Shown here: positions 1-37,276 of the stretch, in pieces
How the letters are laid out: each line of letters begins with the position of its first letter
How positions within the stretch are numbered: the first letter of the stretch is position 1
Assembly (NCBI GenBank): GCA_902619805.1
Contig: CACNGC010000014.1
Location: 1-37,276, forward strand
Direction of reading: 5' to 3'
Source: an uncultured SAR116 cluster alpha proteobacterium
GTDB taxonomy: Bacteria > Pseudomonadota > Alphaproteobacteria > Puniceispirillales > Marisalimonadaceae
Length of the DNA: 37,276 nucleotides
The notes under the pieces: generated by a model
The model's database searches: none
What the model was told of the DNA's origin: nothing
What the model saw: only the letters and a program-made list of their open reading frames with translations
Position numbers and translations under genes: made by a program

Positions 1-1195
1 CTAAAGTTGAAAAGACAGAAACGCCTATACCAATCCACCACACTAGAGTGTAATTGCCTGTAGCATCATAAAGCTTTCCGCCCATCCAAACACCAAGAAA
101 ACTTCCTAATTGATGGGATAAAAAAACAATTCCATATAAAGTCCCCATATAACGTAATCCATAAACATGGGCTATCAATCCACTAGTTAGAGGTACTGTA
201 GCTAACCATAAAGATCCCATAAATAAAGAAAAAAGAATTACTGATAATGGTGTTATTGGAAGTATAATGAAAATTAAACCAATTAATGCTCTGAGAGCAT
301 AGACAATAGCTAACAAATATTTTTTTGGATATCTCTGTCCTAACCAACCTGCATATATTGTTCCGAAGATATTACTAAATGCAATTAATGCTATCGCAAA
401 AGCTCCTAAACTTGAGGTTGTAGAAACCCCAAAACTATGTAAAAAACTTGAAGGATTAATATTGCTACACATTTCAGTGACCATAGCAGGAAAGTGAGCT
501 GTTAAAAATGCTAGCTGATAACCACAGGCAAAGAAACCAAAAAAGATCATAGAAAAGTTAGGATCTTTGAAAGCATTACCTAATACCTTTTTTAAGCTTA
601 TTTCTATTTCTTTTTTTGAAGATAGAGGTGGAGATTTCAAAAAAGGAACTACAAATACAATAAAAATTATAGACATTGAAAAAATTATAAAAACTTGTTG
701 CCAACTATATAAATTTAAAAGAGCTTGAGCGATTGGTGCTCCTATCATTTGACCAACTGAACCAGCAGCAGTAACTATTCCTAAGGCCATTGATCTATTT
801 TTCTCACTCGAGGCTCTCCCAACAACGGCTAATATCATTCCTATTCCAGTACCAGCTATTCCAAAACCAATAATTAGCTCTAAGAATTGATGTGTTAGTG
901 GATTTTGTGCGACTGTTGATAATAGTAAGCCAATTACATAACAAAAGGCTCCAACTAATATCATTTTTCTATCACCAAATTTTTCGCCCAAAGCTCCAAA
1001 AATTGGAGCGCCTATACCCCAGCCGAGGTTTTGAATTGCAATAGCCAAAGAAAATTCTACCCTTAACCATTGAAATTCTTGTTCAATTGGTATCTGAAAG
1101 ACCCCAAAACTACCTCTTATTCCAAAAGTAATAATTATTATTATAGAGCCAGCTATCAATACTGGAGTTATTAAAGAACTGTTATGACTTTTCAT
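1..1195 (-). CDS. MFS transporter, C-terminus cut by window edge
   Basis: Reading the minus strand from the ATG at 1195 gives about 398 codons with no stop up to the left edge, so the end of the gene is outside the window. The protein is strongly hydrophobic with about a dozen predicted membrane segments. It has an MFS loop 2-3 motif (GALGEKFGDRK) and an opening FGIRGSFGVFQ typical of MFS permeases distantly related to the oxalate/formate group. It begins 21 nt after the SDR stop and is the last visible gene of the TPP-riboswitch operon. From that context I infer import of a thiamine precursor (thiazole or pyrimidine) or a related compound; nothing in the sequence gives the substrate. Family call is firm, substrate unknown. 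Confidence 0.88.
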   Translation of the reverse strand, partial: MKSHNSSLITPVLIAGSIIIIITFGIRGSFGVFQIPIEQEFQWLRVEFSLAIAIQNLGWGIGAPIFGALGEKFGDRKMILVGAFCYVIGLLLSTVAQNPLTHQFLELIIGFGIAGTGIGMILAVVGRASSEKNRSMALGIVTAAGSVGQMIGAPIAQALLNLYSWQQVFIIFSMSIIFIVFVVPFLKSPPLSSKKEIEISLKKVLGNAFKDPNFSMIFFGFFACGYQLAFLTAHFPAMVTEMCSNINPSSFLHSFGVSTTSSLGAFAIALIAFSNIFGTIYAGWLGQRYPKKYLLAIVYALRALIGLIFIILPITPLSVILFSLFMGSLWLATVPLTSGLIAHVYGLRYMGTLYGIVFLSHQLGSFLGVWMGGKLYDATGNYTLVWWIGIGVSVFSTL

Positions 1196-1216
1196 AAATT
1201 AACTTGTTGAACAATT

Positions 1217-2062
1217 CTATACTAATGTCAAACCTTTGTTTTTGACTATCTTCAAACTTTCTTCCCATAAAAGATCGGCATCATTTTGACTTTGCGCAAA
1301 TATTGAAGGTTCATCTATTTTACTTTGATAGAAATATTTTCCAGTAATATTTTTAACACTATCATCAGTAGATAAATAAATAATTGTTTTAGCACCTTCT
1401 TCTACTGATATTGCAAAAAAATTCATTAGAAACTTTATAGCTAAACTGGCAATACCGTTATTGTTTTTTCCAAATTGGGTTTTAACAAAACCAGGATGAA
1501 GACAATTAACAGTTATTTTATTTTTTTTTGTTAATGCACTCAATTTTTTTGTAAATAAAATATTACATAATTTTGATTTTTTATAAGCTATCCAGCCGTT
1601 ATAATTTGTTGTCATTTCTAAATTATTAAAATCGATTTTCACACCTCTATGTGCACCGCTAGCAACATTAACTATTCTTCCTCCGTTTTTTATAACTTTA
1701 TATTTTAATAATATATTTGTAAGAATGAAATATGACAGATGATTAAGTGCAAATGTTTTTTCTATTTTGTCCACACACTCTTTTCTTGAAAAAAACAATG
1801 CACCAGCATTATTAATAAGAATATCAATTTTAAATTTTTTTAATTTGTCTGCTAACAATTTAATTTCTGAAATTGATGAAAGATCACATTGTATAAAACT
1901 AATATTTTTGTTTGATGTCTCTTTTATTAAATTTCTGACTGATGTTTCACCTCTTTGTTTATTTCTACCTATTAAAATTATTTTGTTTTTAATCTCTTTA
2001 CCTAAAACCTGAGCTGCTCTATAACCAAGCCCACTTGTACCACCCGTAAGAACTATATTCAT
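1217..2062 (-). CDS. Short-chain dehydrogenase/reductase (retinol dehydrogenase-like)
   Basis: 281 residues, a full-length classical SDR. The Rossmann motif TGGTSGLG is at residues 6-13, NNAG at 84-87, the catalytic Ser at 135, and YKKSK supplies Tyr160 and Lys164. The overall pattern (CDLSS after the second strand, HPGFVKT after the active site) resembles the retinol-dehydrogenase/WW-oxidoreductase branch, which are NAD(P)-dependent alcohol or ketone oxidoreductases. The ATG overlaps the thiE stop in an ATGA arrangement, so the two are probably translationally coupled. Position third in a TPP-riboswitch operon suggests a role in processing a thiamine-related alcohol or aldehyde, but this is inference and the substrate is unknown. 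Confidence 0.9.
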   Translation of the reverse strand: MNIVLTGGTSGLGYRAAQVLGKEIKNKIILIGRNKQRGETSVRNLIKETSNKNISFIQCDLSSISEIKLLADKLKKFKIDILINNAGALFFSRKECVDKIEKTFALNHLSYFILTNILLKYKVIKNGGRIVNVASGAHRGVKIDFNNLEMTTNYNGWIAYKKSKLCNILFTKKLSALTKKNKITVNCLHPGFVKTQFGKNNNGIASLAIKFLMNFFAISVEEGAKTIIYLSTDDSVKNITGKYFYQSKIDEPSIFAQSQNDADLLWEESLKIVKNKGLTLV

Positions 2063-2724
2063 TTATCTGAGCCTTTTTTTATATTTTCTTTCAATTTATA
2101 TAAATTTTCTATTGGATTATATTCATTCAATATTGCCGATATTACTGCTACACCAGAAACTCCTAGTTTAAACATATCACAAACATCATCTATTGAAATA
2201 CCACCTATTGCAACAACTGGAAGTTCTGTCTTATTAATGATTTCTCTTAATGTATTAGAACCCATTGGCAAAGATGCGTTATTTTTTGAACCGGTGGGAA
2301 ATATTGGTCCAACACCAAGATAATTTACACAATTAGGTATATTATCTAATTGATTTTTATTTGTAATAGATAATCCAATTTCAATATTTTGATCTATCAT
2401 TTTTTTTGCTTCATTTGGTTTCATATCAGACTGTCCAAGATGAAGTATATCAATTAAACCTTTGCACTTAGAAGCAACATTTACATTATCATTAATACAA
2501 AGCTTCATTTTAGTATAAGATGTTGCTGAACTAAGACCTTTTATAAGATCTATGATCTCGTTATCATTCATTGATTTAGCTCTCAATTGAAAAACATCAA
2601 GACCATTTTCTGCTAGCTCACTAACTATTCTAACAAGTGCTTTATTTGGATTTTCACTTTTGTATATATGATTAGGAAGTAAATTTTCAGGACCTGCAAT
2701 AAAATAAGATTGAAGATTAGACAT
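2059..2724 (-). CDS. thiE: Thiamine-phosphate synthase ThiE
   Basis: 221 residues, usual ThiE length. It joins HMP pyrophosphate and hydroxyethylthiazole phosphate to make thiamine monophosphate in the cytoplasm. The TIM-barrel family motifs are present in order: FQLRAKSM, the Mg-binding INDNVNVA, HLGQSDM, YLGVGPIFPTGSK for pyrophosphate and thiazole binding, VVAIGGI and GVAVISAI. The start overlaps the end of thiM by 8 nt and the stop overlaps the following SDR by 4 nt, so the three genes form one transcript. Pairing with thiM, with no thiC, thiG or thiD in view, points to salvage of the thiazole moiety, although de novo genes could lie elsewhere. Confidence 0.95.
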   Translation of the reverse strand: MSNLQSYFIAGPENLLPNHIYKSENPNKALVRIVSELAENGLDVFQLRAKSMNDNEIIDLIKGLSSATSYTKMKLCINDNVNVASKCKGLIDILHLGQSDMKPNEAKKMIDQNIEIGLSITNKNQLDNIPNCVNYLGVGPIFPTGSKNNASLPMGSNTLREIINKTELPVVAIGGISIDDVCDMFKLGVSGVAVISAILNEYNPIENLYKLKENIKKGSDK

Positions 2725-3535
2725 TTTTAATTTTTACATTACTTATGATTTCGTCTGTAGAAATATTATATAATTTGTCTATTAGATTCATTCTTAAACT
2801 TCCTGGTCCTTGAGAAATTTTACACGCCATTTCTCCTGCTAAACCATAAACACCAATTATTGAAGCGGTTGAACGAACTTTATTTTCACCAACTGCTATA
2901 GCCGCCCCAATTAAACAAGTTAATGCACAACCAGTTGCCGTAACTTTGGTCATCATCTCATGACCACCCTCAATAGCATAGGTAACATTACCATCAGTTA
3001 CATAATCAATTGCTCCAGTAACTGCTACTATAATTTTATTTTTTTTAGCTATAGAAATTGCAGCATCTAGCGCATCATTAGAGGTTGAAGTAGAGTCCAC
3101 TCCTTTACCTCCACCAGATAGTCCTGCTACAGCCATAATTTCTGATCCATTCCCCCTTAGTATTGTTGGTTTAAATTTAATAAGTTGCTCAACATTTTTG
3201 TTTCTAAAGCCACTAGCACCAGCGCCAACCGGATCTAAAACCCAAGGAATATTATTTTCGTTTGCGTGCTTCGCTGCTTCCAATGCACATTCTTGCCAGT
3301 ATGGATCAAAGGTACCTATATTGATTGTTAACGCACCGTTGATCGCTTTACAAATTTGACTAAAATCTTTTGCTTCTTCTTTAGCATGTGCCATTGCAGG
3401 AGACGCTCCAATTGAAAGTAAAGCATTAGCGGCAATATCCATAGAGACAAAATTTGAAAAATTCCATACTAATGGACCTTTATCCCTTATATTCGTTAAA
3501 AGTTCTGAAGCAATTTTGGATAATTCATTGGACAT
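2717..3535 (-). CDS. thiM: Hydroxyethylthiazole kinase ThiM
   Basis: 272 residues. ThiM phosphorylates 4-methyl-5-(2-hydroxyethyl)thiazole so ThiE can use salvaged thiazole. Visible family features are FVSMDIAANALLSIGASPAM near the N-terminus (residues 29-48), WVLDPVGAGAS (98-108), RGNGSEI (127-133, usually RGNASEI), VTGAIDYVTDG and the ATP-site VTATGCALT with Cys203 in the usual cysteine position. The N-terminal WNFSN replaces the more common HNITN pattern. The gene is first in the operon, about 70 nt downstream of a TPP riboswitch. The chosen ATG has an AAGGAA ribosome-binding sequence 7 nt upstream. Confidence 0.95.
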   Translation of the reverse strand: MSNELSKIASELLTNIRDKGPLVWNFSNFVSMDIAANALLSIGASPAMAHAKEEAKDFSQICKAINGALTINIGTFDPYWQECALEAAKHANENNIPWVLDPVGAGASGFRNKNVEQLIKFKPTILRGNGSEIMAVAGLSGGGKGVDSTSTSNDALDAAISIAKKNKIIVAVTGAIDYVTDGNVTYAIEGGHEMMTKVTATGCALTCLIGAAIAVGENKVRSTASIIGVYGLAGEMACKISQGPGSLRMNLIDKLYNISTDEIISNVKIKNV

Positions 3536-3607
3536 ATTATTTCCTTATTTTAAAAATTATTATTTTACATTTTTACAGGGAATATGTTTTAAATTTTAAA
3601 TTTAAAT

Positions 3608-3693
3608 TAGCAACTCCCTCCGCTGGTCTTAACCAGATCAGGTTTTAAGGGTTTATCTCTCAGCAAAAAATTTTGCACCCCTGGCAATGTTAG
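3608..3693 (-). promoter_or_regulatory. TPP (thi-box) riboswitch
   Basis: On the minus strand this stretch carries the thi-box core: a GGGGTGC arm, GCTGAGA followed by ACCCTTAAAACCTGATCTGG, then TTAAGACCAGCGGAGGGA. These are the conserved pyrimidine-sensor and pyrophosphate-sensor helices of the TPP aptamer. It lies between a TATAAT-like box and the thiM start, in the same orientation. TPP binding would be expected to repress thiM-thiE-SDR-MFS. No GC-rich terminator with a U-run is visible between aptamer and start codon, which favours control of translation initiation. Edges are approximate to a few nucleotides. Confidence 0.95.
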
Positions 3694-3702
3694 TTTAACA
3701 TA

Positions 3703-3708
3703 ATTATA
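3703..3708 (-). promoter_or_regulatory. Candidate -10 box for the thiM operon
   Basis: The minus strand reads TATAAT about 10 nt before the first bases of the TPP aptamer, the right place for a leader that starts just ahead of the riboswitch. No convincing -35 hexamer is seen at 16-18 nt. TATAAT occurs often by chance in DNA this AT-rich, so support comes mainly from position. Confidence 0.35.
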
Positions 3709-3806
3709 AACTATATAAATTATTAAATTGTTTTATTTTAATTTTTCTATGAATTTTAATGCATTAAGATAATTTAAGGAAATAGTAAAATCATTTTAAA
3801 TTCTGC

Positions 3807-5213
3807 ATGAGGGTTATTGTGGAAAGAAAATTATTTGCAGTTGTTGCAGCAGACATGGTAGGATTTTCAAGGTTAATTGAAGATGATGAAATTAATTTAC
3901 TCTCAAGACAAAAAAATCAATTAAACATAATTATTAAACCAGAAATAGAAAATTATAATGGTGAAATAATCAAAACAACTGGAGATGGGTTTTTAGCTAC
4001 CTTCCCAAGTGCACTAGATGCTGTACAAAGTAGTATATCTATACAAAATGGGATTTATGAAAATGAATTAGAAAAACCAAATGATAAAAAAATAAGATAC
4101 AGAATTGGTATCCACGTTGGTGACGTGGTCTTAGATGATGGAGATATTTTTGGAAATACTGTAAATATTGCAAGTAGATTAGAGTCAATAGCTGATGCTG
4201 GAAACATCTGTATTACATATGATGTTTACCAAAGTATAAAAAATTTAAAATCCTTAGCTGTTGAAAATATTGGTGAGCAGTTATTAAAAAATATTTCTCA
4301 AAAAGTTCAAGTATTAAAAATAAATACTGATAAATACGATTTAAACAAAAATGAGAAAAATCTTTTGTTAACAGAGGCCAATCAGGAAACAAGATTTTGT
4401 AGTTCATCAGATGGAACCATTATTGCTTATGCAAGTATTGGAAATGGACCGCCATTATTAAAAGCACCAAATTTTATGAGTAGTTTAGAACATGATTGGA
4501 GAAGTCCAGTTTGGACCCACATTTATAGGCATTTAGCAAAAGAGCATACGCTTTACAGGTTTGATCAAAGAGGTAATGGTGTTTCAGACCTTAATCCTGA
4601 AAATATAAATTTTGATTGTTTTGTAGATGATATGCAAGCAGTAGTGGATGCAGCTAATATTGATAAATTTCCAATTTTTGGTGTATCACAAGGATGTGCA
4701 GTTTCAATAGCCTATGCATATAAAAATCCAGAAAAGGTTACTCACTTAATATTGTCAGGGGGATTTGCAAGAGGAAGGGCCAAAAGAGGAACGCTTGATT
4801 TTGATCAAAAATTAGAGTTAGAAAAAAACATGATATTAAATGGATGGGAAAATGAAAATCCTGCATTTAGACAATTTTTCACATCTACTATGATACCAGA
4901 TGGTACTAAAGAGCAAATGGATTCATTGAATAATGTAATGAAAATTTCAACATCCGCGAAAAATGCAGTAAGAATTCAATCAGCTAACGACCAAATAGAC
5001 GTTTCTGACTTGTTACCATTATTAGATATACCTACTTTAATTTTTCATAATATAGATGATGAAAGAGTTCCAATTTCAGAAAGTAAATTTATGGCTGCAA
5101 ATATAAAAAATTCTAGATTTGTGCCATTAAAAGGAAATAATCATGTTATTCTTGAAGGTGATGAAGGTTGGCCTATATTTCAAGAAGAATTGAAAAAATT
5201 CCTTAAACAATAA
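3807..5213 (+). CDS. Class III adenylate cyclase fused to alpha/beta hydrolase
   Basis: 468 residues, two domains and no membrane segment. Residues about 7-170 are a class III nucleotide cyclase: metal aspartates Asp16 (AADMVGFSRL) and Asp60 (KTTGDGF), adenine-specifying Lys56 and Asp113, and GNTVNIASR with Asn120 and transition-state Arg124. All key residues are present, so an active adenylate cyclase is expected. Residues about 195-468 are an alpha/beta hydrolase with nucleophile elbow GVSQG (Ser294), Asp417/418 and His446. This cyclase-hydrolase fusion is a recurrent bacterial arrangement of unknown purpose; the hydrolase half may sense or process a small ester. A GTG at 3819 preceded by GAGGG 5 nt upstream may be the true start; the ATG at 3807 has no clear ribosome-binding site. 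It lies 30 nt upstream of an acyl-CoA dehydrogenase, probably co-transcribed. Confidence 0.9.
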   Translation: MRVIVERKLFAVVAADMVGFSRLIEDDEINLLSRQKNQLNIIIKPEIENYNGEIIKTTGDGFLATFPSALDAVQSSISIQNGIYENELEKPNDKKIRYRIGIHVGDVVLDDGDIFGNTVNIASRLESIADAGNICITYDVYQSIKNLKSLAVENIGEQLLKNISQKVQVLKINTDKYDLNKNEKNLLLTEANQETRFCSSSDGTIIAYASIGNGPPLLKAPNFMSSLEHDWRSPVWTHIYRHLAKEHTLYRFDQRGNGVSDLNPENINFDCFVDDMQAVVDAANIDKFPIFGVSQGCAVSIAYAYKNPEKVTHLILSGGFARGRAKRGTLDFDQKLELEKNMILNGWENENPAFRQFFTSTMIPDGTKEQMDSLNNVMKISTSAKNAVRIQSANDQIDVSDLLPLLDIPTLIFHNIDDERVPISESKFMAANIKNSRFVPLKGNNHVILEGDEGWPIFQEELKKFLKQ

Positions 5214-5243
5214 ACTTAATTTTTTTATATTATAGGAATAAAA

Positions 5244-6395
5244 ATGGACTTTAATTTAACAGAAGAACAAATAACATTTCAAAACTCCGTTAGAAGTCTT
5301 GCAGAAAAATATTTGAAGGAGAATAATCTTAAACGCGCCCACGATCCTTTATTTCCAAAAGATATTGCAAAGTTATTTTCTAAAAATGGTTTGATGGGAA
5401 TAACACTTCCAGAGAAAGATGGAGGGCAGGGGGGTAAGTTAATGGATGCTGTTCTTGCAATAGAACAAGTTGCATTAATTTGTCCAAGAAGCGCTGATGT
5501 AATACAAGCAGGAAGCTTTGGTCCTATAAGAACATTCGCAGAGTATGCATCTAATTACCAAAAAGAAAAATATTTAAAAAAATTATTAAATGGAGATATG
5601 GTGATTGGTTTAGGTATGACTGAGCCTAATGCTGGTTCAGCAGTGACTGACTTAACAACAAAAGCTACTCAAGATGGCAAAGGGTTTAGAATTTCTGGTA
5701 GCAAAGTATTTACTAGCAATTCTCCAGATGCTGACATTTTTTTAATTTATGTAAGATATCATGAAGGAATAAATGGAATAGGGTCAGTAATAATGGATAC
5801 ATCAATGCCAGGTTTTTCCAAAGGCAAATCATCAAAATATACCAATGGTGAAGAATGGTGTGCGTTATATTTTGATAATGTTTATATTCCTGAAGAAAAT
5901 GTTTTATTAGGACCTGGTGGATTTAAAAAACAAATTTCAGGATTTAATGCAGAAAGAATCGGAAACTCTGCTAGATCACTTGCCCTTGGCGAGTTTGCTT
6001 TTAATCTTGCTAAAGAATATGCTTTAACAAGAGAGCAATTCGGAAAGAAAATTTGTGAATTCCAAGGCATTCAATGGAAGTTTTCAGATATGAAAATTCA
6101 AATTGAAGCTGGCAGATTACTATTGTACAGAGCTGCGATAAACGCAGATAGAGGTTTTCCTTCTTCAAAAGAAACATCAATTGCTAAAGCATTTTGTAAT
6201 AAAGCAGGATTTGAAATAAGTAATGAGGCAATGCAGGTTATGGGTGGTACTGGATATTCACAAGAGTCATTGGTTGAATATTGCTTTAGAAAATCTAGAG
6301 GATGGCAAATTGCTGGTGGATCAACTGAAATGATGAAAAATAGAATAGCTGAAGATATCTTTGAAAGGAGATTTTCACAAAGGCCAAATAAATGA
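5244..6395 (+). CDS. Acyl-CoA dehydrogenase
   Basis: 383 residues, normal length for the FAD-dependent acyl-CoA dehydrogenase family, which introduces the alpha-beta double bond in acyl-CoAs and passes electrons to ETF. GLGMTEPNAGS (122-132) and SGSKVFTSNS are the FAD-binding middle-domain signatures; the C-terminal helical domain carries REQFGKKI and QVMGGTGYS. The usual C-terminal catalytic Glu (YEGT in medium-chain enzymes) is replaced by AGGST, Gly358. A Glu in NAERIG (Glu237) sits where isovaleryl-CoA dehydrogenase has its base, suggesting a branched-chain or unusual acyl substrate. AGGA lies 8 nt before the ATG. It is followed by an acyl-CoA synthetase only 10 nt downstream, a plausible activation-oxidation pair. 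Confidence 0.93.
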   Translation: MDFNLTEEQITFQNSVRSLAEKYLKENNLKRAHDPLFPKDIAKLFSKNGLMGITLPEKDGGQGGKLMDAVLAIEQVALICPRSADVIQAGSFGPIRTFAEYASNYQKEKYLKKLLNGDMVIGLGMTEPNAGSAVTDLTTKATQDGKGFRISGSKVFTSNSPDADIFLIYVRYHEGINGIGSVIMDTSMPGFSKGKSSKYTNGEEWCALYFDNVYIPEENVLLGPGGFKKQISGFNAERIGNSARSLALGEFAFNLAKEYALTREQFGKKICEFQGIQWKFSDMKIQIEAGRLLLYRAAINADRGFPSSKETSIAKAFCNKAGFEISNEAMQVMGGTGYSQESLVEYCFRKSRGWQIAGGSTEMMKNRIAEDIFERRFSQRPNK

Positions 6396-6405
6396 TCTTT
6401 TAATT

Positions 6406-8490
6406 ATGATAGATGTTTCTTTATCCAAATCTTTTTTAAACCCAAAATCAGTTGCAATAATAGGCGCTTCTGCTGACCCAAAAAAAACTAGTTCACGAGC
6501 ACAAAGGTTTCTAGTATCGCATGGTTATAAAGGAAAAATATTTCCTGTAAATCCAAACAGGGAAGAAATTTTTGGATTAAAATGTTATCCAAATTTAAAA
6601 TCAATTAATGAACATATTGATCATATTTTTGTTGCTGTTAATGGCAATAAAATTATTGAAGCAATTAAAGATGCTATATCAAAAAAAGTTAGATGCGCTA
6701 CAATTCTATCTGGAGGTTTCAGTGAAACTGGATCTGAAGGTAATGATTTAGAAAAACATGTTTTTAAAATAGCAAAAAAAGGTGATTTAAGAATATTGGG
6801 GCCAAATAGTATTGGTCTTATAAATATCTCAGATAATGTCATTTTAAGTGCAAATGCTATGCTTGAATTACAAGATTTAAAGAAAGGAAGTCTTGGTGTA
6901 ATTTCCCATAGCGGGAGTCTTATTGGAGCCTTATTGGCTCATGGCCACTCTAGAGGTATAGGGTTTTCTAAGTTGGTTTCTGTTGGAAATGAGTCGGATC
7001 TCTCTGTTGGAGAAATTGGTAAAATGCTAGTTAATGATCCAAATACTGAAACTATAATATTATTTCTAGAAACTTTAAGAAACAGTAATGAAGTAGCAGA
7101 GATGTCAAGAATGGCACATGCCGCTGGAAAACAAATTATCTGTTACAAACTTGGAAAGTCTGAATTAGGTAAAGAATTAGCCAAATCACATACAGGAGCA
7201 ATTGCAGGAAATGATGATGCGTTCAATGCATTCATAAATTATTATGGTATTGCTAGAGTAGAAATTTTTGAAACATTACTTGAAATTCCTAATTTATTTA
7301 AAAATAAAAAAAGATCTGAAACTAAACGAGTAGGTATAGTTGCCACAACTGGGGGTGGTGGTGCTATGGTTGTAGAAAGCTTGTCAGGAAGTGATATTGA
7401 AATAGTAGACCCTGGTCTATCAATAAAGAAAATTATGCAAGAAAATAATATTGCATTTAACAATAATAAATTAGTTGATTTAACTATTGCTGGAACAAAT
7501 CCAGAAATTGTTAACGAAGTAATTAGTCAGATGATGCAAAATAAAAATTGCGATTTAGTTGTGATGGTAGTTGGTTCATCTGCTAAATTTAGACCAGAGC
7601 AAGCAATTGACCCTCTACTAAAATGGGCAAATCATACAAAGCCATTAGCAGTGTATGTTGCCCCTGAAGCTCCAGAAGCACTAACTTTACTACATAAAAA
7701 TAATATTGCTTGTTTTAGGACGCCCGAGTCTTGTGCGGAGAGTGTAAAGACCTTTTTAAATACTAGAAATCCAGTCAAACAAAAACTTTTTAAAAATAAC
7801 CTTAGTAACATTTCAAAAAAACTAAAGAAAAACATATCCAAGAATTTATCTGAAGAAGAAGCATTAGAAATTTTTAACGATATTGGAATTCAAATTGTAG
7901 ATTACAAAGTAAGTTTTAACAAAAAACAAGCACTAGAACATAGTTCCCAAATAGGTTTTCCTTTAGCAATGAAAGTTTTGTCAAATCAGATACTTCATAA
8001 AACAGAAACTGGAGGTGTTGAATTAAATATCAAAAATTTAGAAGAGCTGAAAACTAGTTTTCAAAAGTTATCAAATGTATTTCAGAAATTAAAAATAAAA
8101 AGTAGTGACGAAAAATTTCTTATTCAAAAAATGGAAAAAGGCATTGCTGAAATAATTTTGGGTTACAGAGTTGACGAATTAGTTGGACCAATTGTTTTGC
8201 TTGGTTCAGGTGGTATTTTATCAGAAATATATAACGATAAATCAATAAGGATGGCACCAGTTGATATTATAGAAGCTAAAAAAATGATAAATGAGGTTAA
8301 AAGTCTTATCACCATTACTGGATATAGAGGACTTCCCGAAGCTGATATAAATATTATTGCTAATGCAATAGTGAACATGTCTAAATTTGCTTTTGTTAAA
8401 GAGATCAAAGAAGCTGAGATTAATCCAGTTATAGTAAAAAAAGAAAATAAAGGAATTGTAGCGGTAGACGGTCTGATTACTTTAAATTGA
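6406..8490 (+). CDS. NDP-forming acyl-CoA synthetase (AcdAB/Pat-like fusion)
   Basis: About 694 residues from the ATG at 6406. An in-frame TTG at 6361 would add 15 residues overlapping the preceding gene, but homology begins only after the ATG with LNPKSVAIIGASADP. Order of domains: N-terminal CoA-binding Rossmann domain (SVAIIGAS at about 15-22), succinyl-CoA-ligase-like domains with GPNS and the phosphorylated-His signature SHTGAIAG (His262), then an ATP-grasp domain from about 480 onward (GFPLAMKVLS, LHKTETGGVELN, QKMEKGIAEIILG). Such enzymes interconvert acyl-CoA + NDP + phosphate and acid + CoA + NTP. With the adjacent dehydrogenase it probably handles a carboxylic acid or its CoA ester; the acyl group is unknown. 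Confidence 0.9.
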   Translation: MIDVSLSKSFLNPKSVAIIGASADPKKTSSRAQRFLVSHGYKGKIFPVNPNREEIFGLKCYPNLKSINEHIDHIFVAVNGNKIIEAIKDAISKKVRCATILSGGFSETGSEGNDLEKHVFKIAKKGDLRILGPNSIGLINISDNVILSANAMLELQDLKKGSLGVISHSGSLIGALLAHGHSRGIGFSKLVSVGNESDLSVGEIGKMLVNDPNTETIILFLETLRNSNEVAEMSRMAHAAGKQIICYKLGKSELGKELAKSHTGAIAGNDDAFNAFINYYGIARVEIFETLLEIPNLFKNKKRSETKRVGIVATTGGGGAMVVESLSGSDIEIVDPGLSIKKIMQENNIAFNNNKLVDLTIAGTNPEIVNEVISQMMQNKNCDLVVMVVGSSAKFRPEQAIDPLLKWANHTKPLAVYVAPEAPEALTLLHKNNIACFRTPESCAESVKTFLNTRNPVKQKLFKNNLSNISKKLKKNISKNLSEEEALEIFNDIGIQIVDYKVSFNKKQALEHSSQIGFPLAMKVLSNQILHKTETGGVELNIKNLEELKTSFQKLSNVFQKLKIKSSDEKFLIQKMEKGIAEIILGYRVDELVGPIVLLGSGGILSEIYNDKSIRMAPVDIIEAKKMINEVKSLITITGYRGLPEADINIIANAIVNMSKFAFVKEIKEAEINPVIVKKENKGIVAVDGLITLN

Positions 8491-8514
8491 TTTTTTTTTG
8501 TTCAATTCTTTTTT
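8485..8514 (+). terminator. Weak terminator-like hairpin after the acyl-CoA synthetase
   Basis: AATTGA and TCAATT could form a 6-bp stem around a T-rich loop, overlapping the stop codon, followed by a run of six T. The stem has only one G-C pair, so efficiency would be low. The next gene is 90 nt downstream in the same direction, so read-through into the signalling operon is possible. Confidence 0.3.
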
Positions 8515-8580
8515 AATAAAAAATATATATTTACATGTTAAATAATTTTTTTATCATTAAATAATGATGATGAGTTATTT

Positions 8581-9363
8581 ATGATTATTAATCATGGGGT
8601 ACGGGGATCAACACCAAATCCAAGCCAAGATTATTTGTTTTTTGGCGGCAACACTCCTTGTGTAGAAATTAAAACTCAGAAATATCAACTTATTTTCGAT
8701 TGTGGTTCAGGGTTTTCAAAAGTTAATTTTTCAAACGATCTTGAAACGATTTTATTTATTTCTCATTTCCATCATGATCATATACAAGGATTAGCCTTTA
8801 ATGATTATGATACTAATATTAGTAAAAAAATTACTTTAACATCTGCTCATTCTAACAAAACTGATACCTACAATAATTTAAGTTCTTACTATAGTAATCC
8901 TTATTTTCCAGTTAATTTTATTGAAATTATTAATAAGTTTACTTTTTTAGATTTTGAACAAGTTATAAATAATTTTGAAGACTTAGATATTGATACTATT
9001 AATCTTAATCATCCTGGTAATTGCTCTGGGTATAGTATTATAAGTAATAAAAAAAAGTTTTGTTATCTATTAGATAATGAATATGAAGATATTCAAGAGG
9101 ACAAATTGATTGATTTTTGTGATCAATCAGAAACTATCATCTGGGATGGCATGTTCTTAGAAAGCGAGTTATCAGACAAAAAGGGTTGGGGGCATTCTAG
9201 TATTGAACAGGGCATTTCTCTAGCAGATAAAATTGATGTTAAAAACTTTCTTATTTCTCATCATTCACCTTCCAGAGGTGATAAAGAAATAAAAGATATA
9301 GAAAAAAAAATTAGTAATAAAAAAGTTAAATTTGCATCTGAAAATGAGGTTATAGAGTTCTAA
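8581..9363 (+). CDS. Metallo-beta-lactamase-fold hydrolase, TaR3/phosphodiesterase-like
   Basis: 260 residues. The metal-binding signature HFHHDH is complete (His62, His64, Asp66, His67), with further candidate ligands His144, Asp165 and His227/228. The N-terminus GVRGSTPNPSQ, then FGGNTPCVEI and DCGSGF, and later LNHPGNCSGYSI, match the MBL subgroup whose members start G-x-RGS-x-P and contain GGNT-x-CVE. They are often listed as metal-dependent hydrolases or cyclic-nucleotide phosphodiesterase-like, but with little biochemistry. The stop overlaps the start of the cyclic-nucleotide-binding gene by 1 nt (TAATG). In this operon a phosphodiesterase that removes the second messenger, or an effector hydrolase gated by it, are the two obvious possibilities; both are inference. 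Confidence 0.88.
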   Translation: MIINHGVRGSTPNPSQDYLFFGGNTPCVEIKTQKYQLIFDCGSGFSKVNFSNDLETILFISHFHHDHIQGLAFNDYDTNISKKITLTSAHSNKTDTYNNLSSYYSNPYFPVNFIEIINKFTFLDFEQVINNFEDLDIDTINLNHPGNCSGYSIISNKKKFCYLLDNEYEDIQEDKLIDFCDQSETIIWDGMFLESELSDKKGWGHSSIEQGISLADKIDVKNFLISHHSPSRGDKEIKDIEKKISNKKVKFASENEVIEF

Positions 9364-9701
9364 TGGAAAAAACTAAATTCAATCAAAATCAAAGTGTTTT
9401 TAAAGTTGGCGAACTTCCTGATAAGATGTACTTGTTGGTAAAGGGATCTGTGGGAATTTTTCTACCCACAAATGAATCAAACAAACCAAATTTTATAATT
9501 CAAGAAAACGAACTTTTTGGTGAAATGGGCGTAATAGAAAACGAATTAAGGATGGCCACAGCAAGGTGTTTAGTTGAAAGTGAAATTATTTCAATTACCA
9601 AAGACGAATTTGATAAAAGGGTTAATAATTCCGATGTCTTTGTAAAAGGATGCTTAAAAGCTTTGTCATACAGACTAAGATCAGTTGAAAAAAAAATGTA
9701 A
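9363..9701 (+). CDS. Stand-alone cyclic-nucleotide-binding domain protein
   Basis: 112 residues, a single CRP/PKA-type cNMP-binding beta-roll with a short C-terminal helix and no DNA-binding domain. The phosphate-binding cassette is recognisable: FGEMG with Glu54 for the ribose 2'-OH and RMATA with Arg63 for the cyclic phosphate. The beta-roll turn DKMYLLVKGSVGIF (20-33) is typical. It starts inside the stop codon of the MBL hydrolase (TAATG), so translation is coupled and the two proteins may act as a pair; in some genomes these two domains occur fused (from memory, not checked). It is 25 nt upstream of the multi-PAS kinase. Likely the reader of the cyclic nucleotide made by the operon's cyclase. 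Confidence 0.88.
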   Translation: MEKTKFNQNQSVFKVGELPDKMYLLVKGSVGIFLPTNESNKPNFIIQENELFGEMGVIENELRMATARCLVESEIISITKDEFDKRVNNSDVFVKGCLKALSYRLRSVEKKM

Positions 9702-9712
9702 TAAGAAATTTG

Positions 9713-9720
9713 AAGGAGGT
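9713..9720 (+). promoter_or_regulatory. Near-perfect Shine-Dalgarno before the hybrid kinase
   Basis: AAGGAGGT lies 6 nt before the ATG at 9727. It is the strongest ribosome-binding site in the window; most other genes have only AGGA or GAGG. It supports this start and suggests that the large kinase is translated independently rather than only by coupling. Confidence 0.8.
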
Positions 9721-9726
9721 TTTTAA

Positions 9727-12700
9727 ATGGAAATTAATATTAAATTAGCTGAAAGTTTAATAGATGCATTTGACACTGAAGAAACTGGCATAGTTCTATG
9801 GGATGCTAATGATAACATTGCTTACAGAAATAAAAATATTTCTGAAAGATTTATTAAGTTAAATATTGACTTTGAAGTTGGACAAAATTTTTTTGATAGA
9901 ATTAAATTAATTAAAAAAAATAAAATAATATCGTTAAAAGAAGTAAATATCCGCGAAAAAAATTATGTTACTGCTAAAAATACAGGAAAACCTCAACAAT
10001 TTGTAATCAAGGGACCTACTGGTAGATGGGTACAAATAAAAGATACCCCAACATCTGAAGGTAATATGTTAACATTAATGACTAACGTCACTGAAATTGT
10101 TGAGCAGGATCTTGAAAGAAAAAGATTAGCCAGTGCAATAGAAAATGTACCGCTCATTATACAATACTGGGATGAAAATGATAAATTAATTTTTGCAAAT
10201 GCAAAGGCTGATGAGTTGCATGAACAATGGGAAGTTAATTGTAGATTTACTAAGGGACTAGCATATGAAGATATGGTGCGAGCTCAACTTTCAAGCAAGA
10301 TATTTAAAATACCAGAGGGTGAAACTATTGAAAGTGAAATTAAAAAGAGAAAAAAATATAGAAAAAAAGTTTCATCAAATTATAGAGAAGTTTTCTTGGA
10401 AAATGGTAAAACTTGGTATGTTATTGATAAGAGATTAGATGATGGTTCATTTTTAAGTATATTTAGTGAAATTACTGATATTAAAAATAAAGAAGCTCAA
10501 TACAAACAATTGGCAGACGCGTTGGATAATCTACCTATGCCAATGTTATTTTGGGATAAAGAAGATAAATTAATTACATCAAATAAAAAATCTCGAGAAT
10601 TTCAAGGAAAATGGAAAATTAAACTTGAAGACGGAATGTCTTGGGAGTCAATGTTTAATAAACAAATTAAGGCAGGTGTTTATGTTATTCCAGAAAATAA
10701 AAGTATTAAAGATTTTACAAAGGAAAGATCAAACTTTAGAGCTGAATTAATTCAAGATAGAAAAAGAGAAACATTTTTATCAGATGGTACTACTTTCTTT
10801 AGTAACGAAATACGTCTTGAAGATGGTTCAATGCTGAGTGTTTTTACAGATATAACTGAAATTAAGGAAAGGGAAGTTAAATTAACCCAATTAACAGATG
10901 CCATAGAGATTTTACCTAACGACGTCATGTTATGGGATAAACAAAATAATCTAGTGATGGCGAACAAAATAGCCCGTGAAAATCAAAAAAAATATGGTTA
11001 TAAGCTTGTAGAGGGAGCCTCTCGAGTTGGTATGGTTGAAAATTTACTTAAACGTGGTTTTGTAAAAGCTCAAAATAAAATGACTCCAAAAGAATTTATA
11101 GAAAATAGAAAAAAAGATTTCGTAAATTTAAAGGGTAATAGAACATTTGAGCACGCCCTTAATGATGGTTTGGTTAACTTAGTTTCTACCACAAGATTGC
11201 CAAGTGGAGGTACAGTCCAGTGTTTAACAGATATTACTGAATTAAAAAAACAAGAAGCTGAATTATTAAGATTAAAAGACGGAATTGAGACACTCCCAAA
11301 CGGTTTAATGTTATGGGATGAAAATGATGATCTTATTGCGTTTAATAAAAGTTCAAAGAAATTTTTAAAAGATTATGGATTTGATTTAAAAATAGGAAAA
11401 AATTTTAGTGAATTAAGAAAGCATATGCTTATGAACCATCAAAAACCTCCTAAGGGTGTAAGTAAAGAAGATCATTACAAAAATAGAGAAAAAGCATGGA
11501 AAAATCTTAAAGGTCAAAATATTAGAGAATCTAATTTCACTAATCACACTCTTCATTTTTCTGATACAAGATTAGAAGATGGTAGCACAATTTGCTTATG
11601 GACTGACATTACTGACATAAAAAATCAAGAAAGAGAACTTTTAAGATTAAAAGATGCTATTGATATATTACCAAATGGTTTGTTTTTCTGGAATGAGAAC
11701 AATAAATTAATAGCAACTAACAAATCTGCCATTGATCATCTAAAAGAATTTGGATTTGATTTGCGTCTAGGAGTTGATAGGTTTGATCATGTCAATCACT
11801 TGGTTGATCATAATTATAACGTTTTACAAAGTGGATTAGATAAAAAAACTCACATGAAACGTATGAAAGAAAGTTGGGATAACTTTACTGGTCAGCGAAC
11901 AAGAGAAACAAAATTTTCAAATGGATTACATTTTCTCTTTACTGACACCAGGTTAGAAGATGGAAGCACGATCTCACTTTGGTCTGATATAACAGAGATT
12001 AAACAGGTGGAAGATAGTCAAAAACAACTTATTGACGCAATTGACGTTATGCCTAACAGTATTTCTTTGTGGGACAAAGATAATAAACTAATTATGGCAA
12101 ATAAAACATCAATTAATGATATGAAAAAATTAAACTTTGAATTGAAACCGGGAGTGCCAAGAATTTCCATGGTAAGTAACGTAGTAAATCATGGCCTGGT
12201 TCCTATTCCAAAAGGAATGACAAAAAAACAATTTTATGAAGCAAAATTGAGAGAATATGAAAGTTTAAAAAATGAACAGAGAGACGAAATAGAATTAAAC
12301 AATGGTAATTTTGTTTTAAATATATCTAAAAGATTACCAGACGGTGGAACACTGCAAAACTCCATAAACATTACAGAGATTAAAAAAGGAGAAAAATCAT
12401 TAAAATTGCTTAGTGATGCTATAGAAATCATTCCAAATATGCTAATGCTTTGGGACAAAGACAACAAATTAATTATGGCAAATCGTCGTGCCAGAGATAT
12501 TCAGAGTAAAATGGGAATTATTCTTAAACCGGGTATTTCTAGATTTGATATGCTTGAAGCTGGATTAAAATCAGGATCTTTGCTTGATAGCGAGGGTCTT
12601 TCTGCAAAACAATGGGTAGAAAAGAGAAAAAAAGAAATTGTTAATCTTCGTGGCAGGGAAATAGTTGAAACTAGGATAAAAGTTGAAAACGTTATTTATG

Positions 12701-15594
12701 ATATTTTAGGCTCATTCACTAGATTAAATGATGGGGGAACCTTACAAGTTTGGACTGATATTTCAGAGATTAGGCAAAAAGAAAGAGAGGTTGCTGAAAG
12801 TCAGAAAAAAGTTAGAGAAGCTGAGGAAAAAATTTCTAATGCTCTTAATAGTATGCCCCATGGAATTGTCATGTGGGATGAAAAAGACAAATTAAAAATG
12901 ATTAATGAATATGGAAACAAGGTTCTTGAGAGAGGAGGTGTATTTGTAAAGCCTGGTGTTAATTATAAAGACTATATAAAAATGCAGAAAATGAATAATT
13001 TCCATAAATTCAATAGTAAGAGAGAAAAGGAAGAATATTATGAAGTAGGATTAAAAAACAGAAAAATTTTAAAAGGTGTTACAACTGTAGAAACGCCACC
13101 ATTTTATGATGATTCAATATGGCAATCAACATCTACACGCCTGCCAGATGGTGGTATATTTTCAATTTTATCTAATATTACTGATATAAAACAAAGAGAA
13201 AAATCACTTAAACAGCTTAATGATGCAATTGAGGTAACTCCAAACGCAATCTTATTGTGGGATAATGAGCATAGATTGATTATGGGTAACAAGGCAGCTA
13301 GGGACATTCAAAAAAATTTAGATTATGAGTTAAAACCCGGAATTTTAAGAAAAGATATGATCGATAATGTTGAAAAAAAAGGGTTGGTTGCAATCCCTGA
13401 AGGAATGACAAGTAAAGATTTTTATGAACAACGAAGACAAGCTGCAAAGAATAAAAAAAGTAATATGTATGAATTAAATTTTACAAATGGATTTGTGTGG
13501 TTAGTGAATGACACAAAACTATCTGATGGTGGTTTTTTACAAGTTTATTCTGATATTACCGAAATGAAAGAACAAGAAAAGCAAATTAAGCGAGCACGAG
13601 AAAAGGTAAAGGAAACTGAAAAGAAAATGTCTGACGCTTTAAATAGCATGCCTCATGGAATTACTATGTGGGATAAAGATGACACTTTAGTTTTTGCTAA
13701 TACATTTGCTAGAGAAATACAGGGTGGTGCTGGTGTAGAGTTTGATATTGGGGAAAGGTATGAAGATTATCTTCAAAAACAAAGAAAACATAAGTTTATG
13801 AAATTTGATAGCCCTGAAGATGAAAATGAATATTATGACAATGCAATAGAAAACAGGAGAAATATTAAAGGTGAGGTAACTTTTCAACCACCTCAATTTT
13901 ATAATAATACATATTGGAACGCTACCTTCAATCGTTTAAATGATGGTGGACTTTTTGCAATATTTTCCAATATTACTGAATTAAAAAAACGTGAAGAAGA
14001 ATTAAATAAAACAATTTCAGAATTAGATATAGCAAGAGAAAAAGCAGATGCTGCTAATCAAACTAAAAGTCAATTTCTGGCAAACATGAGCCATGAATTA
14101 AGAACTCCTTTAAATGCTATTATAGGCTTAACAGAGATGTTAAAAGAAGATGCTGCAGATGATGGCTTGGACGACTTTGAAGAGCCACTGGACAGAGTTT
14201 TCAGTGCAGGAAAGCATCTATTAACGCTTATAAATGATGTGTTAGATTTATCAAAAATTGAAGCAGGAAGGGTTGAGTTGTTTAACGAGACATTCGAGCT
14301 AAAACAAATTTTGGATGATGTAATTAAGACATCTTTACCATTAGCTCAAAAGAACGAAAATGAATTAATAATAGATTATAAAACAGAAATTGATTTTGTA
14401 ACTGCTGATCAAACAAGAGTGAAACAAGTGGTTTTAAACTTAATTTCTAATGCTTGTAAATTTACTGAAAAAGGGAAAATAACTGTTGGAGTAAATAAAA
14501 TTTTACGTGAAGGTGGTGATCTGATTTCTGTAGATGTAAGTGACACTGGTATCGGTATGTCAGAAGAGCAGATGTCTAAGTTGTTTAATTCATTTGTACA
14601 GGCTGATAGCTCAACAACAAGAAAATATGGTGGAACAGGTTTAGGTCTTACTATTTCAAAACAGCTTGCCATATTAATGGGTGGTGATGTCGAGGTAAAT
14701 AGTGATTTAGGAAAAGGTACTACTTTTACTGCAACATTTTTAGCAGACTTCATTGGTGCATCTGAAAGTGTAAAAAAATTACAAACAAAAACTGGTTCTT
14801 TAATTGAAAATGTTGTTACTTTAGAAAATAATACTGGAAAGACAATCTTAATAATTGATGACGATCCAACTGTAAGTGAATTAATGAAACGACAATTGTT
14901 AAAAGAAGGATATAAGGTAGTTATTGCACCTAATGGAAAAGAGGGAATTACTTTAGCACGTGATCTTAAACCTGACGTTATTACTTTAGATATTTTGATG
15001 CCTGAAATGGACGGGTGGTCAGTACTACGCACTTTAAAAGCTGACCCTAAAGTTTCTAATATCCCTGTAATTATGGCTTCAATATTAGATGAGAAAAATA
15101 AAGGATTTTCTCTGGGAGCTGCAGATTTTTTATCAAAACCTATCCAAAAAGAATATCTAATGAAATCAATAAGAAATTTAATAGGTGATAAAGAAAATCT
15201 TAAAATTTGCCTTATTGAAGATGATGAAAGTTTAAGATTTACAGTTAAAGAAATTCTTGAAAAACAAAATGTTCAAATCATGGAGGCAGAAAACGGCAAA
15301 GTTGGAATGAATATTTTACAGAATGAAGAAATAAAACCTGATTTAATTTTGTTAGATTTGATGATGCCGGTAATGAATGGTTTTGAATTTTTAAAAGCTA
15401 TAAGAGAAACTGAATTAAATTCAATTCCAATTTTAGTTTTGACTGGAGCTGAATTGAGTGAAGATGAAAAGAAATTCTTGTCAGGGGAAACACAAAGAAT
15501 ACTTGAAAAAAGTGAAGATACAATGTCTACAATCGTTAATGAAGTAAGTAATGTTATTAAGGCTTCTTCATTTAAAAATGGAGATAACAAATGA
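9727..15594 (+). CDS. Giant soluble hybrid histidine kinase: 11 PAS, HisKA, HATPase, two receivers
   Basis: 1955 residues with no signal peptide or membrane segment, so cytoplasmic. I count 11 PAS modules starting near residues 12, 133, 260, 387, 515, 640, 767, 894, 1035, 1163 and 1300. Most open with a helix like DAIEILPN followed by [12 protein letters not shown] and end in DGGTLQ..TDITEIK; the style resembles PAS_7. Next come HisKA with SHELRTPLN (phospho-His1456), HATPase_c with N-box NLISNACKF (near 1570), DTGIG and GGTGLGL, receiver 1 (IIDDDP, phospho-Asp1755) and receiver 2 (LIEDDE, phospho-Asp1877). Short charged coiled linkers precede PAS 9 and 11. No Hpt domain is seen. The stop overlaps the next receiver gene (ATGA). 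The ligand is unknown: no obvious haem or flavin signature such as a LOV GRNCRFL motif is present. Confidence 0.95.
10126..13980 (+). repeat. Tandem PAS-encoding modules of about 380 bp
   Basis: Within the hybrid kinase gene, PAS modules 2-11 recur with a period of about 127 codons (modules 2-8) stretching to 128-141 codons where coiled linkers are inserted. Two sub-types are seen: those with LPNxLMLWD-like openings (3-8, 10) and those with SMPHGIxMWD plus a preceding charged helix and a PPxFY segment (9 and 11). The 9-10 and 11 arrangement suggests that a two-module block was duplicated after the earlier single-module expansion. Borders are approximate. Confidence 0.85.
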
Positions 15595-15965
15595 CAAAGA
15601 TATTATATGTAGAAGACAACGAAGACAATGTTTACATGTTATCAAGACGTCTAAAAAGGAAAGGTTTTGAAATAGTTATTGCTGTAGACGGAGAACAGGG
15701 TGTTGAAATGGCATCTTCAGAAAAACCAGATCTTATATTAATGGACTTAAGTTTGCCTAAAATGGATGGATGGACTGCAACCAAACACATTAAAAGTAAT
15801 GAAAAGCTTAAATCAATTCCAATAATTGCTCTATCAGCACATGCAATGGAAGAACATAAACAAAGAGCACTTGATAGTGGATGTAATGATTATGATACAA
15901 AACCAGTAGATATCAATAGGCTATTATCTAAAATATCAGAGCAATTAGGTACTAAAAATGATTAA
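15591..15965 (+). CDS. Single-domain response regulator (DivK/Spo0F-like)
   Basis: 124 residues, a lone receiver domain with no output. The acidic pocket Glu8/Asp9 (YVEDNED), phospho-acceptor Asp52 ([14 protein letters not shown]), Ser/Thr switch region IIALSAHAM and Lys104 (DYDTKPVD) are all present. The sequence style is that of DivK and Spo0F relatives, which shuttle phosphate or bind partner kinases. It overlaps the kinase gene by 4 nt and the receiver-cyclase gene by 8 nt, so it most likely works between them. Alternatively it could be a phosphate sink. Confidence 0.93.
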
Positions 15966-16998
15966 CAAAGAGGATGCAAATATTCTAATTGTTGATGATA
16001 TTGAAGATAATAGATACACACTTGAAAGAAGGTTAAAAAGAGACGGTTATAAAAATATTTTTTTAGCAGAGGGTGGTAAAACTGCTCTTGAGATGGCCGC
16101 AGAAAATAAATTTGATTTAATTCTCTTAGACTTAATGATGCCAGATATGAGTGGCCTTGAGGTTCTTAAACATTTAAAAGGTGATCCTCTTCAAAGATCA
16201 ATTCCAGTAATTATGGTTACTGCATCAGATGAAGTTGAGACTGCTGCTGAATGCATAATTAATGGTGCAGACGATTTTATTACTAAGCCATTTAATGGAA
16301 CCTTGCTCAAAGCCAGAGTAGGTGCAAGTTTAGAGAAAAAAAGATTAAGAGATACAGAAGAAAGTTATTTAGACAGAGTTGAAACAGACAAAAAACGATC
16401 TCAACAAATTTTAAAAACGGTGATGCCTACTTCTGTAGCTAATGAATTACAGTCGTCTGGAAAGGTAAGGTCTAGAAGATATGATGATGTAGCAATTTTA
16501 ATATGTGATTTAGTTGGATTTACATCTTTTTGCGAAAAAAATGATCCTGAATTAGTAGTAGAAACATTACAGGGTCTTGTGGAGAATTTTGAAAAAGCCT
16601 TTGAAGATTTTGGTTTAGAAAAAATCAAAACAGTTGGAGATGCCATTGTTGCAGTTGCAGGTTTATCTTCACACACCATTTCTCCTGTTAAATCTTGTGT
16701 AGATTGTTCTTATAAATTAAGAGATATTGCAAATTCGTCATCAATGCCCTGGGATCTTCACCTTGGAATACATTCTGGTTCTCTTGTTGCTGGAACAGTT
16801 GGAACAAAAACAGTTCAATTTGATATTTTAGGAAAAACAGTAAATATGGCATTCAATATATGTGATATGTCTGATTCAAATCAAATTCTTATTTCTAGTG
16901 ATGCTTGGATGACAGCAAGAAATGAAATTAAAGTTAAGTCAATTGGTTTAAAAAGACTTAAAAGTGGTCAAGATATTGAAATGTTAGAGTGTGTTTAG
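15958..16998 (+). CDS. Receiver-class III nucleotide cyclase response regulator
   Basis: 346 residues. Residues 1-125 are a receiver (VDD at 12-14, phospho-Asp58, Lys110); a helical linker (about 126-165) follows, then a class III cyclase domain (about 170-346). Metal-binding Asp184 (ICDLVGFTSF) and Asp228 (KTVGDAIVAV), and adenine-selecting Lys224 and Asp289 (QFDILGKTVN), are retained. The transition-state pair is changed: in GKTVNMAFNICD, Asn296 is present but the position four residues later, normally Arg, is Asn300. Class III cyclases act as dimers; loss of this Arg usually lowers activity strongly, so output may be weak, altered, or need a partner cyclase. The start overlaps the preceding receiver by 8 nt. 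It ends 2 nt from the stop of the convergent PhyH gene. Confidence 0.93.
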   Translation: MINKEDANILIVDDIEDNRYTLERRLKRDGYKNIFLAEGGKTALEMAAENKFDLILLDLMMPDMSGLEVLKHLKGDPLQRSIPVIMVTASDEVETAAECIINGADDFITKPFNGTLLKARVGASLEKKRLRDTEESYLDRVETDKKRSQQILKTVMPTSVANELQSSGKVRSRRYDDVAILICDLVGFTSFCEKNDPELVVETLQGLVENFEKAFEDFGLEKIKTVGDAIVAVAGLSSHTISPVKSCVDCSYKLRDIANSSSMPWDLHLGIHSGSLVAGTVGTKTVQFDILGKTVNMAFNICDMSDSNQILISSDAWMTARNEIKVKSIGLKRLKSGQDIEMLECV

Positions 16999-17000
16999 GA

Positions 17001-17816
17001 TCACCACTCGTTTTCAAATTCGTGCGAAAATGAAAACATTTTTTGAGGAGTTGCTTCTCCTCTAGGAATTTGAGCTATAGGATTTAAATTAAATTCATCA
17101 ACACCTCTAGCAAGCTGTGTTTCAAAAAATGGCCAAATTTTTAAATCACCTTTAACGTTAGTTGGTGAAAATCTCATCGTAACACCGCATCTTCTTCTAT
17201 CAGAATTATTTGCTTCCGATCCATGTAAAAGCGCATCATTGTGGAGTGATATTTGTCCAGCTTTCAAATTAAGTGAAACTATTTTTTTTTCATCTAATTG
17301 ATCAAATGATACTTCTTGATCAAGAACTAAATTTTTAGCAGTATTTTTTTTGTGCGCAAATCGTCCCATTTTATGACTTCCAGAAACTACTTTCATTGCA
17401 CCATTTTCTTCATCTGTATCAAAAACTGCAAGCCATACTGTTACGGCATTAGATGGATTTAATGGCCAATATTGAGCATCTTGGTGCCATGGTACAACTG
17501 ATCCATCTTTAGGCTCTTTACTAAAGAATTGACCTCCCCATTGAACAAAATTAGGACCTAATAAATCTTCAACATAATCTAAAATAGTTGATGTTCTACA
17601 TAGATCATAAAATTTTTTACTAGCTTTGTGCCACATGTTAGTCTTATTTATATCAATATCTGGAGGTAATTTAGAACTTAGTTCATCATACCAATTATGT
17701 AAGTCATTAACTGCATTTTCTGAGAATACTGGAAGACCTGTTACATATCCTTCTTTTATATATTGTTCTTTTTCTTCATCTGAAAGTCTTCTAGCATTTT
17801 GATCAATTTCAAACAA
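17001..17816 (-). CDS. Phytanoyl-CoA dioxygenase (PhyH) family protein
   Basis: 271 residues, typical length for bacterial Fe(II)/2-oxoglutarate-dependent PhyH-type oxygenases, which hydroxylate small substrates. The iron facial triad is visible as HQD (His111, Asp113) within VPWHQDAQYWPL and distal His198 in LLHGSEANNSDRR, with an Arg at 207-209 to hold 2-oxoglutarate. The gene follows the RraA-like gene by only 3 nt, so the two are co-transcribed and probably act in one pathway. Many marine alphaproteobacteria carry several such PhyH paralogues of unknown substrate. Confidence 0.92.
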   Translation of the reverse strand: MFEIDQNARRLSDEEKEQYIKEGYVTGLPVFSENAVNDLHNWYDELSSKLPPDIDINKTNMWHKASKKFYDLCRTSTILDYVEDLLGPNFVQWGGQFFSKEPKDGSVVPWHQDAQYWPLNPSNAVTVWLAVFDTDEENGAMKVVSGSHKMGRFAHKKNTAKNLVLDQEVSFDQLDEKKIVSLNLKAGQISLHNDALLHGSEANNSDRRRCGVTMRFSPTNVKGDLKIWPFFETQLARGVDEFNLNPIAQIPRGEATPQKMFSFSHEFENEW

Positions 17817-17819
17817 AAC

Positions 17820-18539
17820 TCATCCCTCCCATTTTTCATTCGAAGCTTTTGACCACGCTTGTTTTAGTTTTTCAATATTGAAGTTCTCTTCTTTTGCTGC
17901 TTCGATTAGGTATTTTTCTTTTTTAGTCATGTGGTTAATAGCATTTTTGATTATTGAAAGTGCTTGGTTTGGTATAATAACCGCTCCATGTTGATCTGCA
18001 TGAATAATGTCACCATCATTCACGTTAAGACCGTGGATGTTAACTGATGATGTAAATTCAACAACGTGAACATAAGCATGACTCGGTCCAATCCCATTAG
18101 CTAAAACCTGATAATTTTTATCTATCGCGTCCAGATCTCTAAGTAACCCACTCGTTATTGTTCCAGCGAGTCCCAAGCCTCTATGTAATGCTACATTAAC
18201 CTCACCCCAAAACGATCCTGTAGGATTTGGCCAATCAAGATCCTCAATTACACAGACTGGTGAAGCATCAGGATATTCTTCAAATTTTTTACTTATATAT
18301 TCATAATATTTTAATCGAATTGAAGTAGTTTCCTCAGGTGACAAAACAGGAGGATTAGAAGCTCTTATTTTGGCTGTTCTTGCTATTCCAACAATAGGTT
18401 TTAGTTTATTATTGGCTGAAATGAAGGGATATTTTGTATAACCATCTGCAGATCTAGATCCTCTATATATATCAAGTGCATTTGAAATCGTAGGTGTATC
18501 AAACTTCTTCAAAAAATCTATTAACTCATTATTTAACAT
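17820..18539 (-). CDS. RraA-like / HMG aldolase-family protein
   Basis: About 239 residues. The RraA/aldolase fold signatures are GEVNVALHRGLGLAGTITSG followed by LLRDLDAI, with the conserved Arg-Asp pair, and DGDIIHADQHGAVIIP. Relatives are class II 4-hydroxy-4-methyl-2-oxoglutarate aldolases/oxaloacetate decarboxylases that cleave 2-oxo acids with a divalent metal, or RNase E inhibitor homologues. In this catabolic setting a lyase is more likely. I chose the ATG at 18539: GGGAG (minus strand, 18552-18548) sits 8 nt upstream of it. An in-frame ATG at 18554 would add five residues but overlap that ribosome-binding site. It is 3 nt upstream of the PhyH gene. Confidence 0.88.
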   Translation of the reverse strand: MLNNELIDFLKKFDTPTISNALDIYRGSRSADGYTKYPFISANNKLKPIVGIARTAKIRASNPPVLSPEETTSIRLKYYEYISKKFEEYPDASPVCVIEDLDWPNPTGSFWGEVNVALHRGLGLAGTITSGLLRDLDAIDKNYQVLANGIGPSHAYVHVVEFTSSVNIHGLNVNDGDIIHADQHGAVIIPNQALSIIKNAINHMTKKEKYLIEAAKEENFNIEKLKQAWSKASNEKWEG

Positions 18540-18597
18540 AAATTTTACTCCCATTAATAATGTTAACTATTGAAATTTTTTTTAAAAGAAAAATTTA

Positions 18598-19611
18598 TTA
18601 ATTAGATAAAATTTTTGACTTGTAATGTGGATTCACTATCGCCTTTGATGCTCCTATGAGGCCATTATTATTATTTTCTGTTAGCCATACAGGTACAGTC
18701 TTAACATAATCATATCTTCTACCTTTATTTAAAAGATTTAATTCAAAATTACTTTTATTAAGAATAGTTTGTAATTTTGGAGTTATTCCACCAGCTATTA
18801 CAACACCACTTTGTGCACCATTGATTAAAATAACACTAGAGATGACTGTGCCAAAAATACTAAAAAATAATTTTATAGTCTCATAAGCTTTATGTTCACC
18901 CCTTATAGCATTTTCTCCAATAATTGGAGCTTTTAAATTCTCAGAAGGACTTTTATTTTTAAAACAAATAAATTCATATATTTCTTCAATACCAGAACCA
19001 CTTACAATTCTCTCATTAGATACATGATCATATTTTTTTCTTAGATGCTGAAGCAGTTCTATCTCAAGATCAGAATTTGGGGCAAAAGAAGAATGCCCAC
19101 CTTCGCCTTCTATAGCTAAAGGATAATTATTAATATTTAAAAGAGTACAAACACCTAATCCAGTGCCCGGGCCTGTAACAAGAAGTGGAGCGTTTTTAAT
19201 TGGAGTTCCACTTTTAATAGTTTTTAAATCATAATCATTTAGTAATTTATCGTTTAATATTCTATTTTCAGATATGTCTTTATAAAAAGATGCCAAGCTT
19301 AGACACTGAGCAACAAAATCATTAACAAAAATCAGCTTATTCAAATTAAAATATTTTAAAAAGTCTGATTGCTTAAAATTCCAGTGGTTATTTGTAAATT
19401 TAATGTCATTATTCTTTGTAGTACTTGCAACTGCAATTGACATGTTTTTGATGTCTAAATTATTTTTTTGTTGATAATACTCTATTGCATTATATATGTT
19501 TTCATAATCAGAACATTTTAAATAAGCAAAATTATTAAGATCGCTACTATTTTCTTCTTGGTAAGCAAACCTTGCATTTGTTCCACCAATATCTGCGACT
19601 AATAATTTCAT
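18598..19611 (-). CDS. glk: Glucokinase
   Basis: 337 residues, slightly longer than E. coli Glk (321). It phosphorylates glucose to glucose 6-phosphate with ATP. Visible motifs are ATP-binding DIGGTNARFAY (7-17), FVNDFVAQ with the catalytic Asp, VTGPGTGLGVC, EGEGGHSSFAP (Glu and His contact glucose), ERIVSGSGIEEIYEF and VVIAGGI near the end. This is the Glk (PF02685) rather than the ROK branch. The gene leads a minus-strand set with the RraA-like and PhyH genes (58 nt gap) and is divergent, over 90 nt, from a PQQ-type sugar dehydrogenase, so sugar metabolism is a shared theme. Confidence 0.93.
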   Translation of the reverse strand: MKLLVADIGGTNARFAYQEENSSDLNNFAYLKCSDYENIYNAIEYYQQKNNLDIKNMSIAVASTTKNNDIKFTNNHWNFKQSDFLKYFNLNKLIFVNDFVAQCLSLASFYKDISENRILNDKLLNDYDLKTIKSGTPIKNAPLLVTGPGTGLGVCTLLNINNYPLAIEGEGGHSSFAPNSDLEIELLQHLRKKYDHVSNERIVSGSGIEEIYEFICFKNKSPSENLKAPIIGENAIRGEHKAYETIKLFFSIFGTVISSVILINGAQSGVVIAGGITPKLQTILNKSNFELNLLNKGRRYDYVKTVPVWLTENNNNGLIGASKAIVNPHYKSKILSN

Positions 19612-19701
19612 GCTATACTCAAAATATTTTGTTTAACAATTTAAAATAGTCTGTAAATATAATTTTATAAACTATTTTTCATTATCAAAAGGTTTAATTA
19701 A

Positions 19702-20772
19702 ATGAATTTTATTTTCTATGTTTTACTATTTACTCTATATCCATTTATAGTCCAATCCCAAATTAAACTAGAAAAAGTTACCCCTAAAATTTCAAATTTA
19801 TGGGGTATAGCTTCAATAAATAAAGATGAAATACTGGTAACACAACGTTCTGGTAATGTTTACAGATTAAATGTTTTTAATAAAAATATTATAAAAATTG
19901 AAGGAGCTCCTAAAGTTTATAATTCGGGTCAAGGTGGATTACTTGATATAGCTTTTGAAAAAGAGAACAACGTTCAAAGAGTTTTTTTATGTCTTAGCAA
20001 AGTTATACCTAGCAATAAATCATCAACAGCTATCCATAGCTACAACTTAAAAAATAATAAACTAACTAATGAAAAAGTTATGTTTATATCAAATAAAATA
20101 TCATCAAGCGGAAGACATTTTGGTTGCAGGCTTGCAATTAAAAATGAATTTATTTTTGCTACCTTAGGTGATAGGGGCACTAGAGAGGACAGTCAAAATA
20201 GTAAAAATCATTCTGGTTCAATCATTAAAATATTAAAAAATGGAAACAAGTATAATAATAAAGCATTTACGAATTCACTTCCTGAAATTTATTCTTTAGG
20301 ACACCGAAACCCTCAAGGATTAAGCTTTGATTTAAAAAAAAATATCTTGTGGGCTCATGAACATGGACCACAAGGAGGAGATGAATTAAATATAGTATTA
20401 AAAGGAAAAAACTATGGTTGGCCAAAAGTCACTTTTGGTAAGGAATATGGTTCAGGTAGAAAGATTGGAATTGGAACTTCACTTCCAGGTTATGAAGATC
20501 CTAAATATGTTTGGGTGCCCTCCATTGCTCCATCTGGAATGATTTTTTACAGAGGTAGTATGTTTCCAGAATTTAAAAATAAAATTATTTTAGGATCTTT
20601 AAAATATAAAAGATTACACATTTTATCTTTAAAAGAGAATAAAATCGTAAATGAAGAAATTTTTTTAGAAAATAAGATTGGAAGAATTCGTGATATAGAA
20701 GAAATATCAGACGGGTCTTTAATAATTATAAATGATGAGTATGATGGTGGTGTTTACAGGCTCTATAAATAA
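19702..20772 (+). CDS. PQQ-dependent sugar dehydrogenase (GSDH/Asd type), periplasmic
   Basis: 356 residues. An N-terminal signal peptide (FIFYVLLFTLYPFIVQS) with probable cleavage near residue 19-20 sends it to the periplasm. The rest is a six-bladed beta-propeller of the glucose/sorbosone dehydrogenase family: GGLLDIAF, HFGCRLAI, ATLGDRGTREDSQN, SLGHRNPQGLSFD, WAHEHGPQGGDELN and NYGWPKVTFGKEYG, which include the PQQ- and calcium-binding loops. Relatives such as E. coli YliI oxidise aldose sugars at C1 and need PQQ supplied from outside or made elsewhere; no pqq genes are in the window. It is divergent from glk. Confidence 0.92.
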   Translation: MNFIFYVLLFTLYPFIVQSQIKLEKVTPKISNLWGIASINKDEILVTQRSGNVYRLNVFNKNIIKIEGAPKVYNSGQGGLLDIAFEKENNVQRVFLCLSKVIPSNKSSTAIHSYNLKNNKLTNEKVMFISNKISSSGRHFGCRLAIKNEFIFATLGDRGTREDSQNSKNHSGSIIKILKNGNKYNNKAFTNSLPEIYSLGHRNPQGLSFDLKKNILWAHEHGPQGGDELNIVLKGKNYGWPKVTFGKEYGSGRKIGIGTSLPGYEDPKYVWVPSIAPSGMIFYRGSMFPEFKNKIILGSLKYKRLHILSLKENKIVNEEIFLENKIGRIRDIEEISDGSLIIINDEYDGGVYRLYK

Positions 20773-20825
20773 TTAAAAAATATATTTTAGTTAAAAAAGC
20801 ATAGTCATAACAGATAGAGAATTAG

Positions 20826-21518
20826 ATGATTAAATTTTATTACAATACAAGTCCAAATCCAATGAAAATAGCTTTGTGTTTAGAAGAAATGGATTTGTCA
20901 TATGAAGCAATTCCAATAGATACTAGAAAAGGTGATCAACATTCGCCATCATATTTATCCATTAATCCAAATGCTAAAGCTCCTGCAATTGAAGATGATG
21001 GATATGTTGTTTTTGATAGCAATGCAATATTATTATATTTAGCAGAAAAATCTGGAAAATTTATAACTGAAAATACTCCTAAAAATAGAGCAGATCTTTT
21101 ATCTTGGTTAATGTTTGTTGCTACAGGTATTGGTCCTTATTCAGGTCAATCAGTTCATTTTCAACACATGGCACCACAAAAAATAGACTATGCAATCAAT
21201 AGATATCTTTTTGAAGCTGAGAGACATTATAACATTCTGGATGATCGTTTATCCAATAATCAATATATGTTGGGTGATACTTATACCATAGTTGATATGT
21301 GTGTTTGGGGCTGGGCACGTATGCTACCTAAAGTTATAGGTGAGGGTGAGTTAGAAAAAAGAACAAATTTAAATAGATTGATGACAGAGATTAATAATAG
21401 AGAGGCTAAAAAAAGGGCACTTAATATTACAAATACAAATAATCACAGTTTTAAGGTTGAAATAGATGCAGAAGCAAGTAAACATTTATTTCCTTCAAAT
21501 GAAAGGCTTAAAAACTGA
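20826..21518 (+). CDS. Glutathione S-transferase family protein
   Basis: 230 residues with a thioredoxin-like N-terminal half (MIKFYYNTSPNPMKIALCLE, cis-Pro in KAPAIED, and FDSNAILLYLAE binding the glutathione gamma-glutamyl group) and a helical C-terminal half. The style matches YfcG/YghU/Ure2p-type GSTs, which act as disulfide-bond reductases or peroxidases rather than classical detoxifying transferases. The stop codon TGA is directly followed, with no spacer, by the stop of the convergent methyltransferase gene. Confidence 0.92.
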   Translation: MIKFYYNTSPNPMKIALCLEEMDLSYEAIPIDTRKGDQHSPSYLSINPNAKAPAIEDDGYVVFDSNAILLYLAEKSGKFITENTPKNRADLLSWLMFVATGIGPYSGQSVHFQHMAPQKIDYAINRYLFEAERHYNILDDRLSNNQYMLGDTYTIVDMCVWGWARMLPKVIGEGELEKRTNLNRLMTEINNREAKKRALNITNTNNHSFKVEIDAEASKHLFPSNERLKN

Positions 21519-22583
21519 TTAAGGTCTGATTTCAAAAACAGAATTCAGAGGATGATCAGTTTTAATTCTCTTTACTGTTTTGAAACCAACTAAATCACAA
21601 TATTCTCTAATTTTTGCCTCTGGCAAGCCAACAGTTCCAAGACCAGCACCATTGTTTGCTAGTGAAGTAGTCATACAAAAATGCAAACTCATTGCATACA
21701 TGAAAGGCACCATTGGTCCTTCGTTGTCAGCAGGATCATCTTCGCACTTAATGTCCATGAGAACAAATATACCGTCATCCTTAACAGCTTTTCTGATTGT
21801 TTTCATTCCCTCTAATGGATCAATCATGTCGTGAATAAGATCAAAACAGGCAACAAAATCAAATTTTTCAGTTAATGGATTAGATACATCCCACTGCATA
21901 AATTTTAAATTATTCTTAACCCCAGCATCTAAAGCAATTTTTTGAGCTCTTTCAATATTAGGTTCAAATAAATCAAAACCAAAAAACTGACTTTTTGGAA
22001 ACTTCTTCGCCATCTCTACTGTTGATCTTCCTGAACCACAACCAAAGTCAGCAAATGTTACAGAACCAGTTTCTAATCTTGATTTCAGCTCTGGCATTTT
22101 ATCAACCCAATCTGTCACTAGAAAATGCTTATATCTAGTACATCCAGTTTGATCGATACCGTTCCAAAAACCTTTGTCAATTTTATCATAATTAATCCCA
22201 CCTCCATTTTTAAATGATTTTAATAGTTCGTGGTAGGGTAGCAATGAGCTATTTAATAATTCAATAAGACCTTTTTGTGAAAATTTTCCACCTTCTTCGA
22301 CAAGTACCGGAATAAATTCTTCATTTAATGATACCTTTCTACTTACTTTATCAAAATCAAGGTATCCCAGTGAAAACATTCCTAGACTCCATTCTCTAAG
22401 ATATCTCTCATCAAGGTTCATCCTGTCAGCTAATTCCTGGCTAGTAGCTGGTCCGTGTTTGGCAAGGTTCTCAAAAATTCCTAAATCAACACCTATAGCA
22501 CAAAGGCGAATGCCTACAGCGCCTCTTGCATCACCAACTATTTTTTTGATTAAGTCTTTTTGAGGTAAGTTATTGTCATCCAT
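21519..22583 (-). CDS. SAM-dependent methyltransferase with N-terminal winged helix
   Basis: 354 residues. Residues about 20-95 form a winged-helix dimerisation region (GIFENLAKHGPATSQELADR, then LGMFSLGYLDFD). From about 175 there is a class I methyltransferase fold with motif I FADFGCGSGRSTVEMA (177-192), the acidic end of strand 2 FFGFDLFEPN and motif DFVACFDLIHDM. This layout resembles the Rv2258c-like and small-molecule O-methyltransferase families; the substrate cannot be read from sequence. A strong GAAGGAG ribosome-binding site lies 7 nt before the ATG. It stands alone as a minus-strand unit, with a 159-nt AT-rich gap upstream. Confidence 0.9.
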   Translation of the reverse strand: MDDNNLPQKDLIKKIVGDARGAVGIRLCAIGVDLGIFENLAKHGPATSQELADRMNLDERYLREWSLGMFSLGYLDFDKVSRKVSLNEEFIPVLVEEGGKFSQKGLIELLNSSLLPYHELLKSFKNGGGINYDKIDKGFWNGIDQTGCTRYKHFLVTDWVDKMPELKSRLETGSVTFADFGCGSGRSTVEMAKKFPKSQFFGFDLFEPNIERAQKIALDAGVKNNLKFMQWDVSNPLTEKFDFVACFDLIHDMIDPLEGMKTIRKAVKDDGIFVLMDIKCEDDPADNEGPMVPFMYAMSLHFCMTTSLANNGAGLGTVGLPEAKIREYCDLVGFKTVKRIKTDHPLNSVFEIRP

Positions 22584-22742
22584 TAATTTTCTCCTTCATT
22601 CAAAAAATTATATAAATTAAATAAAATTTGTAAATTCAGATATTTGGTACGTTTTTTGAAATAAATATAGATCTTTTAATAATTTGTATTTTATAAATAT
22701 TAAATTATTATTTTAGGATAATATTAATATTAGGAAAAGCTA

Positions 22743-23855
22743 ATGCGAGATTGGGATACAAGAATAAATACTCTTAAATCTGATATTCAAGCTGCTCGTG
22801 AAAAGTATGTTATTCCTTTCATGAAAGCTCAACCTAAACCTGCTCCACCTCAAAAAGAAGTATCTCAAAATCCTTCTGCAAATCCTGAACAAAATAAAGT
22901 TGAAACTTCAGCTGAAGCTACAACAGAAAAATTATATGAGAACAAAGACCCAATATCTTCACTTGATTTAATAGATAAAACTAATGAAGCAAGAAATGAA
23001 ACTAACTTGGGTTTAACAGAAGAGATAACAAATAAAATTGATAGTGCTTTGGAACAAACTAAGCCTGAGGAAGAAACTCCAACAGTGAATGCAGAAGAAG
23101 CTCCGACTGTAAATGTTGAAGAAGCCGTTGCATCTGCAGAAGAGACTCCAACAGTGAATGTTGAAGAAGCTGTTGCGTCTGCTGAAGAAGCTCCAACAGT
23201 GAATGTTGAAGAAGATGTTGCTTCTGCAGAAGAAGCTCCGACTGTAAATGTTGAAGAAGTCGTTGCATCTGCTGAAGAAGCTCCAACAGTGAATGTTGAA
23301 GAAGCTGTTGCATCTGCTGAAGACGCTCCAACAGTGAATGTTGAAGAAGTTGTTGCATCTGCTGAAGAAGCTCCAACAGTGAATGTGGAAGAAGCCGTTG
23401 CGTCTGCAGAAGAAGCTTCAGCAGTGAATGTAGAAGAAGCTGTTGCGTCTGCTGAAGAACCTCCGACTGTAAATGTTGAAGAAGCTGTTGCATCTGCAGA
23501 AGAAGCTCCAACAGTGAATGTGGAAGAAGCTGTTGCATCTGCTGAAGAAATTCAAAAATTAGAAGAAATAAAAGTTACTGATGAAAATACAAATGATAAA
23601 GAAGAGGGCGTTGATAAAAACCAAACCCAAAAATCTGAGCTTGAACTTCTTGAGGAAAGAGATGAAGATAGCCTTTCCGAAGAAGAAGAAGACAGGATGT
23701 ATGAGTTAAGAAGATTAAGAGCACAAAAAAGGATTAATGACGAAGTTAGAGAAGAAGAACAAGCTGAGTTCAAAAAGGCCGACGAAGAAATTGCTCATTT
23801 AAAAACATTGTTAAAACCTAAGAAGAAAAAGTTACCAAAAGGATATGTAGAATAA
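22743..23855 (+). CDS. Acidic repeat protein with ten 15-residue repeats
   Basis: 370 residues, no family recognised. The N-terminus (MRDWDTRINTLKSDIQAARE) is a short amphipathic helix, followed by a Pro-rich stretch. Residues about 121-270 are ten near-identical 15-residue units (PTVNVEEAVASAEEA). The C-terminal 90 residues are highly charged and probably coiled-coil (LEERDEDSLSEEEEDRMYEL, then RRLRAQKRINDEVREEEQAE), ending in a basic tail KPKKKKLPKGY. No signal peptide or membrane helix is seen. Such acidic, low-complexity arrays are usually disordered spacers. The terminal helices could tether it to a partner, but no function can be assigned. AGGAAAAG lies before the ATG. Confidence 0.8.
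   Translation: MRDWDTRINTLKSDIQAAREKYVIPFMKAQPKPAPPQKEVSQNPSANPEQNKVETSAEATTEKLYENKDPISSLDLIDKTNEARNETNLGLTEEITNKIDSALEQTKPEEETPTVNAEEAPTVNVEEAVASAEETPTVNVEEAVASAEEAPTVNVEEDVASAEEAPTVNVEEVVASAEEAPTVNVEEAVASAEDAPTVNVEEVVASAEEAPTVNVEEAVASAEEASAVNVEEAVASAEEPPTVNVEEAVASAEEAPTVNVEEAVASAEEIQKLEEIKVTDENTNDKEEGVDKNQTQKSELELLEERDEDSLSEEEEDRMYELRRLRAQKRINDEVREEEQAEFKKADEEIAHLKTLLKPKKKKLPKGYVE
23103..23552 (+). repeat. Ten tandem 45-bp repeats in frame
   Basis: Ten consecutive 45-bp units, each encoding 15 residues of consensus PTVNVEEAVASAEEA, fill this interval exactly. Two codon flavours start the units: CCA-ACA-GTG (units 2, 3, 5, 6, 7, 10) and CCG-ACT-GTA (units 1, 4, 9); unit 8 is a diverged TCA-GCA-GTG. 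Substitutions are mostly at the Ala/Val/Asp position after VEE. A partial unit (PTVNAEEA) precedes the array. Period divisible by three keeps the frame open when copies are gained or lost. Confidence 0.93.
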
Positions 23856-23857
23856 AA

Positions 23858-23878
23858 TTAGAATTATCTAACTTTTTT
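23858..23878. terminator. Short hairpin between convergent genes
   Basis: TTAGA-ATTA-TCTAA forms a 5-bp stem followed by C and six T on the plus strand; on the minus strand the hairpin is followed by TTTTATT. It lies just after the repeat-protein stop and overlaps the nuclease stop codon, the right place for a bidirectional terminator. The stem is short and AT-rich, so confidence is moderate. Confidence 0.45.
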
Positions 23879-24346
23879 ATTCTTCATTCTTCTCCATTTC
23901 CAAGGTGCTATAAAATCTCCTGACCACATTCCAGCTTTGTTTGATTTGGCAATGAACTCGTCCTTTACATATTTTTTTGAGTATTTTCTATAAGCGAGTG
24001 CCCATCCTTTTTTTACCATTAATGAATTAATATCATTTCCATCCACATAACATATCGAAATAGATCTTTTGTACCTATCTTTTGTTTTTTTTATACATGA
24101 CACTTTTCTTGAGCCAATTATTTTTTTTAGTTCTAAAGTTGCTTTAATTCCGCACGAATATGATTGTCCATTATTATCAGTACATGTTTGTTTTATTTCT
24201 GGCGTATCAATTCCATAAAATCTTATTTTTTCGGAGTTAAGCACAATAGTATCTCCATCAATTATTTTTATAGATGGGGTAGCATTTACAAGCGTAGAAA
24301 GAGAAAATGTATTTATCAATAAAATTAAAAAATATATTTTAAACAT
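23864..24346 (-). CDS. Secreted staphylococcal-nuclease-like (thermonuclease) protein
   Basis: 160 residues. A signal peptide (FLILLINTFSLSTLVNA, cleavage near 22) is followed by an SNase OB-fold domain. Catalytic candidates match the family: Asp30 and Asp32 (IIDGDT) for calcium, Arg42 and Glu50 (IRFYGIDTPEIKQT), and Arg91/Arg94 (KDRYKRS). Cys55 and Cys65 flank a short insertion and may form a disulfide, as in other bacterial SNase homologues. It would degrade DNA or RNA outside the cytoplasm, useful for phosphate or nucleotide scavenging. Last gene of a minus-strand run, 88 nt after the NTF2-like gene. Confidence 0.9.
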   Translation of the reverse strand: MFKIYFLILLINTFSLSTLVNATPSIKIIDGDTIVLNSEKIRFYGIDTPEIKQTCTDNNGQSYSCGIKATLELKKIIGSRKVSCIKKTKDRYKRSISICYVDGNDINSLMVKKGWALAYRKYSKKYVKDEFIAKSNKAGMWSGDFIAPWKWRRMKNKKVR

Positions 24347-24434
24347 CTAAAAAATCTTTATTTAAAAAAAGTTTTGTTTTCCCGTATAATTAACTGTTAT
24401 CAATACACTGATTTCTTTAAAAAGTTTCATATAT

Positions 24435-24869
24435 TCAACTATTATTCATATTTGTTCCTGCCAAAGAACTAATTGTTCCTGAAACAGGTATCATTGATCG
24501 TAATTGTAATGCCCAAATTCCGTTTCTATTTGTAGAAATCCAAATTCCTTTAGCTGATCCATAACTTTTCTTATTTACTAACCTTCTATTAAAATGTACT
24601 TCACATTGAAGTGTTTTATCTGTCTCATTAATAATTTTACATTTATCTAAAGTTGAAAAACTCCAATTTTCAACTTTAATCATTGTATCAAGTTGTACTT
24701 TTAATGATTTCCAAAAATCTTTACCATTTTTATAAATTACTGGTTCATTTCCGTTAGAATGAACATAATGGGGAAAATGTAAGTTTGTTATAATTTTATT
24801 TTTTTCTGCTGTATTAAAAGCATCAATAAATTTATATAGACAGGTAACTCCTGGATGTTCATTTTTCAT
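24435..24869 (-). CDS. NTF2/SnoaL-like conserved protein
   Basis: 144 residues, no signal peptide. The opening LYKFIDAFNTAEKNKIITNL followed by HFPHYVHSNG, then a beta-rich half ending VHFNRRLVNKKSYGSAKGIW and IWALQLRSMIPVSG, has the helix-then-curved-sheet pattern of NTF2-like/SnoaL-like proteins. These are small binding or lyase/isomerase folds of very varied function. No catalytic residue can be assigned. It lies 49 nt downstream of the DMT permease on the same strand. Confidence 0.7.
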   Translation of the reverse strand: MKNEHPGVTCLYKFIDAFNTAEKNKIITNLHFPHYVHSNGNEPVIYKNGKDFWKSLKVQLDTMIKVENWSFSTLDKCKIINETDKTLQCEVHFNRRLVNKKSYGSAKGIWISTNRNGIWALQLRSMIPVSGTISSLAGTNMNNS

Positions 24870-24918
24870 TTATGTTCCTTTAAGCCTTTGTTTAATAAAT
24901 TCTGTTTTAAAAATTTAA

Positions 24919-25866
24919 TTATCTTCTTAATGGAGTGTCTAAATTTACTTCTTGAGCTTTTTTTTGTTCTCTTAAAAAAATATAAACACCAGCACTCATT
25001 ACGATGATTACACCTATAATAGTTCTAATAGTTGGTATGTCGTCAAATAAAAAATATCCAATAATTACTGACCAAATTATCAATGAATATTCAAATATAG
25101 ATGTAATTGAAGTTGAATAGTTACTGTAGGCTCTAAAGACACATGTAAACGCAATTGAAGCTAAAATGCCCATCAAAATAATATACTGAAAAGTATAGTC
25201 AAAATTACTAAACCATTCTCTAAAAATAAATTTAATTGTTTGGTCATCAAATTTATCAAATTGACCTGAGCCAAGAACAAGATACATAATTAAGCATAAA
25301 ACTATTGTTATAACGTAAAAGTAAAACAATTGAGTGTATGTATCATCTTTATCTGATGTAATTTTAGTGATAGTCATCGACAAAGCATAAAAAAGAGCGC
25401 ACAAAAGTGGTAATAAGTTTTTAAAATCAAAATCAGATAAATCTGGATTTAAGATAATATAAATCCCTATAAATCCAAAAAAAATTGCTAACCATCTTCT
25501 GTAACCAATAATTTCATTTAAAAGTGTTCTAGCAAAAATTGACATAAAAAAAGGAGTTGAAAAATATAATGCTGTTGCTACAGCAAGAGATAAATACGTT
25601 AATGATATAAAGAACATGCTAAAAGCTAAAAAATGTAGAATTACTCTTATTAATGATAAAATAGGATAGTGCGTGATAAATGTTATTTTTTTTTTATAAA
25701 TAAGTAAAAATACAGCAGATATTGTTGCTGCTATGAAGGTTCGTCCAAAATAAATTTCATATAATGAGACTTTTTGAAAGATAAATTTTAATATGGAATC
25801 ATGAACAGAAAATGTTGCCATAGCAACTATGATATAGATTATTCCAATAGTATTGTTAGTACTCAT
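24919..25866 (-). CDS. DMT-superfamily permease (EamA, two copies)
   Basis: 315 residues, about ten membrane helices arranged as two EamA repeats, the standard form of drug/metabolite transporters. Recognisable segments are SVHDSILKFIF in helix 1-2, LAVATALYFSTPFFMSIFAR (helix 4) and, in the second half, LMGILASIAFTCVFRAYSNY then IGVIIVMSAGVYIFL. A charged tail (REQKKAQEVNLDTPLRR) ends the protein. Family members export or import amino acids, nucleobases or other metabolites; the substrate is not evident. It lies 29 nt after ung. Confidence 0.9.
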   Translation of the reverse strand: MSTNNTIGIIYIIVAMATFSVHDSILKFIFQKVSLYEIYFGRTFIAATISAVFLLIYKKKITFITHYPILSLIRVILHFLAFSMFFISLTYLSLAVATALYFSTPFFMSIFARTLLNEIIGYRRWLAIFFGFIGIYIILNPDLSDFDFKNLLPLLCALFYALSMTITKITSDKDDTYTQLFYFYVITIVLCLIMYLVLGSGQFDKFDDQTIKFIFREWFSNFDYTFQYIILMGILASIAFTCVFRAYSNYSTSITSIFEYSLIIWSVIIGYFLFDDIPTIRTIIGVIIVMSAGVYIFLREQKKAQEVNLDTPLRR

Positions 25867-25895
25867 AAAATTGTTACCATTTCAATCCTAAAAGT

Positions 25896-26570
25896 TTATA
25901 ACTGCCAATCTATAGGTTCAATATTTTTTTGTTTAAGATAATTATTTGTTTTTGAAAAAGGTTTAGAACCAAAAAAACCATTATGAGCGGAAAATGGTGA
26001 TGGGTGAGCACTTTCAAGAAGTAAGTGATTGTTTTTATCAATAAAATTACACTTTTCCTGAGCTTTTCTTCCCCATAAGATAAATACAACATTATTTCTT
26101 TTTTTATTAATGACTTTCAAAACTGAATCTGTAAATTTTTCCCATCCCTTACCTTGGTGTGAGCCAGGCATGCCTTTTTCAACTGTTAAACTATTGTTAA
26201 GCATCAAAACGCCCTGATGAGCCCAATTTTGTAAATCACCATTTTGTGGAGAAGTTATACGAAGGTCATCAAATAATTCTTTAAAAATATTTTGAAGAGA
26301 GGGTGGAATTTTTTTGAATTTTTCAACTGAAAAGCTTAACCCATTTGCTTGACCTTCACCGTGATAAGGATCTTGTCCAACAATGACAACTTTAACTTTA
26401 CTAAGAGGGGTTAAATTGAACGCGTTGAAAATTTTATTCATAGGTGGATAGATTTTTTTACCTAACGAAATTTGTTGCTTTAGAAATGATCTAAGATCTG
26501 ACATATATGGAGCAGTAAATTCCTCGTTTAGTTCAATTTTCCAACTTTCATGTATTTTTGCGTTAGACAA
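25896..26570 (-). CDS. ung: Uracil-DNA glycosylase, family 1
   Basis: 224 residues, usual length. It removes uracil from DNA to start base-excision repair. The water-activating loop GQDPYHG (65-71, catalytic Asp67), LLLNNSLT-type uracil-specificity strand (VLMLNNSLTVEKG) and leucine-loop/catalytic His motif HPSPFSAHNGF (His189) are all intact; the usual HPSPLSA has Phe in place of Leu. A housekeeping gene inside an otherwise accessory-looking run, between a PhyH gene and a permease with small gaps. Confidence 0.97.
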   Translation of the reverse strand: MSNAKIHESWKIELNEEFTAPYMSDLRSFLKQQISLGKKIYPPMNKIFNAFNLTPLSKVKVVIVGQDPYHGEGQANGLSFSVEKFKKIPPSLQNIFKELFDDLRITSPQNGDLQNWAHQGVLMLNNSLTVEKGMPGSHQGKGWEKFTDSVLKVINKKRNNVVFILWGRKAQEKCNFIDKNNHLLLESAHPSPFSAHNGFFGSKPFSKTNNYLKQKNIEPIDWQL

Positions 26571-26614
26571 TTTGTAGTGCTATCCAATTTTTAATTTTGT
26601 TTTATTTTTATATA

Positions 26615-27517
26615 TTATCTAACATGCCAATCTTCATTAAGTGGTCTAGCGCTATTAAGTTCACCATAACCAGCGCCAGTAGTTCCAGTTGGTTTTGGTC
26701 CAAAATATCTAGGATCTTTCAACTCATTATTAGGTTGAAATCGAATGTCACAAGTTAAGCGTATTTTTTTATCATTAGCATAATTTTCAAAAGTACCATG
26801 AACAGTATACATCCCAAAAATAAGTGCGTCTCCTGGATTAAATTGAGTAGTTAAAATTTTTGTATTTCGCTCTTGAGCAAAAGTTATAGGGTTTGTGTCT
26901 ATCGTCGCTTTCATATGTTTATGAATGTCTACGTCAAATCCTTTATATTTGGTTTTAATATCTGAAAATTTATGAGACCCTTCAATTATAAATAAAGGAC
27001 CTTTATCGATAGTTATATCTGTAAAAACAAGCCAACATGTGAGTACCTTTTGAGTTTTTCTTGTGAAAAAACCTGCATCACAATGCATATGAGTGAATTT
27101 TCCTCCTGATACTGCTCTTAAAAATATAAAATCAAAGCCAATTGAAGAAATGCCAAATATTCTAGAAAAAACAGTTTCTAAATTATTGCCATTTGTAATT
27201 TTTCTTAATGATTCTGTATTACTTACGTCTTCCCAAAAAACTCCTCTATCTTTATGTAATTCATCTCTTCTTGATCTGCCTGACCAAATGCCTTCAGTAA
27301 ATGGATCCTCAAGCTCATCTACATTTTTTAATTTTTCAAAAATATCATTTCGAGCTTTAGTAATATCATTTTTTTCAATAACGTTTTTCAAAAAGAGATA
27401 ACCATTTTCATTTAGTGATTGTCTTAATTTTTCATCAGTTTCATTTTTAAGATTAGTTTCTTTTAATTCACTTAAAAGTGAATTAGGTACTTTTACACCA
27501 TTAATTAAAGCTTCCAT
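26615..27517 (-). CDS. Phytanoyl-CoA dioxygenase (PhyH) family protein, second copy
   Basis: About 300 residues from the ATG at 27517, which has AAGG 9 nt upstream; an in-frame TTG at 27526 would add MIS but is less likely. The Fe(II) site is FTHMHCDAGFF (His145, Asp147) and TVHGTFENY (His240), with Arg253 for 2-oxoglutarate. It shares only the fold signature with the other PhyH protein (17001-17816) and is not a recent duplicate. The C-terminus (PKPTGTTGAGYGELNSARPL) is extended. It is divergent, over about 120 nt, from an enolase-superfamily gene, so the pair may share regulation. Substrate unknown. Confidence 0.88.
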   Translation of the reverse strand: MEALINGVKVPNSLLSELKETNLKNETDEKLRQSLNENGYLFLKNVIEKNDITKARNDIFEKLKNVDELEDPFTEGIWSGRSRRDELHKDRGVFWEDVSNTESLRKITNGNNLETVFSRIFGISSIGFDFIFLRAVSGGKFTHMHCDAGFFTRKTQKVLTCWLVFTDITIDKGPLFIIEGSHKFSDIKTKYKGFDVDIHKHMKATIDTNPITFAQERNTKILTTQFNPGDALIFGMYTVHGTFENYANDKKIRLTCDIRFQPNNELKDPRYFGPKPTGTTGAGYGELNSARPLNEDWHVR

Positions 27518-27635
27518 TGAAATCAACCTTACATAAGCAACTATTTATCTGATTTAATTTATCAACTAAATATTACTGTGTCATTGATATTAGTAATTTT
27601 TACCTTGAGTTTATAATTTTAATAGAGCTATCATT

Positions 27636-28733
27636 ATGGTAGAATTATGTGAGAGAAAATCATTGATAGTAAGTTCTATAAAGACAAAAATAACTTCAGT
27701 ACCATTTTCTGATCCTCCTGAAACAGGTTTCTTAAAACTTGAAAAAATAGATCTCTTAATTATTCAGGTGGAAACAAAAAATGGGGTTATTGGAACTGGT
27801 CATATTCATCCTTTAGCAGGCGGGTTAAAAACTTTGGAAATGTGTATAAATGAAATGTTAAAACCACTTATTATTGGTGAAAGTATAGATAATATTGAAG
27901 CCTTATGGAATAAAATGTGGAAAGCTACTTTCATACAAGGAAGGATGGGAATAACTGTAATGGCAATGTCAGCTTTAGATATTGCTCTGTGGGATTGTTA
28001 TGGAAGAACAATAGAAATGCCTCTTTGGAACATATGGAAAGGAAAACAAAAAGCTCTGCCCGTTTATGGATCAGGTTGTTACAGAGGCCTAGGTCATGAT
28101 GGTATGATACAAAAAGCAAAAAAATATGTTGGGCAAGGATTTAAGTCTATAAAAATGCAGGTCGCTCATTGTTTTAGTAATGATGAAGATATTGTTAATG
28201 TTCGTGATATGCGAAATGAACTTGGTAAAGATATTGGAATAATGATTGATGTGAATCAAGGCTGGTCAGTAGAAGAAACTATTAAAGTATGCCCACAAAT
28301 TGAAAGTTATGAACCTGAGTGGCTCGAGGAACCAATTATGGCAGACGATTTTGATGGTTATGATAAAGTTTGTAATTCAACACCAATTCCAATAGTAACT
28401 GGTGAAAATAATTTTACTCATCACGATTTATTACCTTTTATGAAAGGAAAAAAAATACCTATTCTTCAACCTGACATAATGCGAGGAGGTTATACAAATT
28501 TGATTTATAGCTCAAAATTAGCAAATAAATTTGGAATTAAAATTGCACCGCATATGTTTCCAGAACTTTCAATTCATATTGTTGCTTCTATTGAAAACCC
28601 CTCATGGCTTGAGTATATGGGTTGGTATGATCATCTTTGGAAAGAGCCACTTCTTCCGAAAAATGGAACATTAACACCGACGTCACGTCCTGGCCATGGT
28701 ATGGATTTTAAAACAGAAATTGGTGTTTTTTGA
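27636..28733 (+). CDS. Mandelate racemase/muconate lactonizing (enolase superfamily) enzyme
   Basis: 365 residues, two-domain enolase-superfamily protein. Metal ligands are Asp205 (MIDVNQGW), Glu231/232 (WLEEP) and Glu257 (VTGEN). A mandelate-racemase-type dyad is present: Asp280 (QPDIMRGG) and His306 (APHMFPE). On the opposite face the usual Lys-x-Lys at the end of strand 2 reads Lys-Met-Gln (Lys173, Gln175), which departs from the racemase pattern. The His-Asp dyad favours a sugar-acid dehydratase or related proton abstraction from a carboxylate substrate. A cupin gene follows 68 nt later on the same strand. Substrate unassigned. Confidence 0.9.
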   Translation: MVELCERKSLIVSSIKTKITSVPFSDPPETGFLKLEKIDLLIIQVETKNGVIGTGHIHPLAGGLKTLEMCINEMLKPLIIGESIDNIEALWNKMWKATFIQGRMGITVMAMSALDIALWDCYGRTIEMPLWNIWKGKQKALPVYGSGCYRGLGHDGMIQKAKKYVGQGFKSIKMQVAHCFSNDEDIVNVRDMRNELGKDIGIMIDVNQGWSVEETIKVCPQIESYEPEWLEEPIMADDFDGYDKVCNSTPIPIVTGENNFTHHDLLPFMKGKKIPILQPDIMRGGYTNLIYSSKLANKFGIKIAPHMFPELSIHIVASIENPSWLEYMGWYDHLWKEPLLPKNGTLTPTSRPGHGMDFKTEIGVF

Positions 28734-28801
28734 TTAAAGTAATTTTTTGATATGTTATAGAAATAGAAGATTAACAAGAATTATTTATTTGTGAGGTGAG
28801 A

Positions 28802-29179
28802 ATGAAATTTAAAATTACAAGGGCTAAAGAAAACAAATTTGAATCTGGATTACGTGGTTTTTTTTCGTATAAGAATTTAGGTATTGAAGAAGCAACCTCT
28901 GGTGATTTTGGAGCCAATGTTATTAAAGCAATAGAAGGTAAACATGCTAATGGGGAATGGCATTATCATAAATTGAAATTTCAGATGGTTTATATTTTAA
29001 AAGGCAGTGTAGAGTTTGAATATAAAGGTGAAGGAACATTCACTTTGAATGAGGGTGACGTAGTTTATCAGCCACCAGAGATTCATCATAGAGAAATCAA
29101 ACACTCTGATGACCTTGAATTGATAGAAATAACAAGTCCTGCTGAGTTTGAAACTATCTCTTTATCCAAAAACAATTAA
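28802..29179 (+). CDS. Small cupin-domain protein
   Basis: About 125 residues from the ATG at 28802, preceded by GAGGTGAG; a GTG two codons earlier lies inside that site and is less likely. One cupin barrel fills the protein: WHYHKLKFQMVYILKG supplies His54 and His56, with Gln61 where cupin motif 1 normally has Glu, and GDVVYQPPEIHHRE supplies His95/96. Metal binding is therefore plausible but atypical. Small cupins serve as isomerases, dioxygenases or ligand sensors. Its place after the enolase-superfamily gene suggests a shared sugar-acid or carboxylate pathway. Confidence 0.85.
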   Translation: MKFKITRAKENKFESGLRGFFSYKNLGIEEATSGDFGANVIKAIEGKHANGEWHYHKLKFQMVYILKGSVEFEYKGEGTFTLNEGDVVYQPPEIHHREIKHSDDLELIEITSPAEFETISLSKNN

Positions 29180-29249
29180 TTCGTTGAATAAATAACGGGT
29201 GAAGAGGTTGCAGAAATTATCTAATTGTTGTTTTTCTTCAACCAAGAAG

Positions 29250-29333
29250 ATGGATAAAAATCAAGTCAATGGAATGATAGATTTTATATTTGATCTAGAA
29301 AACAAAGAAAATGTTATAGATTTTTTCAAATAA
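29250..29333 (+). CDS. Possible 27-residue small ORF
   Basis: ATG at 29250 opens a 27-codon frame ending in TAA one base before the stop of the convergent amidohydrolase. The predicted peptide is acidic and helix-prone (MDKNQVNGMIDFIFDLENKE, then NVIDFFK). Only a weak AAGAAG precedes the ATG. It could be a real small protein, a decayed gene end, or chance; the 155-nt gap otherwise holds nothing recognisable. Confidence 0.2.
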   Translation: MDKNQVNGMIDFIFDLENKENVIDFFK

Positions 29334-29334
29334 T

Positions 29335-30597
29335 TTAATTTTGATTTGATCTAGCTAATTTTTCAACCATTTTAAATAATACAGCGGTACCTTTTGAAAT
29401 ATCTGAAATTTCTGCATATTCCTCGGGACAATGACTTAAACCGTCCATACATGGTACAAAAATCATAGAGGCAGGTGCAACTCTTGATAAATGAGCGGTA
29501 TCATGACCAGCGCCGCTATCCATTATAATATTTGAGAAGCCATATTCATTAGAAGATACTTTAAATAACTTTACTAGTTCTTTATCCATTTCTACATAAG
29601 GTGCAAAAGCAATATTTTTCATTTTAATTTTACAAGGACCGCTTTGGTTCATTGTTTCAATTTGTTTTTCTAATTCCTTAATATATTGATCTCTTGAGCT
29701 TTTACTGGAAGCCCTTAGATCAATAGTCATTTCAACTTTACCTGGAATAATCGCTGCAGCATTTGGGTGAACATTAATTTTACCGATAGTTGAAACAAAA
29801 TGTTGATTACTTTCTTTTGACAACCTTGAAGCCAACTTATTCACAAATGTTATTATTTCTGAAGAAGTAACAAGAGCATCAGCTCTTTGATCCATTAAAA
29901 TAGTTCCACTATGACCAGCTTGACCATTTACTTCTACACTAAACCTAGAAACACTCGGAATAGATCTTACAATGCCTATATCTATGTTTTTTTGCTCTAA
30001 AACTTTACCTTGTTCAATATGTAATTCTAAACATGCAACAATATTGTCAATAATTGAAAATGGTTTTGTAAGTAAATTAGATTTTCCACCAATCTTATTT
30101 ATTTCGTCTTTTAAAATTTCTCCCGACGAATTGCTTCTGGACAAGATGTCTTCATTTAAAGCACCTATCATACCTCGTGTTCCAATGCAGGAAATACTCC
30201 AATCATTTAATTCTTCCCCAAGGTAATCATATACTGCAAGATTAAATGGTAAGTTGATATTATTTTCCTTAATGTGTTTTACTACACATAATGCAGCTAC
30301 AACCCCAGCAATCCCGTCAAATCTTCCCCCTGAGGGTACTGTGTCAATGTGTGATCCTATAATAACCACTTTCTCAGTACTAGTTTTTGATTTTAAAAGT
30401 CCAATCAAGTTTCCAGCGTCATCTGTAGACGCTATCAATCCAAGTTTCTGATATTCATTTTTTAACCATGATCTTGCTTCATAAAACTTTTTACTAAAGA
30501 CAATTCTTGTATATGGATTGTCTTGATCAGTTATTTTTTCTAAATCATCAATTTTCTGCTTAATGAATGAAATGTTAGATTGAGCGCTAAAGTCCAT
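29335..30597 (-). CDS. M20-family Zn amidohydrolase (N-carbamoyl-amino-acid hydrolase/allantoate type)
   Basis: 420 residues, full length for the hydantoinase/carbamoylase (AllC, UAAA, HyuC) subgroup of M20 di-zinc hydrolases. Metal ligands are visible in VVIIGSHIDTVPSGGRFDG (His83, Asp94), LGEELNDW (Glu128/129), LELHIEQG and GLSHCPEEY near the end; GHSGTILMDQRADA is the conserved dimerisation-domain stretch with substrate-contacting His and Arg. It would hydrolyse an N-carbamoyl or ureido bond in the cytoplasm, releasing ammonia and CO2. It lies 57 nt after the aldehyde dehydrogenase gene on the same strand, likely one operon. Confidence 0.92.
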   Translation of the reverse strand: MDFSAQSNISFIKQKIDDLEKITDQDNPYTRIVFSKKFYEARSWLKNEYQKLGLIASTDDAGNLIGLLKSKTSTEKVVIIGSHIDTVPSGGRFDGIAGVVAALCVVKHIKENNINLPFNLAVYDYLGEELNDWSISCIGTRGMIGALNEDILSRSNSSGEILKDEINKIGGKSNLLTKPFSIIDNIVACLELHIEQGKVLEQKNIDIGIVRSIPSVSRFSVEVNGQAGHSGTILMDQRADALVTSSEIITFVNKLASRLSKESNQHFVSTIGKINVHPNAAAIIPGKVEMTIDLRASSKSSRDQYIKELEKQIETMNQSGPCKIKMKNIAFAPYVEMDKELVKLFKVSSNEYGFSNIIMDSGAGHDTAHLSRVAPASMIFVPCMDGLSHCPEEYAEISDISKGTAVLFKMVEKLARSNQN

Positions 30598-30654
30598 TAT
30601 TATTTATCCTTGTTGATCAAATATTAAATTATCAAATTATTTAAAAATTTAAAT

Positions 30655-32130
30655 TTATCTAATAATAAATGGATTTGAAACTGAAGTTTTTTCTGCAATC
30701 CATATAGATTTTGTTTGTAAAAATTCTTTAATGGATTCTTGCCCACTTTCTCTTCCTCTGCCTGATCTTTTATAACCACCAAACGGGGACATAAAACTAA
30801 CAGCTCTATATGTATTTACCCATACTGTGCCTACTCTTAAGGCATCTGACATTCTAAGAGCTCTTCCAATGTCATTAGTCCACACTCCGGCAGCTAACCC
30901 GAATATTACGTCATTTCCAATTTTTATAGCTTCTTCTTCGTCTTTAAAACGAATTATAGATAATACTGGTCCAAAAACTTCTTCTTGAGCTATTCTCATA
31001 TCATTATTAACGTCAGTAAAAATTGTCGGTTCTACAAATCTATTACCTTTAACATCTTTGCCAGAATATGCTTGACCACCTAAAAGACACTTTGCTCCTT
31101 CTGATTTTGCGATTTCAATATAACTCATTATTTTTTCAAATTGTGGTTGCGTTGTTACCGGCCCAACATGAGTGTCTAAGGACATAGGGTCTCCAATTTT
31201 TGCCTCACTTGCTACTTTTACAAGCCTTTCAACAAACTTTTCATATATTGAATTCTGAACTAAAAGACGAGATCCAGCAATACATGTTTGACCTGTTGCA
31301 GCAAATATTCCTGAAATAACACCCATAATTGCCGCTTCAAAATCAGCATCCTCAAAAACGATATTAGGGGATTTTCCACCTAATTCTAGAGATACAGGCA
31401 TTATTTTTTTTGCCGCAGTTTCATAGATTTTTTGACCAGAAACGTCTGATCCAGTAAATGCAATTTTTGATACATGTTTATGTTCAACTAATGGCTGCCC
31501 AACATCAATACCCATACCTGTAATACAATTTACAACTCCGTCAGGAAAACCTGCCTCTGATACTAACTTCATAAATTCTAAGGTAGAAGCTGAAGTGAAT
31601 TCTGATGGTTTAATTACAGCAGTATTGCCTGCTGCTAGAGCAGGGGCAAGTTTCCAAGATAAAAGTAGTAGAGGTGAGTTCCATGCTGTTATCATACCAA
31701 CAACACCAAAGGGTTCATATTTAGTAAAATTAAATATGCCTGGTTTATCAGATGGTAACACTGATCCTTCCACTTTATCAGCTAACCCTCCAAAATATCT
31801 ATACCATTCAGCAAGATATTTTGTCTGAGCACCCATTTCTGCTAAAAGTTTTCCATTATCTTTAACTTCAATCTCACCTAATTTTTGAGCATCTCTTTCT
31901 ACAAACTCTGCTAGTTTTACCAGTAATTTACCTCGCTCAGTTGGTTTTGTTTTTGACCATTTATTTTCGAATACCTCTTTTGCAATATTAACAGCTACGT
32001 CAACATCATGAGCATTCCCCTTGGCTATTTCAGCCCACTTTTCACATGTGTATGGATTCTCAGTCTCAAAATATTCACCATTATTTGGCAACATTTCTTT
32101 CCCGTTAACAAAATGGTTGTATTTTTTCAT
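30655..32130 (-). CDS. NAD(P)-dependent aldehyde dehydrogenase
   Basis: 491 residues, standard ALDH length. Catalytic residues are complete: Asn151 (TAWNSPLLL), Glu249 (SLELGGKSPNIVF) and nucleophile Cys283 (GQTCIAGSR); the cofactor-binding KPSEFTSAS and FTGSDVSGQK are intact. The sequence belongs to the broad betaine-aldehyde/gamma-aminobutyraldehyde/5-carboxymethyl-2-hydroxymuconate semialdehyde group and cannot be pinned to a substrate. It is first in a two-gene minus-strand unit with the M20 amidohydrolase, suggesting oxidation of an aldehyde produced by or feeding that step. Confidence 0.95.
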   Translation of the reverse strand: MKKYNHFVNGKEMLPNNGEYFETENPYTCEKWAEIAKGNAHDVDVAVNIAKEVFENKWSKTKPTERGKLLVKLAEFVERDAQKLGEIEVKDNGKLLAEMGAQTKYLAEWYRYFGGLADKVEGSVLPSDKPGIFNFTKYEPFGVVGMITAWNSPLLLLSWKLAPALAAGNTAVIKPSEFTSASTLEFMKLVSEAGFPDGVVNCITGMGIDVGQPLVEHKHVSKIAFTGSDVSGQKIYETAAKKIMPVSLELGGKSPNIVFEDADFEAAIMGVISGIFAATGQTCIAGSRLLVQNSIYEKFVERLVKVASEAKIGDPMSLDTHVGPVTTQPQFEKIMSYIEIAKSEGAKCLLGGQAYSGKDVKGNRFVEPTIFTDVNNDMRIAQEEVFGPVLSIIRFKDEEEAIKIGNDVIFGLAAGVWTNDIGRALRMSDALRVGTVWVNTYRAVSFMSPFGGYKRSGRGRESGQESIKEFLQTKSIWIAEKTSVSNPFIIR

Positions 32131-32423
32131 ATTAATTGTCCCTAATTCGATTTAGTTAAACATTCGATTAAAAATATATATAAACATTATTTAAAGTGCT
32201 CTTAAAACAAAATAATCTACAATTTAATTTATTGTATTAATTATTTTATTTCAAACGAAGGTTGAATTTGAAAATTACACAATTAAATGAAAATCATGAA
32301 TTTTATATATGAAGCAATTATAAAACCACTTATCAAGTCACAAATCAAACTGTACTTTTTTTATTGATTATTTTAGGGCTTCATCAATTTTTATTATTAA
32401 TGAAAATTATTTAGAAGGAAAAA
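32131..32423. other. AT-rich intergenic region between divergent genes
   Basis: About 290 nt separating the divergent aldehyde dehydrogenase and VOC genes. It is very AT-rich and contains only very short frames. It must hold promoters for both genes, but I cannot pick a convincing -35/-10 pair, operator repeat or RNA structure. AGAAGGA sits before the VOC start. Confidence 0.4.
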
Positions 32424-32960
32424 ATGAATAGTATTATACAAGCACAAGGAATTCATCATATTACCTTGAACGGAGCAGATAAGAAAACCTCAATAGATTT
32501 TTGGCAAAATATACTTGGTATGAAATTTATATTTGAACAACCAAATTTAGATGATTTAGACACTAATCATTTATACTTTGATTGTGGTGATGGAACTACG
32601 GTAACAGTTTTTACAAATGAAAAATTTAAACCTAATAAACAAAAACTCAAAAACGAATGTGGTGATGTCCATCATGTTGCTTTTTGGGTAAGTCAAAGTA
32701 CTATTCGGATAGCTGAAAAAAATTTAAATGAAAATGGATTTGCAAATACTGGAATTAAAGATAGAGGGTTTATGGACTCTATTTATTTTAGGGAACCACT
32801 AGGCTTATTAATAGAGCTTGCTAGTTACAAGTTTGATCCACCAATTGGATTTTCTCATGCCAACGTACTAGAAAAAGCGCACGAAATCAGAGTTAAGAGA
32901 AAAGCTTTAAATATTCAAGATGAAGATATTGCAAGTGCCATTAAAGCATTAAGAAATTGA
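32424..32960 (+). CDS. VOC-superfamily (glyoxalase/extradiol dioxygenase-like) protein
   Basis: 178 residues forming one pair of beta-alpha-beta-beta-beta modules. Metal-ligand positions are IHHITL (His11/12), GDVHHVAFWV (His83/84) and LLIELASY (Glu131), the His-His-Glu set of extradiol dioxygenases and related VOC enzymes. FWQNILGMKF is the typical first-module helix-strand. After the VOC fold there is a 40-residue charged helical tail. Could be a dioxygenase, glyoxalase or resistance-type enzyme. AGAAGGA is 7 nt before the ATG. Transcribed alone on the plus strand and convergent with a rhodanese gene. Confidence 0.87.
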   Translation: MNSIIQAQGIHHITLNGADKKTSIDFWQNILGMKFIFEQPNLDDLDTNHLYFDCGDGTTVTVFTNEKFKPNKQKLKNECGDVHHVAFWVSQSTIRIAEKNLNENGFANTGIKDRGFMDSIYFREPLGLLIELASYKFDPPIGFSHANVLEKAHEIRVKRKALNIQDEDIASAIKALRN

Positions 32961-32961
32961 T

Positions 32962-32976
32962 AATTAATCATTAATT
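32962..32976. other. Perfect AT palindrome between convergent genes
   Basis: AATTAAT-C-ATTAATT, 7-bp arms around one base, lies between the VOC and rhodanese stop codons. There is no following T-run, so it is a poor intrinsic terminator. It may be chance in AT-rich DNA. Confidence 0.3.
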
Positions 32977-33388
32977 AACGTTTAAGCTTAATTATTGGTA
33001 ACTTTGCATCAATCCACGATGTTATTCCATCTTCAGCATTATAAATTATATTATCTAATTTTTTATCCATTATCTCAGCTATTATTTTAGTTCTTCTTCC
33101 AGTTCTACATATCAAAATAATAGGCTTTTCTTCATTAATATTTAAACGTAATTTTTCGTACCATTCTTCAAAATTATAATTTCCATTCTTATCAAAAAAG
33201 GTAAGTAAAATACTATTCGGAACCACACCAGTTTGATGCCATTCTGAATTTCTTCTAACATCTACAATTGGAATATTTGATTTAGATAATTTTAACATTT
33301 GTTCATTAGTTATACTAATAACATCAGCAACTGAAAATGTTGTAATAAACAAAAAACAAATTAATTTTACAAAAACTTTAATTAACAT
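32975..33388 (-). CDS. Periplasmic rhodanese-like protein
   Basis: 137 residues. A signal peptide (VKLICFLFITTFSVA, cleavage near 21-22) precedes a single rhodanese domain: IVDVRRNSEWHQTGVV (CH2A-like motif) and active-site loop ICRTGRRT with Cys94. The six-residue loop starting at Cys fits a sulfurtransferase rather than a Cdc25-type phosphatase. Exported single-domain rhodaneses handle persulfide sulfur or redox in the periplasm. It follows the small 110-residue gene by 45 nt. Confidence 0.88.
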   Translation of the reverse strand: MLIKVFVKLICFLFITTFSVADVISITNEQMLKLSKSNIPIVDVRRNSEWHQTGVVPNSILLTFFDKNGNYNFEEWYEKLRLNINEEKPIILICRTGRRTKIIAEIMDKKLDNIIYNAEDGITSWIDAKLPIIKLKR

Positions 33389-33433
33389 AATAAATTGCCT
33401 TACTATAAGATCTATTCAACACCACATAACAAA

Positions 33434-33766
33434 TTAATAATTAAAATCAAGCATATTAATTGATCTGCTTGAGGTTCTTTTCATATTAATTTTACTGAAA
33501 TAATTTTCATGTTCTTTTTGAAATTTTTTTATTTCTTCAATACTTTTCTCAAATGCTTTTTGGTCTTTATATTCAAAGATAGATGATAAAGCAAACCCCC
33601 CAGCTTTATTCCATATTTGATTAACTCTCCAACGAACTAATCCATGTTTTTTTAATTTTTTATAGAATTCATCTCCATGTTTTTCCATAAGATGTAGAAA
33701 AGACTCCATTTCAATTTCTGTAGAAAAATCATTAATTGTGTAACTAATTAATTTTGCATCAGTCAT
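33434..33766 (-). CDS. Uncharacterised 110-residue protein
   Basis: No family recognised with confidence. It begins with a beta strand (KLISYTIND), then a helix (MESFLHLMEKHGDEFYKKLK), a strand with VRWRVNQIWNK, another strand GGFALSSIFEYKD and a Lys/Glu-rich helix AFEKSIEEIKKFQKEHENYF. This strand-helix-strand-strand-helix order is compatible with a ferredoxin-like dimeric alpha/beta-barrel protein. No signal peptide or cysteines. It lies between a membrane-anchored hydrolase and a secreted rhodanese, all on the minus strand. Confidence 0.75.
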   Translation of the reverse strand: MTDAKLISYTINDFSTEIEMESFLHLMEKHGDEFYKKLKKHGLVRWRVNQIWNKAGGFALSSIFEYKDQKAFEKSIEEIKKFQKEHENYFSKINMKRTSSRSINMLDFNY

Positions 33767-33858
33767 CTTTTATTAAGTTTCCTCTCAAATTTAATTTTTG
33801 TAATATATAATATGATTTAAGATTAAATCTGCAAAATTGAAAAATAAAGTTAATAATC

Positions 33859-34668
33859 TTATTTCTTAAGATCTTTTAAAAAATTGTTGATTTTTTCGAA
33901 TATATTAAATTCATAGAGATTATTATGTCCTGCATTAAGAATAAATATAGACTCTTTTGGTTCTGGAGCTGCGTTAAAAACTTTTTTACCTAAATCAAAA
34001 CTTATTACATTATCTTTTTCACCATGAAGAATAAGTAGTGGAGATTTGATGTTCTTAATTATACTAAGAATATCAAAACGATCTAATACTAGCCACTTAG
34101 CAGGTAAATACCAATAATGGCGTGAAGCAACTTCAGCAATTGAAGTAAACGGAGCTTCAAGAATAATTGCCTTATATTTTTCCTTTATAGATAATTTTAC
34201 AGTTAATCCACATCCTAAAGATTCTCCATATAGTATAGTTTTTTGCTTTGAAATGTTTTGTTTGATAAGGAATTCTAGAGCGGCATGGCCATCTTTGTGG
34301 AAGCCATCTTCTGATGGTTTTCCTGGATTTTCGCCATAACCTCTATATTCAACTAATAATAAACCATAGCCTTCTTCCAAAAAAGACCTAAATTTCTCTA
34401 CTCTATGCCCAATATGTCCAGCATTTCCATGAAATACTACAATAGTATCTTTTTTGTTGGTAGATGGTTTTCTAAACAAAGAATTTAGAACTAATCCGTC
34501 TGACGTTTTTAAATTAATTTTTTTTAATCCTGCATTAGAATATAAAAAAGGATCAAGTCTTTCTTTTGACGGCTGGTATAATAATGATCTTTGAAAAATA
34601 AACATTATAAGAATTACAAATAAATAAAAACTTATTCCGTAAATTATAATTGATGTAATTTTTGTCAT
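33859..34668 (-). CDS. Membrane-anchored alpha/beta hydrolase (BEM46/ABHD13-like)
   Basis: 269 residues. One N-terminal membrane helix (IIIYGISFYLFVILIMFIFQ) anchors a serine hydrolase whose catalytic domain faces the periplasm or cytoplasm. The oxyanion-hole FHGNAGH (79-85), nucleophile elbow GESLG (Ser150), Asp219 (LHGEKDNV) and His248 (NAGHNNLYE) make a complete triad. Matches the BEM46/YfhR/ABHD13 type, esterase- or thioesterase-like enzymes of uncertain substrate. First of a minus-strand set with the 110-residue protein and the rhodanese. Confidence 0.9.
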   Translation of the reverse strand: MTKITSIIIYGISFYLFVILIMFIFQRSLLYQPSKERLDPFLYSNAGLKKINLKTSDGLVLNSLFRKPSTNKKDTIVVFHGNAGHIGHRVEKFRSFLEEGYGLLLVEYRGYGENPGKPSEDGFHKDGHAALEFLIKQNISKQKTILYGESLGCGLTVKLSIKEKYKAIILEAPFTSIAEVASRHYWYLPAKWLVLDRFDILSIIKNIKSPLLILHGEKDNVISFDLGKKVFNAAPEPKESIFILNAGHNNLYEFNIFEKINNFLKDLKK

Positions 34669-34766
34669 TCAATATCACTGTTATAATTTAATCAGATAAT
34701 TTAATTTTAATGGAAAAATTGTGAAATGAATAGATTTGCTGAAATTTTATTTATTATTTAAATTTA

Positions 34767-35165
34767 TTAACGTTTACCTTTCCCGATATGAGCAATACCT
34801 TCAATCTCGACATAAATATTAGGATCAGCGAGTTTAGATACTTCTACTAAAGAACAGGCGGGAAAATTTCCCTCAAAAAATTCAGCTCTTGCCTTCCAGA
34901 CTTTTTCATTATTCTGGATGCGGGTAACAAAAATAGTAAGCTTGGTAAAGTCAGACATTTTTCCACCTGCAGATTCAATTAGAGCTTTGTGCTTTTCAAA
35001 TATAATCTTGGATTGTTCATATTCATCTAATCCGTTGATAGTTACACCATCATCACCTCTAGATGTTAATCCAGAAATGTAGGCAATACCATCACATACA
35101 ATGCAGTTTGACCAAAGCTTAGGTGCTGGTTCTTTTACTTTTGGACTAGTAAATCGTGTAATCAT
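34767..35165 (-). CDS. RidA/YjgF-family protein lacking the catalytic arginine
   Basis: 132 residues with the Rid chorismate-mutase-like fold: VCDGIAYISGLTSRG at the start, ALIESAGGKMSDFTKLTIFV in the middle, and FPACSLVEVSKL near the end. Archetypal RidA has FPARS with Arg105 needed for imine deamination; here that residue is Cys104. This places it with the Rid subfamilies (Rid4-7-like) without known deaminase activity, or gives a changed function. It follows the AhpD-like gene by 51 nt and is probably co-transcribed. Confidence 0.9.
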   Translation of the reverse strand: MITRFTSPKVKEPAPKLWSNCIVCDGIAYISGLTSRGDDGVTINGLDEYEQSKIIFEKHKALIESAGGKMSDFTKLTIFVTRIQNNEKVWKARAEFFEGNFPACSLVEVSKLADPNIYVEIEGIAHIGKGKR

Positions 35166-35216
35166 TCTAAATCCCTTTCTAGAACAATTTGATAAAATTA
35201 ATTAGTAAACGTGAAA

Positions 35217-35621
35217 TCAGTTTTCGTGATTAAACTCTGAATCAATTGGAACTTTTATACTATTTAGAAGATGATTAGTTTTTCCAGCCAGTGACACAAT
35301 TGACAAAAATTCTGCGTATTGTTCATCTGTCATTCCTTTGGATCTAGCTGCAGCAGTATGAGAGTGTATACAATATTCACAACTATTTGCTATAGAAACG
35401 GCAGCATAGATAAGTTCCTTCGTCATTGGATCAAGGTGACTTGGCTTTGCCATTACTGATTTCACATCACGCCAAGTTGTCTCAAGTAGGGCAGGGTCAA
35501 ATGAAAGATAATACCACAAATTATTTATAAAATCACTTCCACGAGTTGCTCTAATGTCATCAAACACAGATTTGACACGGGGATTAGTTTCGGGGTTTTG
35601 AGGTGGTGATATGGTAGACAT
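35217..35621 (-). CDS. Carboxymuconolactone decarboxylase/AhpD-like protein
   Basis: 134 residues, all-helical CMD fold. The AhpD-type redox centre CEYCIHSH gives Cys81, Cys84 and His88, so an alkyl-hydroperoxidase-like thiol activity is more likely than the decarboxylase reaction. DPMTKELIYAAVSIANS immediately before is the family's conserved helix. It starts a two-gene minus-strand unit with the RidA-like gene and is divergent from the Gfo/Idh/MocA gene across 119 nt. Confidence 0.9.
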   Translation of the reverse strand: MSTISPPQNPETNPRVKSVFDDIRATRGSDFINNLWYYLSFDPALLETTWRDVKSVMAKPSHLDPMTKELIYAAVSIANSCEYCIHSHTAAARSKGMTDEQYAEFLSIVSLAGKTNHLLNSIKVPIDSEFNHEN

Positions 35622-35740
35622 TGTAAGCCCTTTCTTTTTTTCGTTTTAATTCAACTTTAAAATCTTAATAGACTCATATTTAATTAGTCTATATTTTTGT
35701 CTAAATAGTCTTATAAAATATTAAATTTACTAGGTTTAGC

Positions 35741-36700
35741 ATGACATTTAATGTTGCAATTATTGGCTTGGGCATAATGGGCACTCGTATGCTCAAGCAT
35801 ATGAGATTACATGAAGAATTTAATCCTAATTATTTATGGGATCCAAATCCAATTGCTTGTGAAAATGCATTTAAACAAGATAGTAAATCCCAAATTATGA
35901 AAAACGTTAATGATGTTATTAAGAAGGCTGATTTAGTTTATCTAGCATGTCCTCCTACTGTAAGGGAAATATATGCCATGAAAACGGTAGAGATGGGTAA
36001 AGCTTTATTCTTAGAAAAACCATTTGGCATAAACGTTAAAGATAGTAAGAAATTTGCTAAAAAACTTAAAAATTTTGAAGTTCCTATTGCAGTAAATTTT
36101 ACGCAAGCTGCGGGTGTTGCGCTAGCAGATTTATTAGAAAGTAAAAACAATGGTGAAATGGGAGAAATTGTTGGTGTTGACATAATAGTTACATATCCAT
36201 CGTGGCCTCGTAAATGGCAAAAAGAAGCAGATTGGCTTCGGTTCAAAAAAGAGGGTGGCATGACAAGAGAAGTTATATCTCATTTCATTTTTTTTACAGA
36301 GCGTGTATTAGGTCCTCTTAAATTAATCTGGGCGAATACAACTTATCCAAAAAATCCATTATTGTGTGAAACTGGTATTTTTGCAAAATTAGAAAACAAA
36401 GAAGGTATACCTGTTAATATATTTGCAAGTGTTGGAGGTATGCAACCAGATCGCCAGGAATTTACAGTTAAAGGATCCAAAGCAAGTAGAAAAGTGGCTG
36501 AATTTTATAAAGATTCAGTATCTACAGGCGATAATTTTTCTCCTCTCAGGGAAGAACCTGATGACCCTAGAGCAGTAAGTTTAAAGGCACAACTTGATGA
36601 TTTGGTTCTTAAATTAAATAATAAACCTAATAGTTTAGCTACAATTGATGAAGCTTTAAGAGTACAAATATTAGTAGAAGAAATATTGTCAAAAACATGA
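35741..36700 (+). CDS. Gfo/Idh/MocA-family NAD(P)-dependent oxidoreductase
   Basis: 319 residues. The N-terminal Rossmann domain has VAIIGLGIMGTRM (5-17) and the family hallmark EKPFG (92-96), whose Lys93 contacts cofactor and substrate. The C-terminal alpha/beta dimerisation domain carries GGMTREVISHFIFF with the conserved His near the active site. Members oxidise sugars, inositols or related polyols. Alone on the plus strand with a small ORF 32 nt behind. Substrate unknown. Confidence 0.92.
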   Translation: MTFNVAIIGLGIMGTRMLKHMRLHEEFNPNYLWDPNPIACENAFKQDSKSQIMKNVNDVIKKADLVYLACPPTVREIYAMKTVEMGKALFLEKPFGINVKDSKKFAKKLKNFEVPIAVNFTQAAGVALADLLESKNNGEMGEIVGVDIIVTYPSWPRKWQKEADWLRFKKEGGMTREVISHFIFFTERVLGPLKLIWANTTYPKNPLLCETGIFAKLENKEGIPVNIFASVGGMQPDRQEFTVKGSKASRKVAEFYKDSVSTGDNFSPLREEPDDPRAVSLKAQLDDLVLKLNNKPNSLATIDEALRVQILVEEILSKT

Positions 36701-36732
36701 TTAGTTATAATATATTAAAATAAGGTTGAATA

Positions 36733-36960
36733 ATGGAACATGAAATGAAGGAAAGTCTTCCTAAGTCATGGGATAAGACTAAACGCGTTTATGAGATTAG
36801 ATATCCCAGTGGTAAAAAGGAAATTTGGAAAAATATAACTGCACGTGAATGTTTAACAAAATATGAAAATATGGATCCATTTGGAAATGGATTAAAATTA
36901 AGAGAGATAGAGGGAAAAGAGCTTCAATTACTAAATGTAATGGAAACTAGGAAAAAATAG
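36733..36960 (+). CDS. Uncharacterised 75-residue protein
   Basis: No family recognised. The peptide is soluble, basic and lacks a signal. It contains a strand-like RVYEIRYPSGKKEIWKN, a helix ITARECLTKYENM and a second strand LKLREIEGKELQLLNVM, which looks like a small alpha/beta fold. AAGG lies 8 nt upstream of the ATG. It follows the oxidoreductase by 32 nt on the same strand and may be co-transcribed. Composition is protein-like rather than random, so I regard it as a real gene. Confidence 0.65.
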   Translation: MEHEMKESLPKSWDKTKRVYEIRYPSGKKEIWKNITARECLTKYENMDPFGNGLKLREIEGKELQLLNVMETRKK

Positions 36961-37132
36961 TTTCACTTAACAGAAAGATTATTTGATATATAAAATACCT
37001 TTCTCTCTAAATATAATCCCTAAGAATAAACAATCCCCAGCACAAAAAAACACACCAAATTAGAACTATTTTTTGTTTATGTGACATATGATAAAGTTAA
37101 ACTAATAATTCTTGTTAAACAATGAAGTTAAT

Positions 37133-37276
37133 ATGAAAAATTTTTTTTTGATCATTTTAATAATTTTTTCAAATCCTGTGATTGGAAAAGAAGGTGGTAT
37201 ATTTGATTGCTTATCTAAAGTAGGTTTGGGACTAGATTTTCTTGATAATATATACTCTTTTAAAGATCAAGGAATT
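37133..37276 (+). CDS. N-terminus of a secreted or exported protein, cut by window edge
   Basis: An open frame from the ATG at 37133 runs 48 codons to the right edge. It starts with a signal peptide (MKNFFLIILIIFSNPVIGK), with probable cleavage near residue 18-19, followed by EGGIFDCLSKVGLGLDFLDN. Too little is visible for a family call. No strong ribosome-binding site is seen (GAAG lies 9 nt upstream). Confidence 0.6.
   Translation, partial: MKNFFLIILIIFSNPVIGKEGGIFDCLSKVGLGLDFLDNIYSFKDQGI

Follow-up and report, generated by a model that had tools for sequence, protein, structure and literature searches.

A predicted two-gene, cyclic-nucleotide-gated phosphodiesterase beside class III cyclases in marine Alphaproteobacteria, joined in one SAR116 family to a many-PAS phosphorelay

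The closest working precedent for the gene pair considered here is found in Dictyostelium. As described in PMC11988041, GbpA and GbpB (class IIb) consist of an MBL catalytic part followed by a cyclic-nucleotide-binding part, and these MBL phosphodiesterases are activated by the cyclic nucleotides (cNMPs) bound to the domains downstream of the MBL domain; according to the same paper, RegA brings phosphorelay input into cAMP turnover. The atypical class-II phosphodiesterases (PDEs), such as Rv1339, YhfI and C. glutamicum CpdA, are defined in PMC9293780 with a [T/S]HxHxDH motif and PF12706, and PMC9117128 gives cAMP and cGMP as the preferred substrates of YhfI. In Bd1971 of Bdellovibrio a cyclic-nucleotide-binding domain (CNB) governs a phosphodiesterase, and the residues around cAMP are listed in PMC6717892 as including Glu58, Met59, Arg67, Ser68, Arg108 and Leu109, with an Arg110–Asp63 pair. 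Finally, Pycsar systems combine the cyclase PycC with a CNB effector.

A search of open-licence papers found no bacterial phosphodiesterase formed by an MBL protein and a separate CNB protein. The locus described here would be of that kind, and differs from each of the above. GbpA and GbpB are single chains with two binding domains, whereas here there are two genes and one small domain; the likeness is one of layout. RegA has its receiver on the phosphodiesterase, where here it is carried by a cyclase. In Bd1971 the CNB forms one protein with an EAL domain whose substrate is c-di-GMP. The MBL protein shares PF12706 and the metal-binding motif with the atypical class-II PDEs, but is paired with a separate CNB protein and is far from their curated model. 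The cyclase and CNB of the window give weak PADLOC matches to Pycsar, but the 112-aa CNB lacks the TIR or membrane effector of a toxic Pycsar protein. A role in anti-phage defence was considered and rejected: the MBL protein has no PADLOC match (E 0.01), the CNB and cyclase matches are weak, and no MBL match occurs in the phage collection.

The window, the entire stretch of 37,276 nt that was analysed, is contig C14 of a draft genome of 1.98 Mb, and in a scan of named genomes the closest relatives of its MBL protein were found in SAR116-cluster single-cell genomes and MAGs, with identities of up to 91%, which points to a SAR116 origin. Five genes follow each other closely on the forward strand. 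The gene for an MBL-fold hydrolase (8581..9363; 260 aa; PF12706, Lactamase_B_2; a predicted cNMP phosphodiesterase subunit) overlaps by 1 nt that of the stand-alone CNB (9363..9701; 112 aa; cNMP_binding; a predicted cAMP/cGMP sensor subunit). After a gap of 25 nt comes a hybrid histidine kinase (9727..15594; 1955 aa; by Pfam, ten PAS_7, HisKA, HATPase_c and two Response_reg domains), which overlaps by 4 nt a single-domain receiver (15591..15965; 124 aa; Response_reg, D52), itself overlapping by 8 nt a receiver-cyclase (15958..16998; 346 aa; Response_reg and Guanylate_cyc, a class III cyclase). These spacings and domains had been proposed in an initial annotation, and were confirmed by the ORF list and junction letters and by Pfam, respectively. 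The 90-nt gap 5' of the MBL gene (8491..8580, forward strand) holds a single promoter-like match (8530–8557), in a scan whose total of promoter matches lay below that of shuffled sequences. A second class III cyclase, absent from the initial annotation, is fused to an alpha/beta hydrolase (3807..5213, forward strand; 468 aa; PF00211), has canonical catalytic residues, and lies 3.4 kb upstream of the MBL gene on the same strand; between them are an acyl-CoA dehydrogenase gene and then a CoA-ligase/ATP-grasp gene, whose end is separated from the MBL gene by the 90-nt gap. Since the order MBL-CNB-kinase-receiver-cyclase recurs in 15 of the 20 family loci that were fetched, the other five showing MBL-CNB only, the five-gene arrangement is more than chance.

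The likely metal ligands of the MBL protein are H62, H64, D66, H67, H144, D165 and H227. PF12706 is matched with 37.4 bits (cut-off 27) and the S/T-H-x-H-x-D-H motif is present in 25 of 25 alignment rows, so the protein has both features used to define atypical class-II PDEs, a combination that is not specific and is common to RNase Z. The curated model for Rv1339/YhfI-type PDEs, NF041851, gives 22.1 bits against a cut-off of 400, and the protein may work like an atypical class-II PDE but, because of this shortfall, is not filed as a member. The best PDB sequences for its profile are 1zkp (BA1088) and YhfI (6kns), ahead by a small margin, and the structural alignment with YhfI gives 16–18% identity. 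Phage Apyc1 (7u2r) is also a structural match. The highest-scoring NCBIfam models, though below cut-off, are those of RNase Z, the first Foldseek match is ELAC1, and PhnP-type structures match as well. The MBL protein resembles YhfI-type phosphodiesterases, and RNase Z almost as closely. An identity as ribonuclease Z was rejected, since TIGR02651 gives 72.9 bits, far below its cut-off of 292.95, and the protein is also shorter (260 aa) than the 302-position model; RNase Z-like chemistry is still conceivable. No gene passed the RNase Z cut-off in any of the eight genomes searched, and as an RNase Z the window protein, with its two match pieces summed, scores no lower than another gene of the same genome.

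The CNB has no DNA-binding part. It matches PF00027 with 56.8 bits (cut-off 27.5) and retains the ligand residues, from which binding itself is predicted. F52, G53, E54, M55 and R63 are invariant in 18 of 18 rows, and R104, L105 and R106 are nearly so. The nearest structures to its model (pLDDT 84) are those of the sensor domain of Bd1971, several of them entries with cAMP or cGMP. Among PDB sequences the first row is 9ya0, a many-CNB Toxoplasma protein with 112 bits summed over its domains, while among single-domain matches Bd1971 ranks first (82 bits, ungapped), and to its cAMP-sensing domain the CNB is 30–32% identical. With the numbering offset set by Glu58, E54, M55, R63, R104, L105 and R106 correspond to Glu58, Met59, Arg67, Arg108, Leu109 and Arg110, and the Arg110–Asp63 pair becomes R106 and E59. 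The contact made by Ser68 is changed, the position being Met64 in the window and Ser in some CNB relatives. Most of the cAMP contacts are kept, and the pocket is largely canonical and predicted to bind a cNMP.

Across the order, 57 of 136 genomes have both MBL and CNB, 13 have MBL only, two CNB only and 64 neither, where MBL means any match, weak and partial ones included (70 of 136), and CNB a match of at least 120 bits; gaps in draft genomes catch or miss neighbours together, which inflates these co-presence counts. For gene neighbourhoods, 80 of 120 confirmed loci of the named-genome scan were kept, 33 of which (L073–L105, 47–91% identity) were taken as the family of the window; the 47 non-family loci plus six more give 53, a figure in which the probable duplicates L138 and L139 are both counted and flanks are unequal. 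In 34 of these 53 loci CNB stands directly 3' of MBL on the same strand, and in 39 it is found within 3 kb. A tree rooted at its midpoint separated 60 MBL rows from the five outgroup rows; this split had full support but carried a long-branch warning. More distant MBL relatives occur in 194 of 387 genomes of the class (E 1e-15); among 28 such outer loci (L155–L182, with 1.5-kb flanks) CNB is directly beside MBL in one, L155, and in three more a longer ORF nearby gives a weaker CNB match. No natural MBL-CNB fusion was present among the ORFs listed for the fetched loci, and the features listed around the nearest plasmid CNB (Azospirillum) include no MBL. What is conserved as a unit is the MBL-CNB pair, more general than the five-gene circuit.

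The 53 loci outside the family carry 42 cyclase ORFs less than 4 kb from the pair (0.371 Mb) and two further out (0.392 Mb), a density of 113 versus 5 per Mb; the binomial p of 1.8e-11 assumes independent loci, which these are not, and the cyclase profile had been built by iteration over the loci that had been fetched. As a genome-wide background, 51 genomes of the order together have 139 matches. At least one cyclase lies within 4 kb in 28 of the 53 loci and none in 25; there is none nearby in a 16-row branch (L117/L118) or in the one-contig genome G077 (L063). The flanking cyclases stand on both sides and both strands of the pair, in same-strand runs of cyclase-MBL-CNB (L186, L108) or MBL-CNB-cyclase (L141, L148) among others, and are of cyclase-only, TPR, GAF-PAS and ferredoxin-domain types by Pfam. 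After L139 and L071 were dropped, the limit set at 4.5 kb from MBL and the two cyclases of the window added, 42 clustered genes fell into 11 clusters, six multi-member full-length ones and five single, the single ones being those two and three others, among them L149_1, which is cut by a contig end. PF00211 (E 1e-5) has 2–26 matches in each of 25 genomes searched, namely 23 of the 25 lacking a local cyclase and two others. The presence of MBL and of cyclase was associated in 51 genomes (23/4 versus 10/14, Fisher p 0.0015), but this association is weak because of shared ancestry. The pair is present in G094, with no cyclase at E 1e-8, and G132–G134 have an MBL match with neither a CNB at 120 bits nor a cyclase at E 1e-8. 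In several marine Alphaproteobacteria, a genome of about 2 Mb holds 10–26 matches to class III cyclases.

Within the family, MBL was found in 33 of 58 genomes, many being incomplete drafts. The receiver-cyclase shares a contig with MBL in 26 of these 33 and is separated from it by contig ends in two (G028 and G032, the latter judged from coordinates). The kinase-cyclase module stands elsewhere in G045 and G046, and no receiver-cyclase was found in G044 (100% complete), G047 (84%) and G053 (56%). In G017 the modules are adjacent but swapped, as kinase-receiver-cyclase-MBL-CNB. A remnant before the kinase in G045 and G046 begins like MBL and ends like CNB, and an intact pair stands elsewhere beside a PhyH gene; a single deletion would appear to have removed most of MBL and most of CNB at the kinase site. 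It would seem, then, that MBL and CNB behave as one unit, which could presumably serve in trans. A cyclase of the 3807..5213 type is retained upstream of the pair in G044, and lies directly upstream of it in G004.

Across the order, 36 of 136 genomes have an orthologue of the receiver-cyclase (E 1e-40); all 36 belong to the family of the window, and none of the 78 other genomes has one at the same threshold. The phospho-acceptor of the receiver-cyclase, put at Asp58 in the initial annotation, is indeed residue 58. The cyclase domain has D184 and D228, which we take to be the metal Asp residues, and K224 and D289, presumably the adenine-specifying pair. The transition state of class III cyclases is stabilised by a conserved Arg. 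In the receiver-cyclase N300 stands in the place of this residue, within the motif VN.AFNI, where other aligned cyclases have VN.A(S/A)RL and the like, and Asn is found in each of the 50 orthologue rows whose motif is readable, the rows being redundant between collections. Catalysis is doubtful, though possible, because of this replacement, and the chemistry of the enzyme may itself have changed. That this protein itself supplies the messenger, as had been supposed, is put in doubt by the Asn.

The kinase carries H1456 in its HisKA domain and receiver Asp residues at D1755 and D1877. Eleven PAS repeats had been claimed for it; Pfam and a motif scan each count ten, and the eleventh, missed by the motif scan, can be read by eye in the translation. 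The reported lack of a visible Hpt domain holds for the kinase (no match at E 1e-3), and PF01627 was matched in none of eight genomes; no Hpt step of a His-Asp-His-Asp phosphorelay was found there. It is possible that the kinase reaches the receivers directly or via a ChpT-type transferase (PF10090), and it presumably phosphorylates the receiver-cyclase.

We consider it just under an even chance that MBL and CNB form a split, cNMP-gated phosphodiesterase limiting the messenger made by interchangeable cyclases. A class III cyclase would make cAMP (or cGMP), the CNB would bind it in its largely canonical pocket and turn on the MBL enzyme, and this would hydrolyse the same messenger, making each rise self-limiting. 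The scheme takes the CNB to contact MBL, cNMP binding to activate and not inhibit it, and a cNMP to be the substrate. The pair would serve any cyclase at hand; in the SAR116 family, a single operon with the PAS hybrid kinase, receiver and receiver-cyclase would add a phosphorylation-controlled input. Both the cyclic-nucleotide theme of the initial annotation and, as a hypothesis, its suggestion that the CNB gates the MBL enzyme gain support from the conservation of the pair, its enrichment beside class III cyclases and the ligand residues, most of which are kept. The larger description would be of a bacterial two-subunit, cyclic-nucleotide-gated PDE whose sensor is a separate 112-residue protein; ocean Alphaproteobacteria would keep it next to exchangeable class III cyclases to switch the messenger off, and one SAR116 family would have coupled it to a phosphorelay with many PAS repeats, whose cyclase may itself have changed its chemistry. 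We offer this tentatively, as something less than an even prospect. How cyclase-rich marine Alphaproteobacteria end cyclic-nucleotide signals is not obvious, and the pair is a direct candidate for an off-switch; if so, it would be the split-gene counterpart of GbpA/GbpB.

The CNB could instead gate an MBL enzyme acting on RNA, a cyclic phosphate of the phosphonate pathway, a cyclic dinucleotide or another phosphodiester, making the pair a cAMP output device and not an off-switch. We regard this as a serious possibility, though on balance doubtful: it suits the RNase Z models, ELAC1 and PhnP-type matches, the lack of any gene above the RNase Z cut-off in the eight genomes and the retention of the pair while cyclases change, but BA1088 and YhfI come first in the sequence profile, by a small margin, and the RNase Z cut-off is missed. 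A phosphodiesterase would be expected near cyclases, but so would an output enzyme. A dedicated phosphorelay-to-cNMP circuit whose five parts work only together, as the initial annotation proposed, now seems unlikely. The 15 of 20 family loci with the full order, the 26 of 33 MBL-bearing genomes in the family whose MBL and receiver-cyclase share a contig, and the swapped but adjacent modules of G017 speak for it. Measured against the linkage condition set in the initial annotation itself, the idea stands within the family; at the level of the order the kinase part falls, the pair persisting without a receiver-cyclase that was not found outside the family and lacks the usual Arg, and even inside the family no receiver-cyclase was found with the pair in G044, G047 and G053, and G045 and G046 have the module elsewhere. 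That the neighbourhood is an old gene order kept by common descent, with no functional tie between MBL, CNB and cyclases, is more improbable still. The loci are related, and a cyclase within 4 kb is lacking in 25 of 53; yet several cyclase clusters on both strands and sides, in rearranged orders, are not one inherited order, both pair genes appear to have been lost at one site in G045 and G046, and of the 25 loci that lack a local cyclase, 23 were checked and all had PF00211 matches in their genomes.

A few loci have related genes in other combinations. In those resembling L054, MBL and cyclases occur without a stand-alone CNB; L054 itself has a CNB within a nearby HlyD-type protein. In G069 and G070, the CNB is found beside a GAF-cyclase, on a contig apart from MBL, and an MBL relative on a Sinorhizobium plasmid has a cyclase gene about 3.2 kb away.

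The hybrid histidine kinase carrying the PAS repeats (positions 9727-15594 of the window, forward strand) varies in length among relatives, its ORF spanning 1315-2082 aa when measured stop to stop in the window and in loci L033-L048, L183, L184 and L193; the L036 ORF is broken by a frame shift in reading, and several contigs stop within the kinase gene. Within the genus, both the receiver and the receiver-cyclase are about 90% identical or more. Taken together, these sequence comparisons suggest that repeats in the PAS sensor of the kinase are gained and lost rapidly. In two of these relatives the kinase is preceded on its 5' side by a decayed joint remnant on the minus strand, in which the start of the metallo-hydrolase (MBL) gene runs into the end of the gene for the cyclic-nucleotide-binding protein (CNB; L183, 13132-13395; L184, 8138-8365).

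Other arrangements of CNB and class III cyclase genes were also seen. L054 encodes CNB and an HlyD-type membrane-fusion protein in one chain (10814-12814, minus strand), close to MBL and two cyclases, and similar long CNB ORFs occur in L058, L059 and L068. The L055 cyclase (2389-4062, minus strand), which adjoins a CNB gene, carries a 2Fe-2S ferredoxin domain, possibly a redox input. In L072 (3971-5134), from genus g12, a more distant MBL with its convergent 110-aa CNB is a second, separately arranged pair. PF00211 cyclase matches number 10-26 in 14 of 16 genomes (G517-G532, 1.5-2.3 Mb) and three and four in the remaining two.

The cluster is alphaproteobacterial except for contigs labelled Euryarchaeota (L139), Gammaproteobacteria (L148) and SAR324 (L149), which are perhaps mis-binned. 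Elsewhere in the window, a TPP riboswitch (68 bits; 3598-3692, minus strand) precedes genes for thiazole kinase and thiamine-phosphate synthase (2059-3535).
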